A stretch of DNA of 64,000 nt from Candidatus Saccharimonadota bacterium (GCA_017437945.1 JAFRWP010000004.1:62001-126000); one strand, 5' to 3'; numbered from the stretch's first letter, positions 1 to 64,000 are shown. Made by a program: numbers and translations. Notes: a model not told the origin generated them from the letters alone.

Positions 1-1080
1 TGAGACTAAAAGCATAATGATTGGAATAGTCGGAGATGTAATTAATACAGAAAGAAATCCAAGGATTGAAAACGCGCCGAAATTATAAATCGTGATAGGA
101 AAACAGCAAATTTGCGCAGATATTGACGCGATAATACTTGACGCGATGTATCCCGGTTTATGTTTTTGACCGTATAAAAATCGCGTCAATACGGGTGCGA
201 CAAAAATGATGCCTACATAAGATGCAAACGATAGTTGCCAAGCTACGTTGAACAGAAGCTTTGGTGCAAATATAAGAGTCATAGTTGCAACATAGAGCAG
301 TAGTCTAACGGGATGAAAACGACGACCAAAATACCATGCGAACAATGACAATGATGTGGCGAGGCTAGCGCGTTGCATGCTTGGACTTGCGCCAGAAACT
401 GAAACGAAAAATATAATTAGAACTACTGAGCCGATAATCGCTGCCATGCGTGAGATTTTTCCAAATAATCGTTTGCCCCAATTGACGATTAGGCCGAGAT
501 GATAGCCGGAAACAACAACCATATGCGACAGACCCACGATTCGAATGGCGTTTTGGAGCTCCTCTGACATGCCGCTTTTTTCTCCTACGATATAACCAAG
601 CGCGAGAGCCGACTCTTGGTCGTCAAAAAGATTACGCACGCGTTCAGAAAAACCGCGGCGAATGATTTGCGAATAATCGGGGGAGTTAGGTTTTTCTACG
701 GCCAGGACGGTCGGCCATCACATAAATCCAGAATAGTCACCAAAACCTGACTGTAGTTTACCGCGAAGCGTAACACGATCCGAGCGCGAATACTCCGATT
801 CGTCAGACAGCATTACATATACTTGACAATCGTTAATGTTTATGCTATTATTAAGGCGTAGGTTCCCCAGTTGGAGCCGGCTTTGGTGGTTTTTGTTCAC
901 GGAATCCGATTCAAGAACACCCGAAATTACAACGTCCTTGTCGTAGTAAACGCCAAGGCTTTTTTGATTATTTAGTCATTCTGTCGCTCGTAAAAAGCCA
1001 AGCAGTAATCCGATCAAAAAACCTAAACATATTGCAATTGGTGCTAATGAAATATGAATACGTTTTTTCATAAAGCTCAT
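1..1080 (-). CDS. comEC: ComEC/Rec2-type DNA uptake channel, 5' part, two in-frame UGA codons
   Basis: Reading leftward from ATG at 1080 gives a continuous frame of 360 codons running off the window, interrupted only by UGA at codons 35 (978-976) and 121 (720-718). The N-terminus is hydrophobic (residues 11-29), followed by an OB-fold-like region, then the Competence domain from about residue 165, with the segment LALGYIVGEKSGMSEEL and the family hallmark VGLSHMVVVSGYHLGLIV, then several membrane helices. ComEC forms the inner-membrane pore for single-stranded DNA during natural transformation. No frameshift is seen and the frame is otherwise clean on both sides of each UGA, so it is either a young pseudogene, a shorter protein started inside, or a readthrough gene. 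Family assignment is firm; functional status is open. Confidence 0.8.
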
Positions 1081-1151
1081 TTTTGCGCAGTACGATAATC
1101 ATAACAAGCACGAGCACGATGATTTTAGCAGTACATGGTATAATTTATTAG

Positions 1152-3038
1152 ATGAAAATTTCGAAACCAAAATTACACCTTACTGAAAGGACGAAATATT
1201 ATATTCGTTCGTTGATTTTTCTCGCAGTTGCCGCGATTCTGTTGACGTGGTTTCTGGAGTACCGTTACTACATTCATGATGTTTGCCGAGCGTGGGATTT
1301 CGTAATTGGCAGCCCTGCTCCGTTTTTCTATAACGTCTTTTTGATGTGGCTTATGTTGCTATTTTTCTGGGCAATTTTCGAAAAGCCAGGCACAGCTACT
1401 GGCGCAATGTGGATTGCGATTATCATTCTTACTTACGTACATATTCAAAAATATAATTCCCGCGGTTACCCGCTTTTACCGGAGGATTTTCAGCTTGCGA
1501 GCGAGGCGTCGTCGTTGTCGAAATTTGTTAGCGCCGATTCAATCGTGCGCTTAATTATCGCGATTATTTTGGTTGTAGTTTTGACCATTTTGTTTAATAG
1601 GATGCTAGCGAAAAAACTGCGTTTGAATTATCGAAATCCGAGTCCAAGTTTCGCAAAACGTCATCAATTATTAATGCGTCTGGTTATTCTGGTAATTTCT
1701 GGATTGGGCTTTTTCGCTGCCACCGATTTTGCACGACACAATGATGGAAGTCGCTACGAAGATATTTTCCTCGGCACGCATTTTACGGCCTGGAATCAGA
1801 ATCGTAACTATAGTGACAACGGGTTTATTTTGGGTTTCTTATATAATTTACAAAAGCTCGAGCTTTCAGAACCAGACAAATACAGTGAGTCAAAAATCCT
1901 GACGTTACGAGACGAATATCAGAATCGTGCTGAAAAGGAAAACGCGAATCGTAAAGCGGCAGAAGATGAGGATGTTAGTGTCGTAATAATTTTGAACGAA
2001 TCATTCTTTGACCCAGCCGTAAAAAACGGTGAGGCGGAATTCGAAAAATTTTATCCGCATACGGGCGGAGATATCACGCCAAACTTACATAAAATCATGC
2101 AGGATTATCCATCCGGATACATGTATACACTAGATTACGGTGGTGGTACGGCAAACATTGAGTTTGAAACATTTACATCCTTAACGAATTATTGGATTAA
2201 TTCGGTGCCATATACGGCGCTTCTGCCAAAGTCTGGCGATATTCCAAGTATTGCGCAGACTTACAAAAAACGCGGTTACGAAACTGTCGCAATTCATCCG
2301 TACAATGGCGGCATGTATAAACGAAATATCGCGCTTGCAAATGAAGGATTCGAGAATTTCATAACCGACATCGAAATGAAATATCAAGAAAAAGAAGGAA
2401 ATTCCGAATATATTAACGACGAGTCTGCATACAAAGAAACGCTTGATGTTCTGAAAAGCAGCGACAAAAATCAAATCGTCGGTTTGATTACGATGCAGAA
2501 TCACACGCCTTATCATCCATGGATTTATGAAGAGACTGAGTTTGCTGTAACGAATGAGGATATTAGTGATGATCGCAAAAATGAAATTGCTACATATTAT
2601 CAATATCTGCACAATTCAGATAAATATCTCGGCGATTTTATTGAAGAGGTTGAAAAGCTCGAAAAGAAAGTCGTAGTGCTGTTTTACGGCGATCATTCCG
2701 CTGGTTTATTTGAAGTTACAAATGATAATGACGACAAGACTGTGCGCACACTGTCGCGCTTAATGCCATATTTCATTTACACAAATTTTGATGCCGGTAT
2801 TACGACTAAATATTTGCCAACAACAACACCGAACTGCATGGTGAACACAATGTACAACGCCCTGAATTGGAAGAAAGATCCGATTTATTACCTCGTAGAT
2901 GATGTCTGTAGTGCTGAACCAATTTTAACGGCGACTTTCATTGAAGAAAGACAGTTAAGTGCGGCCGAAACATTACATGATTATGAGCTGTTAACTTATG
3001 ATTTATTGGGTGGCAAAAAGTACTGGATGAGTAAATAA
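1152..3038 (+). CDS. LtaS-like membrane sulfatase/phosphoglycerol transferase
   Basis: Membrane-anchored alkaline-phosphatase-superfamily enzyme. About five membrane helices lie in residues 17-195, followed by an extracytoplasmic sulfatase domain from about 275. Visible active-site elements are the metal-binding NESFFDP (about 281), the nucleophile-bearing GGGTANIEFE (about 329, Thr as nucleophile in LtaS enzymes) and FYGDHSAG (about 511). By family knowledge such enzymes move phosphoglycerol or phosphoethanolamine units onto surface polymers; the actual substrate here is unknown. A TATAAT ends 7 bases before the ATG and no SD is present, suggesting a leaderless message. It ends in a bidirectional terminator shared with convergent metG. 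Confidence 0.85.
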   Translation: MKISKPKLHLTERTKYYIRSLIFLAVAAILLTWFLEYRYYIHDVCRAWDFVIGSPAPFFYNVFLMWLMLLFFWAIFEKPGTATGAMWIAIIILTYVHIQKYNSRGYPLLPEDFQLASEASSLSKFVSADSIVRLIIAIILVVVLTILFNRMLAKKLRLNYRNPSPSFAKRHQLLMRLVILVISGLGFFAATDFARHNDGSRYEDIFLGTHFTAWNQNRNYSDNGFILGFLYNLQKLELSEPDKYSESKILTLRDEYQNRAEKENANRKAAEDEDVSVVIILNESFFDPAVKNGEAEFEKFYPHTGGDITPNLHKIMQDYPSGYMYTLDYGGGTANIEFETFTSLTNYWINSVPYTALLPKSGDIPSIAQTYKKRGYETVAIHPYNGGMYKRNIALANEGFENFITDIEMKYQEKEGNSEYINDESAYKETLDVLKSSDKNQIVGLITMQNHTPYHPWIYEETEFAVTNEDISDDRKNEIATYYQYLHNSDKYLGDFIEEVEKLEKKVVVLFYGDHSAGLFEVTNDNDDKTVRTLSRLMPYFIYTNFDAGITTKYLPTTTPNCMVNTMYNALNWKKDPIYYLVDDVCSAEPILTATFIEERQLSAAETLHDYELLTYDLLGGKKYWMSK

Positions 3039-3065
3039 AAAATCCCCCGATCGGGGGATTTTTTT
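3037..3065. terminator. bidirectional terminator between the sulfatase gene and metG
   Basis: A perfect 20-base palindrome of A/T and C/G (3041-3060) is flanked by runs of A on the left and T on the right, so it can end transcription from both convergent genes. The metG stop codon lies inside the T run. Confidence 0.85.
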
Positions 3066-4479
3066 AGTTCTTTGGGAATAGTGGTGATTTTGGCGGCTCG
3101 ATACTTTCGGCTTCAAATACTTCCGAGATTTGCTTGGAGGTATCTGGTAAGAAAAGAGCCAAGTATTTGTTTGCCACTAATAAATCGCGCACGAGCGAGC
3201 TGAGGCAAGCTTTAGCTTTAGCTGGATCTTCCTTTGCGAGTGCCCAAGGTTTCTCTTCGTCGATGCGTTTATTGAGCCCTTGAATATCCGACCAGATCAA
3301 GTCAAAGGCAGTATTGAATTCATAATTCTGCATCTTCTCATCAAATTCGCCTTCGTGATAGTCGCCGGTTGGCAATTTGAGGCGATCAATACCATTCTTT
3401 TTGCAGAGAGTAGCGAGGCGCTGAACGAGGTTACCTAAGTCGTTGGCCAGTTCGTTATAGGACGCTTCATATTTATCCCACGTAAAGTCAGCATCATCGG
3501 TCGTAGAAGCATGGCGCAAGAAGTAGTAGCGGAATGGGGTGAGACCATGTTTTTCGATGATTTCCTCTGGCGCAATCACGTTGCCAATAGATTTGGACAT
3601 TTTTTCGCCATTTACGGTGATGAAGCCGTGAGCAAGGATGTTATTTGGTAGTGGCAAACCAAGACCGAGCAGCATGGTCGGCCAAATGCCAGCATGAAAA
3701 CGTAAAATATCTTTGCCAACAATCTGAGTATGCGCCGGCCAAAACTCTGAAATATCTTTTTCTGGATATCCAAGGATTGTGATGTAGTTAGAAAGCGCAT
3801 CAATCCAAACATACATAACCTGAGAATCATCGCCAGGGACCGGAATGCCCCACTCGACCTGCTCTTTTGGACGAGAAACAGAAACGTCAGGCATATCTTT
3901 GAGGAGGTTTAGGAACTCTTTTTTGCGGAAAGTTGGGGTAATTTTTAGCTCATCAGATTCGAGCGCTTCACGTATACGATCTTTGAAGTCGGAAATACGA
4001 AGATAATAGTTCTCTTCGCTTAGTTTAACGTACGGCTTCTTGTGATCCGGGCAAACTCCGTCATTTTCCCCGTATTCCTTATCGGTAATAAAGCATTCGC
4101 AACCTTCGCAGTACCAGCCCTCGTAGCTGCCCTTATAGATATGATCCGAGAGTTTCTTCCAGATGGCTTGGCAGCGACGCATATGGTCAGCATCAGTCGT
4201 GCGCACAAAATCGGTATACTCTACGCCGAGTGATTTAATAAAATCTTGGAACTTCTGAGAGTTTTGGTCTACGTAAGCCTGAACCTCTACGCCTTGCTCG
4301 GCGGCCTTCTTGAAGATTTTGCTACCATGCTCGTCCGTACCGGCCTGGAGGCGAACGTTAACTCCGCGAGACATCATATATCTACGGAGTGTGTCCGCAA
4401 GAAGATAGTCCATAGCATGGCCAAGGTGCGGATTACCGTTGACGTATGGAATAGCTGTAGTGATATATGATTCTTTCAT
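3064..4479 (-). CDS. metG: methionyl-tRNA synthetase
   Basis: Charges tRNA-Met with methionine in the cytoplasm. The class I signatures are visible: NPHLGHAMD (HIGH motif, residues 16-24) and KMSKS at about 292. A zinc knuckle with CEGCECF and CPDHKK lies at about 125-147. At 471 residues it is a short form with the catalytic core and the helical anticodon-binding domain but no C-terminal tRNA-binding extension. Upstream, TAAAAT ends 7 bases before the ATG with no SD. It converges on the sulfatase gene at a shared terminator. Confidence 0.95.
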   Translation of the reverse strand: MKESYITTAIPYVNGNPHLGHAMDYLLADTLRRYMMSRGVNVRLQAGTDEHGSKIFKKAAEQGVEVQAYVDQNSQKFQDFIKSLGVEYTDFVRTTDADHMRRCQAIWKKLSDHIYKGSYEGWYCEGCECFITDKEYGENDGVCPDHKKPYVKLSEENYYLRISDFKDRIREALESDELKITPTFRKKEFLNLLKDMPDVSVSRPKEQVEWGIPVPGDDSQVMYVWIDALSNYITILGYPEKDISEFWPAHTQIVGKDILRFHAGIWPTMLLGLGLPLPNNILAHGFITVNGEKMSKSIGNVIAPEEIIEKHGLTPFRYYFLRHASTTDDADFTWDKYEASYNELANDLGNLVQRLATLCKKNGIDRLKLPTGDYHEGEFDEKMQNYEFNTAFDLIWSDIQGLNKRIDEEKPWALAKEDPAKAKACLSSLVRDLLVANKYLALFLPDTSKQISEVFEAESIEPPKSPLFPKN

Positions 4480-4517
4480 GAATCATATTTTAACATCTTT
4501 TAGAGGTTAACGCGAGA

Positions 4518-5228
4518 CTAGCCGTTTAGAGTGAAGATAAGAATTGCAACGACGGCGATAATGATAACACCAACTACAATGCCAATGATGGCAATGTTAC
4601 TGTGAAGAATAGCATTGAAATCAATGTTGATCTTGATATCTTTTTTAGCTTTCTTGTCTTTTTCGTCTTTTTTGTCGTCTTCTTTTTTGGCTTCGCCCGC
4701 GGCGGATGCACCTTCGGCAGGAGCTTCGGCTGGAGTTGCAGTAGCGGCACTTGATTCATCGAATGATGCAAGCGGATCGGCATTTAATGCGTCGTAATTT
4801 GGCTCTGGAGCAGGCGCAGCAGCCTCTTCTTTCGGAGATTCATCAACAATGTCGCCATCTACGAAAGCGGCAGCTGGTGCAGCTGGTTTTTCTTCAGTAG
4901 CAGCGGCTGGAGCGGCTGGAGTTGCGGGCTCAGCTGGAGCGGCTGGGGCGGCCGTGGCACTAGTGGCGGCTCCAGAGTTAGCTAAGCTCATATTAGGATC
5001 GCTAGCTTTTTGCTGCTCGAGTGCAGCATCAGTAGTTGGAGTATTATCTAGGCTAATGTCATTAACGTCAAAAGTCTGCTGTTCGGTTTTTGCAGCTTCT
5101 TCAGCGGATGCTGCAATAGCTTCGTTGATAGCAGTAAGATCCATACCCTCTGGCGCTTTTACGCCTGCGGTACTATCCGTGTTTAAGTTTGTTGAATTCG
5201 GCGCTGAGGTGCCACCCGCTGGATCCAT
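4518..5228 (-). CDS. Ala/Pro-rich protein with one C-terminal membrane helix
   Basis: Unknown function. The 236 residues are low-complexity: an acidic, Ala/Pro/Thr-rich stretch (1-165), a Lys/Asp-rich block (about 178-197), then one hydrophobic helix near the C-terminus (about 209-233). There is no signal peptide, so the topology is probably C-tail-anchored with the long disordered part in the cytoplasm. A comparable but much larger Pro/Ala-rich, single-helix protein is encoded at 41195-44206. It sits between metG and rsmA on the same strand. Codon choice in the repeats is biased to GCT/GCA and GAA, as in neighbouring genes. Confidence 0.75.
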   Translation of the reverse strand: MDPAGGTSAPNSTNLNTDSTAGVKAPEGMDLTAINEAIAASAEEAAKTEQQTFDVNDISLDNTPTTDAALEQQKASDPNMSLANSGAATSATAAPAAPAEPATPAAPAAATEEKPAAPAAAFVDGDIVDESPKEEAAAPAPEPNYDALNADPLASFDESSAATATPAEAPAEGASAAGEAKKEDDKKDEKDKKAKKDIKINIDFNAILHSNIAIIGIVVGVIIIAVVAILIFTLNG

Positions 5229-5269
5229 GACGATTCTCCATTAAAAATATTAGTACTTGTAATTTTAGC

Positions 5270-6046
5270 TTAACGCTTATGAATATTTTTTTCAAGTGCG
5301 CACCAATTTTCAATTGACAAATCGGCCGGACGAGCATTTTCGGATATGCCATTTTCGGCAAAATAAGAGGCAATTTCCGTGCGCGGTAACTGAAGCCCCA
5401 TGGCAAGATTACTGATTAGTTTTTTACGTGGTGCGATGAACCCTAATTTTATTAGCGAAATCGTCGATTCGGAAGCGAGGGGTGTTTCAAGTGGCTCCAA
5501 GACCACAACTTGGCTATCAACTTTTGGCGGCGGAGTGAAGAATTCGCGCTTCACGACTGGGCCGAGCGTAACTTTAGCGTATATTTGCGCTGATAGACCA
5601 AGAATAGAATAATCGCCCTGCCCCGCAGCGAGACGTTCGGCGACCTCTTTTTGGACAAGAAAGACAATTTTCGCCGGTTTATGGTTGGCATGTAGGAACT
5701 TTTGGATGATTGGCGAGGTAATATAGTACGGAATATTGCCAGCTACAATATATTTTTCTGGTAAGTCAAGCTCATTTAAGTCTAGAGTAAGTATATCTTT
5801 ATTTATGACCGTTAAATTTTTGCCAGGAAAGGATTTCGGAAGATTTCCGGCTAGGCGTTCGTCCAGTTCGACAGCCGTCACTTTATCAAAAAACTGGAAT
5901 AATGCCGAAGTAAACGTGCCGAGCCCTGGACCAATTTCGAGCACTTCCGATATGCCTTCGGTGCTTGCCAAGTCAGCAATATCGATCAGCGTGTCGCGAT
6001 CTTTTAGCCAGTTCTGCCCTAAAGATTTTTTATTCTGCAGCGCCAT
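5270..6046 (-). CDS. rsmA: 16S rRNA dimethyladenosine transferase
   Basis: Dimethylates two adjacent adenosines near the 3' end of 16S rRNA during small-subunit maturation, using SAM. The 258-residue protein starts at KKSLGQNWL, shows the SAM-binding LEIGPGLGTF (about 43) and the catalytic NIPYYIT motif typical of KsgA/RsmA enzymes. The ATG at 6046 is preferred because the frame upstream runs into the preceding gene; it lies one base from that gene's stop codon, suggesting translational coupling. Confidence 0.93.
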   Translation of the reverse strand: MALQNKKSLGQNWLKDRDTLIDIADLASTEGISEVLEIGPGLGTFTSALFQFFDKVTAVELDERLAGNLPKSFPGKNLTVINKDILTLDLNELDLPEKYIVAGNIPYYITSPIIQKFLHANHKPAKIVFLVQKEVAERLAAGQGDYSILGLSAQIYAKVTLGPVVKREFFTPPPKVDSQVVVLEPLETPLASESTISLIKLGFIAPRKKLISNLAMGLQLPRTEIASYFAENGISENARPADLSIENWCALEKNIHKR

Positions 6047-6047
6047 A

Positions 6048-7274
6048 TTACCACCACTTATGCTTAACCCAGAATTCGTATGCGGCTGCCCAGCTACCAT
6101 AACGGCCGATGGCGTAACTATTGCACCAACGAAGCTGCGTAATTGGGTTCGTTTCCCAGTCGGAGCCCGCTGAGGCCATCTTATTGCCAGGTAGCGCTTG
6201 GCAGATGCCGTACGCGCCGCTATGGCGGTTCTTCGCAATCGGATTCCAGTGAGCTTCATGATCAAGGATGAAGTTGACGTAGCCATAGTCGCTTGGAGAA
6301 ATGCCAACGGCGGCCATCCAATCTTGATGAGTACCTGGAGGCAAGTTTACTTTCATGCCAACGGTAACATACTGAGTCTCAGGGTTTTGCGTTATGACAT
6401 TTGAGACGAAAGTACGAGATATTTCTTTGCCGTCTTTCATGTCAACCTCATAGGTTGCGACTCGTTTACCAATCTTCCCCGCTTTAGTAACAATGCGTTT
6501 GCCGTAGTCGATTGAGAAATCGTACGTAACGGATTCACTAAACATGATGTCTTCTTCCACGGAAATGGTTTGTTTGCCCTGACGATAAACTGTGAATGAA
6601 ATACCATCAGTAATTTTTGTAGTTAATGGGACGGATACCCAGTTTTCGTTTTTATCGGAGCTAATATCTTGTTCTTCTAGGAAGTCGGCAACCGTATTGG
6701 CCTGCGTACGAATTTGGGTAGCCTTACCGAAGAAGTTTAGATGAACGACTTTTGCGCGTACAACCTCATAAGCAACGTTCATGCCGCTCTCGAGAAGATT
6801 GTTTTGTGGAACAATTTTCACGACATCGGCTTCCAACAGCTCTACGCCAGCATCTTTAGCAACCTCATCTGGGGCAATTGATGCAGTTTTGATGTATTTT
6901 TTAGTGTAACCATCGACAACTAAAGCTTCGTGAGCGCGATAAATATTGATATTGAAGTTGTCTTCTTTAATTTCTTCATCTAGGGCCGGCTCGACAATAT
7001 CAAATTCTCCAACCTTTATCTCTGCTCGTTCAAGCGCCTCAGCGACAGTTAAGGCGCTACTGCGAATCGTGATCTTGCCATTACTTGAATGGATTGTAAT
7101 GTAGTGATCAGTTTTTTCCTCTGAGGCTGATTCGCTAGGCGAAATTGAGCTCGCAAAAATAGATTGCCTTTTTATGAAGATACAAAAAGAAAGGCAAATG
7201 ATAATTGAACCAAGGATAATCATAGAGAGGTTTACTCTCGTCCTAGGCAATCTCATACTCTTAAATTTTAGCAT
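6048..7274 (-). CDS. Rpf/YabE-like secreted muralytic protein (DUF348, G5, lysozyme-like)
   Basis: Surface or secreted cell-wall hydrolase. An N-terminal membrane or signal helix (about 14-35) is followed by two or three ubiquitin-like DUF348 repeats (about 55-210), a G5-like domain (about 215-295) and a C-terminal lysozyme-fold domain (about 320-408). The catalytic-type Glu is in LDHEAHWNP, followed by GAYGICQALPGNKMA and Trp-rich segments. The architecture matches RpfB/YabE-type resuscitation-promoting proteins, which cleave peptidoglycan; for an epibiont this could act on its own or the host wall (inference). The ATG at 7274 overlaps tilS by 7 bases; an ATG at 7256 is an alternative start. 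Confidence 0.85.
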   Translation of the reverse strand: MLKFKSMRLPRTRVNLSMIILGSIIICLSFCIFIKRQSIFASSISPSESASEEKTDHYITIHSSNGKITIRSSALTVAEALERAEIKVGEFDIVEPALDEEIKEDNFNINIYRAHEALVVDGYTKKYIKTASIAPDEVAKDAGVELLEADVVKIVPQNNLLESGMNVAYEVVRAKVVHLNFFGKATQIRTQANTVADFLEEQDISSDKNENWVSVPLTTKITDGISFTVYRQGKQTISVEEDIMFSESVTYDFSIDYGKRIVTKAGKIGKRVATYEVDMKDGKEISRTFVSNVITQNPETQYVTVGMKVNLPPGTHQDWMAAVGISPSDYGYVNFILDHEAHWNPIAKNRHSGAYGICQALPGNKMASAGSDWETNPITQLRWCNSYAIGRYGSWAAAYEFWVKHKWW

Positions 7275-8101
7275 ATTTCAGTGGTGACTCCAAAGTAGTA
7301 TCGGTTGATTTTTAGGAAATGATTTTTATCAAGGGAGTACTTCTTACCTTGCGCAAAAGTACGAATGGCCTCAAGGGCACGTGCCAGTTGCGGACGAGTG
7401 AGCTGAACGTCATTCTGAATTAAGCAAAATCGGAGGATTTCTATCGAAACCTGATCGTCTTGCGAGAATAGTGAGCGTGGGTAATTTGAATTCAAATTTA
7501 GACTATTCAAAATATCATCTACTTCAACCGCCAACCGACGCTGAGCCATAGCAAGATTGGCTAACTTTTCTTTCTGCGCATCAGGCACGTCCCGTAAGGC
7601 AAATCGAATACGATTCCGTAAATAAGAATCGTCGGAATTAGATTGATCCTGGCGAAATCTTAGATTATGTTCTGCGGCATATCTATAAATGTCTTTTTTG
7701 GTCATGTCGAGCAGTGGCCGCACAATAGAGGGATTATTCAGAGGAGCTAAGCCACGCCAGCCGGTACCTCTTATTAGATTAATAGCAACACTCTCAATTA
7801 AATCGTCGCGATGGTGCGCTGTATAAATCTGACCGTTTTGTTCTTTGGCTAGTTTCGTTAAGAAATCGTAACGGGCCCGGCGAGCCGTATCTTCGGGGCA
7901 GTCTTCGCCAAGTTTAGCATGGCGTGCGAAAAACGGGCGATTATAAGATTTGGCTATTTTTTCAACAAAATCACAGTCGTCGCTAGAGTTGGGCCGAATA
8001 CCATGGTCGAAATGCGCAACAATTACATCCGGGTCATTACGAAACATGTGAAGCATGACGACCGAGTCGATTCCACCAGATACCGCCAAGATTTTTTTCA
8101 T
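7268..8101 (-). CDS. tilS: tRNA(Ile)-lysidine synthase, short form
   Basis: Converts C34 of the CAU-anticodon tRNA-Ile2 to lysidine so that it reads AUA, using ATP and lysine. The PP-loop SGGIDSVV is at residues 8-15, followed by HFDHGIRPNS and the conserved TAHHRDDLIE. The 277-residue protein lacks the C-terminal domains found in E. coli TilS. A likely substrate, tRNA-Ile2, is encoded at 44816-44891. It is divergent from the PRC-barrel gene; the palindromic GCTACAATTGTAGC between them holds a TACAAT -10 for each direction. Confidence 0.92.
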   Translation of the reverse strand: MKKILAVSGGIDSVVMLHMFRNDPDVIVAHFDHGIRPNSSDDCDFVEKIAKSYNRPFFARHAKLGEDCPEDTARRARYDFLTKLAKEQNGQIYTAHHRDDLIESVAINLIRGTGWRGLAPLNNPSIVRPLLDMTKKDIYRYAAEHNLRFRQDQSNSDDSYLRNRIRFALRDVPDAQKEKLANLAMAQRRLAVEVDDILNSLNLNSNYPRSLFSQDDQVSIEILRFCLIQNDVQLTRPQLARALEAIRTFAQGKKYSLDKNHFLKINRYYFGVTTEIC

Positions 8102-8138
8102 GTGCTACAATTGTAGCAGTAATAGGAGTGGAAATAAA

Positions 8139-8771
8139 ATGCTTGTGATTGGATCAACGATGATTGGAAACTCCGTTCTGAGCCTCCACATCGGCGGCCC
8201 AATCGGCGTTACTAAATCTGCCGTCATCGACCCAGAAAATCTGAATATCATAGCTTACACAGTTGATGGTTCTGTCATCAAAAGTGATCCTGAGATTGGT
8301 AATATTCTCGATGTGAAAGACGTGCGCGAACTAGGTCCAGAGGGTTTCATTATTAATTCGTCTGATGTGCTCGTAAATCGCGAAGACATCATTCATCTTG
8401 ACGAAGTAATGAGCTTGAATTTTAACTTAGTCGGCCTAAAAGTAGTCACGAAAAAAGGCAAAAAGATTGGTAAAATCGTAGATTATACTTTTGACTCTAA
8501 TAGCTTTATGGTTTATCAGTTAATCGTACAACGACCAGTTGGTTTTGCCGCCCTAAATGACCCACAACTTACCATCAATCGTTCCCAAATCGTAGAAATT
8601 GACGACTACAAAGTGACTATTAAACATGACACGGAACAGGTGAAGGTCGTCGAGAAGAAAAAGAAAGTCGAAAAAGAAGAGTTCACTCCAAATTTCGTCA
8701 ACCCTTTTCGTAAACCGTCTTATGCCCCAGACGAAGCATCTACTGATAATACATCAAGAACATCCGAGTAG
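8139..8771 (+). CDS. PRC-barrel domain protein
   Basis: A 210-residue protein with two PRC-barrel-like halves (about 1-75 and 80-160) and a charged Lys/Glu C-terminal tail. The second half carries NLVGLKVVTKKGKKIGKIVD, a typical PRC-barrel strand pattern. PRC-barrels occur in RimM and in photosynthetic H subunits as protein- or RNA-contact modules; the function here is unknown. The ATG at 8139 has an SD (TAGGAG) 9 bases upstream, which decides the start. Its 3' end overlaps convergent recX by 52 bases. Confidence 0.8.
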   Translation: MLVIGSTMIGNSVLSLHIGGPIGVTKSAVIDPENLNIIAYTVDGSVIKSDPEIGNILDVKDVRELGPEGFIINSSDVLVNREDIIHLDEVMSLNFNLVGLKVVTKKGKKIGKIVDYTFDSNSFMVYQLIVQRPVGFAALNDPQLTINRSQIVEIDDYKVTIKHDTEQVKVVEKKKKVEKEEFTPNFVNPFRKPSYAPDEASTDNTSRTSE

Positions 8772-9447
8772 TTAAAACCGGCACGTACTAAATATTGGAT
8801 GAGTTTTTGGTCATCAGCATACTTATGGCGTTTTTTCGCGATAATTTTTGCGAGTTCGTCATTGTCGTTGCGGCTACTCTCGGAGAGGACTCGGTCAATC
8901 GTGCGATCATCAATACCTTTCTGAGTCAATTCAAGACGTAACTTTTTGACGCTAGTGCCTTTACTAACATTGCGATTCTCTACCCATAGTTTCGCGAAGC
9001 GATAATCATCAATGTAGCCACGGTCCTCTAGGCGCGAAAATACGAGCGGGACCAATGAGGCATCGTAGCCTTGCTTTTCCCTAGTTTCATACTCGCCAGT
9101 ACGACGATTCTTTACGCGTATTTTGCGATTCAGGGTCTTTTTCTTGAGATAATCACGTATTTCCTTGCTGGAACGCGGGCGCAAAAGCGCGTACTCGAGC
9201 GCTCGCGTATAAAACTTGCCAAATTCAGAAGCCTGCTTAACATTTGCATATTCTTCATCGGACAATTCTTTGCCAACTTTAAGATGTAGATCGACTACTT
9301 GGGAGATATCGAGTGAGCAGAAAAATTTATCGTCGATGTATAGATTTACACGATTTTTATCCTTAACGGCTTCTTTAATATCCGTAATCCGACGGGCCGA
9401 CTTTTTTGGCGCCGGCTCGTCGTCGAATATAGTGATGGTTTCTAACA

Positions 9448-9448
<1 letters not shown>
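8720..9448 (-). CDS. recX: RecX regulatory protein
   Basis: Modulates RecA filaments. The three-helix repeats of RecX are visible: YTRALEYALLRPRSSKEIRD (about 77-96), then VPLVFSRLEDRGYIDDYRFA and LRLELTQKGIDDRTIDRVL. At 242 residues it is slightly long, with an N-terminal extension of about 70 residues. It lies directly after recA, its start codon lying 2 bases beyond and abutting the recA stop, so the two are certainly co-transcribed. Confidence 0.93.
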
Positions 9449-10500
<1,052 letters not shown>

Positions 10501-10551
10501 TTGATACCTCCTTTTTATACTTCTTATTTTATCTGATTAATCCCGTAAAAG

Positions 10552-10947
10552 CTAGCTGAACGAATAAGCCGTCGGCTTCTTTGAATAGCGAGGTCGTTTT
10601 AGTTCTTCTTTAAAGGCTGGGATCTCTTCAAAGAAATAGCGCATTAAGGTCTCAACCCGATTACGGTATGCTTCTGGAATACCATCTTTATTAACGTACG
10701 GATTGACGCGGTTAATAAGCGGAGGATAAAATATTTCCCCCGTATTTAGGTCGATACCAGCGCAGAGAATATCTTCGGGTTTGCTGCGTTTTACGATCAA
10801 GAAATCTCTCAGATTAAATAACTCTTCATCGCCTGCAGTAATTACACCACGATGGGTGTCTATAGCCGCCCAGAGATAGTTCTCAAATTGGTCGCGGATT
10901 TTATTAACTTCATTTTGACTGAATTTTATTTTTCGCATATAAAGCAT
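10552..10947 (-). CDS. DUF5674-like small protein
   Basis: A 131-residue protein of unknown function. Its layout resembles DUF5674: a short central unit AAIDTHRGVITAGDEELFN, a GIDLNTGEIFYPPLINRVNP segment and a C-terminal helix EAYRNRVETLMRYFF. The match is judged by eye only. The SD AAAGGAG precedes the ATG by 7 bases, fixing the start. It lies upstream of recA on the same strand with about 50 bases between, possibly co-transcribed. Confidence 0.6.
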   Translation of the reverse strand: MLYMRKIKFSQNEVNKIRDQFENYLWAAIDTHRGVITAGDEELFNLRDFLIVKRSKPEDILCAGIDLNTGEIFYPPLINRVNPYVNKDGIPEAYRNRVETLMRYFFEEIPAFKEELKRPRYSKKPTAYSFS

Positions 10948-11092
10948 GCGTAGCTCCTTTGTTTTTTTAATTTGAAAATAAAACTACCATTCTTCTTTGC
11001 GAGAAAAAAGCATCAGCTCAATATTTTTGCGTAATCAGGGGTAATATGTTAAAATAAATCAAAATTACAGATAATTATTAAAGGGAGTTCCA

Positions 11093-11794
11093 ATGAGCGG
11101 ACATAGTAAATGGGCAACCACCAAGCGCCAGAAGGCCGTCGTCGACGCAAAGCGCGGTGCGTTGTTTACAAAAATCGGCAACCAAATCGCAATCGCTGCA
11201 CGCAGTGGTACCGATCCTGCTATGAACCCTTCCCTTGCGATGGTGCTCGAAAAGGCTCGCCTCGCTAACATGCCAAAAGCTAACATTGAGCGCGCAATCG
11301 CCCGTGTAGCCGACAAGAACGCAGCTGCGTTGATTGAGGAAACCTATGAAGCTTACGGCCCTGGCGGTGTGGGTATCATCATCGAAGTAGCAACTGATAA
11401 TAAGAACCGCACGATGCCAGAAGTGCGCCATACGCTTGAGAAAAACGGTGGCCGCATGGCAGATCCTGGTTCGGTCATGTTCCAGTTTACTCGCAAAGGC
11501 GTGATTTTCACCAAGGCCAAAGGCGATGACTTGATGATGGCAGCACTTGATGCTGGCGCAGAAGATGTAGCCGATGAAGAAGACGGCACGACCGTTTATA
11601 CTGCTTCGAGCGATTTAATGAAGGTGCGCTCTGCTTTGATTGATGGTGGTATTGAAGTAGATTCTGCCGAACTTCAGTATGTGCCAAACAACACCGTTCC
11701 GATTGACGAGGAAACCTCCGCAAAGGTCGAGAAGATTCTCGATGCGATCGACGATCTCGATGATGTAGTCGCGGTTCATACAAACGCGGAATAG
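11093..11794 (+). CDS. yebC: YebC/PmpR family protein (transcription or translation factor)
   Basis: The 233 residues follow the family pattern from MSGHSKWATTKRQKAVVDAK through ARLANMPKANIERAI to the acidic central VADEEDGTTVY. Members are described as DNA-binding regulators, and more recently as factors that help ribosomes through proline stretches; the second role would suit this window, which encodes very Pro-rich proteins at 4518 and 41195 (inference). A strong SD (AAAGGGAG) precedes the ATG. It ends at a bidirectional terminator with dut. Confidence 0.93.
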   Translation: MSGHSKWATTKRQKAVVDAKRGALFTKIGNQIAIAARSGTDPAMNPSLAMVLEKARLANMPKANIERAIARVADKNAAALIEETYEAYGPGGVGIIIEVATDNKNRTMPEVRHTLEKNGGRMADPGSVMFQFTRKGVIFTKAKGDDLMMAALDAGAEDVADEEDGTTVYTASSDLMKVRSALIDGGIEVDSAELQYVPNNTVPIDEETSAKVEKILDAIDDLDDVVAVHTNAE

Positions 11795-11796
11795 CA

Positions 11797-11826
11797 AAAA
11801 GAAGCCCCGCGGGGCTTCTTTTTTTA
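11797..11826. terminator. bidirectional terminator between yebC and dut
   Basis: A perfect 22-base palindrome rich in G/C at its centre (11799-11820) with flanking A and T runs ends both convergent genes. Confidence 0.85.
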
Positions 11827-12264
11827 TTATTTTAAGCCCGTGCTACCGAATCCGCCTGCGGAACGGTCGGTTTCGGTCAATTCTAAGACTTCTTCCCATT
11901 CGACATGGGTATATTGCGCGACCACACCCTGCGCAATGCGCATACCTGGCTCAACTATAAAATCTTCGTCGCCATGATTTTTGAGTAGAACACTCATTTC
12001 ACCGCGATAATCAGAGTCGATGGTGCCAATACCATTGAGTAACGAAACATGATGCTTATAGGCAAGACCACTGCGGCTACGAATTTGCAATTCATAGCCT
12101 GCCGGTAGCTCGACGCCTACACCGGTCCCGAAAGATTTTATCTCACCCGGCTTCAATGTGACCGGTTCAGGAATGTGCGCGCAAAAATCGAATCCAGCCG
12201 CACCTTCAGTTTGATAGGCTGGAATAATTGCGTCATCATAAAATTTCGTAATTTTCACCTTCAT
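11827..12264 (-). CDS. dut: dUTP diphosphatase
   Basis: Hydrolyses dUTP to dUMP and pyrophosphate, keeping uracil out of DNA. The trimeric dUTPase motifs are in order: AAGFDFCA, IRSRSGLAYK, NGIGTIDSDYRGE (with the catalytic Asp), GMRIAQ and the C-terminal RSAGGFGSTG. The length of 145 residues is typical. TACAAT lies 10 bases before the ATG, a little further than in the leaderless genes. Confidence 0.95.
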   Translation of the reverse strand: MKVKITKFYDDAIIPAYQTEGAAGFDFCAHIPEPVTLKPGEIKSFGTGVGVELPAGYELQIRSRSGLAYKHHVSLLNGIGTIDSDYRGEMSVLLKNHGDEDFIVEPGMRIAQGVVAQYTHVEWEEVLELTETDRSAGGFGSTGLK

Positions 12265-12307
12265 ATCTAAGGTTATTGTAGCATTCTATGGTATAATTTC
12301 ATCCAGC

Positions 12308-12396
12308 GGAAGGATGGCCGAGTGGTTTAAGGCACCGGTCTTGAAAACCGGCGTGGCGAATAACCACCGTGAGTTCGAATCTCACTCCTTCCGCCA
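12308..12396 (+). tRNA. tRNA-Ser (UGA anticodon)
   Basis: A class II tRNA with a long variable arm. The acceptor stem GGAAGGA pairs with TCCTTCC, the anticodon loop is CTTGAAA (anticodon TGA), the T arm contains GTTCGAATC, and CCA is encoded. TATAAT about 10 bases upstream serves as -10. Confidence 0.96.
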
Positions 12397-12422
12397 TTTT
12401 ATTTTCGAAAAATAGATTATTT

Positions 12423-14453
12423 ATGGGCAAAATACAAGTCAAAAAAGTCGAATACGAAATTTTAGAAATTGATCCGTGGTTAAAGCCATATGCACGCGAC
12501 ATTGATTTGCGCATGCAGCAATACAACCGTGTACGTAGTCAAATTCTGGGCGACAGCGAAAAAGACCTATCGACTTTCGCGAATGGACATATGTATTTTG
12601 GTTTTTTCCGCACAAATTATGGTTGGGTATACCGCGAGTGGGCGCCGGGTGCGGATGCAATTAATTTGATTGGTGATTTTAATAATTGGAACCGCACCTC
12701 ACATCCATTGATGCGTCAAAAAAATGGCGTTTGGGAGATTAAACTCGAGGGGCGCGACACGCTTAAACACGGACAAAGAATTAAGGTACAAGTGACGCGC
12801 AATGGCCGCACGTTTGACCGCATTCCTCTCTATATCCACCGTCTTGTACGGGACGAAAGAACAAACGAATTTTCCGGGCAAATCTGGGCGCCAGAAAAAT
12901 CGTTCCGTTGGACTGATACTGGCTACAAAAAAATTAAAGCTGATCAGTTAATGATTTACGAAACACACGTTGGCATGGCGCAGGAAAAAGGTGGCATTGG
13001 CAGCTACCGTGAGTTTGCCGACAATATACTTCCACGTATCGTAGAAGACGGTTATACGGCCGTGCAATTGATGGCAATTCAGGAACATCCATATTACGCA
13101 TCGTTCGGCTATCAAGTGACGAATTTATTCGCAGCATCGGCATGGTTCGGCGAGCCAGAAGATCTGAAATACCTCGTAAATAAAGCGCACAAACTCGGTC
13201 TGAAAGTCTTGCTCGACGTCGTACATTCGCATGCCAGCAAAAATACTGCCGAGGGTATCAATATGTTTGATGGCACGCGTACGCAATTCTTCCATTCCGG
13301 CAATAAAGGAGACCATCCAGCATGGGGCACAAAAGTCTTCAATTATGCCAAGCCGGAGGTAATTCATTTCTTACTGTCGAATCTGAAATATTGGTTGGAA
13401 GAATATCATTTTGATGGCTTCCGCTTTGATGGCGTGACAAGCATGATTTATCTAAATCATGGTTTGGGTGAAGATTTTACGAGTTATGATCATTATTTCA
13501 GCATGAATACGGATACGGATGCTGTAACGTATTTGCAGCTTGCCAATGAATTAATTCATGAGATTTATCCAAATGCGATAACGGTTGCCGAGGAAATGAG
13601 TGGCATGCCAGGCATGTGTCTGCCGATTCGTGATGGCGGCATTGGTTTCGATTACCGTTTAGCAATGGGCGTACCGGATTATTGGATTCGTACTTTGAAA
13701 GAGACTAAAGACGAAAATTTGAACATGGCTGGTATGTGGCACGAGATGACTTCACGTCGTCCACAAGAGAAAAATATCGGCTATGCAGAATCACATGATC
13801 AGGCGTTAGTTGGCGATAAAACAATCATGTTCCGAATGGCTGATGCCGAGATGTATACCGGCATGGAGAAAACTTATCACTCACCAGTAATGGATCGTGC
13901 GATTGCACTTCACAAAATGATCCGTCTTGTCACGATGTCGCTCGCCGGCGAAGGATATTTAAACTTCATGGGCAACGAATTTGGCCATCCGGAATGGATT
14001 GATTTTCCACGCGAAGGCAATGGCTGGAGCTACAAATATGCACGTCGCCAATGGTCGCTTGTAGACAACGATTTGTTGAAGTATCAATGGCTCGGCGATT
14101 TTGATAAAGCCATGATTGAACTGGCGAAGAAGCATAAATTGCTAACGCAACCAGGCGCAGTCAACCTATGGATTGACGAGAAAGATAAAGTTCTTGCATT
14201 CGCACGTGGAGATTTGCTGTTTGCGTTTAATTTCCATAAAGACAATTCCCTGACTAGATTCTTCTTACATACGCATACGCTCGGTGCAGGTGAATATAAA
14301 GTTGCTCTTTCGACAGACGACTTCGAATTTGGCGGTCAAAATCGAATCGACGATAAATATGTTTATTCGACCGTCGAAGATCCTAACCGTGGGCAAGGTT
14401 TCGAGATCTATTTGCCATGCCGCACGGCAGTCGTATTTCGCAAAAAGAAATAA
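12423..14453 (+). CDS. glgB: 1,4-alpha-glucan branching enzyme (GH13)
   Basis: Makes alpha-1,6 branches in glycogen-like glucans. An N-terminal CBM48-like domain (about 45-135) precedes a GH13 barrel: region I DVVHSHAS, region II FRFDGVTSMIY with the nucleophile Asp, region III VAEEMSG with the acid Glu, and region IV YAESHDQALVGDK. The 676 residues resemble the eukaryotic-type branching enzymes. No other glycogen genes are in the window, so it may act on acquired or host glucan (inference). The ATG at 12423 lies close behind tRNA-Ser. Confidence 0.93.
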   Translation: MGKIQVKKVEYEILEIDPWLKPYARDIDLRMQQYNRVRSQILGDSEKDLSTFANGHMYFGFFRTNYGWVYREWAPGADAINLIGDFNNWNRTSHPLMRQKNGVWEIKLEGRDTLKHGQRIKVQVTRNGRTFDRIPLYIHRLVRDERTNEFSGQIWAPEKSFRWTDTGYKKIKADQLMIYETHVGMAQEKGGIGSYREFADNILPRIVEDGYTAVQLMAIQEHPYYASFGYQVTNLFAASAWFGEPEDLKYLVNKAHKLGLKVLLDVVHSHASKNTAEGINMFDGTRTQFFHSGNKGDHPAWGTKVFNYAKPEVIHFLLSNLKYWLEEYHFDGFRFDGVTSMIYLNHGLGEDFTSYDHYFSMNTDTDAVTYLQLANELIHEIYPNAITVAEEMSGMPGMCLPIRDGGIGFDYRLAMGVPDYWIRTLKETKDENLNMAGMWHEMTSRRPQEKNIGYAESHDQALVGDKTIMFRMADAEMYTGMEKTYHSPVMDRAIALHKMIRLVTMSLAGEGYLNFMGNEFGHPEWIDFPREGNGWSYKYARRQWSLVDNDLLKYQWLGDFDKAMIELAKKHKLLTQPGAVNLWIDEKDKVLAFARGDLLFAFNFHKDNSLTRFFLHTHTLGAGEYKVALSTDDFEFGGQNRIDDKYVYSTVEDPNRGQGFEIYLPCRTAVVFRKKK

Positions 14454-14492
14454 GATGACAAAGGGGGTTTCTTATGGTATACTTTTTGAAGT

Positions 14493-14569
14493 GGCACCGT
14501 AGCTCAGCTGGTTAGAGCGTAGGACTCATAAGCCTAAGGTCACTGGTTCGATCCCAGTCGGTGCTACCA
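14493..14569 (+). tRNA. tRNA with CAU anticodon, probably elongator tRNA-Met
   Basis: Acceptor GGCACCG pairs with CGGTGCT, the anticodon loop is CTCATAA, the T arm is CTGGTTCGATCCCAG, and CCA is encoded. The 77-base form and long D loop (CAGCTGGTTAGA) resemble elongator tRNA-Met rather than Ile2. TATACT lies upstream at about 14478. Confidence 0.9.
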
Positions 14570-14585
14570 TTTTTTATATGTACTA

Positions 14586-14606
14586 CTCGCACTGCGAGCT
14601 TTTTTG
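14586..14606 (+). terminator. terminator of tRNA-Met
   Basis: CTCGC/GCGAG hairpin with a 3-base loop followed by a T run. The next promoter (TATAGT) starts inside the tail of this T run. Confidence 0.75.
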
Positions 14607-14619
14607 TTATAGTAAAAGC

Positions 14620-14886
14620 ATGAGCGATAAAATGACCCCTAGAGCAAAAAAGAAGTCAACAACTTTAGAAAATATAAAGAACATCATACTAGGCTTTTTC
14701 GTGTTTATCTTTCTGGTTTTTATTCCGTTCATTTTATGGATAGGCTTTTTAATAAGTAACCCAGATTATTATGAAATAGTTGATCGAGCCTTTAGGGCGC
14801 TTTTGCCATTTCTTATAGTTGGAGCATGTATAGCTATCGGCATAGCTATTTGCTATAAGATATGGAAGAAACAACAGAAAAAATAA
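14620..14886 (+). CDS. small two-helix membrane protein
   Basis: Unknown function. The 88 residues have a basic N-terminus (RAKKKS), a membrane helix at about 22-45, a second at about 60-80 and a Lys-rich tail. TATAGT ends 6 bases before the ATG, the leaderless arrangement seen in many genes here, and there is no SD. It is followed by a similar small membrane gene at 14929. Confidence 0.7.
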   Translation: MSDKMTPRAKKKSTTLENIKNIILGFFVFIFLVFIPFILWIGFLISNPDYYEIVDRAFRALLPFLIVGACIAIGIAICYKIWKKQQKK

Positions 14887-14928
14887 TTACTTTTCGCCAG
14901 CAATGGTGGGTTTTGATATATTTTAAGT

Positions 14929-15120
14929 ATGAATAAGTCAGGCATAATATTGGCAGTCATAGCCGTACTTGCTTTACCAATGCTAATAATTCTGGTTATT
15001 TATGCCACTTCTGCCAACCAAAGCGGAATGCTTCCTGTTCTGATTGCGCCAATAGCCGCAATACTTATTAGTGGCATCTTAATTGCAGTTGCTGATTTCG
15101 GAAAAAAGAAGAAAAAATAG
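14929..15120 (+). CDS. small two-helix membrane protein
   Basis: Unknown function. The 63 residues hold two hydrophobic helices (about 6-25 and 34-53) and end in a Lys-rich tail. TATATT ends 6 bases before the ATG and there is no SD. It converges on the FemAB gene with only 2 bases between stop codons. Confidence 0.65.
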   Translation: MNKSGIILAVIAVLALPMLIILVIYATSANQSGMLPVLIAPIAAILISGILIAVADFGKKKKK

Positions 15121-15122
15121 CT

Positions 15123-16127
15123 TTATTTCTTACGAATATGATCTACGGCATGAAGCATCTTTTTGCCAGCTGGAAGAGCTTTAGTGTAGACGGAATATAG
15201 TTTTGAAAGAGGAAGCTCGAGTGAGCCAATATAGTGGACTTCTTCACCCTTGAAGGCAAGTTTATAAGTATCAACGCCATCATTGAGGAGACCATTTAAG
15301 TCATATTTATCGATGCCTTCTTTATGGAGATCCTGCATACACTGCCATTTGGCGCCAGCATTTATACGCATCTTGCGGCCACGTGCGCCCACGCCAGCAA
15401 AGAGTGCGAAAGCAAAACCGTTGGAGATAAGCGCCCATTGGAAGGCGACCACTTCCCCATCTTCGGGATTTTTCAGCATCAGTAGGCGGCCATATTTGCC
15501 GAGTTTAGTCCAAATATCGTGGTAGTACTTGTCAGTATGGAGATTAAATTTATCACGCGCGGCGATTTCTTTATAAATGCCAAGGCAGGCTTTGAAATCT
15601 TCTTCGGTTTTTGCCGGTTCAAGTTGGAAGCCATTACGCAGGTATTTTTTAATGTCTTGACGGCGCGTTTTTGGCATGGCAGCCAACATTTCATCAGGAT
15701 TCTGATTTAGGTCAATTAGCACAGTCCCTGGAAGCAAAATATGATTCTTTGTTGTGCGCCAACCCTGCTTACGTGAGCCTTCTGGCTGCTTAGTCCATTC
15801 TGGCTCGCAGACGAGTTCGACGGCTTTAGCTTTCTGATTTTTAGCCCAGTCGGCGAGTGCAGTCAAAACCTCACTACGATATTGTTCTTCACAGAATGGA
15901 CCACGAGGCACGTAATACATGCCGCCAAACGGTTTCGGGAGTGTGCGACGAAGAACCTGAGCGCCGCCGATAACTTTGTTTTCGGACTTAAAAATCAGAC
16001 GAGTCGGCGTCCAGCCGTAGCCTGCTTTAACTTCACCCCAGCCATAACTTTGAAGCGGATGGCCATGATGCTCATCGACGACAGCATTCCATTCATTAAT
16101 ATCAGTAGTTTCGAAAGCTTTAATCAT
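15123..16127 (-). CDS. FemAB-family peptidoglycan aminoacyltransferase
   Basis: Adds amino acids from aminoacyl-tRNA to the lipid II peptide, building the interpeptide bridge. The 334-residue protein has two GNAT-like halves: LQSYGWGEVKAGYGWTP (about 26) and GGMYYVPRGP (about 68) in the first, and the second with FALFAGVGARGR and DLNGLLNDGVDTYKLAFKG, both typical of FemX/FmhB-like enzymes. Its presence implies a Gram-positive-type peptidoglycan. TAAAAT ends 7 bases before the ATG. Confidence 0.88.
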   Translation of the reverse strand: MIKAFETTDINEWNAVVDEHHGHPLQSYGWGEVKAGYGWTPTRLIFKSENKVIGGAQVLRRTLPKPFGGMYYVPRGPFCEEQYRSEVLTALADWAKNQKAKAVELVCEPEWTKQPEGSRKQGWRTTKNHILLPGTVLIDLNQNPDEMLAAMPKTRRQDIKKYLRNGFQLEPAKTEEDFKACLGIYKEIAARDKFNLHTDKYYHDIWTKLGKYGRLLMLKNPEDGEVVAFQWALISNGFAFALFAGVGARGRKMRINAGAKWQCMQDLHKEGIDKYDLNGLLNDGVDTYKLAFKGEEVHYIGSLELPLSKLYSVYTKALPAGKKMLHAVDHIRKK

Positions 16128-16172
16128 TATTCTTATTTTAGCATGTCCATCAGGGCGTGATACAATGGAGAT

Positions 16173-16565
16173 ATGAGTACGAAAAAAGGTTTTACCGTTT
16201 TAGAGTTGATTCTTTGTATTGTCTTTGTGGGCATATTTGTAGTTCTCTTCTTCCTCCAGAAAGTGAATGTTGATGCGATGGATCGCGACGAAAAACGCAA
16301 AGTTGCGATTAATGCAATGTACTATGCGCTCGAAGAAGGTTACTACGTAGATAATGGGTACTATCCGGAAACCATCGATAGTGAAGACATTTTGCCGTGG
16401 ATTGATCCAAGTCTGTTTACTGATCCACTCGGCACGCCACTTTGGGGTGAGGACAGTAACTATGTTTATGAAGCCAGTAACTGCGAAGAAGGTAAATGTA
16501 AATCCTATACGCTTCGTTCCACGATGGAAAAAGAAGCTAACTACGTAAAGAATAGTAGAAATTAA
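16173..16565 (+). CDS. type IV pilin/pseudopilin
   Basis: A prepilin-type N-terminus KKGFTVLELILCI (Glu at mature position 5) is followed by a hydrophobic helix to about residue 28 and a GspG-like soluble domain with PLGTPLWGEDSNYVYEA, which resembles the calcium-binding loop of type II secretion pseudopilins. 130 residues. TACAAT ends 6 bases before the ATG. It would be assembled by the PilB-type ATPase at 19904. Confidence 0.85.
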   Translation: MSTKKGFTVLELILCIVFVGIFVVLFFLQKVNVDAMDRDEKRKVAINAMYYALEEGYYVDNGYYPETIDSEDILPWIDPSLFTDPLGTPLWGEDSNYVYEASNCEEGKCKSYTLRSTMEKEANYVKNSRN

Positions 16566-16598
16566 AAAATAGCCCCTCGAAAGAGGGGCGTTTTTTTT
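16566..16598 (+). terminator. terminator after the pseudopilin gene
   Basis: GCCCCTC/GAGGGGC hairpin with a GAAA-type loop, flanked by A run and T run, so it serves the convergent bPH gene too. Confidence 0.85.
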
Positions 16599-17199
16599 AT
16601 TTCGTATCTTCGGCTGGGCGGAAGCTGTGTTTGTTTTCGTAGACTAGATGCGAAATGGTATTTACTTCGTCATTTGGGGTATCGAGCCATGGGAATGTAT
16701 AAGTAGTTTCGTCGCCGACCGTAGACATACGAAGCGTGCCGATCTTAAAAATATGATCGAAAATCGTTTTTTGATGATAAGAAACGTCCTCGACGCGGCT
16801 GAGCTTAATGACGTTAGTAGAGTTTGCAAATAAAGAAGTCCGAGTCTTTTGAATGGCGCGGAAATTGGTAATATAAAGCTGATTTTGGTCATAGATGCTG
16901 TGGCTGATAAAGCCACCAAAGATGACAATCGCGTAGATGGCCAAAATTGCTAAACGCAAATAGCCGAGGGAACGCTCGTTAATAACGAAAGCGGTCGAAG
17001 TAAAGGACGGGGTGCTGGCAATAATAATTAATAAGATACTTAGTGCAAGGACAATAGCTCCAACTGTGCTCCATATTAAAACAATGCCCACATAGGCACG
17101 TTTGATATGAAGAACAACATATTCGTTCTCTTCGAGCTCAATCTCCGGGAACTCCTTGGCGCTACGCGCATGCTTAATCTGCGTTAGCTCTTTTTTCAT
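16597..17199 (-). CDS. bacterial PH-domain (YdbS-like) membrane protein
   Basis: Two membrane helices (about 36-60 and 80-105) precede a bPH2-type domain: ITNFRAIQKTRTSLF, then VIKLSRVEDVSYHQKTIFD, then FKIGTLRMSTVGDETTYTF. The family is linked to membranes or envelope stress; the role here is unknown. 200 residues. TATAAT ends 6 bases before the ATG with no SD. Confidence 0.85.
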   Translation of the reverse strand: MKKELTQIKHARSAKEFPEIELEENEYVVLHIKRAYVGIVLIWSTVGAIVLALSILLIIIASTPSFTSTAFVINERSLGYLRLAILAIYAIVIFGGFISHSIYDQNQLYITNFRAIQKTRTSLFANSTNVIKLSRVEDVSYHQKTIFDHIFKIGTLRMSTVGDETTYTFPWLDTPNDEVNTISHLVYENKHSFRPAEDTK

Positions 17200-17241
17200 G
17201 CCATTATTATAACATAACTCGTCAATATTAGCTAGTTTAGA

Positions 17242-17270
17242 TTGACATATTTTATCTAAAATGGTATAAT
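17242..17270 (+). promoter_or_regulatory. consensus sigma70-type promoter of the RimB-like gene
   Basis: TTGACA (17242-17247) and TATAAT (17265-17270) are separated by exactly 17 bases, followed by a short leader with AAAGG before the ATG at 17295. It contrasts with the leaderless -10-only starts of neighbouring genes. Confidence 0.85.
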
Positions 17271-17294
17271 TTTGGAGTTAAAGGAAAACCGATT

Positions 17295-17801
17295 ATGCCA
17301 CAAAAAAGTATAATTGGCCGAGATACATTAGTAGATTTCGGCGATAAGATCATTGGAGTTCCAGCAAAGGTGGACACAGGTGCGGACGGTTCCGCGGTGT
17401 GGGCGACCGACATTTTTGTCGATAGATCACATAAGCTGCATTTCAAGCTGTTCGGTAAAGAATCTCAATTCTATACTGGCGAAGAGATTATCGCAGAAGA
17501 GTACTCAGTATCATTAACAAAAAGTGCATCTGGCGATGTAGTTATGAAATATAGGGTAGAACTACCAGTCACCATCGAAGGAAAGCAATTGACTACAACC
17601 TTCGGATTAAGCGACCGCTCGACGCACAATTATCCAATATTGATAGGTCTAAGAACACTAAAAGGAATATTCGTCGTAGACGTAAGTAGAGAGGCAAAAA
17701 CTTCAATCGATAAAAAGAAGAAATCATTACATCTTAACGAACAAATGAGGAAAAATCCTTACAAATTCTATAAAGAACAGTATCTAAACGGATCTAAATA
17801 A
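17295..17801 (+). CDS. retropepsin-like RimK-associated protease (RimB/DUF785 family)
   Basis: The DTG motif of aspartic retropepsins is seen in AKVDTGADGSAVWA (about 22-35), and LTTTFGLSDRSTHNYPILIG carries the second conserved part. This family (PF05618) is encoded beside RimK-type ligases; in RimB of Pseudomonas it trims glutamate tails added by RimK. 168 residues. The stop codon is one base from the start of the RimK-like gene, so the two form one operon with a strong promoter. Confidence 0.85.
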   Translation: MPQKSIIGRDTLVDFGDKIIGVPAKVDTGADGSAVWATDIFVDRSHKLHFKLFGKESQFYTGEEIIAEEYSVSLTKSASGDVVMKYRVELPVTIEGKQLTTTFGLSDRSTHNYPILIGLRTLKGIFVVDVSREAKTSIDKKKKSLHLNEQMRKNPYKFYKEQYLNGSK

Positions 17802-17802
17802 T

Positions 17803-18714
17803 ATGAAAATCGCTATTTTATCTAACGGTGATGGCAACTATTCCACCAAGCGCCTCAAGGAAGAGGCCGAGCTTCGTGGTCATGAAGTTGAAATCATTAA
17901 ATACAAGAACTGCTACGTATCTATCGAAAAAGGCACGAACCAGGTTTACTATAAAGGTTCACCACTCGGTAAATACGATGCTATTATTCCACGCATCGCT
18001 TCGCATATGACTAAATATGGTACGACGATTGTTCGTCAGCTCGAGATGCAAGGTGAATACGTGCTTTCGCGCTCGATTGCAATTACGCGTGCTCGCGATA
18101 AGCTACGCTCGATGCAGCTTCTCGCCAAGAATAATATCGATGTTCCAAAAACGGTCGTTTCGCGCAACACCGCTGATATTGATGAGCTCTTGAATGAACT
18201 TGGCGAGATGCCAGTAATTATCAAGCTCGCAAGCGGTACGCACGGTAATGGCGTAGTTTTGGCCGAATCAAAGAAGGCTGCTAAATCTGTAATGCAGGCA
18301 TTCTATTTGAATGATGCTGATGGTACGAATATTCTTTTACAAGAGTTCGTGAAAGAGTCTGCCGGTACAGATATTCGTGCATTTGTTGTCGGCAATAAGG
18401 TTGTTGCAAGTATGCAACGCAAAAGTTTGAATGACGATTTCCGCTCTAATCTCCATAAAGGTGGTAGCGGTACGCCAATTAAGCTTACGGCCGAGGAAGA
18501 AAAAGTCGCCATCAAGTCTGCTAAAGCCATGGGTCTTTCCGTAGCTGGTGTTGATATTATGCGCTCAAAGCGTGGTCCACTTGTACTTGAGGTGAATGCA
18601 TCCCCTGGATTCGGCATCGAACGCGTGACTGGCCGCAATGTCGCTGGCAAGATCATCGAATATGTTGAACAGAACGCTAAGCGTACTATTCGTAAAGACC
18701 GCGTAGGTGCTTAA
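17803..18714 (+). CDS. rimK: RimK-like ATP-grasp ligase
   Basis: ATP-grasp enzyme that adds glutamate (or related residues) to a protein or small-molecule carboxylate. The 303 residues show the N-terminal domain with EAELRGHEVEIIKYKNCYV, the ATP-binding PVIIKLASGTHGNGVVLAES, RAFVVGNKVVASMQRKS, and the metal site LVLEVNASPGFGIERVTG. E. coli RimK is of similar length and modifies ribosomal protein S6; the target here is unknown. It follows the retropepsin-like gene directly, suggesting a reversible modification system. Confidence 0.88.
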   Translation: MKIAILSNGDGNYSTKRLKEEAELRGHEVEIIKYKNCYVSIEKGTNQVYYKGSPLGKYDAIIPRIASHMTKYGTTIVRQLEMQGEYVLSRSIAITRARDKLRSMQLLAKNNIDVPKTVVSRNTADIDELLNELGEMPVIIKLASGTHGNGVVLAESKKAAKSVMQAFYLNDADGTNILLQEFVKESAGTDIRAFVVGNKVVASMQRKSLNDDFRSNLHKGGSGTPIKLTAEEEKVAIKSAKAMGLSVAGVDIMRSKRGPLVLEVNASPGFGIERVTGRNVAGKIIEYVEQNAKRTIRKDRVGA

Positions 18715-18730
18715 TATCTGTTTTTGAAAG

Positions 18731-18764
18731 ATACCGCAAGGATTATTCCCTTGCGGTATTTTTG
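18731..18764 (+). terminator. terminator of the RimB-RimK operon
   Basis: ATACCGCAAG/CTTGCGGTAT, a perfect 10-base stem with a 9-base loop and a following T run. Confidence 0.85.
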
Positions 18765-18770
18765 TATTAT

Positions 18771-18926
18771 GCCTAACTTGCAACCGTGGCCCCTGTCTTC
18801 TATATGCCTGAACTCGCAACCGGGGAGTCAAGCATGAGCAGATGTAAGATTAGCGACGATTTACTATTGACGAGGTGGTTGCGGGTTCGGAAGGAAAAGA
18901 ACAGATTGGAAGTTGCGAGTTGGGGC
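18771..18926. repeat. nested inverted-repeat element in the gap after rimK
   Basis: Four related copies of a 13-16 base unit occur in the 195-base gap: two forward (18771-18785 and 18806-18821) and two reversed (18877-18888 and 18912-18926). Unit 1 pairs with 4 and unit 2 with 3, giving a nested fold of two stems of about 12-13 pairs with a few G-T pairs. No gene is visible inside. It could be an RNA, a repeat-derived element or a mobile-element remnant. Confidence 0.55.
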
Positions 18927-18958
18927 TAATACCTCGCCAATAGTGATATAATGGGCTT

Positions 18959-19408
18959 ATGGTTTTAGTAGTACTACTCGCAGCGCTGTTACTACTGTTT
19001 CTGATGGTCCGGAATCATGTGGGTGTACCATTTTTGGCGATGATTGCAGGTTTGGCGGTCGCACAGACCGTTGGTGGCCAGTTTGCAGCATTCTTAAGTA
19101 GCCTGTCTCCTAGACTCGATCCATGGTGGGTGGAGAGAGTTTTATACGTATTGTTTGTGGCAGTAATACCACTAACTCTCTATTTCCGTGTAGGAAAAAC
19201 GGGGCTATTTGGGGCACTTAGAATTGTCGAGTCGGTCATATTCGCAATACTGCTTACGATGCTGCTGGCGAATCCGCTAGCCGATATGCTTAGCTTTGAT
19301 AACTTGGCACGCGATTTGGCAAACTGGATTGAGGGGATAAAAGGCTTAGTGATGGTGGCTGGGATTATTCTGGCGTACGTAGATGCGTTCTTTTATCGTT
19401 CAACGTAG
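18959..19408 (+). CDS. multi-helix membrane protein of unknown function
   Basis: The 149 residues form five hydrophobic segments (about 1-17, 24-44, 57-78, 87-107, 123-144). No known family is recognised. TATAAT ends 6 bases before the ATG with no SD. The 3' end overlaps the convergent SpoU gene by 44 bases, which is common in this compact genome. Confidence 0.75.
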   Translation: MVLVVLLAALLLLFLMVRNHVGVPFLAMIAGLAVAQTVGGQFAAFLSSLSPRLDPWWVERVLYVLFVAVIPLTLYFRVGKTGLFGALRIVESVIFAILLTMLLANPLADMLSFDNLARDLANWIEGIKGLVMVAGIILAYVDAFFYRST

Positions 19409-19889
19409 CTTTGCGCAATTCCCAGAGAGCAATACCTCCTGCAACGGAAACGTTGAAGGATTCTTTTTTACCGCACATCGGAATTTCGAGTAGTTTATCG
19501 CAATGCGCTAGTATTTCTGGCGGGATGCCATGAACTTCTTCGCCAAGAATTAGTGCCATATCGTCAGTATAGTCGCGCGGTTCAGCGAGATTAAGCGACC
19601 CGCTGCCCTGCTCTAGCGCGACAATTTGGCAGTTTTGGGAGCGACAATAATTAATCGCCTCTACTATATCGTCGATGCGACGCCATTTAATAAGATCTTC
19701 GGCGCCAAGTGCGGTTTTGTGGATTTGCTTGCGAAGTTTTTCCCGCTCGTGCGGGAGGCCTTTGTCGAAAAATGGCGTATAGCCTGTAACGATTACTTCG
19801 TCGATGCCGAGGCCGTCGCAAGTGCGAAAAATTGCGCCAACATTATAGGTTGAGCGAATATTATACAGAATAACTATAAGCTTTTTCAT
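19365..19889 (-). CDS. TrmH/SpoU-family RNA 2'-O-methyltransferase
   Basis: SPOUT methyltransferase using SAM. All three motifs are visible: motif 1 NIRSTYNVGAIFRT (about 10-23), motif 2 DMALILGEEVHGI and motif 3 IPMCGKKESFNVSVAGGIAL. The 174 residues form a single catalytic domain without an N-terminal RNA-binding extension. The target (tRNA or rRNA) cannot be told. It is divergent from pilB with only 14 bases between start codons. Confidence 0.88.
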   Translation of the reverse strand: MKKLIVILYNIRSTYNVGAIFRTCDGLGIDEVIVTGYTPFFDKGLPHEREKLRKQIHKTALGAEDLIKWRRIDDIVEAINYCRSQNCQIVALEQGSGSLNLAEPRDYTDDMALILGEEVHGIPPEILAHCDKLLEIPMCGKKESFNVSVAGGIALWELRKATLNDKRTHLRTPE

Positions 19890-19903
19890 GATACAATAAG
19901 ATT

Positions 19904-21514
19904 ATGAATGAGGATGATGTACAGCGCAAGCGTAGGCAGAACGAAGAAGAAGCTACGGCGAGACGTGCGCGTATTTTGGGCTTAGTCTATTTGGATACCC
20001 GCGATTTTGAGAATGGCGTATCTTTGGTGCGCGACGAAATTGATGTCGAACAGATGCACAAAGAGTTCATCATTCCACTTCAGAAAGGCGAGGAAGGTAG
20101 ACCATATCAGTTTATGGTTACTAGCCAGACGCCACGCAGTACGATTGATCGTATGACTCAGGAATACACCAATAATGGTCTCAGGATTCAGTTCTTCCTC
20201 ATTTCGAATTCCGCGTACCAAGTATTTATGTTGCGCCATGATCCGCCAAAAGAAACGCATTATGATGATATCGAGATCGCATCCGAAGGTGATAGCGAAA
20301 CGCTCGAGTCGGTTTCGCAAACGCTCGAAAGCGTCGGTACGGAACAGGTGTTTGACTACTTGCTCGATCAGGCAGATAAACTTGGCGCGAGCGATATCCA
20401 CATCGAAAACCTTCGTGGTATCATTCGTATCCGTATGCGTGTTGACGGCATTCTTCACCCTGTTGCCGAGATTAGCCGCGATCGTTATCGCATTTTCATG
20501 GGCGAGTTAAGCTCCCGTGCGAATGTATCTATTGCGAGCACAAAACCACAGTCTGGGCACATGCAGAAAGATATCACCCGCGATGGCGCTACGCACCTAT
20601 TGAACATTCGTGTTGAGATGGTGCCAACGATGTACGGCCAGGACGCGGTACTTCGTCTCTTCAACTTTGATGAAAGCTTATTAAACTTGGATCTTCTCGG
20701 TATTACACCAGAAGAACGCAAACAGATTGAGGAAATGATTTCACACCCACGTGGCATGTTGCTCATGGTTGGTCCTACGGGTTCTGGTAAATCTACGACT
20801 TTGTATTCGATTATCAATGCGCTAAACACGACTGATCGAAAGATTATTACACTTGAGGATCCAATTGAGTATGGTCTTCCAGGTATTTCGCAGATTCCAA
20901 TTGATACCGGTGGCGGCGGCTCATTCGCAGAAGGCTTACGCTCCGTGCTTCGTCTCGACCCTGACGTCGTGATGGTTGGTGAGATTCGTGATAACGATAC
21001 GGCGCGTACGGCGATTCAGGCTTCGATTACCGGCCACTTGGTGCTTTCGTCCTTCCACGCTAACTCTACTTCGGCGGCATTTGCTCGTATGATTGATATG
21101 ATTGGCATTAACCCAATCTTCTCTACTTCCGTTCGCCTATTGATCGCACAGCGCTTGGTACGTCACTTGGCAGACAATAAGGAACCGTACAAACCGGATG
21201 CAGCAACGGCGCGCTATATTAAGAAAGTGCTTGATGGCGTGAAGACCGAATATAATCTTGACGATATTACACTCTATCGCGAAGTGCCATCTGAAGAACA
21301 TCCGTTTGGCTTTGATGGCCGCACGGCGATTATGGAGCAGCTGATTGTGACAGAGCCAATTCAGAAGTATATCCGTGGTGACGTAACAGAGGTTAACACG
21401 AACGCAATCGAGAAAACTGCACGCGAAAATGGTATGCTCACGCTTGAACAAAAAGGCGTGCTCGCAGCGCTGCGTGGCGATACGGCAATTGGCGAAATTG
21501 GCCGCGTAATTTAG
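19904..21514 (+). CDS. pilB: type IV pilus assembly ATPase (PilB/GspE)
   Basis: Hexameric ATPase that powers pilin assembly from the cytoplasmic side of the membrane. The N2 domain carries GASDIHIENLRGIIRIRMRV (about 166-185), Walker A is GPTGSGKSTT (about 288), followed by ITLEDPIEYGLPGISQIPID, Walker B DPDVVMVGEIRD and the His box TGHLVLSSFHAN. The zinc-finger cysteines of GspE proteins are absent. 536 residues. TACAAT ends 6 bases before the ATG. It would assemble the pilins encoded at 16173 and perhaps 49067. Confidence 0.94.
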   Translation: MNEDDVQRKRRQNEEEATARRARILGLVYLDTRDFENGVSLVRDEIDVEQMHKEFIIPLQKGEEGRPYQFMVTSQTPRSTIDRMTQEYTNNGLRIQFFLISNSAYQVFMLRHDPPKETHYDDIEIASEGDSETLESVSQTLESVGTEQVFDYLLDQADKLGASDIHIENLRGIIRIRMRVDGILHPVAEISRDRYRIFMGELSSRANVSIASTKPQSGHMQKDITRDGATHLLNIRVEMVPTMYGQDAVLRLFNFDESLLNLDLLGITPEERKQIEEMISHPRGMLLMVGPTGSGKSTTLYSIINALNTTDRKIITLEDPIEYGLPGISQIPIDTGGGGSFAEGLRSVLRLDPDVVMVGEIRDNDTARTAIQASITGHLVLSSFHANSTSAAFARMIDMIGINPIFSTSVRLLIAQRLVRHLADNKEPYKPDAATARYIKKVLDGVKTEYNLDDITLYREVPSEEHPFGFDGRTAIMEQLIVTEPIQKYIRGDVTEVNTNAIEKTARENGMLTLEQKGVLAALRGDTAIGEIGRVI

Positions 21515-21624
21515 TGATTGTTTTTCACTTTTGGTATTTCTTGAGGCTTTTTGATGTCACCCCTTTTCAAACTGGCAAAAATATGCTAAAATGAGTCAAG
21601 TTTTAAGGTATAAAAGGTAAAAAT

Positions 21625-22056
21625 ATGTCGTTTGAACTATTAAAGATGGTGGGAGACTCCCAAAAGAAGAAGGCCGTTGTTGACGTGCGTTCTGGCGACA
21701 CTGTCCGTGTTTCGCAAAAGATTAAGGAAGGTGATAAGTTCCGTATTCAGATTTTTGAAGGTACCGTTACTCGCGTAGACCGCAAAGATTCTCACACTGA
21801 GCGCATCACTGTCCGCAAAGTCACTTCCGGTGTTGGCGTCGAGAAGAGCTTCTTGATGCACAGCCCACTCGTAGAGAAGGTTGAAATCGTTCGCCGCGGT
21901 AAAGTCCGCCGCAACAATTTGCGCTATCTCCGCGAACGTTCTGGTAAGTCTGCACGTCTTACCCAGAAAGATTTTGATCGCCATGCAGTCAATGAGCTCC
22001 CAAAAGAAGAAGCTCCCGCCAAAGAAGCAAAGACTGAAGAAAAGGCAGAAGCCTAA
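21625..22056 (+). CDS. rplS: 50S ribosomal protein L19
   Basis: Binds 23S rRNA at the 30S/50S interface. Recognisable segments are VRSGDTVRVSQKIKEGDKFR, RIQIFEGTVTRV and the C-terminal KVEIVRRGKVRRNNLRYLRE. The 143 residues include a Lys/Glu/Ala-rich tail of about 25 residues. It is followed directly by the RNase HII-YraN gene. Confidence 0.96.
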   Translation: MSFELLKMVGDSQKKKAVVDVRSGDTVRVSQKIKEGDKFRIQIFEGTVTRVDRKDSHTERITVRKVTSGVGVEKSFLMHSPLVEKVEIVRRGKVRRNNLRYLRERSGKSARLTQKDFDRHAVNELPKEEAPAKEAKTEEKAEA

Positions 22057-22057
22057 A

Positions 22058-22966
22058 TTGGCAGTTCTAGGAATAGATGAAGTTGGAAGAGGTCCCTGGG
22101 CGGGGCCTCTTGTTGTTGGCGCATGTGTTTTGGGCGATGCGCAAATTGATGGTTTGACCGACAGTAAAAAACTAACACCTAAAAAGCGTGAAGCCTTGGC
22201 ACCCATAATTCGCGAAAAAGCCGCAGTGGGGCTCGGTTGGATACCGGCGGAAGAATTGGACCGAATTGGTTTATCTGCAGCACTATGTAAAGCTTGCCGA
22301 ATGGCGGTAAAGCAGATACATGTGCCGTTTCATGAAATAATCATCGATGGTACAGTGAATTTTTTGCGCGGAACGCCACTCGCCGATCATGTGCAAGTAT
22401 CAAAGAAGGCCGATTTATTAGTGCCGGAAGTATCCGCAGCGTCAATCGTGGCAAAGGTTGCTCGCGATGAATACATGTATAAACTAGCCGACAAATACCC
22501 CGGATATGGGTTCGAAAAACATGTCGGGTATGGCACGGCGGCGCACAAGGCGGCATTACTAAAGTTGGGCGTCTGCCCGGAACATCGTAAGAGCTTCAGA
22601 CCAATCGCAGAAATTATCGGCATGAAACCGAATACGAAAAGCACCAAAGCACGCGGAGACCGCGGCGAAACGGCAGTTTGCAAATATCTAGAAAAGTCTG
22701 GACACGAAATTGTAGCACGAAACTGGAAAAACAAGTTTTGTGAAATCGATATTATTTCGCGTTTTAATGGGATTTTATGTTTTACGGAAGTTAAATATCG
22801 CCGCGCGGGCCACGGACTCGATGCAATTGATAAGAAAAAACTAGCGCAAATGCGTTTTGCGGCGGAATTTTATTTGAACCAAAATGGTGGCGGAGCGGCA
22901 ATTTTGGCGGCAGCCGAAGTAGCAGGCGATAACTACGAGGTTACTGATTTTCTAGTCCTACAGTAG
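22058..22966 (+). CDS. rnhB: ribonuclease HII fused to YraN/UPF0102 endonuclease-like domain
   Basis: The first part (to about residue 195) is RNase HII, which removes ribonucleotides from DNA: GIDEVGRGPWAGPLVVGA, GLTDSKKLTPKKRE, IIDGTVNF and VAKVARDEYM. The second part (about 200-302) is a YraN domain with GDRGETAVCKYLEKSGHEIV and the nuclease-like CEIDIISR...FTEVKYR. The start is uncertain: TTG at 22058 directly after rplS fits the family N-terminus; ATG at 21992 would add a Lys-rich stretch that is an out-of-frame reading of the rplS tail. The fused arrangement is unusual. Confidence 0.88.
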   Translation: MAVLGIDEVGRGPWAGPLVVGACVLGDAQIDGLTDSKKLTPKKREALAPIIREKAAVGLGWIPAEELDRIGLSAALCKACRMAVKQIHVPFHEIIIDGTVNFLRGTPLADHVQVSKKADLLVPEVSAASIVAKVARDEYMYKLADKYPGYGFEKHVGYGTAAHKAALLKLGVCPEHRKSFRPIAEIIGMKPNTKSTKARGDRGETAVCKYLEKSGHEIVARNWKNKFCEIDIISRFNGILCFTEVKYRRAGHGLDAIDKKKLAQMRFAAEFYLNQNGGGAAILAAAEVAGDNYEVTDFLVLQ

Positions 22967-23687
22967 GCTCGTTCGGGCAAGCCGCAAGGACGGCCTGCAT
23001 AGCGGACTTCTCTGCCGGTGTAACCCAGAGATGATATTTTGCCTTTACAGAAATTTGACGGGCAACATATTGGCAGCGAAAAGGCTGATTAGATGGTAAC
23101 CAATCGGCAGCGTCTTTGTCGACTTTATCTTGATTGGCTTGTCCTTCTACGGCAAGGAGATTTAGAGGGTCTTGGCTAATTTCATAGCGCACATCGGAGT
23201 CCATGGCAAACGCTCCGGTGGCCCAGGCATTACTCAGGGCGACAACGTGATCAATTTGCACCTCTTCGGATGTGTCTTGGCCGCGCGTGAATGCGATGGT
23301 TTTGCCAGTATATGGATCTTCAAGCGTGCCGGATTGGACTTTGCAGCCTTTGAAAACGATGTTTTTGAGATCGCGAGAAAGAATAGCTTCGCGCGTATTG
23401 CAGCCAGTTGATGTTTGGCCCCAAGAATCATAAAACAGCTTGCGATAGTATTTAGTGGTCGTATCTTTTTCGTGCACGGCGAGAGATTCAAGCACATCTT
23501 TGGCGAGCGTTGAATCAGGTTTTGTTTCGTCCTTGAATGGGATGTTTTCTGGCTTTTGCACTTCCCCATTCAGAACGCTGGCGTATTCGTAGGCGTTGGG
23601 ATTAAGCAGCAAAATAACCGAGAGCACGACTAAACTTAGAAGTGCGAAAATAAGACGACGGGCGCGATAAGACAGTTTTTTGGCCAT
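22941..23687 (-). CDS. secreted HNH nuclease (DUF1524/GmrSD-like)
   Basis: An N-terminal membrane or signal helix (about 11-27) is followed by an extracytoplasmic domain with STGCNTREAILSRDL, the HNH core VQIDHVVALSNAW and the DPLNLLAVEGQANQDK motif with its conserved Asn, ending in a Cys-containing tail. 248 residues. Such secreted HNH nucleases cut external DNA; in a parasitic epibiont it could supply nucleotides or process transforming DNA (inference). It follows rubrerythrin by 3 bases and overlaps the rnhB fusion by 26 bases. Confidence 0.85.
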   Translation of the reverse strand: MAKKLSYRARRLIFALLSLVVLSVILLLNPNAYEYASVLNGEVQKPENIPFKDETKPDSTLAKDVLESLAVHEKDTTTKYYRKLFYDSWGQTSTGCNTREAILSRDLKNIVFKGCKVQSGTLEDPYTGKTIAFTRGQDTSEEVQIDHVVALSNAWATGAFAMDSDVRYEISQDPLNLLAVEGQANQDKVDKDAADWLPSNQPFRCQYVARQISVKAKYHLWVTPAEKSAMQAVLAACPNEPTVGLENQ

Positions 23688-23690
23688 GAA

Positions 23691-24233
23691 TTAATAATTC
23701 TCGGCACGGATTTCAAAGTAGGATTGTGGGTGTTTGCAGACTGGACATTCTTCTGGAGCGGAATCACCGATATGAATGTAGCCACAGTTGCGGCACTTCC
23801 AGACCGTGACACCGTCGCTCTTGAATACGATGCCTTTTTCGATGTTCTCGAGAACTTTTTGATAGCGTTTTTCGTGTTCGGCTTCAATTTTGCCGACTTC
23901 TTCAAAGAGTTTAGCGATTTCCTCAAAGCCTTCTTCGCGGGCTTCTTTGGCGAATTTGACATACATCTCAGTTTCTTCGTAATTTTCACCGGCGATAGCA
24001 TCTTTTAGGTTCTCTTCAGTGCTTGGAACGCCACCATCATGAAGGATTTTGTACCAAATTTTGGCATGCTCTTTTTCGTTGTCGCTTGTTTCTTCAAAAA
24101 TATTTGCGATTTGTTCGTAGCCATCTTTTTTAGCTTTGCTGGCGTAGAACTGGTATTTAACACGAGCCTGTGACTCGCCGGCAAATGCGGCGTTGAGGTT
24201 CTTTTCGGTTTTGGTGCCTTTAATTTCGGCCAT
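23691..24233 (-). CDS. rubrerythrin
   Basis: Di-iron peroxidase protecting against hydrogen peroxide. The ferritin-like part shows FAGESQARVKYQFYA, DNEKEHAKIW and the second half EVGKIEAEHEKRY with the iron-binding Glu and His. The C-terminal rubredoxin-like domain has KCRNCGYIH and EECPVCKHP. 180 residues, typical. A strong SD (GGAGG) stands 6 bases before the ATG. It is the only clear oxidative-stress gene in the window. Confidence 0.94.
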   Translation of the reverse strand: MAEIKGTKTEKNLNAAFAGESQARVKYQFYASKAKKDGYEQIANIFEETSDNEKEHAKIWYKILHDGGVPSTEENLKDAIAGENYEETEMYVKFAKEAREEGFEEIAKLFEEVGKIEAEHEKRYQKVLENIEKGIVFKSDGVTVWKCRNCGYIHIGDSAPEECPVCKHPQSYFEIRAENY

Positions 24234-24273
24234 AAAAATCCTCCTTCGTTTGGTTCTATTTTAGCAGTAAAAA

Positions 24274-25026
24274 CTAAGGCAATAAAGTGTAGCGAGTTTT
24301 ATTCTTGAGAATCTGTGAGGATTTGGCATATTTCGTATGTAAACCGCCAAGAATAGCCTGCGCGGACTGAAAGGCGCGTAAATTTAAGTCGTCTCCGCCG
24401 CTACGTACATTGATTTCGCCTAAGCGGATTTTAGAATTAAAGTATTGTTCGAGGCTCATTGGTTGGCGTTGCTCAACATCGGCCAAATCGCATTCTTCGG
24501 TATAGTCGTAGAGGGCGTTTTTCAATAACGCAATCATCTTGTTTTGTTGCTCGGAAGCACCGTTAGGATTGTTTTCAGCATGACGCGCCATGAGACTAAT
24601 CATTTCATTTAAGCCAGCAACGTCGCGCACGTTTTCGTCGTCGTATTTGCTCATTTCGTTAATGGCAGACGCGCTTTGATAGGCGTCAAGCGCCTCTTGG
24701 TAGTCCTCTGCGTTGCCCGACTCGTAAACTTCGACCGATAACGTATCATACAGCGAATCGCTGCCTTGATTATTGGCTTTTTCGTAGACTGATCTGAAAA
24801 CAGAATCAATATGGCTATTACTCTCAATATCTCCGGCCGCATCCATGATAAAGTGTTCTTTTTCTTTACCGACGTGATTGGCTTGTTCGTATTCTTTTCG
24901 CGATTGGTACAGGGTATGGTCGTAATCTTCGGAATTAGAAGAATCGTCTTTGCTAGATTCTAGCATCGACCATTTTGCGTAATTGACGTCGTCGCTTTCG
25001 GTATTGTTGGAATAATTCTCGCCCAT
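24274..25026 (-). CDS. acidic protein of unknown function
   Basis: Not recognised. The 250 residues are acidic with an Asn/Ser/Asp-rich N-terminal third that looks disordered, then a mostly helical C-terminal part (about 75-250). There is no signal peptide or membrane helix, so it is probably cytoplasmic. The SD CGGAGG lies 4 bases before the ATG. It follows the small membrane gene at 25046 with 19 bases between, so the two may be one operon. Confidence 0.7.
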   Translation of the reverse strand: MGENYSNNTESDDVNYAKWSMLESSKDDSSNSEDYDHTLYQSRKEYEQANHVGKEKEHFIMDAAGDIESNSHIDSVFRSVYEKANNQGSDSLYDTLSVEVYESGNAEDYQEALDAYQSASAINEMSKYDDENVRDVAGLNEMISLMARHAENNPNGASEQQNKMIALLKNALYDYTEECDLADVEQRQPMSLEQYFNSKIRLGEINVRSGGDDLNLRAFQSAQAILGGLHTKYAKSSQILKNKTRYTLLP

Positions 25027-25045
25027 GATGCCTCCGGATTAAAAA

Positions 25046-25249
25046 CTAGCGCATGTTCATCATCGCCATGATGTTCTTGATGGCGGATGGGATGAGTAAA
25101 ACGCCCAATGCGATGAAAATAAATCCGATTACGATGGAAACGACCTTCTTTTTCGGCTGTCCAGTTACTTTGTCTTTCCCCGCTAAGCCATCACGTAGGA
25201 AAATTGCACCTATTGCGAGAAATAACAACGCTAATAATATGACTACCAT
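25046..25249 (-). CDS. small two-helix membrane protein
   Basis: The 67 residues hold two hydrophobic helices (about 1-17 and 37-58) joined by a Lys-rich loop. The ATG at 25249 is preferred because TACAAT ends exactly 6 bases before it. It is divergent from the large surface-protein gene at 25278; both -10 hexamers lie within the 28-base gap. Function unknown. Confidence 0.65.
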   Translation of the reverse strand: MVVILLALLFLAIGAIFLRDGLAGKDKVTGQPKKKVVSIVIGFIFIALGVLLIPSAIKNIMAMMNMR

Positions 25250-25277
25250 AAGCACATTGTACGATATAATAATAGTA

Positions 25278-27002
25278 ATGAGAAGGATTCTTTTAGCGTT
25301 CATAGCAAGCATCTGCATCTTGGGTGTATGTTCAAGCTCGGCGATAGCAGTTAGCCCCTACGAAGACACTGGTGATAATGCCTGCGCGGCGGCCGGTTTT
25401 GATGATCCGGCACTTTGCGGAACGGTTGGTGCGAGAGAAGAACAAATGATGCAAGGAAAAGTAGGCAGCGCGCTCAACGCGGTCTATGGAGTTATTGGCA
25501 TATTAGCAGTGGTATTTGTGATAATTGGTGGTTTTAAATACTCAACATCACAAGGTGATCCAGGCAAAGTTCAGCAAGCCAAAAATACAATCATGTTCTC
25601 ATTAATTGGCTTAGTAGTAGCAGTTAGTGCTTTTGCAATTACGGCGTTTATTCTGCAGGCATTAGGTAGCAATGGGTCTGGTACGGCCGGCGGCGGTAGC
25701 AGTAGTGACGATGCGCAGATTACTAGACTAGAAATAACATCCGCAAAATCAATGGAAGTAGGTAAAACCTTACAGATTAAAGTAAGAATTTCGCCTGATT
25801 ACGCAACAAATAAGACAATTCTATTTACATCCTCGAATTCGGCTATTGCGTCGGTGGACGCAAATGGTTTAATAACATCGCATAAAGCAGGCACCGTGAC
25901 TATTACGGCGACGGCGGTGAATGGCGGAGTAAAGACTTCATTCGAGCTGAAAGTAGGAAGCAATGACGCTACGGGCGATAATACAACTAAAATCGTGCTA
26001 GATCCAACTAGCGCAACTATTCAAATCGGCGACAAGAAAACTTTCGTTGCGACAACAACCCCGTCTGGCGCGCCAGTCACATGGTCGAGTAGCAACACTT
26101 TAGTCGCGACAGTTTCAACTTCCGGTGTAGTTAAAGGCGTCAAGGAAGGAACTGTAACTATCAAAGCAAAAAGTGGTAATGTAAGCGCAACGGCGACTGT
26201 TAAAGTCACAAAAGCCACAACCAGCAACGGCGGGAATAATGGTGGCAATAGTGGCGGGAATAATGGGGGCAATAGCGGCGGGAATAATGGCGGAAATAAC
26301 GGGGGTAATAGTGGCGGAAACAGCGGAGGAAATAGTGGGGGTAATAATGATGGAAGCGGCAATCAACGAAACGCGGATGGGAAATATGCTGCCGTATGGG
26401 AGAAAAGAACTTATAACTCCATGGAATATTGGGTAAATGTACCAGCCGGTGCGACCGATAATATGCCGCTCGTGTTGTTCTTACATGGCGACGGCGAAAT
26501 GGGCAATGCAAATGCGGTGAAGAATTTGAAATGGGTACAAAATATGCACAATGCAACTAGCTACATTGGCTTAGCGCCAGTCGGTAAGAATAGAGACTGG
26601 ATTAGTAGCGGCATACAGAACACGCTCAAAGGTTTGATGGATAAATATATCAGCGATTTCAATATGAACCGCAATAGAATTTACGTGGTTGGTTTTAGCC
26701 GTGGCGCAATTGGTACGTGGGCGCTGGTAAATCGCTACGGATCATATATCCGGGCAGCCGTACCGGTAAGTTGCTGTGGTGACATTGCATTTTATCCGGC
26801 TAACTTTAAAAATACGAAGATTTATGCGCTTGCCGGTAGCTCGGAAAGCAACTATATAAGCTGCATGAAAAACCGCGTTGATTTAATCAACAATGCGGGC
26901 GGGTCCGCAAGATTTGAAACGGTTGCCGGCGCAACACATTCTTCAATCACGAGTAAATTCCCTTATAGTACCGTGATTGATGGCTGGTTACTGAAACAAT
27001 AA
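25278..27002 (+). CDS. surface protein: TrbC-like N-terminus, two Big2 domains, Gly/Asn linker, alpha/beta-hydrolase
   Basis: A signal peptide (1-23) and a TrbC/VirB2-like pair of helices (about 65-90 and 103-128) with GGFKYSTSQGDPGKVQQAKN between them start the protein. Two Big_2 Ig-like domains follow (about 150-230 and 240-315), then a Gly/Asn/Ser repeat linker (about 318-365), then an esterase-like hydrolase domain to residue 574 with LVLFLHGDGEMGN, the nucleophile elbow VVGFSRGAIG and a late GATHSS His. The hydrolase resembles PHB-depolymerase/LpqC-type esterases; substrate unknown. The fusion is unusual. TATAAT ends 7 bases before the ATG. Confidence 0.8.
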   Translation: MRRILLAFIASICILGVCSSSAIAVSPYEDTGDNACAAAGFDDPALCGTVGAREEQMMQGKVGSALNAVYGVIGILAVVFVIIGGFKYSTSQGDPGKVQQAKNTIMFSLIGLVVAVSAFAITAFILQALGSNGSGTAGGGSSSDDAQITRLEITSAKSMEVGKTLQIKVRISPDYATNKTILFTSSNSAIASVDANGLITSHKAGTVTITATAVNGGVKTSFELKVGSNDATGDNTTKIVLDPTSATIQIGDKKTFVATTTPSGAPVTWSSSNTLVATVSTSGVVKGVKEGTVTIKAKSGNVSATATVKVTKATTSNGGNNGGNSGGNNGGNSGGNNGGNNGGNSGGNSGGNSGGNNDGSGNQRNADGKYAAVWEKRTYNSMEYWVNVPAGATDNMPLVLFLHGDGEMGNANAVKNLKWVQNMHNATSYIGLAPVGKNRDWISSGIQNTLKGLMDKYISDFNMNRNRIYVVGFSRGAIGTWALVNRYGSYIRAAVPVSCCGDIAFYPANFKNTKIYALAGSSESNYISCMKNRVDLINNAGGSARFETVAGATHSSITSKFPYSTVIDGWLLKQ

Positions 27003-27007
27003 ACATA

Positions 27008-29290
27008 TTATATATTAAACAGAACCCATTCCCCGTTTTCGTCATAGTCGGGTGAATCCTGGAGGTAGAAGTTATTATTCTTTACGTTGATAATGCCGCC
27101 CTTGAGGTTTAGATTTGCATTTCTTTTAATAAAATCCTGAAGCGCATTGGCTTTTTGACGGACATGCTCATTGTCGGCCGTAAAACCAGCTTTAGTATCG
27201 TAAATACCAATTGATCCATCATTGTACTTAATAATATAGTCCGGATAGAATGCGCGACGGACCGTTCGTTTTCGTTCATTTAATTCAAAGAACGGAATAG
27301 CGAAATATCTTTCCATTTTCTCACCATTTTTATACCACCATTCAATTTGTTTACTGGAATTTAACATGTCTTCGAACTTCTCTTCTGTACTTGGAGCGTT
27401 CTTTTTGCGGTAATACAGAACCATGGCATTGTTCGGCGAACTTGTGATTAGATAATTCTCATTAAATTGGTCAACGTCTGGGATACGGAAGGTCAACTCC
27501 TCAAGTTCGCGTGCGCGACGACGCTTCATTTCTTCACGATAAACGTCTTCATAAGCATCAAGTGCACGATCGAAGATTTGCGAGAAAATTTCTTGATTAA
27601 CGGTCGAACATGCTAATAATTTTTGAACTTGTTCGATATCGATATTTGCTTTATGGAACCAGCTATATAACGTTCCACAAACCACAGATTTCGTACGAGC
27701 CCAGTTCTTAAATTGGCCCGTGAAACCTTTTAGCACGGTATTAAAGATGCGTTCAATATTCGCGGCGTCCATGTTTACTTTCAAAGTTTCATATTCTGAA
27801 ACTTCATAGCTATCAAGATTTTCAATGATGGCGTCGGCAATAATTGGTGCAGTCAATTCGCTATCATACAGCTCCAACTTTTCATCAATTTTATTGTAAC
27901 GTTCTTCGCCAATAATCATTGAGTCATCGACGTCAAACGTCTGGTCGAGAATATTGTCGAGAATCGGTTTAAAGTCGGCACGCAAATCGCCATAGTCAGT
28001 ACGATGAATGAATACACTCGGTAAAGCAATATTCGATATGTCCTCACGGCGATAAGAAAACTGAGTTTTGATTAAATTCTTGGCGTCAGTATCGTCTGGC
28101 GCAATTGTAATGTCGGGTAGATCTGTATAGACGTAGGCCTTATTTAATGCGTCCTCGGCGTAGTGCTTTGCTTCAGGCATACGTAAAATACGACCGACAG
28201 TCTGAATACGAAAAACTTCGGATTTAGTGTCGCGGAGCATGGCCATAACTTGCGCGCGCGGGCAATCCCAACCAAGAGCAATGGCTTGTTTAAAAATTAA
28301 AACTTTGACTTGACTGGTTGGTTTAACGATATTTTCGAGATTCTTTTTATCGTCGGACAGCCAAATTGCAAGTTCGCCATTAGAATAGCGAAGTCCGCGA
28401 CTCGTAAGAATGTTTTCAATAATGTCTTTGTCTTGCAAGTCGAGTGCCGACATAGTTTCTTTGCTCGTATTCGGGAGCTGAATCAGCAATAATGGGTTAA
28501 TATTTATTCCCTGCTCCTGATAAATTTTGGCAAGCTCGTCGCGCTTATCCAATGCGGCTTTAATGACGACTTCGACCGAGTTCGATGAATCGTTGATATT
28601 TTTTGCGATTTCGTTGTTTAGGTAAACTTCTTTTTTGATGAGCTCGCTTTCTATCACGTCTGCAAAATCTACTTCAGTCATATGATAATCTCCGCCCGTC
28701 GAAACAGCTTTTGGCGTGGCGGAAATTTCGAATACTAAATCTGGTTTTATCACCTCATGCACTAAAGCCTGAGAATTTGGACCATAGAATGTTTGGTGGC
28801 TTTCATCGACTATTAAAATAACACCAAGGCCAGCAGCGCGAGTCGCATCGAGGACGTCCTGAAGATTTTTGCCATCTTCACCTTTACGCACAACTTTATT
28901 TGCCCATTCGCCATCTTTGTCCTGTTTGAATAACTTTTCCCAGTTAGTAAAAAGCACTGTGTTGCGCGTCAGTGCACCAGAGCCCATGGAGTCCACGTTT
29001 ATGAGTTGATATTCGGTATCTTGAAGGCGATCGGATAGCTTATTTAAAGACTGTTCGTGTAGCTTATTTGGAGCAGCCCATATGATCACATAATGATGAG
29101 CTTCAAAGAAATCGGCGAGGTTGCGTAGTATTTCGGCGGCCATGATGGTCTTGCCGGAGCCGGTAGGACTTTTCAGAACAACATCAGATACTTTGCTCGA
29201 AGCTTTGCCCTGCTCTTTTTTGATGAGGAAATCACGAATATATTCCGCCGTTTCGTTGATGGCGTCAATTTGAAATTCTTTAAGTATCAT
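27008..29290 (-). CDS. res: Type III restriction enzyme Res subunit
   Basis: Superfamily 2 ATPase-nuclease that cleaves DNA in complex with Mod. Motif I SPTGSGKTIMAAEIL (about 44), motif II VDESHQTFYG (about 173), motif VI RIQTVGRILRMPEAKHY, and a C-terminal nuclease domain PDYIIKYNDGSIGIYDTKAG with the PD...D-x-K pattern (about 697-716). 760 residues, slightly shorter than well-studied homologues. Its ATG overlaps the mod stop as ATGA, so translation is coupled. Confidence 0.93.
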   Translation of the reverse strand: MILKEFQIDAINETAEYIRDFLIKKEQGKASSKVSDVVLKSPTGSGKTIMAAEILRNLADFFEAHHYVIIWAAPNKLHEQSLNKLSDRLQDTEYQLINVDSMGSGALTRNTVLFTNWEKLFKQDKDGEWANKVVRKGEDGKNLQDVLDATRAAGLGVILIVDESHQTFYGPNSQALVHEVIKPDLVFEISATPKAVSTGGDYHMTEVDFADVIESELIKKEVYLNNEIAKNINDSSNSVEVVIKAALDKRDELAKIYQEQGININPLLLIQLPNTSKETMSALDLQDKDIIENILTSRGLRYSNGELAIWLSDDKKNLENIVKPTSQVKVLIFKQAIALGWDCPRAQVMAMLRDTKSEVFRIQTVGRILRMPEAKHYAEDALNKAYVYTDLPDITIAPDDTDAKNLIKTQFSYRREDISNIALPSVFIHRTDYGDLRADFKPILDNILDQTFDVDDSMIIGEERYNKIDEKLELYDSELTAPIIADAIIENLDSYEVSEYETLKVNMDAANIERIFNTVLKGFTGQFKNWARTKSVVCGTLYSWFHKANIDIEQVQKLLACSTVNQEIFSQIFDRALDAYEDVYREEMKRRRARELEELTFRIPDVDQFNENYLITSSPNNAMVLYYRKKNAPSTEEKFEDMLNSSKQIEWWYKNGEKMERYFAIPFFELNERKRTVRRAFYPDYIIKYNDGSIGIYDTKAGFTADNEHVRQKANALQDFIKRNANLNLKGGIINVKNNNFYLQDSPDYDENGEWVLFNI

Positions 29291-31134
29291 GCATCCTCCT
29301 TTTTAATTTCAGCGACAATGTTTGCATACGTTTTAAGAATTCCTTCTGGCATCGCGACGAAGGATATTTCGAAGTCTGTATCGTACTCATCTTCAAGCGC
29401 GTCGCGACTGTATGAAAATACATACATTTTAACTGGACGCTTGTCCGCGTTTCGTTGTTTGATTTTTTCGATAATTTCTTCAAGCGCGAATGGCTCGAAT
29501 ACGATACCAACATATTTATCTTTTGCTTCATATAGTGCAAAATCTTCAGCTACTTCGAGTTGTTTATAGGCATTTTCTTTAACTTGCAGGATATCTTCCA
29601 TGTACGGAGCAAAGTCTTGGCGATTCGCATCGATGCTCGGCTTTTTCTCACGATGGTTGATTTTGTAATATCGGAGATTGGCCGGGATGCCATCAGAATA
29701 TTTACTGCCGTCCTGGCGTTTGCCGGTAATCACAGTTTTCATGCGCGGATAAGTAATTTCTTCAGCAATTTTCGTAGAATCTGGGCCTTTGTCACCGTTG
29801 TTTGTGCAGAGAATAAATTGGCGATGACCGCCATCTTCTTTGTTGAGTTCGAGAACAGCTTGACCAGTTGTACCAGAGCCGGCGAAGAAATCTAAAATAA
29901 TAGCATTATTGTTTCGCATCAAGGATACTAAGTATTTAATCATGTCTGGATTTTTTGGATTGCTGAATTCGCCTCCTATCAACGCAAGATTTGTAGAACC
30001 GTAAGAAGAGGAATAATCTATAATGCTCCTCGAATTCTCCTGGACTTTGGTTAACAAAAATGGCTCACCGTCAATTACTTCAACTTCATTATCGGCAACA
30101 TAGTGTTTTACTTTGATTGAATATTTTCCGTTTCTTCCCGATATAACAACGTTATCTTTATTGGCATTAAAAGTATCTATATGCCAGCTCCATCTTCCGA
30201 GCTTCCCTTTTTTCTTCGGTGCGCGAATTATAATATATCCCCTAGATAACAGCGCATCATTATTTTTATATACCTTAGACTCGTCATTTTCATATTTTGC
30301 TAAATCAGCATCATAATCCATCTCCGCAATCTTATCTCCAGTTGCCGGATTATAATACAATGTCCACCCCATGTTATGGCGCTCATTCAAAGTCGGAGCT
30401 GAACCTGTAGTAAAACTTCCAGTAAAATAAAAGTAGCCTTTATCGTCTCTCTCTAATGGACGCCGTATAGTCTTTTCCTTCGAAATAGTAGATTTTATCT
30501 TGGAACCATCAAATTGTTTTTTCTTTCTATAAACGATAATATACTCATGATTTCGCTGTATATCTATGGCGTCGTTTTGGGCATTACCTTTATTCTGGAT
30601 GATCGTCCCTAAATAATTATCTTCAGTAAATACATCGTCACATAATAGTCGAAGTTGAGAACATTCATGATCGTCGACGCTAATCATCATGACGCCATCA
30701 TCATTAAGGATATTCTTGGCTAGTTTTAATCTTGGCTCCATAAAGCTTAGCCACTTACTGTGACGGAATTCATCTTCGGCATCGACGTAGTTATCGTTAT
30801 AAATAAAGTCTTTATTGCCAGTATTATATGGTGGATCAATATATATTACATCCACTTTTCCAGCGTGCGTATAATTCAGAATCGACAGTGCTTCGAAATT
30901 GTCACCTTCAATAATCAAGTTAGTTGGCTCGTCCGGAGCATTCTCAATGCGTTTATCGGCAACTTCTTCGAGATACGGCTGTTGGGTTTCGAAATTCTCG
31001 ATGACGTTTTCTTTTTTATGTTCCCACACCAAGCCATATTTTTTATTCTTTTTTAGGTGACCGATCTCCGCGAGAAGCTGTTCGCGCGAATAATCGGCGT
31101 ACTTATCCGCTTTGGCGGAGTCGCTGTCGTTCAT
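29287..31134 (-). CDS. mod: Type III DNA methyltransferase Mod subunit (N6-adenine)
   Basis: Recognises the target site and methylates adenine. Motif IV IDPPYNTGNKDF is near residue 98 and motif I DFFAGSGTTGQAV near 395, the beta-class order expected for Type III Mod. The part between holds the target-recognition domain; its DNA (about 29950-30640) is visibly AT-richer than the flanks, fitting domain exchange. The start at ATG 31134 is preferred over an in-frame TTG at 31149. The gene ends in UGA inside the ATGA overlap with res. It is preceded by a folded 211-base leader. Confidence 0.93.
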   Translation of the reverse strand: MNDSDSAKADKYADYSREQLLAEIGHLKKNKKYGLVWEHKKENVIENFETQQPYLEEVADKRIENAPDEPTNLIIEGDNFEALSILNYTHAGKVDVIYIDPPYNTGNKDFIYNDNYVDAEDEFRHSKWLSFMEPRLKLAKNILNDDGVMMISVDDHECSQLRLLCDDVFTEDNYLGTIIQNKGNAQNDAIDIQRNHEYIIVYRKKKQFDGSKIKSTISKEKTIRRPLERDDKGYFYFTGSFTTGSAPTLNERHNMGWTLYYNPATGDKIAEMDYDADLAKYENDESKVYKNNDALLSRGYIIIRAPKKKGKLGRWSWHIDTFNANKDNVVISGRNGKYSIKVKHYVADNEVEVIDGEPFLLTKVQENSRSIIDYSSSYGSTNLALIGGEFSNPKNPDMIKYLVSLMRNNNAIILDFFAGSGTTGQAVLELNKEDGGHRQFILCTNNGDKGPDSTKIAEEITYPRMKTVITGKRQDGSKYSDGIPANLRYYKINHREKKPSIDANRQDFAPYMEDILQVKENAYKQLEVAEDFALYEAKDKYVGIVFEPFALEEIIEKIKQRNADKRPVKMYVFSYSRDALEDEYDTDFEISFVAMPEGILKTYANIVAEIKKEDA

Positions 31135-31345
31135 AATCGTAGGTTCCAATTACTCTTATGTTTGATAAATTGTCGGCACAGCAATTTAATAAAAAATTGC
31201 AGCCCCCGAGTTGCCGGCTGGAACCTACAATTTCGCGTTTTAGGCAAAAACTATAAGACCGACTCCTGCGGGAGCTGCAATCAGAGTTTTTGCAACGCGA
31301 AAATACGTCAGCTAAAACGCGATATATTGTTAAATTGTAAGTTCC
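31135..31345 (-). promoter_or_regulatory. structured leader of the mod-res operon with mutually exclusive helices
   Basis: Read leftward as RNA, three related 10-15 base segments occur. The 5' segment (31346-31332) pairs with the central segment (31219-31233) and continues through CTAAAACGCG (31312-31321) with 31234-31243. The central segment is also perfectly complementary, over 10 bases, to the 3' segment 31139-31148 just before the mod start codon. Inner hairpins are 9 bp (31244-31252 with 31285-31293), 7 bp (31172-31178 with 31212-31218) and 7 bp (31181-31187 with 31194-31200). The two outer pairings exclude one another, as in attenuators or riboswitches. No known RNA family is recognised. 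Confidence 0.6.
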
Positions 31346-31351
31346 ACTTTA

Positions 31352-31357
31352 ATTATA
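31352..31357 (-). promoter_or_regulatory. -10 element of the mod-res operon
   Basis: TATAAT on the minus strand; counting 6 bases downstream puts the transcript start at about 31345, the very base of the leader's first stem. No good -35 is seen at the normal distance. Confidence 0.6.
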
Positions 31358-31407
31358 CCTATTTTTAAGGGGTTTGTGTGAAAAATCTTACGCTCATGCT
31401 TGCGAAA

Positions 31408-31437
31408 TTAAAAAGAAAACTCACTTTTAGTGAGTTT
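31408..31437 (-). terminator. terminator after the DUF3592-like gene
   Basis: ACTCAC/GTGAGT hairpin (31419-31435); on the minus strand it is followed by a T-rich tail. It separates the 31451 gene from the mod promoter. Confidence 0.7.
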
Positions 31438-31450
31438 CTCTGTAATAGTT

Positions 31451-31987
31451 CTAATTATTCTTTTTCTTAAATTCTTCTTCGGCGCGCGTAGTTTTATCTA
31501 GCTCGTTTGCAAATTTTTCACGGAATCTATCAATAAAGTAACCAAGAAATGCGTCTAGAATTAATACTGTCGCAAAAGCGCCAATATAGAGTGGAATGGC
31601 CCGTTTTAGCTTATTCCATCTCCAACTATTATATGCATCCGCGCCAGTTTCAATTTTATCTTTTGGATCGCGGATTGCATCGGCCGGGTTGTTTGGGTCG
31701 TATAGTACATTAATTTCGCTCGGATAGTAGTGAGAGTCTGAATCGTTTGAATTAAGCTTATAGGTTTCACCGTTTACTTCATAGGAAATAACCGTTTCGC
31801 AATTTAGCTTTTCATCATCATCTTTAGTGCACTCGGAGCTATAATTGCCCTCTACTTTTTCGGTATATTTTGCATTACCGGAGAAATCTATAGTACTGAC
31901 TATTCTGAATACTATGCTGGCTATTATGAGAATGATGCCAATGACTAGTGGCACGATTTTGACTTTATAAGGCTTCTGCTTATCCAT
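31451..31987 (-). CDS. DUF3592-like membrane protein
   Basis: Two membrane helices (about 10-33 and 133-155) flank an extracytoplasmic domain with ISYEVNGETYKLNS and NVLYDPNNPADAI, the pattern of DUF3592 proteins. The C-terminus is a Lys/Glu-rich helix. 178 residues from ATG 31987, chosen because TATACT ends exactly 6 bases before it. A second DUF3592-like protein is encoded just beyond ruvB at 33029. Function unknown. Confidence 0.75.
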   Translation of the reverse strand: MDKQKPYKVKIVPLVIGIILIIASIVFRIVSTIDFSGNAKYTEKVEGNYSSECTKDDDEKLNCETVISYEVNGETYKLNSNDSDSHYYPSEINVLYDPNNPADAIRDPKDKIETGADAYNSWRWNKLKRAIPLYIGAFATVLILDAFLGYFIDRFREKFANELDKTTRAEEEFKKKNN

Positions 31988-32029
31988 ATCCGTAGTATAG
32001 CATCTCTTTGATGATGGTATAATACAGAT

Positions 32030-33028
32030 ATGGCAATTGAGAGAGTAATCGATACGAGTTTGCATGAAGACGATAGCGAAGAGCGCGTCGTTGAATTTTC
32101 TCTCCGCCCTACTACTTTTGACGAATATATTGGCCAGCGTCGACTCAAGACGAATTTGAGACTTGCAATTGAAGCCGCCAAAAAACGTGGCGATGTAATG
32201 GACCATGTTTTGCTTTATGGTCCTCCAGGACTAGGTAAGACCACGATGGCCGGTGTGATTGCGCACGAAATGGGCGCTAATTTCCGCGCCACGTCTGCAC
32301 CATCAATTGAGAAAGCCGGCGATCTTGCCAGCATTCTAACCAACCTAGCTGATGGCGACATATTATTTATCGACGAAATTCACCGCCTGCGACGAGCCGT
32401 TGAAGAAATTCTGTATTCTGCGATGGAAGATTATAAGCTCGATATTGTGATTGGCAAAGGGCCGGCCGCACGTAGCGTAAAACTCGATTTACCGCGCTTT
32501 ACATTAATCGGTGCGACAACACAGGCTGGTAATTTGGCTGGGCCACTACGTGATCGTTTTGGCCATTCTTATCGTTTGGAATACTACGCGAATGGCGATA
32601 TTCAGAAAATTATTGAACGTTCGGCAGATATTTTGCAGACAAAAATCGAGCCGGATGCGGCAAAATTATTAGCGGAACGTTCACGTTTAACGCCGCGCAT
32701 TGCGAATCGTTTACTCAAACGCGTACGCGATTATGCGGACGTGAATGGTGATGGTTTTATTGATACGAAAATCGCAAATGAAGCACTAAAAATGCTCGAA
32801 ATTGACGAGCTAGGCCTGGATCCGGCAGACCGTAATATGCTGACTTTGATGTATGAAAAATATGGTGATAAACCAGTGGGATTAAATACAATTGCGGCAC
32901 TAACTGGCGATGAGGCATCAACAATTGAAGATTACCTCGAACCATTTCTGGTGCAAATTGGCATGATTCAACGCACACCACGCGGGCGCATTGTAACGGA
33001 ACTCGCGAAAAAACATCTTGGTTTGTAA
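32030..33028 (+). CDS. ruvB: Holliday junction helicase motor RuvB
   Basis: Hexameric AAA+ motor that, with RuvA, drives branch migration. Walker A GPPGLGKTT (about 64-72), Walker B FIDEIHRL (about 117), sensor I IGATTQAG, the arginine finger region GPLRDRFG and the C-terminal winged helix ending with IQRTPRGRIVTELAKKHLG. 332 residues. TATAAT ends 6 bases before the ATG with no SD. ruvA and ruvC lie about 4 kb away on the other strand. Confidence 0.97.
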   Translation: MAIERVIDTSLHEDDSEERVVEFSLRPTTFDEYIGQRRLKTNLRLAIEAAKKRGDVMDHVLLYGPPGLGKTTMAGVIAHEMGANFRATSAPSIEKAGDLASILTNLADGDILFIDEIHRLRRAVEEILYSAMEDYKLDIVIGKGPAARSVKLDLPRFTLIGATTQAGNLAGPLRDRFGHSYRLEYYANGDIQKIIERSADILQTKIEPDAAKLLAERSRLTPRIANRLLKRVRDYADVNGDGFIDTKIANEALKMLEIDELGLDPADRNMLTLMYEKYGDKPVGLNTIAALTGDEASTIEDYLEPFLVQIGMIQRTPRGRIVTELAKKHLGL

Positions 33029-33661
33029 TTAAATGTCGCCATTAATCATGGCGGAAAAATATAGGCCAAATGCGCCAATAACACCAATAGCAACAATCGT
33101 GGAAATGACGATAGTTAATCCACGTAAATCATTAGCTAAGAAACAATTGCGCGGATTATGGGTATGATAAGCAATGTTGATTGTCTTGCCTACTTTAGGC
33201 TCATTATTTGAATCATATGGATATACGTAACGATGTTTTTTGCCATTCACTTCATACTCAATGATGGGATAAAAACGGTCACGAATGCCATGAAAGACAT
33301 GCACGTCAACAACTTCACCGGCAACGACTTTCACTCCTGAAGCTTTAAGTTTTATATGATGCCTAATTTGCATAACGGCGCCAAAAATAATTGCTAAGGC
33401 AGCCGCTAGCAAAATTAATATTGTGAAACTATTAATCATGCGATCGAGATCGTCGTTGAATATAATTCCAAATACTACGTAGGCAATAATAAAAGGTATA
33501 AAAGCAGCGATTATAACATAGTAAGCCGCAAGTGGGTTGTCTTTATCAAAAATATGTTTCCTAGTTGCCGAGTCGATATAAGAAATAGTCGGAATATTAC
33601 CACATAATTCGCACGGCTGCTGCTCTTTTTTTATTGGTGCGTGGCAATACTGACAAATCAT
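33029..33661 (-). CDS. zinc-ribbon DUF3592-like membrane protein
   Basis: The N-terminus is a zinc ribbon: CQYC (3-6) and CELC (17-20). Membrane helices follow at about 45-68, 75-98 and 180-203, with a DUF3592-like domain between containing IIEYEVNGKKHRYVYPYDSN and NIAYHTHNPRN. 210 residues. TATAAT ends 6 bases before the ATG. Its stop codon abuts that of convergent ruvB with no gap. It is a distant relative of the 31451 product. Confidence 0.75.
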   Translation of the reverse strand: MICQYCHAPIKKEQQPCELCGNIPTISYIDSATRKHIFDKDNPLAAYYVIIAAFIPFIIAYVVFGIIFNDDLDRMINSFTILILLAAALAIIFGAVMQIRHHIKLKASGVKVVAGEVVDVHVFHGIRDRFYPIIEYEVNGKKHRYVYPYDSNNEPKVGKTINIAYHTHNPRNCFLANDLRGLTIVISTIVAIGVIGAFGLYFSAMINGDI

Positions 33662-33679
33662 AAGCTAATTATAGCTTAA

Positions 33680-34576
33680 CTAACCGAAAATAGTGCGTTT
33701 AGTGTCGCGGAATTGCTCAATAAGCTGCTTCTGCTTGCGGTTCAAGTTCTTTGGAATTTCAACATTTACTGTGACGATATGTGGACCACGTTCATTGGTA
33801 CCAAGACGTGGCGCACCATGACCGGAAAGTTTGAAATTAGTGCCTGGCTGAGTGCCAGCTGGGACGCGCATCGTGACGGTGCCATCAACGGTCTCAACAT
33901 CTACGTCGGTACCAAGGACGGCGTCAACCATAGAAATAGTTACATCAGAAAGAATCAAGTCGCCTTCGCGTGTGAGAGTTTTGTGGGCACGAACACGAAC
34001 CTCAACATAAAGATCGCCGCGTTGACCACCTTCCTGCGGAGCTGGGCCACCTTTGCCGCTGAGACGAATACGTTGGCCATCATAAATGCCAGCCGGAATT
34101 TTGAGTTTGATATTCTCGCCATCGACACTGACGGTTTTTGTGCAACCAAAAATTGCTTCTTCAAAATTAATCGTCGTCGAAGTGCGATAATCGCGACCGC
34201 GGCGTGCGCCACGGAAACCGCTACCGCCAAAGCCAAACATGGCACCAAGAATATCGTCCAAACCACCACCGCCAAAATCGAAGTTAAATGCTTGACCGTT
34301 GAAGTCAAAGCCGCCACCGCCAAATGGATTGCCACCAGTGGCACCAGCGCCACCGACGCCGGCATGACCGAATTGATCGTAGCGTTGACGTTTGGTTTTA
34401 TCACTCAAAACAGAATAGGCTTCGTTTACTTCCTTAAACTTCTCTTCTGCCTCTTTATCACCTGGGTTTTTATCAGGATGGTATTTAATGGCAAGCTTAC
34501 GGAAAGCCTTTTTAATTTCATCGTCAGATGCACCCTTTTGGATGCCGAGAACTTCGTAATAGTCTCTTTTACTCAT
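33680..34576 (-). CDS. DnaJ-like co-chaperone without zinc fingers (CbpA type)
   Basis: Stimulates DnaK. The J domain occupies residues 1-68 with the HPD motif in YHPDKNPGD, followed by a Gly/Phe-rich linker (about 76-125) and two C-terminal substrate-binding beta domains (about 130-290). The CxxCxGxG zinc repeats of DnaJ are absent, so it is a class B co-chaperone. 298 residues. TATACT ends 7 bases before the ATG; no SD. No dnaK is in the window. Confidence 0.92.
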
Positions 34577-34621
34577 GCATTATAGTATAGCTTTTAGCAG
34601 TCGCATGGTCAAGAGTGCTAA

Positions 34622-35263
34622 TCACTTCTTGGTGCGTTCGGCTACGGCTTGTGGGTTAGCGTCATTGTCGAAAGTATCACGAATATGGTGACCAAATAAT
34701 ACGGTCATAAGTGTGTCGAGCGTAACTGCGCCAACGACATGCGCTTCTTTGTCGACGATAATGCAATAAGTACAATTGGAACGTAAAAATGTCGCAAGTA
34801 GCATTTGGAGTGAATAATCAGCGCGGGCGAAATAGACTTTTTTATTAATGTAATGATCAAGTGGTTGATCCTCAGTTATTTTAAGTGGATCAATGTCCTC
34901 TGTATTAATATAACCGAACACATTACCGTTTTTGTCTAACACTGGGAAATGAGTGTTACCGGTTTTAAACATTTTGTCTAATAGAAGTGGTCCTAAGAAA
35001 TCCGCTTCGCTAAGTAGCATTAAATCGCGGCGCTCAGTCATGATTTCGGAGACCGGAATTTGATCAAAAGTCATGGCGCTCGCAATAAGATTGCGCTGGT
35101 CGTCAGAAAGAATTTCTTTTGGAGTGCGTTTTAGGACGCCAATAAAATCCTTTTCAGTGTGGGGAGTATAAGGGATTTTCTTTTCCGGAGTGCGGAATTT
35201 GGCGAATTTAGGATCAAGCCATTTAACGAATACTGACATCAGTTTATGAAAGAATGACTTCAT
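34622..35263 (-). CDS. CBS-pair domain protein (CorC/hemolysin-like core)
   Basis: Two CBS motifs are visible: IPVSEIMTERRDLMLLSEAD (about 73-92) and FARADYSLQMLLATFLRSN (about 144-162), the pair that binds adenosine nucleotides in CorC-like proteins. The DUF21 membrane domain and CorC C-terminal domain are absent. 213 residues. The ATG at 35263 is fixed by an AGGAGG SD 9 bases upstream. It ends in UGA, showing that UGA is a working stop here. It is divergent from the DsbA-like gene. Confidence 0.82.
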   Translation of the reverse strand: MKSFFHKLMSVFVKWLDPKFAKFRTPEKKIPYTPHTEKDFIGVLKRTPKEILSDDQRNLIASAMTFDQIPVSEIMTERRDLMLLSEADFLGPLLLDKMFKTGNTHFPVLDKNGNVFGYINTEDIDPLKITEDQPLDHYINKKVYFARADYSLQMLLATFLRSNCTYCIIVDKEAHVVGAVTLDTLMTVLFGHHIRDTFDNDANPQAVAERTKK

Positions 35264-35297
35264 TTTTATTATTCCTCCTAGATGATATAATTTTAGC

Positions 35298-36038
35298 ATG
35301 AATAAAGTTACAGTAGTGGCCATCGTGGTGATTTTGGCCTTGTTGGGAGGTTTAATTGCCTGGTCCTCCATATCAAACCAGCAACCACCAGTCGATTTTA
35401 GCGAGTATGATACTGCTAAATTGATTAAAGGTGATGATAAAAACGGCGGGATAGATGATCACGTTCGTGGCAATACGGACGATCCGAAAGTAATTGTAGT
35501 CGAGTACGCAGATTTGCAATGCCCTGGCTGCGCCGCAACCATGCCAAGGATTCATATGCTATTTGAAAAATATGGTGACCGCGTAGCATTTGTTTACCGC
35601 AACTTCCCGATTACAGGACATCAGAATGCCCGTGCTGCAGCAGCCGCGGCTGAAAGTGCTGGTTTCCAGGGTAAGTATTGGGAAATGGTTGAAACTATTT
35701 ATGCCAACCGCGCCGAATGGATTTCCGAAGTTGGCGATAAGCGCACACAGGTATTTGTTGATTTATTTAAAGATATCGCTCCAGAAGGCGATGTAGATAA
35801 ATTCCGCAGCGATATGAGCAATCCAAATATCGAGAAAAAAGTGAACTTTGATTACAACATTGGCCGCAATGTCGACAAGGTTGACGCGACGCCGGCATTT
35901 TACGTAAATGGAAAAGTTGTCGATATCAAAGAGGCGGAAGACGCGAATGGCTTAGCTGATTTGGTCGAGAACGATATCAAGGCTGCTTTAAAAGAAGCCG
36001 GACTAAGTACTGACCCAGTTTTGGAAGTTACTGAATAG
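35298..36038 (+). CDS. DsbA-like thioredoxin-fold oxidoreductase, membrane-anchored
   Basis: A single N-terminal helix (about 4-24) anchors an extracytoplasmic thioredoxin-fold domain. The active site is CPGC within EYADLQCPGCAATMP (about 69-83); the cis-Pro loop is DATPAFYVNGK. It would form disulfides in secreted proteins; likely clients are the Cys-rich lamin-tail protein (37352) and other surface proteins (inference). 246 residues. TATAAT ends 6 bases before the ATG. Confidence 0.88.
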   Translation: MNKVTVVAIVVILALLGGLIAWSSISNQQPPVDFSEYDTAKLIKGDDKNGGIDDHVRGNTDDPKVIVVEYADLQCPGCAATMPRIHMLFEKYGDRVAFVYRNFPITGHQNARAAAAAAESAGFQGKYWEMVETIYANRAEWISEVGDKRTQVFVDLFKDIAPEGDVDKFRSDMSNPNIEKKVNFDYNIGRNVDKVDATPAFYVNGKVVDIKEAEDANGLADLVENDIKAALKEAGLSTDPVLEVTE

Positions 36039-36050
36039 CCCAAAACCAAC

Positions 36051-36078
36051 AAAAAAGGCCTCGTTTGAGGCTTTTTTG
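36051..36078 (+). terminator. terminator after the DsbA-like gene
   Basis: GCCTC/GAGGC hairpin with A run before and T run after; it can act in both directions and abuts the stop of the small ORF at 36079. Confidence 0.8.
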
Positions 36079-36150
36079 TTACATTTCGATGTATTCATTC
36101 CACCGAAGTGTATCCACTCGGAGCGCCCCCTTGCGAGCACGCTTTTTCAT
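36079..36150 (-). CDS. candidate 23-residue basic peptide
   Basis: A short frame, ATG at 36150, with a clear SD (GGAG, 6 bases before the ATG) and TAA stop directly at the terminator hairpin. The peptide starts MKKRARKGALRVDTL and is strongly basic. It fills the otherwise empty gap between the DsbA-like gene and ruvA. It could be a leader peptide, a small basic protein or chance; no family is recognised. Confidence 0.4.
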   Translation of the reverse strand: MKKRARKGALRVDTLRWNEYIEM

Positions 36151-36280
36151 GGGTTTCTCCTGCTTATTAATGACACGCTCTCTTACGACATTTTCCCCAA
36201 GATTCGATATGTGAATCCGAGAGCGATGTTTTAGATTCTAGCAAATATTATTGGCTTATTCAAGCATAAACCATTTCCGG

Positions 36281-36859
36281 CTAGCGGTTCTTGAGAGCCT
36301 GACGGATGCGCTCTTCGACCGGTAGTTTAACGTCAATGCCGTCCAATGCTTTAGTGGCATCAGCGAGCGTAAAGCCGAGAGCCATGAGTGCGTCCAGAGC
36401 TTCGTCATTTTGCTGCAAAGTTTGCTGGACTGGTTCGGATTTGCGGCCATAATAGGTCGGCAAGCCAACTTTTTCACGAAGATCAACAATGATACGTTCG
36501 GCGGATTTTTTGCCAACGCCAGAGGCTTTTGAAATGAAAGCCGCGTCTTGGTTGGCAATAGCGTTACGCACTTCTTCGATTGGTGCGAGACTTAAAATTG
36601 CCATGGCGCCTTTTGGACCGACGCCCTGAACGGTAATTAATAATTCAAATAATTTTTTGGCGGCAAGGCTCGTGAAACCAAAGAGCTCTTCAGCCTGCTC
36701 GCGTACGAGATGGTACGTATAGAGTTTAACGTCATCGTTGAGATTGAGATTTTCGAAATCAATCCCCGTGAGACTGACTTCGTAACCCACGCCCTGAACA
36801 TCAATAATGACAGAGTTTGCGAATTTTTCGGCAACTTGGCCGCGAACGTGTGCAATCAT
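36281..36859 (-). CDS. ruvA: Holliday junction-binding protein RuvA
   Basis: Tetramer that holds the junction for RuvB. The OB-fold (1-62) has VGYEVSLTG and TYHLVREQAEELFGF; helix-hairpin-helix motifs are GVGPKGAMAIL and GVGKKSAERIIVDLREK; domain III (about 145-192) includes ALMALGFTLADATKAL. 192 residues. TATAAT ends 6 bases before the ATG. It lies downstream of ruvC on the same strand but has its own -10. Confidence 0.96.
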   Translation of the reverse strand: MIAHVRGQVAEKFANSVIIDVQGVGYEVSLTGIDFENLNLNDDVKLYTYHLVREQAEELFGFTSLAAKKLFELLITVQGVGPKGAMAILSLAPIEEVRNAIANQDAAFISKASGVGKKSAERIIVDLREKVGLPTYYGRKSEPVQQTLQQNDEALDALMALGFTLADATKALDGIDVKLPVEERIRQALKNR

Positions 36860-36878
36860 AGGTTTATTATATCAGTTT

Positions 36879-37373
36879 TTATAGATAGGCGATGCGAGTC
36901 ATCAGAGCGTGCGTAATGGCGGCCGCAAGAGCATCGGCGGCGTCATCCGGTTTGACAACTTGTGACATATTGAGATAAACACGGACAGCCTCTTGCATAT
37001 CTTTTTTCTTGGCGCGCCCGTAGCCCGTCAAAGTTTGTTTGATTTGAAGCGGCGTGTATTCAAAGATTGGAATATTATGCTGCTTGGCAACGAGGATGCA
37101 AACTCCGCGAGCTTCCGCGACCGTGATGCCGGTAGTGATATTCTGATTGAAATAGAGTTTCTCGATCGAAACCTCGTCCGGTTTAGTTTCGTCAATGATT
37201 TGATTGAGTGAATCATAAATATCTAAGAGACGATCAGCAAGTGGGGTATGCGCAGGCGTCGTAATAACCCCGGCCGTAATCATGCGCGGCGGTTTGTGTG
37301 TAGTGTACTGGACAACCCCAAAACCGCAAATGCCGGTACCTGGATCAATTCCTAAGACACGTTTCGTCGACAT
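36879..37373 (-). CDS. ruvC: Holliday junction resolvase RuvC
   Basis: Dimeric endonuclease that cuts Holliday junctions. The acidic catalytic residues are visible: GIDPGTGICGFGV (Asp8), VSIEKLYFNQN (Glu) and PDDAADALAAAITH. 164 residues. TATACT ends 6 bases before the ATG. Its 5' end overlaps the 3' end of the lamin-tail gene by 22 bases. Confidence 0.96.
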   Translation of the reverse strand: MSTKRVLGIDPGTGICGFGVVQYTTHKPPRMITAGVITTPAHTPLADRLLDIYDSLNQIIDETKPDEVSIEKLYFNQNITTGITVAEARGVCILVAKQHNIPIFEYTPLQIKQTLTGYGRAKKKDMQEAVRVYLNMSQVVKPDDAADALAAAITHALMTRIAYL

Positions 37374-38800
37374 ATCTTTAGTATAAACTGTTTTATCTCT
37401 TTACGGTATTGATAAACTATATAAACTAGCCCTATCACGATTAGGCCGACTATCACACCCGTAGCGATAAAAATTTTCGGGTTTTCGTATTCGGCGGCTC
37501 TCACCTCGGCGACCGGATAAGCATCGGAGATGTCAGCGCGGATTTTGCGGCAACGATTTGTCTCGGGATTGCGTTCATAGCCTTCTTGGCACTCTTTTAC
37601 TTCATCGCTACTGTTGTATTTTTTACAACGTCCAGTAGACGGATTGAGAAAGTAGCCATCTTTGCAAGTAGTCGTTTTAATGGTCGGGATATTTTTGCAA
37701 CGGCCAGTTAGAGGGTTAAGATACTTTCCATCCGGGCACGTCGTTTCTGCGTCTACCTCTTCTTTTATGCAATTGCCTGTTTCTGGATTGATTATTTTTC
37801 CCTCTTCGCAAGTTTGAAACTCTTGATATCTGTTATCTGATCCGGGCGTAATCGCATATGTGCGTAGCCACTGTTCATTCGTATTATCTGGATAAAAAAT
37901 GGCGTACGATGTGCCCTTTTTCTGGCCATGCGGTAAGATTACTTCATAAAATATATCACCAGATGCATATTTTAGAGCATAATAATTATAGGTAGTTGGA
38001 TCTTTAGTGAGCGTTAAATTGGGGTTTTGATAAATATAGTAGCCGCCCGATGGAAGCACTCCTTCGAATGGATATTCTTTATTTTTATATACTAATTGAC
38101 AGTTAGATAGATCAATTTCCGTCTCTGAATGATTGTATAATTCGATAAATTGCTCGTTGGAAGAATTCGTATAATAACTATGAATCTCCGAGATGATTAG
38201 GCCATCACAAGATACATCTTCTGGTGGTTCGAGAGTTTTTATGCTCTCTATGATATTAGGATAGTAGTCATCGGCGATAAATGTAACCTCACACTGATCC
38301 GAACAACGGACGAGCGACGTATTTTCTTCCGGCTTAGTGGCAAACTTCGAATTTGGATTGGCGCATTCGAGTTTACCCCAACAGATTTCATCAATAAGCT
38401 CCGCGCCTTGGAATAACTGGATTTTCCCCGCCGTAGATGCTAGGCCCGCAGAACCAAAGTTGTAAGCGTACGGCGATTCGGAATAATCAGCATATTGCGG
38501 ACTCTTGTTAAAGCCTAAAACTAGACGCGAGTCAGTAAGAATTTGCTGTTCATCGAAAGTAATCCGCCCGGATTCGTTGCCTGCACTGTTGAAATAAACC
38601 AATGAAAAATCGGTAAGCGGCAGATCAGCGGCAACCGGCTGGCGAAGTTCGATAAAATCGAAATTCTGCGCAGAAGCGCCGTCATTGTAGCCGGCATTTA
38701 CGGCGTAAATTCAGAGTGGTAAGGATGAGTCTTCCGCGGTGGCAGATGGAGTGAAGAATAGAAACGAACAGATTAAAATTGCGAAAAATAGTTTAGTCAT
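37352..38800 (-). CDS. lamin-tail surface protein with Cys-rich repeats, in-frame UGA at codon 30
   Basis: From ATG 38800 the frame encodes a signal peptide (about 1-22), then UGA at codon 30 (38713-38711), then continues cleanly for 452 codons. Two lamin-tail domains follow (about 31-150 and 180-300; the second with LIISEIHSYYTNSSNEQFIEL), then four repeats of the pattern CxxGxxxNPxTxxC (about 320-420) and a C-terminal membrane helix (about 446-468) with basic tail. Without readthrough, only a signal-less product from an inner start such as TTG 38602 could be made. It is either a pseudogene by one point mutation or a readthrough case. TAAGAT ends 7 bases before the ATG. Confidence 0.75.
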
Positions 38801-38877
38801 ACCAAAAATCTTAGCGATATCCAGATTTTGGAACAAGCGTAAGTGCAATATTATAACGGATATGCTAAACTGGAACC

Positions 38878-39567
38878 ATGAGCGATTTGTTATGTATCGC
38901 TACGATTGTCCTTGCGGGCTTAGTTCAAGCTTCCATGCAGCTTAGTTTGGGTGGCTTGATTTTGTTGTATCACGCCAGTATGGGACATCACCGCCGCCGC
39001 AAGACGCGTTTCTTGGCCAAACATTATATCATTGGTGCAGCCGTGATCAGTTTCTTGATGGTGTGCGCACTTGGATTCCTGATTTCTTCCCTATTTAATG
39101 GAGCCCTAAAGACAGAATGGCTCACGGTATGCGTCGGTATTTTCCTCGGGAGCGCCCTGGTAATGTGGTTCTTCTATTTCCGCCGAGGCCACAATACCGA
39201 GTTATGGCTACCAAGATCATTTACACGATTCATTAATCGCCGCGCCAAAGCTACAAATGATAATATCGAAGCGTTCTCGCTTGGAATGCTCAGTAGTTTC
39301 GCCGAGATGCCACTTAGTATCGCTTTATATTTCGTGGTCGCGAACTGCGTTCTAACAATGAGCGCGCAATATCAGATATTTGCCGTGCTTGGATATACCG
39401 CGATGAGCGTGTTGCCACTGGTAATGCTAAAGCTGCGCGTCAAAACCGGGCAAAATGTTATCGATTTCCAGAAAGCGCGCTTGCGCAACAAGGCGTATTT
39501 ACGCATTATCTCTGGTAGCGGATTTGCAGTACTAGCAGCTTTTGTTTGGGTTTATTGGATTCAATAG
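38878..39567 (+). CDS. multi-helix membrane protein
   Basis: The 229 residues form about six membrane helices (about 3-33, 48-72, 79-100, 133-152, 158-180, 205-226), with a basic loop HHRRRKTRF after the first. No family is recognised; the topology recalls small transporters of the LysE or cytochrome-biogenesis type, without firm motifs. TAAACT ends 6 bases before the ATG. The next gene starts directly after its stop, forming an operon of at least four genes to 44206. Confidence 0.75.
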   Translation: MSDLLCIATIVLAGLVQASMQLSLGGLILLYHASMGHHRRRKTRFLAKHYIIGAAVISFLMVCALGFLISSLFNGALKTEWLTVCVGIFLGSALVMWFFYFRRGHNTELWLPRSFTRFINRRAKATNDNIEAFSLGMLSSFAEMPLSIALYFVVANCVLTMSAQYQIFAVLGYTAMSVLPLVMLKLRVKTGQNVIDFQKARLRNKAYLRIISGSGFAVLAAFVWVYWIQ

Positions 39568-39822
39568 ATGAAAAAGAAAATTACATACGAATACAGCTCC
39601 AAAGGGATCGAACAGAACGTGATGCGCTATGCGCGTAGCCAGAATATTCCAGAAAACTGGGCAAAACAGATTGCGCAACGTGTTTCCAAAGCGACCGATG
39701 CCTGGATTGAAGACAAGGATACGGTTACAGAAGATGATTTGCGTAAAGTCATCTATAAAGAGATTAAGATTCTGGACCCTGATTTAGCTTTTGCTTATAA
39801 GAATCATGATAAAATAATATAA
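39568..39822 (+). CDS. small ATP-cone-like protein
   Basis: The 84 residues are helical and charged. The C-terminal half (VTEDDLRKVIYKEIKILDP, then LAFAYKNHDKI) follows the pattern of the second half of ATP-cone domains of ribonucleotide reductases and NrdR, where a helix is followed by an A-x-A-Y segment. This is a resemblance seen by eye only. It lies directly between the membrane gene and the oxidoreductase with no gap before it and one base after it. Confidence 0.65.
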   Translation: MKKKITYEYSSKGIEQNVMRYARSQNIPENWAKQIAQRVSKATDAWIEDKDTVTEDDLRKVIYKEIKILDPDLAFAYKNHDKII

Positions 39823-39823
39823 G

Positions 39824-41185
39824 ATGAAGCACCGTTTTGATTATGACCTAGCTGTACTCGGGAGCGGGGACGCTGGGGGCGAAGCAGCATTAATCGCTGC
39901 CAAATCAGGGTTAAAAGTCGCCTTAATTGAGGCAAACAAATGGGGTGGCTCTAGCCTAAATTACTCAAATGTGCCTTTTGGGGCGCTATTTCATGCGACG
40001 CAACTCTTTAAGGGTGCGCAAGCGGGCATAAAGTTTGGTCTATCAAGCTCTAACCTGCGCTATAACTATCCAACTCTTAACAACTGGAAGAATGTTGCGT
40101 TAAGGCGCGCAAAAGCGAACAGTAAAAAAGAGTTCGAAGACGCTGGAATTACCTGCCTACATGGAAACGGTCATCTACTTTCGAATACTGAAATTAGCGT
40201 AAACGACGAAACAATTCGCGCAAAAAAGATCTTGATTGCTACTGGTGCTGGAATGCTTGATACGGGCATTAAGATTCCAACTAATCTGGAATACTGGCTA
40301 CCAGAGAATGTACTCGAAATTCTTCGCCCACCAAGGAGCATCTTTATTATCGGTGCTGGCTCCACTGGTTGCGAACTCGCACAGTACTTCTCTACCCTTG
40401 GCACACAGGTGATTATTGCTGATATCGCTGGCCGCTTGTTACCTCGTGAAGATGAGGAAGCCGGTCAGGTGCTTGATGAGATTTTCAATAAAGAAAAAAT
40501 CAAGGTATTAACCCAGTCACGCGTGATTGCGCTCGAAAAAGACGGCATGACCAAGAAAGTGATTTTCTTGCGTGGTGGCCAAGAAAAGTCTATTCGTGTC
40601 GATGAAGTATTGATGTGCACTGGTAATGCACCACATATTGATATCGGCCTCGAAAACGCCGGCGTAAAGTTTACACGCAACGGCATTAAGGTCGACGAAC
40701 ATATGCGTACCTCCGTAAAGAATATTTATGCTGCCGGTGATGTATTAGGTGGCCACAGCTCAACGGATAAGGCTATTATTGAGGCCAACGTGGCAGCTGC
40801 GCAGATTCTTGGACGCGGAAAAGCGGTTGTTGATTATCGCGGGGTGATTCGTACAACTAACATCGTTCCGGAAGTGGCCGAAGTTGGCGATACTGAGGAT
40901 GATTTGATTCGACATGATGCAAAATACAACAAGCAGGTTTTGCCATTAAATATCGTGCAGAAAGCTAATACTTCTGACGATACTATGGGCTTTATTAAAT
41001 TGATTACAGCAAAGAAGTCCAACAAGATTCTTGGCGCAACAATTATGGCGCCACATGCTGGATTGTTGATTCAGGAAATCGCACTTGCAATTCGTTTTGA
41101 TATGACTACGGATGATCTTGCAAATGCGCCACATTTAAGTAATGAATGGAGTGAACTAGTTCGGGTAGCGTGCGAACAGGTATAG
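39824..41185 (+). CDS. class I pyridine nucleotide-disulfide oxidoreductase homologue lacking redox cysteines
   Basis: FAD- and NAD(P)-binding flavoprotein of 453 residues. The FAD site is LAVLGSGDAGGEAALIA (about 9-25), the NAD(P) site is IFIIGAGSTGCELAQYF, and the second FAD motif is NIYAAGDVLGG. At the place of the CxxxxC redox motif the sequence is GGSSLNYSNVPF, so both cysteines are replaced (Ser44, Asn49). The C-terminal dimerisation domain ends PHLSNEWSELV, with the usual HPT-x-SE motif also altered. It cannot run the classic dithiol reaction; a transhydrogenase-like or diaphorase role is possible (inference). Confidence 0.85.
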   Translation: MKHRFDYDLAVLGSGDAGGEAALIAAKSGLKVALIEANKWGGSSLNYSNVPFGALFHATQLFKGAQAGIKFGLSSSNLRYNYPTLNNWKNVALRRAKANSKKEFEDAGITCLHGNGHLLSNTEISVNDETIRAKKILIATGAGMLDTGIKIPTNLEYWLPENVLEILRPPRSIFIIGAGSTGCELAQYFSTLGTQVIIADIAGRLLPREDEEAGQVLDEIFNKEKIKVLTQSRVIALEKDGMTKKVIFLRGGQEKSIRVDEVLMCTGNAPHIDIGLENAGVKFTRNGIKVDEHMRTSVKNIYAAGDVLGGHSSTDKAIIEANVAAAQILGRGKAVVDYRGVIRTTNIVPEVAEVGDTEDDLIRHDAKYNKQVLPLNIVQKANTSDDTMGFIKLITAKKSNKILGATIMAPHAGLLIQEIALAIRFDMTTDDLANAPHLSNEWSELVRVACEQV

Positions 41186-41194
41186 GTGGGCAAT

Positions 41195-44100
41195 ATGGGT
41201 GTTTATGATGCTGATACATTACCGGTTGATGACGATGTCTTTTTGAATGGCGGCGAGCCGCTGCCGACGCCGACGCCTGCGCCAGTTGCCGCCCCAGCGC
41301 CAACATCGACGCCAGCTCAGGCACAAGTTGCTACCCCTGCTCCGGCACCGGTACCAACTCCAGCACCGGTTCAAGCGCCTGCGCCAGCACCAGCTCCGGC
41401 CCCAGCCCCAGTCGCTGCGCCATCCCCTGCCCCAGCCCCGGAGCCAGTGGATGAATTCGCTGCGAACGCAATTAACCCTTCTGCTGATTTACCTACGCCA
41501 GAGATAACTCATAAGCCAGCGCCGGAACCAGAACCTAAGCCGGAGGAAGAATCTAAGCTAGAGCAAAAGCCAGATAATGCGCCAAAACCAGCTCACGTGC
41601 TAGATACGAAAGAAGTCGTTCTTCAGCCAAGCGCACAGTTTAAAGCTGAAATGCAGAAAAACGCAAAATTCGCTGCCGAGCTTGAAGAGGAAGAGGAAGT
41701 TACCCAGATTGATACTGGTCAAATGGATAGTAGTTCCTTTGGGGCGCCGCAGAGTGATCCATACAGTGATTCAGTAGTCAATTCCGGCCCTACTATTAGC
41801 CAGGCGATGATCCCAGATGGAATGCTCGCAGACAACCGAATCAAACTAGATGATGACGACGAAGATGATGAAGAAGATATAGCCGTAGCGAACGACGATG
41901 AGCCAGTTGTAGTTGGGCCAGTGATTTCGTCTGCAGGAATGGAATCTCTAACTGAGGAACGAGCCGAGAATCCTAAAGAAAAAATTCAAGCCGAATCCAT
42001 GAAAATGGAGGCGAAAATCGATGAAGAAAAACTAGCCGATACGCCTAAGATTGAAGAAAAACCGCAGCCAGAGCCAGTTAAGGAACCTGCCGCAGAACCG
42101 CAGTCTACTCCTGAGGTTAAGCCTGCACCTGAAGTTAAGCCTGCACCAGAATTAGCACCAGCTACAGAGACACCTGCCGTCACGGAAGCTCCAAAGCCTG
42201 CAGAGGTACCAAAAGTCGAGAATACTCCAAAAATCGCAGAGACTCCGGCCGTCGCTGCAGCCCCTGTTGCTACTGAAGTGCCAAAAACCGAAACTCCAAA
42301 GGCGGAGGAACAGCCGAAGCCGGTAGAACAACCGAAGGTTGAGGAACCAAAAGCAGAAGAACAACCAAAACCGGTAGAGCAACCAAAAGCCGAAGATCAA
42401 CCGAAGGCCGAGGAGCAGCCAGCTAGCGATACGCCAGCAGAGACCCCGAAAGAAGAGCCGAAACCAGATAATCCACCAATGATGTTTGTTTCTACGCAGA
42501 CACCGCCACCGGCCTTCAACATGATGACGAACGTTAAGAAGAAGTCGCATACTGGGCTAATTGCTTTGATTGGAGTGATAATTGTTGTCGTAATCGGTAT
42601 TGTTGTGGCTGCAATTATGTTTGCTGGTGGAAATACAGATGATAAAAAGCCAAACAAGCCAGTCGTAGAAGAAATAAATGCGTTCTTCTTGCCAAATGCC
42701 GATGGTGGCTATTACCTATTCAACGATAAGGGCGAGAAACTATCTGAAGAATCTTTCGTAAATGAAGATGGGACAAGGCCGGATTTCAACGGTAAGGAAA
42801 CGACTATCGTCTATCAACAGAAGACCAATAAAGTCGGCGTGATAAACAACAAGGGCGAGATGGTGGTTGATTTTGGCAAATACGAAACCATCGGACAAAC
42901 TGGAGAAATATATTATACGAATGAAGGCGGTAAAGGAGACTTAATTATTGGCAATGAAGTCATCAGCGATTTGACGATTCTGTCTGCGGCTAAAAATATC
43001 GCACCTGGGAATAAGAATGGCGCAGTAGCTGTGATTAATGGTGATGATGTTGAATTTTACAACGGAAAAGGCGAAAGAATATTTAAGACATCTTGCAACA
43101 AAGATAAGCAAAACAAGTGTTCCAATGATGACGTGGTCGTGAGTGCATCCAATGATGACGACAATTTGATTTCTTTCTCCTTTGATGGATCGTCTTATGT
43201 GGTTGATGCCGATTCCGGTAAATTCTACGCTGAACTAAAACTCGCCATTCAGCCTTATTTACTAATGAAAAAACTGAATGACGTCTATTTCTTCGAGTTC
43301 ACTACGACTAATAGTACGGGCGAAACTACTTCAAAGTATGCATATGTGAAAGATAATAAGGAAATTGAGCCAGAAAAAAGCTGTTCGAAACTGCAACTCG
43401 AGGATGCAGGCAAGAATAAAATCATGCTCTGTTATACGGCAGATGGTGTTTATACATTAAAGGATGATCTATCGTTCGGGGCGAAGTTCAGTCGAAATAC
43501 TCAATTGTTCTTAGGCGCCGATACATATGCGGAAAAAACTAGTAATGGTAGTATCGTTTTCTATAAAAATGGCAAAAAAGTAAAAGAATTGACTGCCTCG
43601 GATAGTACCATTTTTAGTCTTAAAAATAGCCTTGATCGAGGGGCGGATTACTATATCGTCAAAACACAGTGTATCGGAATGTGCGAAGGAATGAACGTGA
43701 TAGCATACTATTCGTACTACAATGCAAATGGTAATAAAATAGCCGGCAAAGACTTCAAGATGGCGAATGAAATCAGAGAGGAAACTGGCGTTGCAATCGT
43801 AGAAGATATGAAGGACCGCTGGTTCTTGATTGATGAAGGCGGTAATCGCATGAGTGAAAGTTATGATTCTTTGTCGCTTCAGTACTCAAAGTTGGGCGGA
43901 GAACGGTTCTATGTCGGTGAACTTGGCAATAATTCGTATCTCATAAATAAAGACGGCGAAGTAGTGGCAGAAGGTGATTCGGGTAGTGTATACGAATATT
44001 ACAATGGTTCTTATTACCGCATCAATGGCGATCGCACAAAGATTCTGAAAGACGGAACGGAAATAATAACAATTTCGGATCCCTATGCTAGTCTTAGTGA

Positions 44101-44206
44101 TGGGTTTATCGAAGTAATCGATAACGTAACCTTTAAGCATGATTTTTACACTTATTCTGGCAAGTTGATATGTAGTTACGTCGAAGGTGAAAGGAATAAA
44201 AAATAG
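41195..44206 (+). CDS. large Pro/Ala-rich single-helix protein with WG-like extracytoplasmic domain
   Basis: The 1003 residues consist of a Pro/Ala-rich disordered part (about 15-430, with PAPAPAPAP-type and KAEEQPKPVEQPK repeats), one membrane helix (about 452-475) and an extracytoplasmic C-terminal part of about 525 residues with repeated units such as VGVINNKGEMVVDFGKYETI and WFLIDEGGNRMSESYDSL that resemble WG repeats. A long cytoplasmic tail joined to an external beta domain suggests a sensor or scaffold. ATG 41195 is chosen for its SD (GGTGGG, 5 bases upstream); GTG at 41186 is the alternative. Function unknown. Confidence 0.75.
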   Translation: MGVYDADTLPVDDDVFLNGGEPLPTPTPAPVAAPAPTSTPAQAQVATPAPAPVPTPAPVQAPAPAPAPAPAPVAAPSPAPAPEPVDEFAANAINPSADLPTPEITHKPAPEPEPKPEEESKLEQKPDNAPKPAHVLDTKEVVLQPSAQFKAEMQKNAKFAAELEEEEEVTQIDTGQMDSSSFGAPQSDPYSDSVVNSGPTISQAMIPDGMLADNRIKLDDDDEDDEEDIAVANDDEPVVVGPVISSAGMESLTEERAENPKEKIQAESMKMEAKIDEEKLADTPKIEEKPQPEPVKEPAAEPQSTPEVKPAPEVKPAPELAPATETPAVTEAPKPAEVPKVENTPKIAETPAVAAAPVATEVPKTETPKAEEQPKPVEQPKVEEPKAEEQPKPVEQPKAEDQPKAEEQPASDTPAETPKEEPKPDNPPMMFVSTQTPPPAFNMMTNVKKKSHTGLIALIGVIIVVVIGIVVAAIMFAGGNTDDKKPNKPVVEEINAFFLPNADGGYYLFNDKGEKLSEESFVNEDGTRPDFNGKETTIVYQQKTNKVGVINNKGEMVVDFGKYETIGQTGEIYYTNEGGKGDLIIGNEVISDLTILSAAKNIAPGNKNGAVAVINGDDVEFYNGKGERIFKTSCNKDKQNKCSNDDVVVSASNDDDNLISFSFDGSSYVVDADSGKFYAELKLAIQPYLLMKKLNDVYFFEFTTTNSTGETTSKYAYVKDNKEIEPEKSCSKLQLEDAGKNKIMLCYTADGVYTLKDDLSFGAKFSRNTQLFLGADTYAEKTSNGSIVFYKNGKKVKELTASDSTIFSLKNSLDRGADYYIVKTQCIGMCEGMNVIAYYSYYNANGNKIAGKDFKMANEIREETGVAIVEDMKDRWFLIDEGGNRMSESYDSLSLQYSKLGGERFYVGELGNNSYLINKDGEVVAEGDSGSVYEYYNGSYYRINGDRTKILKDGTEIITISDPYASLSDGFIEVIDNVTFKHDFYTYSGKLICSYVEGERNKK

Positions 44207-44218
44207 CCCGATTGGGCT
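44197..44218 (-). terminator. terminator of tRNA-fMet
   Basis: AGCCC/GGGCT hairpin with 4-base loop; on the minus strand a T run follows. It overlaps the stop codon of the convergent 41195 gene. Confidence 0.7.
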
Positions 44219-44232
44219 CCTCGACATAATCT

Positions 44233-44309
44233 TGGTGGCGGGGGTTGGATTTGAACCAACGACCTTCTGGTTATGGGCCAGACGAGCTACCAGGCTGCTC
44301 TACCCCGCG
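44233..44309 (-). tRNA. initiator tRNA-Met (CAU)
   Basis: Starts CGCGGGG with the unpaired first base typical of initiators, D arm AGCAGCCTGGTAGCTCGT, anticodon loop CCCATAA and encoded CCA. It matches the bacterial tRNA-fMet pattern closely. Confidence 0.96.
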
Positions 44310-44330
44310 ACGATAGTGCCTATTTTACGC

Positions 44331-44753
44331 TTATCCGAATAAAAAGTCAAGCCACTCAGCAAAATTGCTACGCTCTGGCTTCATTTCGGTCTTTGTATTG
44401 GCATACTTATAGATGGCTGATTCGGAATTTCTCGGCAAAATCACCATAGTCTCGCCCGGCTGCATCTTGTTGAGTTTGATACGAGCCATGAGCTCTTTGT
44501 ATTCATCGGTCTGGTAATACTCTTGCTCGAGTTTAAGAGTCTCGACTTCGAGTTTAAGCTTGGCGGATTCAAGTTGGCGCGTCTTGAGCTTCTCTTCCAG
44601 CATCCAGTTGCGCGACATCGAATTAATAGCACCATAAGTCCAGACAAGGCAAAGCACAATCGCAGCAAAAAGGACGATATTATTGAGTGTTAAGATGTCT
44701 TTCTTCGTGTAATAACGGAGACGGCGAAAATGCGTTTTTACCTTCTCTAGCAT
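44331..44753 (-). CDS. FtsB/DivIC-like septum formation protein
   Basis: A single membrane helix (about 24-45) followed by a coiled coil (about 50-95, rich in Lys/Glu/Leu: QLESAKLKLEVETLKLEQEY) and a short tail with GETMVILPR. These are the features of FtsB/DivIC proteins, which link FtsQ/FtsL to septal wall synthesis. 140 residues. TATAAT ends 6 bases before the ATG. Confidence 0.82.
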   Translation of the reverse strand: MLEKVKTHFRRLRYYTKKDILTLNNIVLFAAIVLCLVWTYGAINSMSRNWMLEEKLKTRQLESAKLKLEVETLKLEQEYYQTDEYKELMARIKLNKMQPGETMVILPRNSESAIYKYANTKTEMKPERSNFAEWLDFLFG

Positions 44754-44815
44754 AAGCTTATTATACCCTATTTTGAGGGTCTATATCTGGAAAATATGGT
44801 ATACTTTCTAAGTGC

Positions 44816-44891
<76 letters not shown>

Positions 44892-44903
44892 GATTATATT
44901 TAA

Positions 44904-44926
44904 CTCGGCATTTTAGCCGATTTTTT
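44904..44926 (+). terminator. terminator of tRNA-Ile2
   Basis: TCGGC/GCCGA hairpin followed by a T run. A similar hairpin with a similar AT-rich lead-in recurs at 47873-47893. Confidence 0.75.
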
Positions 44927-44940
44927 AGTGGTAAATTTCT

Positions 44941-44955
44941 GTTAATACCCTAAAC
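44941..44955 (+). repeat. 15-base repeat, copy 1
   Basis: GTTAATACCCTAAAC, identical to the copy at 45799-45813 and similar to one at 46346-46359. The two identical copies bracket the gene at 45029 together with its promoter and terminator. Confidence 0.55.
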
Positions 44956-44972
44956 AATCTGGTCTTGTTTCT

Positions 44973-45023
44973 AAAAAAGAAAGCCCCCGACTCTACCCAT
45001 ACTGGCTGTATGGAAGTCGGGGG
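44973..45023 (-). terminator. terminator of the 45029 gene
   Basis: On the minus strand, a nine-pair stem (CCCCCGACT with AGTCGGGGG; loop 44993-45014) is followed by a T-rich tail. Confidence 0.8.
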
Positions 45024-45028
45024 TGATG

Positions 45029-45397
45029 TTAGGCTATCGAATTAGGCTTATATTTGATGAACTGGTCATACCAGTACCTGGACCGAGCTCCGCGCCCGGT
45101 GTTAAAGGTAATGGCGTGAACTTCAGCCTGAGCTCTGGGGCATTCTGCCGCGTTGAACAAGATGAACTTGCTCGAGAGGCCCTTCATGCAGGATTCACCC
45201 AAGACAAAATCTCCTGTAGTGCTATGCACGATGGCGATGCAGATGCCATCCACAGAAGCCGCCAGTTCTTTGGCTTCCTCCATGGCTTCCTTCGCATTGT
45301 AGGAATATTCCATGTCATGTCCCCAATAGCTGGGTTTTGCACAGAACTCTTTCGGATTGAACCCTTCGAAACTGTCTATTCTCTTCATTTCAATCAT
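45029..45397 (-). CDS. unknown island protein, monocistronic
   Basis: Not recognised. The 122 residues appear cytoplasmic, with a central helix (YNAKEAMEEAKELAASV) and a beta-rich half with GICIAIVHSTTGDFVLGES. The start is fixed by GGAG 7 bases before the ATG. It has an exact consensus promoter about 200 bases upstream, a long leader, a pair of operator-like palindromes and a strong terminator, so it is independently regulated and probably highly expressible. Confidence 0.75.
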   Translation of the reverse strand: MIEMKRIDSFEGFNPKEFCAKPSYWGHDMEYSYNAKEAMEEAKELAASVDGICIAIVHSTTGDFVLGESCMKGLSSKFILFNAAECPRAQAEVHAITFNTGRGARSRYWYDQFIKYKPNSIA

Positions 45398-45444
45398 GTG
45401 CTTCTCCTTTTCTGCCTTTCGGCGATCAAAGCCGTAGCTTTCAT
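45394..45444 (-). CDS. possible 16-residue leader peptide overlapping the 45029 gene start
   Basis: A short frame starting MKATALIAERQKRRST ends in UGA that overlaps the ATG of the next gene (ATGA), an arrangement used for translational coupling. Its own SD is weak, so it may be chance. Confidence 0.3.
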   Translation of the reverse strand: MKATALIAERQKRRST

Positions 45445-45608
45445 GGTGATCTTGCTACTCGACAGTTAGGTTTCGTTCTGAGTAGCTTTGAATTGGGGAA
45501 TTCCATATTCACCAACTCAACGCTACCCAGAAGATGGAAGGTTATCAGTTAATCGATAGTCATTTAACGTACTTGGTTAGTGTTTGAGCTTTGCTAACTA
45601 TGCTATAC

Positions 45609-45637
45609 ATTATAGCACATATGCTTATTTTTGTCAA
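45609..45637 (-). promoter_or_regulatory. consensus promoter of the 45029 gene
   Basis: TTGACA (45637-45632), 17-base spacer and TATAAT (45614-45609) on the minus strand. The -35 overlaps operator 1. Confidence 0.85.
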
Positions 45638-45653
45638 TATAGATGTGACAAAA
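45629..45653. promoter_or_regulatory. operator-like palindrome 1
   Basis: TTTTGTC-N11-GACAAAA, overlapping the -35 element of the 45029 promoter, so binding there should block RNA polymerase. An identical design recurs 54 bases upstream. Confidence 0.6.
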
Positions 45654-45682
45654 GAGTAATAACAGAGGTAAAATACGGCTAT

Positions 45683-45707
45683 TTTTGTCGAAATAGAGTC
45701 GACAAAA
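45683..45707. promoter_or_regulatory. operator-like palindrome 2
   Basis: TTTTGTC-N11-GACAAAA with the same half-sites and spacing as operator 1, centre-to-centre distance 54 bases, about five helical turns. It suggests cooperative binding or looping. The rest of the 45398-45813 gap holds only the long leader and AT-rich sequence. Confidence 0.6.
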
Positions 45708-45798
45708 TTAAATACATATCTCTATTAAATACATTTGACATATTAGGCTTATAGTTTATATATTAGCTAACTTATTCCTTATGTCTTCTCTATAGACT

Positions 45799-45813
45799 GT
45801 TAATACCCTAAAC
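45799..45813 (+). repeat. 15-base repeat, copy 2
   Basis: Identical to 44941-44955. It touches the stop codon of the DUF5680 gene. Confidence 0.55.
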
Positions 45814-46279
45814 TTAGATTATCTTTCCGCCAGTACAGCGAAGTCTATAAATCAACACTCCGTCTTTTCGTATTTCTTCAACACCATCAAAGTGTTCCAG
45901 ATCGCCACCGACATTAAAAGTATATTCATAATTATCATTTACAAAACGCCTCGGACCGCGCACTGGTAAAATATCATCATCTTCGCCAACTTTCATTAAG
46001 GCAGGTCGCAATGCTTTGTCCATGGCTTCCTCGGATAAGTTTTGATCTAGCGTGACGCCGTAATAATTCATTCCCCATATTGGTTTTTCGGAGCTACCTT
46101 CATAAACAACCTCTTCGCCGATAAAATTTGTACCGCCAAAATAAGTGTCATGATAAATCATTTCATTATCGCTATATTCATAATCATTCGAACCACGGCG
46201 TGAAGCTGCTACTTTTTCAACATTAGCATTTGCATAAGTCGCTTTTTTAGCCTTAATCAAAAAATCCTTTATTTCCATA
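45814..46279 (-). CDS. DUF5680 family protein
   Basis: The 154 residues from ATG 46279 follow the DUF5680 pattern: FLIKAKKATYA at the start, DTYFGGTNFIGEEVVYEG and WGMNYYGVTL in the middle, and the ending GGDLEHFDGVEEIRKDGVLI. The family is common in low-GC bacteria and has no established function. TATAAT ends 7 bases before the ATG, the leaderless style, unlike the other island genes. Confidence 0.8.
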
Positions 46280-46345
46280 ACCTGAATTATAGCATTAATC
46301 CGATGGATACCAACCAAACGACTGCGGATATCTTTTTTATAAATT

Positions 46346-46359
46346 GTTAATGCCTGAAC
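46346..46359 (+). repeat. degenerate third copy of the 15-base repeat
   Basis: GTTAATGCCTGAAC, differing from copies 1 and 2 by one deletion and two changes. It lies upstream of the DUF5680 gene, so each of the two minus-strand genes has a copy on both sides. Confidence 0.4.
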
Positions 46360-46401
46360 AATTCGCCCCCACTATTCGGAATATAAATGCCATTTGACTA
46401 T

Positions 46402-46430
46402 TTGACGTATTTATGCTGTAATTATAAGAT
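46402..46430 (+). promoter_or_regulatory. promoter of the 46483 gene
   Basis: TTGACG (46402-46407), 17-base spacer, TAAGAT (46425-46430), followed by a leader with AAAGGA before the GTG start. Confidence 0.6.
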
Positions 46431-46482
46431 ATAGGCTATTTGCTGGAACCTTAAAATCTGATTATAGAAAGGACGTGTTTTT

Positions 46483-47823
46483 GTGCCTAAATACACGAGA
46501 AGTATTGAGGAACTCCCCGCCTATAAAGAGCTAGTAAAACAGTTCAGGAAGAAGGGATACAAGAAAGGAATTGGACAGTGGACATCTAGGAGTGTTGCCG
46601 TAGGGACCGCTGGTTACTATATCAATGAGGTCAGACATAGAAGAGTGAGGATTGAGGATGTTCCTGGCGATTTATTGCGGGAAGTCCTTCTCTATAGCGC
46701 CTCCGGGTGCTACAAGGCAGTTTACGACTATATCACGCAACATCTCGACCAGTTCGATCGACAGTTCTGGAAAGACGCGACTTCGGCAGATCATTACAAT
46801 ATCGAGTTCGAGGAACATAATATTTTCGATATTATGCCGGACGAGTATCTCGACGAAGAGATGGCAATGTGCGCTATGTTTGCCGCAATCGATATGCGGT
46901 ATTGCGAACGACGTCATCTATGCGAGGGGTGGTTTTATACTATTCACAGAAGAAAACCAGAAATCTTAACTCGCGAAATGTATATCCTGGGCGCAAGATG
47001 CTTCGCGGCAAAGCATGGCGACGAAAACAAATTTCTGACTATTACTCCGGAAGAGTATCGCACGCCAGAGTACTGGCTTGCGTTGTGTTTGTGCAACGAT
47101 ACTCCAGTTATGACGGACGTCCCGGCGGAGATGCTGACCAAGGATTTCTTGATGGGAATCTTTCTTTCGGACACGCGAACCATCAGGGGCTTCACGGAAG
47201 AAGCACTCGAGAGAGATGTTGTGTTCAGAGGTAAGAAGGTCAAGATGTGGCGGGCTGCCATTCTTTATTCTGGCGATACGATTCGCGACATCTCGCTCAA
47301 CGAAGAAAGAATCGCATTCTTCCGCTCGAAGTACGACAAAGACTCTTCTGAGTACGAGTATGCGTTCAAGGACCATTACAAAGCCTATCTACGCAAGCAG
47401 AACGGCAGTCCGGCACCGGACAACTCCGGTAACCTTCTTGCCTGTGTGGTTACGCTTGGAAGTATTATGGACGGAAAGAATGGCAACGACGCAATAGACG
47501 AGTGCAGTGAAATGGTGCAATCGATGCATAAAACCCAGGCTTATCTTCCAATTCATTTAAAGATGATGGTGCCGAGCGAGTATTGCAAGATATACGACAA
47601 GGAAGAATATTTGCTGGAAATCTACAAGAAGCTTGGTATTCGGATAATAGGAGAGATGGACTACTATTATTACTCCGTCGAACTACCCGATACGCTCACC
47701 ATCGTCGACGATGAATCTGGCCGCTGCGTCAAGGAAGGCGACAAAACCTTACTCCATTTTTACGACAATGGGCCTTTCTATGACAGAAGTGTTTACGTCG
47801 ACGAAATCAACGTAAGCATATAA
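46483..47823 (+). CDS. large unknown island protein with helical repeats
   Basis: The 446 residues look cytoplasmic and helical, with four or more repeats of the kind P-x-x-(Y/L)-x-(T/D)-x-E-x-x-x-x-A (for example MPDEYLDEEMAMCAMFA, KPEILTREMYILGARCFA, TPEEYRTPEYWLALCLC, VPAEMLTKDFLMGIFLSD), which resembles DUF4116-type repeats. A different C-terminal part follows from about 330. The start is GTG with AAAGGA 10 bases upstream. It has its own promoter and double terminator. Function unknown. Confidence 0.75.
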   Translation: MPKYTRSIEELPAYKELVKQFRKKGYKKGIGQWTSRSVAVGTAGYYINEVRHRRVRIEDVPGDLLREVLLYSASGCYKAVYDYITQHLDQFDRQFWKDATSADHYNIEFEEHNIFDIMPDEYLDEEMAMCAMFAAIDMRYCERRHLCEGWFYTIHRRKPEILTREMYILGARCFAAKHGDENKFLTITPEEYRTPEYWLALCLCNDTPVMTDVPAEMLTKDFLMGIFLSDTRTIRGFTEEALERDVVFRGKKVKMWRAAILYSGDTIRDISLNEERIAFFRSKYDKDSSEYEYAFKDHYKAYLRKQNGSPAPDNSGNLLACVVTLGSIMDGKNGNDAIDECSEMVQSMHKTQAYLPIHLKMMVPSEYCKIYDKEEYLLEIYKKLGIRIIGEMDYYYYSVELPDTLTIVDDESGRCVKEGDKTLLHFYDNGPFYDRSVYVDEINVSI

Positions 47824-47825
47824 GA

Positions 47826-47893
47826 AAAGCCCCGCATTATTGTGGGGCTTTTTCAGCCCAATCAAATATAATTCGGCGTTTAGCCGTTTTTTT
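47826..47893 (+). terminator. double terminator of the 46483 gene
   Basis: AAGCCCC/GGGGCTT hairpin (47826-47853) followed by CGGC/GCCG (47874-47886) with T run. The second hairpin and its lead-in resemble the tRNA-Ile2 terminator at 44904. Confidence 0.8.
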
Positions 47894-47936
47894 GTTTGCT
47901 TCTGCTCTTCCCCATATCCGTAAAGGAATGGTCCAA

Positions 47937-47965
47937 TTGACATTTTTGATTGATTGTGCTATAAT
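47937..47965 (+). promoter_or_regulatory. consensus promoter of the 48047 gene
   Basis: TTGACA (47937-47942), 17-base spacer, TATAAT (47960-47965). The leader begins with a 10-pair hairpin (TTATTGGTCT with AGGCCAATAA, about 47969-47994) that could stabilise the RNA or serve as an operator. Confidence 0.85.
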
Positions 47966-48046
47966 AGTATTATTGGTCTAATATGAGGCCAATAAACCGC
48001 CCATCTTGCGTATGCATCTGGGAGTACTTTAGAAAGGGGATTCGTT

Positions 48047-48406
48047 ATGAATACCAATGAAAGCAATCGTCGTTTCGAGATCGTCAATGGACCGAGCAGA
48101 GACCTGATCTTTGATGCGTGTAAATACGCACACAGCAGAGACGTCGGAATCAAGGTAGACCTGACCATCGCGTTCGGCTACACAATGCCGAAGGGCACTC
48201 CTGGCTCAGGCTACCTGCGCATGGCTATCTCCGAAATCCTTATCGTGGGCGTTGAACACGAAAACGGATCAGGAGATGACCTAAATATTGCAGGCTACTG
48301 CCGGGCCAATCTGGAGTCGATCGGTAGAGACCTTAAACCCTATAAGTTCAAGGCGCACTACAACTCAAAAACCCGCAAGGGTACAATATTGTTCGAAAAT
48401 CTGTGA
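48047..48406 (+). CDS. unknown island protein, monocistronic
   Basis: Not recognised. 119 residues, no signal peptide or membrane helix; a central beta-rich part (VGIKVDLTIAFGYTMPKG, then GYLRMAISEILIVGVEHE) and basic C-terminal third. The SD AAAGGGG lies 8 bases before the ATG. It ends in UGA, followed by a strong terminator. Promoter, leader and terminator are all its own. Confidence 0.75.
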   Translation: MNTNESNRRFEIVNGPSRDLIFDACKYAHSRDVGIKVDLTIAFGYTMPKGTPGSGYLRMAISEILIVGVEHENGSGDDLNIAGYCRANLESIGRDLKPYKFKAHYNSKTRKGTILFENL

Positions 48407-48426
48407 TGCCTGAATTGGAGCCCCTC

Positions 48427-48463
48427 ATACCCGCAACAGAAGTTGCGGGTATTTTCTTGTTTT
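48427..48463 (+). terminator. terminator of the 48047 gene
   Basis: ATACCCGCAAC/GTTGCGGGTAT, an 11-base perfect stem with 4-base loop and T-rich tail. Confidence 0.85.
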
Positions 48464-48519
48464 AATAATCTTCGTAATAGTTGAGATTTTTTTCCATGGT
48501 GCCGTCGGCAGATATCTTC

Positions 48520-48546
48520 AAAAAAATCCCCGCATTTCTGCGGGGG
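48520..48546 (-). terminator. terminator of the 48561 gene
   Basis: CCCCGCA/TGCGGGG stem; on the minus strand a run of T follows. The frame beyond the gene's UGA stop reads through this hairpin, confirming UGA as a true stop. Confidence 0.85.
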
Positions 48547-48560
48547 AATGGATTGGTCGT

Positions 48561-48983
48561 TCACAGATGTACTACTTCGTGGCAGAGGAACTGCTCGGGA
48601 TCGCTCTTGGGATGAGTCGTTTTACCCGACTTGTTCTCTTTGTAGTGGTCGCGGATATACAGGTAGTAGTCCGCCATGACGGTCGCGTACTTATAATGAG
48701 TTGCCTTGATGTATTTTTCCAGCTTCACGTTGATCTGCTTGGTCACGGCGGACCGGTAGGTCTCATCGGTCAACTTGGCCCGATCAAGGGTGAACTTGAC
48801 GAGCGGTTTGTAGTCCGAGTGGCCACACTCATCCATGTCGTAGGAAATCCAGAATTCGGCGGTGGTTTCATCGAAGGCCCAGTCCGCCTCGAGGTTGATT
48901 TCGAGGAAAATGTTTCCGAAACGCTTCATGGTTTCGCAGCAAAGTTTAGTCATGAATCGTCCAATCACGCTGAATTCGCTCAT
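48561..48983 (-). CDS. unknown island protein, monocistronic
   Basis: Not recognised. 140 residues, no membrane helix, mixed alpha/beta with FWISYDMDECGHSDYKPL in the middle and a helical Lys/Tyr-rich C-terminal half. The last residues read HEVVHL, which has the HExxH form of zinc proteases, but at the extreme end with no third ligand, so probably chance. SD AAAGGA lies 9 bases before the ATG, in a leader resembling that of the 46483 gene. Confidence 0.75.
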   Translation of the reverse strand: MSEFSVIGRFMTKLCCETMKRFGNIFLEINLEADWAFDETTAEFWISYDMDECGHSDYKPLVKFTLDRAKLTDETYRSAVTKQINVKLEKYIKATHYKYATVMADYYLYIRDHYKENKSGKTTHPKSDPEQFLCHEVVHL

Positions 48984-49031
48984 GCAAAACCGTCCTTTCT
49001 CAATCCGTACAAGGATAAATCCTATAATAGT

Positions 49032-49060
49032 ATTATATCATACTTTTGCGATTTTGTCTA
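49032..49060 (-). promoter_or_regulatory. promoter of the 48561 gene
   Basis: TAGACA (49060-49055), 17-base spacer, TATAAT (49037-49032) on the minus strand. Confidence 0.75.
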
Positions 49061-49066
49061 GAGGAG

Positions 49067-49729
49067 CTAGTTACCAATGATGCCGAAGGCATTAATTGGG
49101 TTGGCTGGCGCAGTGTTTTCAAAGGATTGTTCTTTTCTTATCATGCCATTATCAAGACAAAGGGTTGCGCCTCCCTCGAGGTAGATGCGCATAGCAAACG
49201 CATGGACGCCGGCGGATTTTCCCATTTTATCGTTAAATACTTCGCCATCACACATCGCTACGTCGTCGTATTGGATATCACCAACTTCCATTTTCGCCCA
49301 CTTGCTGTTTGGTGACCGGCCGACGGCGGTCTCATCGTAGCCATTACGTTGGAATGTTTGGCCAGTTATGCAGTTGTACGCAACTTTTACGTTCCATAGA
49401 GCAGCTTTGTATGGTTCGCCCGTACTAGGGTCTTTCATGTCTGCGGGGACATATTTTTTGTAGAATGTGCAAAAACCATTCTTTTTATTGAAAGCTTGGG
49501 TCTTATTGCCATTATCAGTCACGCTAATATTAGAGTTATGGATGCGCCATTTATCCATTTGGGCAACAATTAAAGAGAGATCGCGACGGCGTTGAGTATT
49601 GCGCTGTCCTCTCTGGAGGGCCGGCAAAGCAAGCAGCACCATGACCATGATTAGGCCAGCGACGGCGAGAACTAGCACGACCTCGATTAGGGTGAAGCCT
49701 TTTTTCTGTTTTTTCATCCTGAGTCGCAT
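49067..49729 (-). CDS. type IV pilin-like protein
   Basis: A prepilin signature KKGFTLIEVVLVLAVAGL (Glu at mature position 5) and a hydrophobic helix (to about residue 35) are followed by a soluble domain with several cysteines (GFCTFYKK, YNCITGQTF, VAMCDGEVF, ATLCLDNG) that could form two disulfides. 220 residues. It is the last gene of the sortase/pilin run, but belongs to the type IV pilus system. An AAGGG SD lies about 9 bases before the ATG. Confidence 0.88.
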   Translation of the reverse strand: MRLRMKKQKKGFTLIEVVLVLAVAGLIMVMVLLALPALQRGQRNTQRRRDLSLIVAQMDKWRIHNSNISVTDNGNKTQAFNKKNGFCTFYKKYVPADMKDPSTGEPYKAALWNVKVAYNCITGQTFQRNGYDETAVGRSPNSKWAKMEVGDIQYDDVAMCDGEVFNDKMGKSAGVHAFAMRIYLEGGATLCLDNGMIRKEQSFENTAPANPINAFGIIGN

Positions 49730-49745
49730 ATTGTATTACCCTTCC

Positions 49746-50540
49746 CTATTCAGATTCTTCGCGCGGTATCATCTTTAATAGTATCACATTACGGTAATGG
49801 TTAGCATCTTTGTCGCAGGTGGATAGAAGTAATAGTTTATCGTTTGGGGAAACTTCGGTATCACGACTATTTGTAATATCGGAGCCAAACAGGCTAATCA
49901 ACTGGTCGTAGCTTGCGTTGCGGTATAGGCGCATGTTGTAGATTTGGGTTTCGCTCACATTTGGACGCGCAGCAAGAATAAGCTCAAGATCATAGGTTTG
50001 ATCTGGGGTGTAGAATACGCCAGTTTCGTGGGTGTTAAAGAAATCACGATCAGAGTACTTCCCTACGCTCGAAAACATTTTGTCGCCACTCATGCGGTGG
50101 CCATAGATGACCGTGTAGTTGTCTTTTACACCGTCATTGCGATAATCAATAAATGCGGCGCCAGCAGTGGCATATTCGCCACGATAATTGCGTGTGAGAT
50201 ATTTGATATTATCTTTGTCGTACCAAACGACTGGGAAATCAATTAGTGTACCATCGATGCGCAGCCAGGCAACAATATCTGAGTTGATTTCTCCTAATTC
50301 GTCAAAAGAGTGTTCAGGTTTTGCTGAAATATTATTGGCGATAGCGGCAACTTCATCGTCTAGTTTAGCGCTGGCATCTACTTTTTGAGCATCAATAAGG
50401 GCATAAACACCGATGAGCGCAATAAATACGAACGCCGAAAAAGCAGCAGCGTCAATACAGCGCTCAAAAATGTCGCGAATTATGTCCAGGATTCTGTTCC
50501 TATATATCCCTGGTCCTGAGGATACTGATAACTTTCCCAT
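49746..50540 (-). CDS. class-B-like sortase
   Basis: Membrane-bound transpeptidase. A membrane helix (about 28-52) precedes the sortase domain with AAFIDYRNDGVKDNYTVIYG, the catalytic His in YGHRMSGDKMF, Cys in LLLSTCDKD and Arg in HYRNVI. The long insert and the FIDYRN motif point to class B. In Streptococcus pyogenes a class-B-type sortase polymerises FctA pili; neighbouring pilin genes suggest the same here. 264 residues. Its 5' end overlaps the SipA-like gene by 41 bases. Confidence 0.9.
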   Translation of the reverse strand: MGKLSVSSGPGIYRNRILDIIRDIFERCIDAAAFSAFVFIALIGVYALIDAQKVDASAKLDDEVAAIANNISAKPEHSFDELGEINSDIVAWLRIDGTLIDFPVVWYDKDNIKYLTRNYRGEYATAGAAFIDYRNDGVKDNYTVIYGHRMSGDKMFSSVGKYSDRDFFNTHETGVFYTPDQTYDLELILAARPNVSETQIYNMRLYRNASYDQLISLFGSDITNSRDTEVSPNDKLLLLSTCDKDANHYRNVILLKMIPREESE

Positions 50541-51018
50541 ATATTGTTTCTTTTTTTATTGCTCCATACTCACGTGAATCACCTTTTGAATCGAGGTTGT
50601 CATTAATGACAAAGAACGTGTCTTTTTCGACGCGATACGGGTAAGACATGGTGACCTCATCGCCGCGCGAAATATTATAGGCCGGAATATCCGAGAATTC
50701 CTCCCCGTTTAGGTAAAGGTGACCTTCTTCATCAAGCGAAATAACATCATTTTCGACGCCAATAATGCGAGAGACGTACTGCTTATCGTCTTTCGAGAAT
50801 AAAACTACATCGCCTGCCTCGAGATTGTCATTCGTGCGGAAAAAAAGCGAAAGGTCGCCATCGGATACTTTTGGATCCATGGCGACGCCTTCTATCCTAC
50901 GAATTCCAAATAGAACACCAAGAATAATCCAGAAAATCAGCACGAGTACGACTAGCTTAATGCCTAAGCGTAGCCATTCTTGTTTTGGGGATACTTTTTT
51001 AAATTCAGGGTGTTTCAT
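50500..51018 (-). CDS. SipA-like signal-peptidase homologue lacking the catalytic dyad
   Basis: A membrane helix (about 19-39) precedes a type I signal peptidase fold: GVAMDPKVSDGDLSLFF, AGDVVLFSKDDKQYVSRIIG, YLNGEEF and FFVINDNLDSKGDSREYG. The catalytic Ser of the S-x-M-x-P box is Ala46 (VAMDP) and the Lys of the K-R-x-x-G box is Ser83 (YVSRIIG), so no peptidase activity is expected. SipA of S. pyogenes pilus loci also lacks both residues yet is needed for pilus assembly. 172 residues. It sits between pilin and sortase genes, supporting the same chaperone-like role. Confidence 0.85.
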   Translation of the reverse strand: MKHPEFKKVSPKQEWLRLGIKLVVLVLIFWIILGVLFGIRRIEGVAMDPKVSDGDLSLFFRTNDNLEAGDVVLFSKDDKQYVSRIIGVENDVISLDEEGHLYLNGEEFSDIPAYNISRGDEVTMSYPYRVEKDTFFVINDNLDSKGDSREYGAIKKETIYGKVISILRTRDI

Positions 51019-51069
51019 CTTTTGTTTTTGTTTGTTTTTTGTTGGTTTTAGTGATTTTACGCTAATGGA

Positions 51070-52131
51070 TTATTTTTTAATTACGAGAATTGCGCCGGCA
51101 ATACCAATGATGGTAATGATAGCGAATGGTAAGAGCGAACTAACGATGCCAGTACGTGGAGTTATCTCTTTCATATTAAGCACGGTCGTTCGATTGCTCT
51201 TCTCGAAATCAGATTCATCTTCGCCTACGGTTGTTTTCACGATGGATGTTTTATTATCGGTCGTGGAACCGTCGATGAAGGTTTTATAGTCTGCAGCACC
51301 TTCTTCAATAACGACATAGCGCAAGCCGATTGGGATTTGATTCAAATTATTGGAGTCTTTACCAATTGTGGCTACATCACCATTTTTTAGATACACGGTG
51401 ACAATATTGCTACCTGTTATTTCGTCTGCGGTCAACATGGCAAGGTTATTCTTGCAAGTTGAGTCGGTCTTAACTTTATAGACCTTATCGTCATTGTTAT
51501 CGAAATGCACATTAATTTTAAAGCACTCGTTTGGATCGGCGGAATTGCCTTTAGTTTGTACTTTTACGTCTATATATGTGCGATCCGATGCGCCAGAACC
51601 GAATATAATCATATTACCGTCTGGGCCATCTACGACTTTATCACCATTAGAGTTTGTCGCGGCACCAGCCAGCACGGCGTGTTCCCCAGTAGGAACACCG
51701 CCGCTGCCGGTGACGTTGCGCACCGAGAACCAAATCGTATAGGACTCGGTGCTCAAAGGATATTTAATAGGATTAGTCGTTGCGGTTTCTTTTACTATGA
51801 AACCGTAATCTCCGAGCTCAGTAAATACTGCGCTCGAGAAATCGATTGTCCCTGTATAGGTTGCTCTTCCGCCGGTCGGAGTCACATCGTTGAATACGAT
51901 AGTGGTCGTAGCAGGGACTCCTTCTACGGCTGCCGGGTTAGAAGAATCAGCAGTAATCGTATACGTGAAAGTGTTATTCACATTACCAGATGCATCATTG
52001 ATTTCCTTTAGGATAGTATATGATGCCGAGTCTGCTGGGTTGGCCGACCAAGCGCTAGCATTCGCGAATGGAATGAGCGTGGTGGCTAGAATTGCTCCGG
52101 CGGCTATGATTGATAATGCTTTACACTTCAT
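51070..52131 (-). CDS. Spy0128/FctA-like pilin with sortase signal (TPRTG)
   Basis: Secreted pilin of 353 residues. Signal peptide (1-27), an FctA-type isopeptide domain (about 35-165: YTILKEI, TFTYTITAD, GDYGFIVKETATT, YTIWFSVRN, with Lys, Glu and Asn placed as for internal isopeptide bonds), a second beta domain (about 185-310) and a C-terminal sorting signal TPRTG, hydrophobic helix and basic end. It is a paralogue of the product at 52145. Confidence 0.88.
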   Translation of the reverse strand: MKCKALSIIAAGAILATTLIPFANASAWSANPADSASYTILKEINDASGNVNNTFTYTITADSSNPAAVEGVPATTTIVFNDVTPTGGRATYTGTIDFSSAVFTELGDYGFIVKETATTNPIKYPLSTESYTIWFSVRNVTGSGGVPTGEHAVLAGAATNSNGDKVVDGPDGNMIIFGSGASDRTYIDVKVQTKGNSADPNECFKINVHFDNNDDKVYKVKTDSTCKNNLAMLTADEITGSNIVTVYLKNGDVATIGKDSNNLNQIPIGLRYVVIEEGAADYKTFIDGSTTDNKTSIVKTTVGEDESDFEKSNRTTVLNMKEITPRTGIVSSLLPFAIITIIGIAGAILVIKK

Positions 52132-52144
52132 TGTATTGCCCTAA

Positions 52145-53212
52145 TTACTCAGTAACTTTTTTGGTCTTAGCAACATAAGCTGCGCCGAAGATACCAATCA
52201 AAGCGATAATGATGAATGGCAGGATCGAGAAGACGACGCCAGTGCGTGGTGGGGTCTCTTTGTGGTTTACGATGTTGATGCGGTTAGCAGTGTTGAAAGT
52301 TGAAGCTCCGGCATCAACTAAAGTCTTCATTGCAGAAGTCTTGCTATTAGTGGTGGAACCATCGATGAAGGTTTCGTAATCGGTTGCGCCCTGCTCTTCG
52401 GCCTTGAAGGTGGAACCAAGTGGAATTTCATTGATGTTATTGTTTCTACCAATCGTGATAGTTTCATTGTGCTTAATATAGACAATGGTATCACCGTTGC
52501 CGGCTACAGCAGCTGGCTGATCTGGACAGGTGGAACCAGAGATAGAATAGCTAAGGCCTGCACCGCCAGCTAAGGAAAGCTTAACACCGAAACATGCATC
52601 TTCATCGGCGTTGTTACCGGTTACTTGCTTGGTAAGAGTTGCATAGGTGCGAACTGCGCCAGCATCGAAGACAACTTCAGTGTCGTTACCAAGGATGGTT
52701 GTAAGCTTATTAGTGGCGCTGTATTCTTTCACAGAACCAAGAGTGGCTACGTGCTCACCAGTTGGGGCACCAGAGCTAGTTTCGTTACGAACGGAAACCG
52801 TTACAACGTATGACTTAGTGCTAGTTGGGTAGCTAGTAGTGTCAGTACTACCAGTTTCAGTGATGGTGAAGTTGTAATCACCGACCTTAGTGAAGACGGC
52901 TGATGAGAAATCGAGATCAGCGGTCTTGACGGCAGTATTGTTTGTAGGTGCTACGTTGTTGAAAACAATCGAAGCTGCGGTTGGATAACCAGAGACAGCA
53001 GCAGGGTTATTTGTCGTGTCTGCTGAGACCGAATATGTGAACGTGTTGGTTACGTTATTGGAGGTATTCTTAACTTCACGTTTAATTGTGACCTTTGAAC
53101 CGTTGCCTGAAACTGGGCTGACTGTCCACGCGCTAACATTTGCGAGTGGTGCTAGAGCTGTTGCGAACATCGCGCCAACTGCGGCTAACATTGATAATTT
53201 CTTTATTTTCAT
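52145..53212 (-). CDS. Spy0128/FctA-like pilin with sortase signal (PPRTG), paralogue
   Basis: 355 residues with the same layout as its neighbour: signal peptide (1-28), FctA-like domain (about 38-170 with VTIKREV, TFTYSVSAD, GDYNFTITETGSTD, YVVTVSVRN), a second domain with paired cysteines (DACFGVKL, GSTCPDQ) and PPRTG sorting signal. Both share IDGSTTNSKTS/IDGSTTDNKTS. The codon use is more regular than in the neighbour, as for a highly expressed major pilin (inference). SD GAAAGG precedes the ATG. Confidence 0.9.
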   Translation of the reverse strand: MKIKKLSMLAAVGAMFATALAPLANVSAWTVSPVSGNGSKVTIKREVKNTSNNVTNTFTYSVSADTTNNPAAVSGYPTAASIVFNNVAPTNNTAVKTADLDFSSAVFTKVGDYNFTITETGSTDTTSYPTSTKSYVVTVSVRNETSSGAPTGEHVATLGSVKEYSATNKLTTILGNDTEVVFDAGAVRTYATLTKQVTGNNADEDACFGVKLSLAGGAGLSYSISGSTCPDQPAAVAGNGDTIVYIKHNETITIGRNNNINEIPLGSTFKAEEQGATDYETFIDGSTTNSKTSAMKTLVDAGASTFNTANRINIVNHKETPPRTGVVFSILPFIIIALIGIFGAAYVAKTKKVTE

Positions 53213-53255
53213 TTTATTTTGACCTTTCTTTTAATATCCTCTCTTTTTTAAATTA

Positions 53256-55217
53256 TTACTTCCTCCGGCTTACGATGATAGCGCCACCTCCTATGACGGC
53301 TACAACTATAAGCCCGATGAAGACGATTGTATTTTTTGCTACGACACCGGTGACAGGATCTGGTTCGTCGAATTCCTCAACATCGTAGCTTGCTGAGGCC
53401 TTATATTCTTTGGAAGTATCAAGATAATTATTGTTATCCGCAAGTGCACCAATCATTTCGACAGTATTCGTAATGGTGCCCGCTTCGATTTCGTGGTTTT
53501 CAATAGAACTATATACAATTGCGCAAGATGGATTGGCTACGCTTCCGGCAGGGATACTATCAATTTTTATAATTGAAGGTGCCGGTAGCTCTGTCGTTAA
53601 CGGTGAGTTGTCGGTGCTCAGGGTTGCACCGTCAGTAAACCCTGCGCCATCGAGGAGTTCTTGAAGGATGACGTCGTGAATCGGGTAAGCCGCAGTATTG
53701 CAAAGTGTAATCTTAAAGTCGACTATGTCCTCATATTTATATGAACCTTGAGGGTTAACAACTTCCTTTGAGATCGTCGGCGAGAATAGGCCAGTTTGGA
53801 GACCCCATTCACCATAGATAGCAACATCGTTTTCTGGCATTACAAAAGTTTCGCCCTTATACCAACCGAGGAAGCGATAACCATTCGCAGTTGGATCGGC
53901 AGCTCTAGTAACTACGTCACCAGGATAATATGACTGTGTGGCCGGTAAGAGAGTTTCAGGATTTGGAGGAATAACTGAGCCTTCAAATTGATAGCTGACG
54001 GTATAGCTGATACGTTCGTAGAGACCGCAAATATTAACATTGTGTGCTGGCATTACGAAACCAGTGCCAGCAGACTCCATACTATCTGAACAGTGAGTAT
54101 CAACCGTCGCGCTTTCTGGCATAATGCGCCAGCCACTAAAATGATAGCCATCATATGTGCCAGCTTCGGTAGAATCCGTAGAAACTTCTGCTCCGGCAGC
54201 ATAGCTGTGCTGTTTTGGAGGAACGGCCCAGCTAGGTAGATTTGCAGCACGTTCTTCATCGGTTTCACCTTTGCCCTCTACGCGGTAAGAAACCTGGTAT
54301 TGAGTTGGGGCAGGTGCAGCAGTCCAGATACCCACGAATGCCACATCGTGATTTGGCATAGTATAGGTACCGTCACCACCAACCGTAGCATCAGTAGTAG
54401 TCCAACCACTAAATGTATAACCTTCCATTACTGGGTTTGGTTCTACATAGGCGGTAGCGCCAGTATAGTAAGATTGTTCGCCCGGTGCGCTTGGTGCGCC
54501 AGCAGGAATATCGCCAGTGTATGCGTAAGTAACTTGATGTTGATCAGATTCGTTAAGGAGATCGCCCATGAATACGTGTACCGTATTGGAGCGAGCAGTG
54601 ATGTCACCTTCTTTTGCAAAGGCAGTATTATAGAAATCGCGGCGATGCTCAGTTTCAGTAGTTTCTGGATCATCTACAGTCGCCGGGGTGCGCGTAATAA
54701 CACCAACCGTCAAGACGCAGCCCGCTTTGAGACGAGTCACATAGAAGGAGACTTCTCGAGTAGTCGAATCGTAATGGAGGCCATGATAAGTAAACTCAGT
54801 GCCATTCCATGAACCTTCCGTAAGACTTTGTTCGTGGGTATCATCTATGACGCTACCGCCGCAGGCTTTAGTAGCATCACCACGCTGAACAGCACCAAAC
54901 GTACCATCATCACTTGTTACAAAACCTACAAACGTTAGGCCTTTCGGTAAAGTATCAGTAACCTTGATGCGATCACTAAGCACCTCTGCCACCTGGGTTT
55001 CGCCAGACTGAGTACCAGTAACATCAACACCGTCGTATTTAACATGAAGATAATAAGTCAATAAGGAATCTTTTTCGACTTCATCGCCATCTTCAAGATC
55101 GTCTGCTCTGGTGATAATTGCGACAGCAACAAAAGTAGATGCAATAACTAATACAGCGATAGCAGCAAGAAATTTGTGGAAAAAGCCCATATGAGCAAAT
55201 CTTGTTCGATTTGGCAT
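53256..55217 (-). CDS. SHIRT-repeat adhesin with sortase signal (DPVTG)
   Basis: Probable tip adhesin of 653 residues. A signal helix (about 10-33) is followed by an N-terminal domain (about 45-215), three repeats resembling SHIRT domains (about 220-300, 305-395, 400-475), each with GY-x-F-x-GW and a MP-x-x-DV ending (GYTFSGWTTTDATV, GYHFSGWRI, GYRFLGWYKGETFVMPENDV), a DUF11-like domain (about 480-610) and DPVTG sorting signal plus membrane helix. SHIRT repeats project adhesive tips in streptococcal proteins. SD GAGG before ATG. Confidence 0.85.
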   Translation of the reverse strand: MPNRTRFAHMGFFHKFLAAIAVLVIASTFVAVAIITRADDLEDGDEVEKDSLLTYYLHVKYDGVDVTGTQSGETQVAEVLSDRIKVTDTLPKGLTFVGFVTSDDGTFGAVQRGDATKACGGSVIDDTHEQSLTEGSWNGTEFTYHGLHYDSTTREVSFYVTRLKAGCVLTVGVITRTPATVDDPETTETEHRRDFYNTAFAKEGDITARSNTVHVFMGDLLNESDQHQVTYAYTGDIPAGAPSAPGEQSYYTGATAYVEPNPVMEGYTFSGWTTTDATVGGDGTYTMPNHDVAFVGIWTAAPAPTQYQVSYRVEGKGETDEERAANLPSWAVPPKQHSYAAGAEVSTDSTEAGTYDGYHFSGWRIMPESATVDTHCSDSMESAGTGFVMPAHNVNICGLYERISYTVSYQFEGSVIPPNPETLLPATQSYYPGDVVTRAADPTANGYRFLGWYKGETFVMPENDVAIYGEWGLQTGLFSPTISKEVVNPQGSYKYEDIVDFKITLCNTAAYPIHDVILQELLDGAGFTDGATLSTDNSPLTTELPAPSIIKIDSIPAGSVANPSCAIVYSSIENHEIEAGTITNTVEMIGALADNNNYLDTSKEYKASASYDVEEFDEPDPVTGVVAKNTIVFIGLIVVAVIGGGAIIVSRRK

Positions 55218-55293
55218 ATAACCTCAAAAATATTATTAATGTTTATTTTCCACAATCCACTTAAGGTTAGTTTAGAATAATTCTTTAATAAAA

Positions 55294-55890
55294 TCAAGCC
55301 TTTTTGGCATTTTTGACTACATTCAGTGTAAGTACAGTCTCTGAATCTCGTGAAAGAATAATAGTGTCGCCAGGAGTTATTCGCTCAATACTACTTTTCA
55401 TCTTTTTATTCTTGCCGCGTACTTTTATATCCCCGTTAAAGGTAGTTATATCGCCCACAAATAGATCGCCATCATGGTCTTTACTGATCTTTATGGAGAG
55501 GCGACCGAACTCTTTATTAATTAGATAGATATAAAGGGCGAGCAGGAAGATATAAACTAGCATATAGATCCAGGCACCATAAAATGCCAAGAAGCCTAGC
55601 GTTGGAAAAGTAGAAATCGTAAAGATAGTGAAATAATATTGGCGGATACCTTTGTGATTGCGGTGATCGTAATGGCGTTTAATAATTTTAATAGTCCAGA
55701 AGAATGCGCCAATATTTATAGCGAATAGAATCAAGCCAGCAAATAATAGTCTTGGGTCGTTCTCGGTTAGTCCGGCCGGATTGTCTGCTTCTGGTTTGAG
55801 CGAAAAAATCGTCGAAAAGAAAAACGAAATAATAAAAATACAGGTTAGGAAAAATATTAAGATTTTTTCGGAAAACTTTAGCTGACGCAT
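55294..55890 (-). CDS. multi-helix membrane protein
   Basis: Four membrane helices (about 8-30, 47-68, 85-104, 105-125) and a C-terminal cytoplasmic beta domain (about 130-198) with GDIKVRGKNKKMKSSIERIT. Not recognised. 198 residues, ending in UGA with TAA two codons later. It lies between the pilus locus and the AEC transporter on the same strand. Confidence 0.72.
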   Translation of the reverse strand: MRQLKFSEKILIFFLTCIFIISFFFSTIFSLKPEADNPAGLTENDPRLLFAGLILFAINIGAFFWTIKIIKRHYDHRNHKGIRQYYFTIFTISTFPTLGFLAFYGAWIYMLVYIFLLALYIYLINKEFGRLSIKISKDHDGDLFVGDITTFNGDIKVRGKNKKMKSSIERITPGDTIILSRDSETVLTLNVVKNAKKA

Positions 55891-55902
55891 ATCCCTCTTT
55901 CT

Positions 55903-56835
55903 TTAATGTATTAATAACAGCGAAACCATAGCCGGCATGGTCGCAATTGATAATAAGGTCGAAATTGTGACCAGTTCGGAAGCCTCCGTTTCGTCGCCGC
56001 CATATTTAGACGCAAAGAGCCCAAGACTGGTAGCCGTTGGAAGCGCCTGGATAAGAGTACAAACCACGATGACTTCTTGAGGGAATTGTAACACAGATAG
56101 GAGTCCCCAGGTAACAAGTGGGCCGACAATGAGCTGCAAAAGAGCCGTAAGCATCAATTTCCATTTCTTAATCAGTTTTGTGAATTTAGCATTACTCAAC
56201 ATGTAACCTACGCAAATGATCGATAAGGCGGTGGTTGCATTACCGGTAAATTGAACTGCATCCCTCGTAAATTGTGGAATTTTAAAGCCGGTGAAGAAAA
56301 CGACCACGCCTAATATTACCGCAATAATATTCGGATTCGTAATTACACTTATAATGAGCTTTAGGTCAATTTTGTGACGGAAAAGATAGACACCGTAGGA
56401 AAAGAGTGCGATATTAAAGGCGATAATAAAGCCACAGTATGGAATAATTCCCTGTTCTCCAAAGGTGCTCGCGATGATTGGATACCCCAAGAAGGTGGCA
56501 TTATTAAAAATTAGCGCGAACTGAGCCGCACTGCGCTGTTTTTCTTTTTTATAGAGCTTTTTATTAAAGATCAAATACGACACTATTATGAGCGTCAACA
56601 TCACCAGCACGCCGGCTATAAGGCCGGATTTAAATAGGCCGGAAGTTTTGTCGTCATAGGCCGCTGGAAATGCCAAGAATAACGACGCTGGCATGAATAC
56701 GGTCAGTAAAAGATTAACCAGATCTTTATTGGTCTTAGGCGAAATAAGTTTAAATTTCCCAAGCAAAAATCCCAAAACTAAAATAATAGCAATTGTGCCG
56801 AGACGTGAGTAAAAGTCTGTGAGCTCAATTTGCAT
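55903..56835 (-). CDS. AEC-family transporter
   Basis: Auxin efflux carrier-like membrane transporter of 310 residues with about ten helices. Recognisable features are the N-terminal LGFLLGKFKLIS, the cytoplasmic loop FALIFNNATFLGYPI and ALPTATSLGLFASKYGGDE near the end, both conserved in AEC proteins. Bacterial members carry organic or amino acids; the substrate here is unknown. Confidence 0.88.
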   Translation of the reverse strand: MQIELTDFYSRLGTIAIILVLGFLLGKFKLISPKTNKDLVNLLLTVFMPASLFLAFPAAYDDKTSGLFKSGLIAGVLVMLTLIIVSYLIFNKKLYKKEKQRSAAQFALIFNNATFLGYPIIASTFGEQGIIPYCGFIIAFNIALFSYGVYLFRHKIDLKLIISVITNPNIIAVILGVVVFFTGFKIPQFTRDAVQFTGNATTALSIICVGYMLSNAKFTKLIKKWKLMLTALLQLIVGPLVTWGLLSVLQFPQEVIVVCTLIQALPTATSLGLFASKYGGDETEASELVTISTLLSIATMPAMVSLLLIH

Positions 56836-56838
56836 CGA

Positions 56839-57231
56839 TTATTCCTTTGCACTGGTTTCGTTTGGGGCGTGCTCCACTTTCTTTACGTCTTTTCGCCCAC
56901 CCAAGCGATGATAAATTTCCTCTTCCAAAGATAAGATGCGGTCAAGTTTGCGACGGACACTTTCGTCGGTCTTAACGTCTGATTCAATATTGCGGTCAAT
57001 TTCACTAATATTTTTCATAACTTTCTCAAGGCGACGACTTTCTTTATCGGCCGACATTTGTGCGAAGAAAGCAATTGCGACAGATGCGGCAGAAATCAGA
57101 AGTATAACGCTATCAAACATGATATCCATAATGTCTTTAGACGAAGTGATCAAGAATACTAGACCTGCAAAAATTAAAACAGCGAATGAGATTGTGAGAT
57201 AGAAAAATAATTTTTTGAATTTGACGTGCAT
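56839..57231 (-). CDS. two-helix membrane protein with coiled coil
   Basis: 130 residues: two membrane helices (about 8-28 and 35-55) and a charged coiled-coil C-terminal half (about 60-115; LEKVMKNISEIDRNIESDV, RRKLDRILSLEEEIYHRLG). The SD GGGAAGG precedes the ATG. It follows the ABC exporter gene by 12 bases, so is likely in the same operon. Function unknown. Confidence 0.75.
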   Translation of the reverse strand: MHVKFKKLFFYLTISFAVLIFAGLVFLITSSKDIMDIMFDSVILLISAASVAIAFFAQMSADKESRRLEKVMKNISEIDRNIESDVKTDESVRRKLDRILSLEEEIYHRLGGRKDVKKVEHAPNETSAKE

Positions 57232-57243
57232 TTGCCTTCCCTT

Positions 57244-59115
57244 TTAGTTGTATCCCTCCGCTTGGAGTTCAAACATTTCTTTATAAAGACCATTCTTGGC
57301 GAGCAGCTCTTCATGAGTGCCGTCTTCTATTATTTTACCACGGTCTACGACAATTATTCGTTTCGCTTTGCGCACAGTCGAGAAGCGGTGAGAAATAATA
57401 AGCGTAGTTTTATCCTTTTGCTGCTGAATAATATTTTGAAAAATCTCGTACTCAGATTTAGCATCAACCGCTGAAGTTGGCTCATCAAGAATCAATATAT
57501 TTGGCGCGCGGAAGAATGCGCGGGCGATGCCGAGACGCTGCCACTGTCCACCAGAAAGATCAGTTGCGTTCTTAGCATCAAAATCCTTAGCAAGTATTTG
57601 ATTAAGGCCGTTTTTGTATTGTTTTTCAAGATTATCTAGTCCAGCATAACGAAGTGCATCACGAATAGCCTGATTGCTGTATTGTTTTGACGTATCGCCG
57701 TACCAAACGTTTTCGCCCAATGTTGCAAATTCGTAACGCGAAAAATCCTGAAACAATGCACCAATCTGATTTAAATACGATTCGCGATTAATGCGCTCGA
57801 GCGGTTGGTCATTAATTAAAATCATTCCTTCATCTGGTTGATATGCACCAATTAATAACTTGATGATTGTGGTTTTGCCGGCGCCATTTTCGCCGACGAT
57901 AGCAAGGCTATCGCCAGGGTTCAGAGTGAAGCTAATATTACTTACTGCCCTTTTATCTGATCGAGGATACGTAAAAGATACGTTACGAAATTCAATTTTC
58001 GGAATGTCGTTAATAATTACATCGCCAGTTGCAGGGGCAGGAGTGTTCATGAATTCCATGTAGTCGGTAGCGTTAACAAGGTCTTCGCTTGCACTGGTGA
58101 GGTTTGAAAAAAGTGAAGAAACGCTGTTATTTAATTGCTGCGAGAGCGTGCGAACAGAATAGAAAGCACCAATTTCGAATTCCTTAATCATAACCTCGAA
58201 TGCTACAAAGATTAAAATGCCGATGGTAATAATATCGTCCAATGCGTGTGTGCCAATATTCGGCCAGAAGAATGATTTGATGTCGGCGATATCTTTTTCC
58301 TGAGTACGGCGACGCTCTTTAACCATTTTGGAAATAAGCTGTTTCGAAAGACCGTTGAGTTCGATTTCTAGAGCAGAGTTAGAATTAGTAATCTTACGTT
58401 CGATAGCATTCGCAACGCGGCGATCTTTCGTAAATTCACGCCAGTTGCGACGGTGTTTAGCGGCCAAACGAAGACTAAGCACCGAATATGGAATAGCTGA
58501 TAGTATTACGATAATTGCCACAAGAGGAGAAATCGTGATTGTGGATACGATAACGGCGATAAGGCTAATTATGGATGCGACCATATTAATTAAGTTCGTT
58601 GAGACGTAAGCAATAGATGAACCGAATTCGCTAACACGATTAAATTTGTCTGCGAACTCACTACTCTCACGGGTGGCTAGCGGAATTTCGATATATTTGT
58701 TCGCAATTTGCTCGCTAACTGCGATGTAGACATCCTGCCATACGATGCCAGTCAGAACAACATTAACTTCGCGAAGAAGAGTATTAACCAACTGAATGAT
58801 TAAAACTACGATTGCAAGAATCAAAAACGGGATAAAATCCTGAGTATTAACGGCGTACAAAAGTTGGTTAGTAGCTTCACCAATGAGGAGTGCGGTAATT
58901 GGCGGCACGACGGCCGTATATATACTATAGCCCCAGAAGAAGAAACGCTTCATACCGGCGGCTTTGCGATACACGCCAAAAGTAAACCAAATTGATTTCA
59001 AATTAATGCGTGGATAATTTGGTTTTTTACGTTCTGCTGCCTTTTGCTCACGCTTGATAGCACGCGCTTTTTTGCGCTCTTCTCTCCTACTATTGATGCG
59101 TTTTTTGATTGTCAT
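57244..59115 (-). CDS. ABC exporter (fused membrane and ATPase domains)
   Basis: 623 residues: six-helix ABC type-1 membrane domain (about 50-345) and an ATPase domain with Walker A GENGAGKTT, Q-loop FQDFSRYEFATLGENVWYG, signature DLSGGQWQRLGIARAF, Walker B ILDEPTSAVD and switch His ISHRFS. Family members export lipids, peptides or drugs. Its stop or start overlaps glmS by one base, placing it in the glmS operon. Confidence 0.92.
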   Translation of the reverse strand: MTIKKRINSRREERKKARAIKREQKAAERKKPNYPRINLKSIWFTFGVYRKAAGMKRFFFWGYSIYTAVVPPITALLIGEATNQLLYAVNTQDFIPFLILAIVVLIIQLVNTLLREVNVVLTGIVWQDVYIAVSEQIANKYIEIPLATRESSEFADKFNRVSEFGSSIAYVSTNLINMVASIISLIAVIVSTITISPLVAIIVILSAIPYSVLSLRLAAKHRRNWREFTKDRRVANAIERKITNSNSALEIELNGLSKQLISKMVKERRRTQEKDIADIKSFFWPNIGTHALDDIITIGILIFVAFEVMIKEFEIGAFYSVRTLSQQLNNSVSSLFSNLTSASEDLVNATDYMEFMNTPAPATGDVIINDIPKIEFRNVSFTYPRSDKRAVSNISFTLNPGDSLAIVGENGAGKTTIIKLLIGAYQPDEGMILINDQPLERINRESYLNQIGALFQDFSRYEFATLGENVWYGDTSKQYSNQAIRDALRYAGLDNLEKQYKNGLNQILAKDFDAKNATDLSGGQWQRLGIARAFFRAPNILILDEPTSAVDAKSEYEIFQNIIQQQKDKTTLIISHRFSTVRKAKRIIVVDRGKIIEDGTHEELLAKNGLYKEMFELQAEGYN

Positions 59116-60935
59116 TATTCTACGGTAACCGATTTAGCTAAATTACGCGGTTGATCGACGTCATTTCCCCGCTCTACGGCAACGTAATAAGCGAATAGCT
59201 GCTGTAATGTGTTAATTAATATCGGAGCAAGAAGTTTGACGTTGGAGTTAATGCGAACAATATCGTCGGCTTCAATATCAGCAGTGCTATTTGTGAGGAC
59301 TATAACTTTACCACCACGCGCACGCACTTCATGGAGACCGCCAATGGACTTATCAAATAGCCAGTTATCTAAAATCGTGAATACTTCAAAGAAACGGTCG
59401 TCGATTAAAGCGATTGGGCCATGTTTTAATTCGCCACTGGCATAGCCCTCAGCATGAATGTAAGAAATCTCTTTGAGTTTAAGTGCCCCCTCTAGCGCAA
59501 TTGGATAAGCCGTATCACGACCGAGATATAGCGCGTCATCAAACGATGCGTATTTCTTTGCGAGTTGCTCAATTTCAGAGCGATGATCGTTAAGTGTTTT
59601 TTCGATTTCGGCCGGTAAAATAGATAATTCACGCGTAAAGCTATGAATCAAATCTGGATTGCCCCCATGGTATTCAGCAATCATGCCAGCGAACATGAGC
59701 ATGGTCACTACTTGAGCCGTAAAAGCCTTTGTTGAGGCTACGGAAATTTCTGGCCCAGCATGGACATAAGTACCACCGTTCACTTCACGTGCGATTGTTG
59801 AGCCAACGACGTTAACGATACCTAGAGTTTTAACACCGCGCTTTTTGATTTCACGTAGACAGGCTAATGTGTCTGCGGTTTCGCCAGACTGAGAAACGAT
59901 AAGGGCGACAGAATCTTTCGGCAAATGAAAAGAGCGGTAACGGTATTCGGACGCAATGACAACTTCGGTTGTAACGTCAGGAATAAGTTGCTCCATATAA
60001 TACGAAGCTAGGAGGCCGGCATAGTACGCCGTGCCACAACCAACGATTACGACATGATGAATGTTGCGCATTTCTTCGGCAGTAAGGTTTGGGCCGCCAA
60101 GATGCATTTTGCCATTTTCTACGTCAATACGACCAGAGAGAGTATTTGGCAAAGTCGTAGCCTGCTCCATAATCTCTTTGAGGAGGAAATGATCGTAACC
60201 GCCTTTTTGGATTTGTTCGAGATTTCCTTCGATTTCTTCCGGATGAGAATTGAGATGTTTTAGGTTTAGATTAAATACTTCTGAGCCATTGCTGTTACAA
60301 ACTGCAAGCTCGCCATCATTGAGATAGATTGCCTCGCGCGTATAACCAAGTAATGCCGAAGCGTCGGACGCAATAATTGTTTCGTCGTGTCCAAGACCGA
60401 TAATTAATGGCGAACCAAGACGAGCGGCCACAATCGTGCCTGGCTCTTTCGGGGAAAACACGGCTATGCCGTAAGTTCCACGTACGTCTTTCAAAGATTT
60501 AGCAACGGCGTCTTTTAGACTAACGTCGCCCTTATAGTTACTATCAATTAATGCAGCTAATACTTCCGTATCAGTATCAGACCTAAAATCATAATTGCTA
60601 AGTTTAGCTTTGAGCTCTTTGTAGTTTTCAATAATGCCATTATGGACAAGGAAGATATTCCCGACATTATGTGGATGGGCGTTTGAGACCGTCACGCCGC
60701 CATGAGTAGCCCAGCGCGTATGGCCAATTCCCATATGCCCAGTATGCGGTTTTTCGGAAATTACCTGCTCGAGGTCGGAAATTTTCCCTACGGAACGAGC
60801 CAAATGCGGATTATCCTCATCATCGAGTGTCGCGATACCAGCGGAGTCATATCCTCGATATTCAAGACGTTTCAAACCATTCAAGAGTACATCCTGGGCG
60901 GTTCTTTTACCTACATAACCGACTATTCCACACAT
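59115..60935 (-). CDS. glmS: glucosamine-fructose-6-phosphate aminotransferase
   Basis: Makes glucosamine-6-phosphate for peptidoglycan. The N-terminal nucleophile Cys2 is in MCGIVGYVGKR; the glutaminase motif is GHTRWATHGGVTVSNAHPH; two SIS domains follow with SQSGETADTLACLRE and SVASTKAFTAQV; the C-terminus ends DQPRNLAKSVTVE. 606 residues. A GGAG SD precedes the ATG. No glmS ribozyme-like fold is seen upstream, where only about 50 bases separate it from a terminator. Confidence 0.97.
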   Translation of the reverse strand: MCGIVGYVGKRTAQDVLLNGLKRLEYRGYDSAGIATLDDEDNPHLARSVGKISDLEQVISEKPHTGHMGIGHTRWATHGGVTVSNAHPHNVGNIFLVHNGIIENYKELKAKLSNYDFRSDTDTEVLAALIDSNYKGDVSLKDAVAKSLKDVRGTYGIAVFSPKEPGTIVAARLGSPLIIGLGHDETIIASDASALLGYTREAIYLNDGELAVCNSNGSEVFNLNLKHLNSHPEEIEGNLEQIQKGGYDHFLLKEIMEQATTLPNTLSGRIDVENGKMHLGGPNLTAEEMRNIHHVVIVGCGTAYYAGLLASYYMEQLIPDVTTEVVIASEYRYRSFHLPKDSVALIVSQSGETADTLACLREIKKRGVKTLGIVNVVGSTIAREVNGGTYVHAGPEISVASTKAFTAQVVTMLMFAGMIAEYHGGNPDLIHSFTRELSILPAEIEKTLNDHRSEIEQLAKKYASFDDALYLGRDTAYPIALEGALKLKEISYIHAEGYASGELKHGPIALIDDRFFEVFTILDNWLFDKSIGGLHEVRARGGKVIVLTNSTADIEADDIVRINSNVKLLAPILINTLQQLFAYYVAVERGNDVDQPRNLAKSVTVE

Positions 60936-60987
60936 AAAAACTCCTATTCTATACTGTTTAAGTATAACTTTTTCTTATCTTGGAGTC

Positions 60988-61021
60988 AAAAAAAGACAGC
61001 TACCGTAGAGATAGCTGCCTA
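60988..61021 (-). terminator. terminator of the MucBP adhesin gene
   Basis: GGCAGCTA/TAGCTGTC stem (one G-T pair) followed on the minus strand by a run of T. Confidence 0.82.
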
Positions 61022-61043
61022 ATCTTTAAAACGTGTATTTTTA

Positions 61044-63017
61044 TTAGCGGCGATGCTTGAGGCCAATATAGAGACCTAGTCCAGCTACGCTCGATGCTGC
61101 AATGATGGCAAAAGCGCCAAAGCTGCCGTCGGCCGTCTTAGGATTCTTAATTTTGCGATAGCGGTAAACGACGTCCACGTTGTCGTTTACAATACCTTTT
61201 GCATTGTCAGGAGTACCGACCAAATGATAGTCTTTTGGATCTTTTTCTAGTGGGCTTGTAGTATACTCATCGCCTTTACCATATTCCTGTTCGGTGCATT
61301 CGGCTAATTCTTCGCCCGTTTCATCGTCAACCCAGCAGACAGTAACAGTGTATGGATGATTGTAACGATAAATGACGGTAATATCATCGTTTACTACACC
61401 GCTCGCATTCTGCGGAGTCTCGACAAGCGTATAGTGATCCGGAATATCATCGGATTCATCTGTGTCGTAATGGGTACCATGATCGTAATCTTGCCTGTAG
61501 CTATCGGCTATTTCTTCTTCTGTCTCATCGTCGATATACCTGACGGTAACCGTATGCTGGATTTTAACTTCAGTAAGATTCGATACTAAGGTAATAGTTT
61601 CACCGCCTTCAGGAGTATACACGGTATTAGCTAAGTTTACGATTGGAGAAATCGTAACTGGCGCTTTAACGGTCGTCGGGACAGTTACCGTATATATATG
61701 TCCATAAAAGTTTATTCCGCTGACAGTTTTTGGTGTAGCGGTGATTTTATTATCAGCAACCACGATCGTAAAATTCGACGTAACATCAACATTATTTTCG
61801 TTAACAATCATTATTTTATCTACGGAAGGAAGAATTAGATTTTCATCAAATGTATCAGTAATCTTGAAGTCTGTGTATAACTTACTACGGGAAATCTGAG
61901 AATAGTTTGACCAGAGAGACATAAATGCAGTCGTGTCTGCTTCAGCAGAGTAGTTATTTGGCACCTCTTGGCGAATCTTGAAAGTAACGGAATCGCCTTT
62001 TCTTGCCGTAGTTTTATTCACGCTCTTTGATGGTTTTGGCATATCATATGGCACTGCCGAGCCAAAAATGAAAGCTGCGGCACAACTAGTACCACCATAA
62101 CGGTATTCCCAAGATGAATTAGTTAAACTATTCGTGGTGGTAAAAATAGAGTTAGCATAATAAATGCCATTAAAATCTATTCCACTAATGCCATCAACGG
62201 AAAAGGCGCCATCTCCTGCTATTAGTGAAACGCCGGCCCCCTTAGCATTCTTGTCATAATAGATTGTAGTATTCCCGGATTCAGGCGCAATACCCTCGTT
62301 GCCCTTTAGAAACTTATCTGCATATGTAGTAATTTGATCACCTTCTCGGTTCGGGTTAGGGACATCGAAGTCCCAGTGAGCTGAGCTAACATCATAAATA
62401 CCCGCCGGAGTACAAGAATCCGTAGATGCTACATAAGTACCTTTTTTGCAAAACTGAACAGTAAATAAACTGTCGGAATACCGTGTTTCATTCCAGGCGA
62501 CAATAGGATCGCCAGCATTTAATTCTAGTAATTCACGCACATCGTCCTGAGGGCGCGTAGACGCCGGAGAGCCATAAACGGCATGATCAAGAGTAAGGGA
62601 GGAATATGATTTAGGGTTCCCCTGCCCATCGTTACCATCAATCCATTGATTCGTATCGGAAACTTTATATAATACATCAACTTTTTGCCCTTGCTGATCA
62701 ACGGCCGTACTGTTTTCGATTAATAATGTTAGGCTTTCGCCATTTTTTATATAGGCATATCTTCTATCTGTATGATCAGACACTCTAGTCACTTCACCGA
62801 GCGTTGCCGATCCAGCAGCCTTAACGACAGTAATCGTAGTATCGTCTGTCCAGTATATTTTTGAATAGGCATAAGATCCGTTTAGCCTCGTATTTAATTG
62901 GCTAAAATCTTTATATGATACTTGGGAGGCCGCATTCACATTTGCGGCTCCAAAGAACGGTATTGCCGCACTGGCAATAGCCGCCGACAAGAAAGCGTAA
63001 GCGTGGAGTTTTTTCAT
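61044..63017 (-). CDS. MucBP-repeat surface adhesin with NPKTA-type sorting signal
   Basis: 657 residues. Signal peptide (1-29), a large N-terminal beta-rich region (about 30-330), an isopeptide-forming adhesin-type domain (about 335-485, with KSVNKTTARKGDSVTFKIRQ and FKITDTFDENL), two MucBP repeats (about 487-553 and 555-622: TVRYIDDETEEEIADSY and TVCWVDDETGEELAECTEQ), then NPKTADGS, a hydrophobic helix and a basic end. MucBP modules bind mucins. Its sorting motif differs from the xPxTG motifs of the pilus locus. Confidence 0.87.
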   Translation of the reverse strand: MKKLHAYAFLSAAIASAAIPFFGAANVNAASQVSYKDFSQLNTRLNGSYAYSKIYWTDDTTITVVKAAGSATLGEVTRVSDHTDRRYAYIKNGESLTLLIENSTAVDQQGQKVDVLYKVSDTNQWIDGNDGQGNPKSYSSLTLDHAVYGSPASTRPQDDVRELLELNAGDPIVAWNETRYSDSLFTVQFCKKGTYVASTDSCTPAGIYDVSSAHWDFDVPNPNREGDQITTYADKFLKGNEGIAPESGNTTIYYDKNAKGAGVSLIAGDGAFSVDGISGIDFNGIYYANSIFTTTNSLTNSSWEYRYGGTSCAAAFIFGSAVPYDMPKPSKSVNKTTARKGDSVTFKIRQEVPNNYSAEADTTAFMSLWSNYSQISRSKLYTDFKITDTFDENLILPSVDKIMIVNENNVDVTSNFTIVVADNKITATPKTVSGINFYGHIYTVTVPTTVKAPVTISPIVNLANTVYTPEGGETITLVSNLTEVKIQHTVTVRYIDDETEEEIADSYRQDYDHGTHYDTDESDDIPDHYTLVETPQNASGVVNDDITVIYRYNHPYTVTVCWVDDETGEELAECTEQEYGKGDEYTTSPLEKDPKDYHLVGTPDNAKGIVNDNVDVVYRYRKIKNPKTADGSFGAFAIIAASSVAGLGLYIGLKHRR

Positions 63018-63149
63018 CTATAATTCTCTTTTTTAAATTTTTATTTTTGACCTTTTATATTCTTATGTATAGCAAATTTATGAATATAATGCAAGTGCTT
63101 ATTCGACTTCTTGACTTTTTAAACAGATACTAGTACACTTAGATTACCT

Positions 63150-63224
63150 TCCCCTGTAGCTCAATGGTGGAGCAAGAAGCTGTTAACTTCGAGGTTGTCA
63201 GTTCGAGTCTGACCGGGGGAGCCA
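63150..63224 (+). tRNA. tRNA-Asn (GUU)
   Basis: Acceptor TCCCCTG pairs with CGGGGGA (one T-G pair), anticodon in CTGTTAACTT is GTT, T arm TCAGTTCGAGTCTGA, CCA encoded. Confidence 0.95.
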
Positions 63225-63243
63225 TTTTTTTGCCCAATTTTTT

Positions 63244-63275
63244 AGTCAATAATTATTTAGTTATTGACTTTTTTG
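63244..63275 (+). terminator. terminator of tRNA-Asn
   Basis: AGTCAATAA/TTATTGACT, a 9-base stem with 8-base loop and T run. Confidence 0.78.
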
Positions 63276-63342
63276 TTGAAAATGCTTACACTTATGGCAT
63301 ATAAAGGTCAAAATAAAAAATTAACATAAAGGTCTCCACACC

Positions 63343-64000
63343 ATGAAAAGAAGGAAAAAGTCTATCCTTTTCCCTACTACACTAGCCGCAGCTAGTCTTG
63401 TAGCAGGTTCGCTTATTGCGATCCAAAATAATATCAATGCCTACGATTTTAGCAAGATGGATTTGCCAGAAATTGCTAATGTACTCAGCAAAGACATTAA
63501 AACAGTCGATGCGGATGCGATATCTGAGGCGCTTGAAACTAAAAGCTTAATTGTCGCGACTGATAATGAAGATGCTTTAGGAGACTCAAAATGCGATAGC
63601 CTTCGTGGTGTGATTTTTGTTTGCCATTATGATACTGTCCAGGAGACTGGTGCATATTTTAGAGCCTTATCAGAGAACAAAGATATTGACGGCGTTTCTT
63701 TGAATTACATTATTAAACTTGAAGAAGTTAATTATAAAAATATATCCGACGATTCGGCGAACGTTAAGCGTATTGACTATGGAGATAATCAGGCATGGGG
63801 CGTACGTTCGATGTATCTAGATCGCTATGCTGACAGTCTTGAAGGAAAAAGTAATATCGTAAAAGTTGCAGTATTAGATTCTGGCGTAGATGCAACACAT
63901 TCGTACTTTTACGACAATGGAAAAGACCGTATTGATACTTCTAAAAGTAAAAATTATCTCGATCCAGATAATGTTACTACCAATGTGGCCGACGATAATG
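63343..64000 (+). CDS. secreted subtilase (S8 peptidase), 5' part
   Basis: Runs off the right edge. The visible 219 codons encode a signal peptide (about 1-31, with a basic start KRRKKS), a propeptide-like region (about 35-145) and the start of the peptidase domain with the catalytic Asp in VAVLDSGVDATHSYF (about 184-198). The His and Ser lie outside the window. SD AAAGG lies 10 bases before the ATG. A secreted protease would fit host interaction (inference). Confidence 0.85.
   Translation, partial: MKRRKKSILFPTTLAAASLVAGSLIAIQNNINAYDFSKMDLPEIANVLSKDIKTVDADAISEALETKSLIVATDNEDALGDSKCDSLRGVIFVCHYDTVQETGAYFRALSENKDIDGVSLNYIIKLEEVNYKNISDDSANVKRIDYGDNQAWGVRSMYLDRYADSLEGKSNIVKVAVLDSGVDATHSYFYDNGKDRIDTSKSKNYLDPDNVTTNVADDN

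What the first reader, a model, noticed from the sequence alone, without database searches (positions are those of the whole stretch)
49746..55217. Streptococcus-like FctA/SipA/sortase pilus module in a Patescibacterium
Two Spy0128/FctA-like pilins, a class-B-like sortase and a signal-peptidase homologue with both catalytic residues replaced (Ala46, Ser83) sit in one run with a SHIRT adhesin. In S. pyogenes, the FctA pilus is built by a class-B-type sortase and needs SipA, a signal-peptidase-like protein that also lost its dyad. The shared, odd combination argues that a dead signal peptidase is an essential part of this assembly type and that the module was exchanged between Firmicutes or Actinobacteria and Patescibacteria. 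It may provide attachment to the bacterial host.
Basis: partly seen in the sequence, partly recalled or inferred. Interest (0 to 1): 0.75.

Follow-up and report, generated by a model that had tools for sequence, protein, structure and literature searches.

The report
Streptococcus-type pilus genes in a Saccharibacterium
A tiny gut bacterium of the Saccharibacteria carries a complete set of genes for the chemically welded pili known from group A streptococci, including the odd 'dead enzyme' helper, and its relatives carry second copies in which that helper is shrunken or missing, which offers a natural experiment on what the helper does.

Summary
On the minus strand, 49746-55217 encodes a repeat-domain surface protein, two pilins, a signal-peptidase-like protein and a class B sortase. 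The signal-peptidase-like protein has Ala46 and Ser83 where active enzymes have Ser and Lys; by sequence and predicted fold its closest solved relative is S. pyogenes SipA. The pilin's closest folds are Spy0128/T-antigen pilins, and its only invariant lysine (Lys169) aligns with Spy0128's pilus-linking Lys161. The catalytic Lys is absent from all 29 canonical homologues of the genus, and pilin-SipA-SrtB order holds wherever the contig covers it. Within the order the sortase is found in only 2 of 143 genera sampled, and the same genes occur in Lachnospiraceae, so horizontal exchange is likely; direction is unresolved. 'Dead peptidase is essential' is weakened: a second pilus locus in the same genus has a 72-105 aa mini-SipA or none, while its pilins keep the linking lysine. 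Unexpectedly, that second locus often carries in-frame UGA codons in pilin and sortase, often replacing an invariant Trp, while the frame stays under purifying selection: probable UGA readthrough. New variant of a known kind; that a polymer forms, SipA's role and host attachment are inferred.

The parts
53256..55217 (-). ADH: 653 aa secreted surface protein, Flg_new/InlB B-repeats + DUF11, C-terminal sorting-like signal DPVTG; probable tip (or anchor) subunit
52145..53212 (-). PIL2: 355 aa FctA-like pilin, sorting signal PPRTG; predicted fold closest to Spy0128
52706..52708 (-). Lys169 codon of PIL2: aligns with Spy0128 Lys161 (inter-subunit linkage), invariant in all pilins examined
51070..52131 (-). 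PIL1: 353 aa FctA-like pilin, sorting signal TPRTG
50500..51018 (-). SipA-like inactive signal peptidase I homologue, 172 aa, N-terminal membrane helix
50881..50883 (-). Ala46 codon at the position of the catalytic Ser of signal peptidase I
50770..50772 (-). Ser83 codon at the position of the catalytic Lys of signal peptidase I
49746..50540 (-). SrtB: class B sortase, 264 aa, invariant His148, Cys242 (LSTC) and Arg250
49067..49729 (-). type IV prepilin-like protein immediately downstream (16 bp), same direction; not conserved next to other SipA loci, so probably not part of the module

Best explanation
49746-55217 is an operon for a sortase-assembled covalent pilus of the class B sortase/SipA type (as GAS FCT-2/3/4 and pneumococcal PI-2). 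Pilins PIL1/PIL2 are secreted by Sec and their signal peptides cut by the separate active signal peptidase I of the genome (shown to exist; role inferred). SrtB cleaves the P(R/V)TG sorting signals and joins the Thr to Lys169 of the next pilin (inferred from the alignment with Spy0128 Lys161). The SipA-like protein has lost both dyad residues and acts without catalysis, most likely as a membrane-bound scaffold presenting pilin to SrtB (inferred from GAS). ADH is the likely tip protein. The module entered the ancestor of this gut Saccharibacterial lineage by horizontal transfer or was exchanged with Bacillota; direction unresolved. Binding to host bacteria is plausible but not shown.
For: SipA: best PDB sequence hit is S. 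pyogenes SipA (2.4e-18; best true SPase 6.5e-9); AF2 model pLDDT 82, top Foldseek hits 4n31 A/B (2e-10, 1e-9), ahead of SpsB and E. coli LepB. Dyad: Lys position is S/A/G/L in all 29 canonical genus homologues, Ser position S/A/G/V/N; the genome has a separate SPase I with GGSMENT and IIKRV. Module: pilin(s)-SipA-SrtB at the genus SipA loci where the contig covers them. SrtB: TIGR03064 above cut-off, invariant His/Cys/Arg, on the pilus-type side against B. anthracis/Listeria SrtB (100/100). Pilin: top 16 Foldseek hits are GAS Spy0128/T-antigens, then PitB, PitA and Cpa; Lys169 aligned to Lys161 and invariant in 27/27 and 25/25 second-locus pilins. Distribution: 2 of 143 genera sampled in the order; Bacillota relatives with tip-SipA-pilin-SrtB.
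Against: No expression or microscopy data. PIL1 has no PDB sequence hit and neither pilin hits Pfam's FctA family. The Spy0128 isopeptide pair of domain 1 is not kept (Arg45/Ala184 in PIL2). Tip versus base assignment of ADH is a guess. The SipA scaffold role is itself unproven in streptococci (pull-downs negative, PMC4049620), and the second locus manages with a remnant or no SipA. Saccharibacteria and Bacillota SrtBs are separate groups with only moderate support (77/84), so transfer is inferred from patchiness, not from nesting.
Confidence: 0.8

Rival explanations
1. The module anchors single pilin-like proteins to the cell wall (classical SrtB role) rather than polymerising them.
For: Class B sortases of B. 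anthracis/Listeria type anchor monomers; in GAS, without SipA, only monomeric backbone pilin is found in the wall (PMC4049620).
Against: SrtB separates from heme-type SrtB; a single invariant Lys lies at the Spy0128 acceptor position in all pilins; pilin fold is that of polymerising pilins.
Confidence: 0.15
2. The SipA-like protein is still an active, unusual peptidase that uses other residues.
For: Peptidase_S26 fold and DSR..G box kept.
Against: No Ser or Lys other than Ser148 of the structural DSR box and a membrane-helix Lys21 is (nearly) invariant across homologues; replaced dyad residues are not needed in GAS SipA (PMC4049620).
Confidence: 0.03
3. The module is an old vertical heritage of Saccharibacteria lost in most lineages, not horizontally acquired.
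For: Saccharibacterial SrtBs form one side of a branch against Bacillota (77/84; 100/99).
Against: SrtB matches in only 2 of 143 sampled genera of the order, both in one family; closest outside relatives found are gut Bacillota.
Confidence: 0.2

Closest known systems
S. pyogenes FCT-2/3/4 pilus (Cpa-SipA/LepA-FctA-class B sortase-FctB)
   Same: Class B pilus sortase, FctA/Spy0128-fold pilin with the linking Lys at the same aligned place, SipA-like dead signal peptidase, all in one operon
   Different: Order is adhesin-pilin(s)-SipA-SrtB; two pilins; PRTG/PVTG sorting signals; tip-like protein is B-repeat/DUF11; domain-1 isopeptide residues lost; a conserved Cys pair in pilin domain 2
Pneumococcal/oral streptococcal pilus islet 2 (PitA, PitB, SipA)
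   Same: Pilin model also matches PitB and PitA; a signal-peptidase homologue is required for assembly there too (PMC7900414)
   Different: Weaker fold match than to Spy0128; different tip protein
Lachnospiraceae loci L130-L141 (tip - SipA - pilin - SrtB - basal-like protein)
   Same: Closest non-Saccharibacterial SipA relatives retrieved; no SipA of this group keeps the Lys, apart from L138, which keeps both Ser and Lys and lies outside the SipA clade
   Different: SipA lies before the pilin, as in GAS; pilins keep the domain-1 Asn

Membership tests
SipA/LepA (inactive SPase I-like pilus assembly protein) | S26 signal-peptidase fold with N-terminal membrane helix | tested here: met
   PF10502 71.9 bits; AF2 + Foldseek top hit 4n31
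SipA/LepA (inactive SPase I-like pilus assembly protein) | Loss of the Ser-Lys dyad | tested here: met
   Ala46/Ser83; Lys never present in 29 genus homologues
SipA/LepA (inactive SPase I-like pilus assembly protein) | Groups with known SipA apart from active SPases | tested here: met
   Clade with Spy SipA and Lachnospiraceae SipA 95/91
SipA/LepA (inactive SPase I-like pilus assembly protein) | Required for pilin polymerisation | not testable with these tools
   needs expression of the module with and without the gene
Class B pilus sortase | Class B profile and His/Cys/Arg active site | tested here: met
   TIGR03064 160.5 bits over 153.75 cut-off; H148, C242, R250 invariant
Class B pilus sortase | Closer to Spy0129 than to heme-type SrtB | tested here: met
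   100/100 split from B. anthracis and Listeria SrtB; placement inside the pilus side only moderately supported
FctA/Spy0128 pilin | Two-domain Spy0128 fold | tested here: met
   Foldseek E 6e-17 to 3b2m/3gle; top 16 hits GAS backbone pilins; model pLDDT 77, pTM 0.55
FctA/Spy0128 pilin | Pfam FctA profile match | tested here: not met
   Only DUF7601 (and sub-cut-off TIGR03786) found
FctA/Spy0128 pilin | Acceptor lysine equivalent to Lys161 | tested here: met
   Lys169 aligned, invariant in 27/27 and 25/25 pilins
FctA/Spy0128 pilin | Intramolecular Lys-Asn isopeptide pairs in both domains | tested here: not met
   Domain 1 Arg45/Ala184; domain 2 pair present in PIL2 (K195/N316), absent in PIL1
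SHIRT-domain adhesin | SHIRT domain | tested here: inconclusive
   30.3 bits over the 22.4 cut-off for the whole protein but no single stretch passes and it overlaps stronger Flg_new repeats
Active signal peptidase I | Ser-Lys dyad | tested here: not met
   the genome's active enzyme is elsewhere

The most novel reading that the evidence does not exclude
In this Saccharibacterial genus a second copy of the pilus module is built without a full SipA (a 72-105 aa membrane helix plus a few strands, or nothing), so the peptide-binding cleft is dispensable; and its pilin and sortase are gated by in-frame UGA codons read through as tryptophan, a locus-specific translational switch on pilus production acquired at several different positions.
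Probability: 0.45. Interest if true: 0.82.

Novelty: new variant of a known kind. Interest (0 to 1): 0.62.

Why it matters
SipA is essential for streptococcal class-B-sortase pili but its role has stayed unknown since its structure was solved. A distant lineage that keeps the same trio, plus natural SipA variants reduced to a membrane helix and a few strands or lost altogether, tells which part of SipA can matter. It also adds sortase-built pili, little described for these bacteria in the papers found here, to the possible tools with which ultrasmall epibiotic bacteria touch other cells. If the UGA readthrough is real it would be an unusual regulatory use of a stop codon, confined to one surface-structure locus in a bacterium with an otherwise standard code.

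Tried and rejected
A first, naive readthrough test was swamped by antisense frames and replaced by a gene-based one. Genome-wide reassignment of UGA was considered and rejected: RF2 is present and TGA ends 118 of 790 genes. A suppressor tRNA was looked for and not found: no tRNA with anticodon UCA among the tRNAs found in G026, tRNA-Trp is CCA with an ordinary D-arm; in G000 only the 30 best of 43 tRNA matches were given to ARAGORN. Simple pseudogenisation of the second locus is disfavoured because the in-frame stops are TGA (one TAA, in G016, whose locus lies at a contig end) and downstream codons are under purifying selection. UGAs near the N-terminus of SrtB in L111-L115 may lie before the real start and were not relied on. 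An apparent frameshift in the SrtB of L125/L126 proved to be intact divergent genes. A Firmicutes-centred search was not accepted by the tool. The type IV prepilin at 49067-49729 was considered part of the module and rejected for lack of conservation.

Full report
What is there. The window lies in a 952 kb, 99% complete genome of a Saccharibacterial lineage: three loci retrieved from a named collection and close to this genus are labelled Candidatus Saccharibacteria, two of them from water-buffalo omasum and sheep ileum. On the minus strand 55217-49746 runs ADH (653 aa) - PIL2 (355) - PIL1 (353) - SipA-like (172) - SrtB (264), closely packed; SipA and SrtB overlap by 41 bp if the first ATG is used. 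SrtB is a class B sortase above the curated cut-off. The SipA-like protein is a Peptidase_S26 member. The pilins carry DUF7601; PIL2's only good PDB sequence relatives are Spy0128 and the T3.2 pilin, and PIL1 has none. ADH has Flg_new/InlB-type repeats, DUF11 and a weaker SHIRT match. Both pilins and ADH end in sorting-like signals.

Is the signal peptidase dead? Position 46 is Ala and 83 is Ser. Across 29 canonical homologues in the genus the Lys position is Ser, Ala, Gly or Leu and never Lys, while the Ser position varies. The only conserved Ser is the one of the structural DSR box and the only nearly invariant Lys is in the membrane helix, so no substitute dyad is conserved. By sequence the nearest solved structure is S. 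pyogenes SipA, nine orders of magnitude ahead of real signal peptidases, and the AF2 model gives the same answer. The genome has a separate signal peptidase I with both catalytic residues. In a tree the SipA-like proteins form a supported clade with Spy SipA and Lachnospiraceae SipAs (95/91); the one Lachnospiraceae protein that keeps Ser and Lys (L138) falls outside it. That SipA lacks the dyad, that the replacing residues are not needed, and that SipA accompanies class B sortases was already shown in S. pyogenes (PMC4049620).

Does it build a polymer? The predicted PIL2 fold is closest to Spy0128 and other GAS backbone pilins, then PitB, PitA and Cpa; SpaA-type pilins are far behind. In Spy0128 Lys161, on an omega loop, is the inter-subunit linkage (PMC7900414). 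The HMMER alignment puts PIL2 Lys169 on Lys161, and it is the only lysine invariant in 27 canonical pilins; it is also kept in 25 of 25 pilins of the second locus. The domain-1 isopeptide pair of Spy0128 is not kept in PIL2 or most genus pilins; in domain 2, 13 pilins have a Cys pair without the Lys-Asn pair, 6 the reverse, 1 (PIL2) both and 7 neither, suggesting, without control for relatedness, that a disulfide may replace the isopeptide bond. SrtB separates from heme-type SrtB with 100/100.

Where does it come from? Of 295 genomes of the order (143 genera), only two genera of one family gave SrtB matches at E<=1e-30; within the genus 43 of 45 genomes have matches. The closest outside SipA relatives retrieved are Lachnospiraceae with the GAS-like order tip-SipA-pilin-SrtB-basal, whereas this genus has adhesin-pilin-SipA-SrtB. 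Saccharibacterial and Bacillota SrtBs are separate groups, so transfer is likely from the patchiness but its direction is open.

A second locus changes the argument. The same genome (L067) and at least two dozen relatives carry another pilin-SrtB locus. In many of them the SipA is cut to 72-105 aa: alignment shows the membrane helix, the first strands and the last strand kept, and the cap domain, the DSR box and, in many, the Ser loop gone. These strands correspond in part to the membrane-associated sheet of SipA described in PMC4049620. The mini genes evolve under purifying selection (pN/pS about 0.2-0.3 in close pairs). In L116, L117, L119, L123, L124 and L126 pilin and SrtB lie next to each other with no SipA hit between them. 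All these pilins keep the linking lysine. So a complete dead signal peptidase cannot be essential to every FctA-class B pilus, unless these loci make only anchored monomers or borrow the SipA of the first locus; neither could be excluded.

In-frame UGA in the second locus. Its SrtB has in-frame TGA in about 18 of the genus genomes; one locus at a contig end has TAA; the canonical loci have none. In a test over 832 genes of about 60 genus loci, homology-spanned internal stops were 25 TGA, 23 of them in second-locus pilin or SrtB, against 5 TAA and 2 TAG that do not look like real cases. In SrtB the TGA sits at a Trp that is invariant in all other copies in five genomes, and at a second site in six; eight pilins share one TGA after the signal peptide. 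Sequence after the TGA keeps the catalytic Cys and purifying selection at saturated synonymous divergence (pS about 0.85, pN about 0.3-0.4). The base after internal TGA is never T in 21 cases, against 30 of 98 for terminal TGAs (p 0.002, not corrected for relatedness). TGA is a normal stop in the genus, RF2 is present, tRNA-Trp is CCA and no UCA tRNA was found in G026. The best reading is inefficient readthrough by tRNA-Trp limiting pilin and sortase output; long-lived decay is the alternative. The window's own locus and its genome's second locus have no such codon. From memory, bypass of an amber codon has been proposed for CS3 pili of E. coli, a distant precedent. No paper on this in Saccharibacteria was found.

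Verdict. Observation confirmed; identity of the parts well supported; pilus function and SipA role inferred from GAS; 'essential' weakened; exchange likely but undirected. The value lies in the new lineage and in the natural SipA variants.

Noticed in passing
L068-L073, L107-L118 (second pilus locus in genus relatives); own copy L067:9274-11275: In-frame TGA codons in pilin and SrtB (and a few mini-SipA) genes, often at invariant Trp, frame conserved beyond: probable UGA readthrough confined to this locus.
   Followed up: yes
L067:9959-10177 and orthologues L068, L070-L073, L107-L115, L120, L122, L125: Mini-SipA of 72-105 aa: membrane helix plus first strands and last strand, cap domain and DSR box deleted; some genomes have none.
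   Followed up: yes
Genus pilins (window 51070-53212 and L036-L063): A Cys pair in pilin domain 2 occurs mostly where the Lys-Asn isopeptide pair is missing (13 Cys only, 6 isopeptide only, 1 both, 7 neither): possible disulfide-for-isopeptide swap.
   Followed up: partly
window 49067-49729 (-) and L065:18732-19328 (+): Type IV prepilin-like gene directly downstream of SrtB; a very similar copy lies on another contig of the same genome.
   Followed up: no
L067:11402-13024 and relatives (540 aa ORF): A 540 aa ORF of constant length, resembling a membrane glycosyltransferase by eye, lies next to the second-locus pilin in several genomes.
   Followed up: no
G026:C16:1954 and C21:1811: Two tRNA-Trp(CCA) genes differing by one base in the T arm; may be strain variation in the assembly.
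   Followed up: partly
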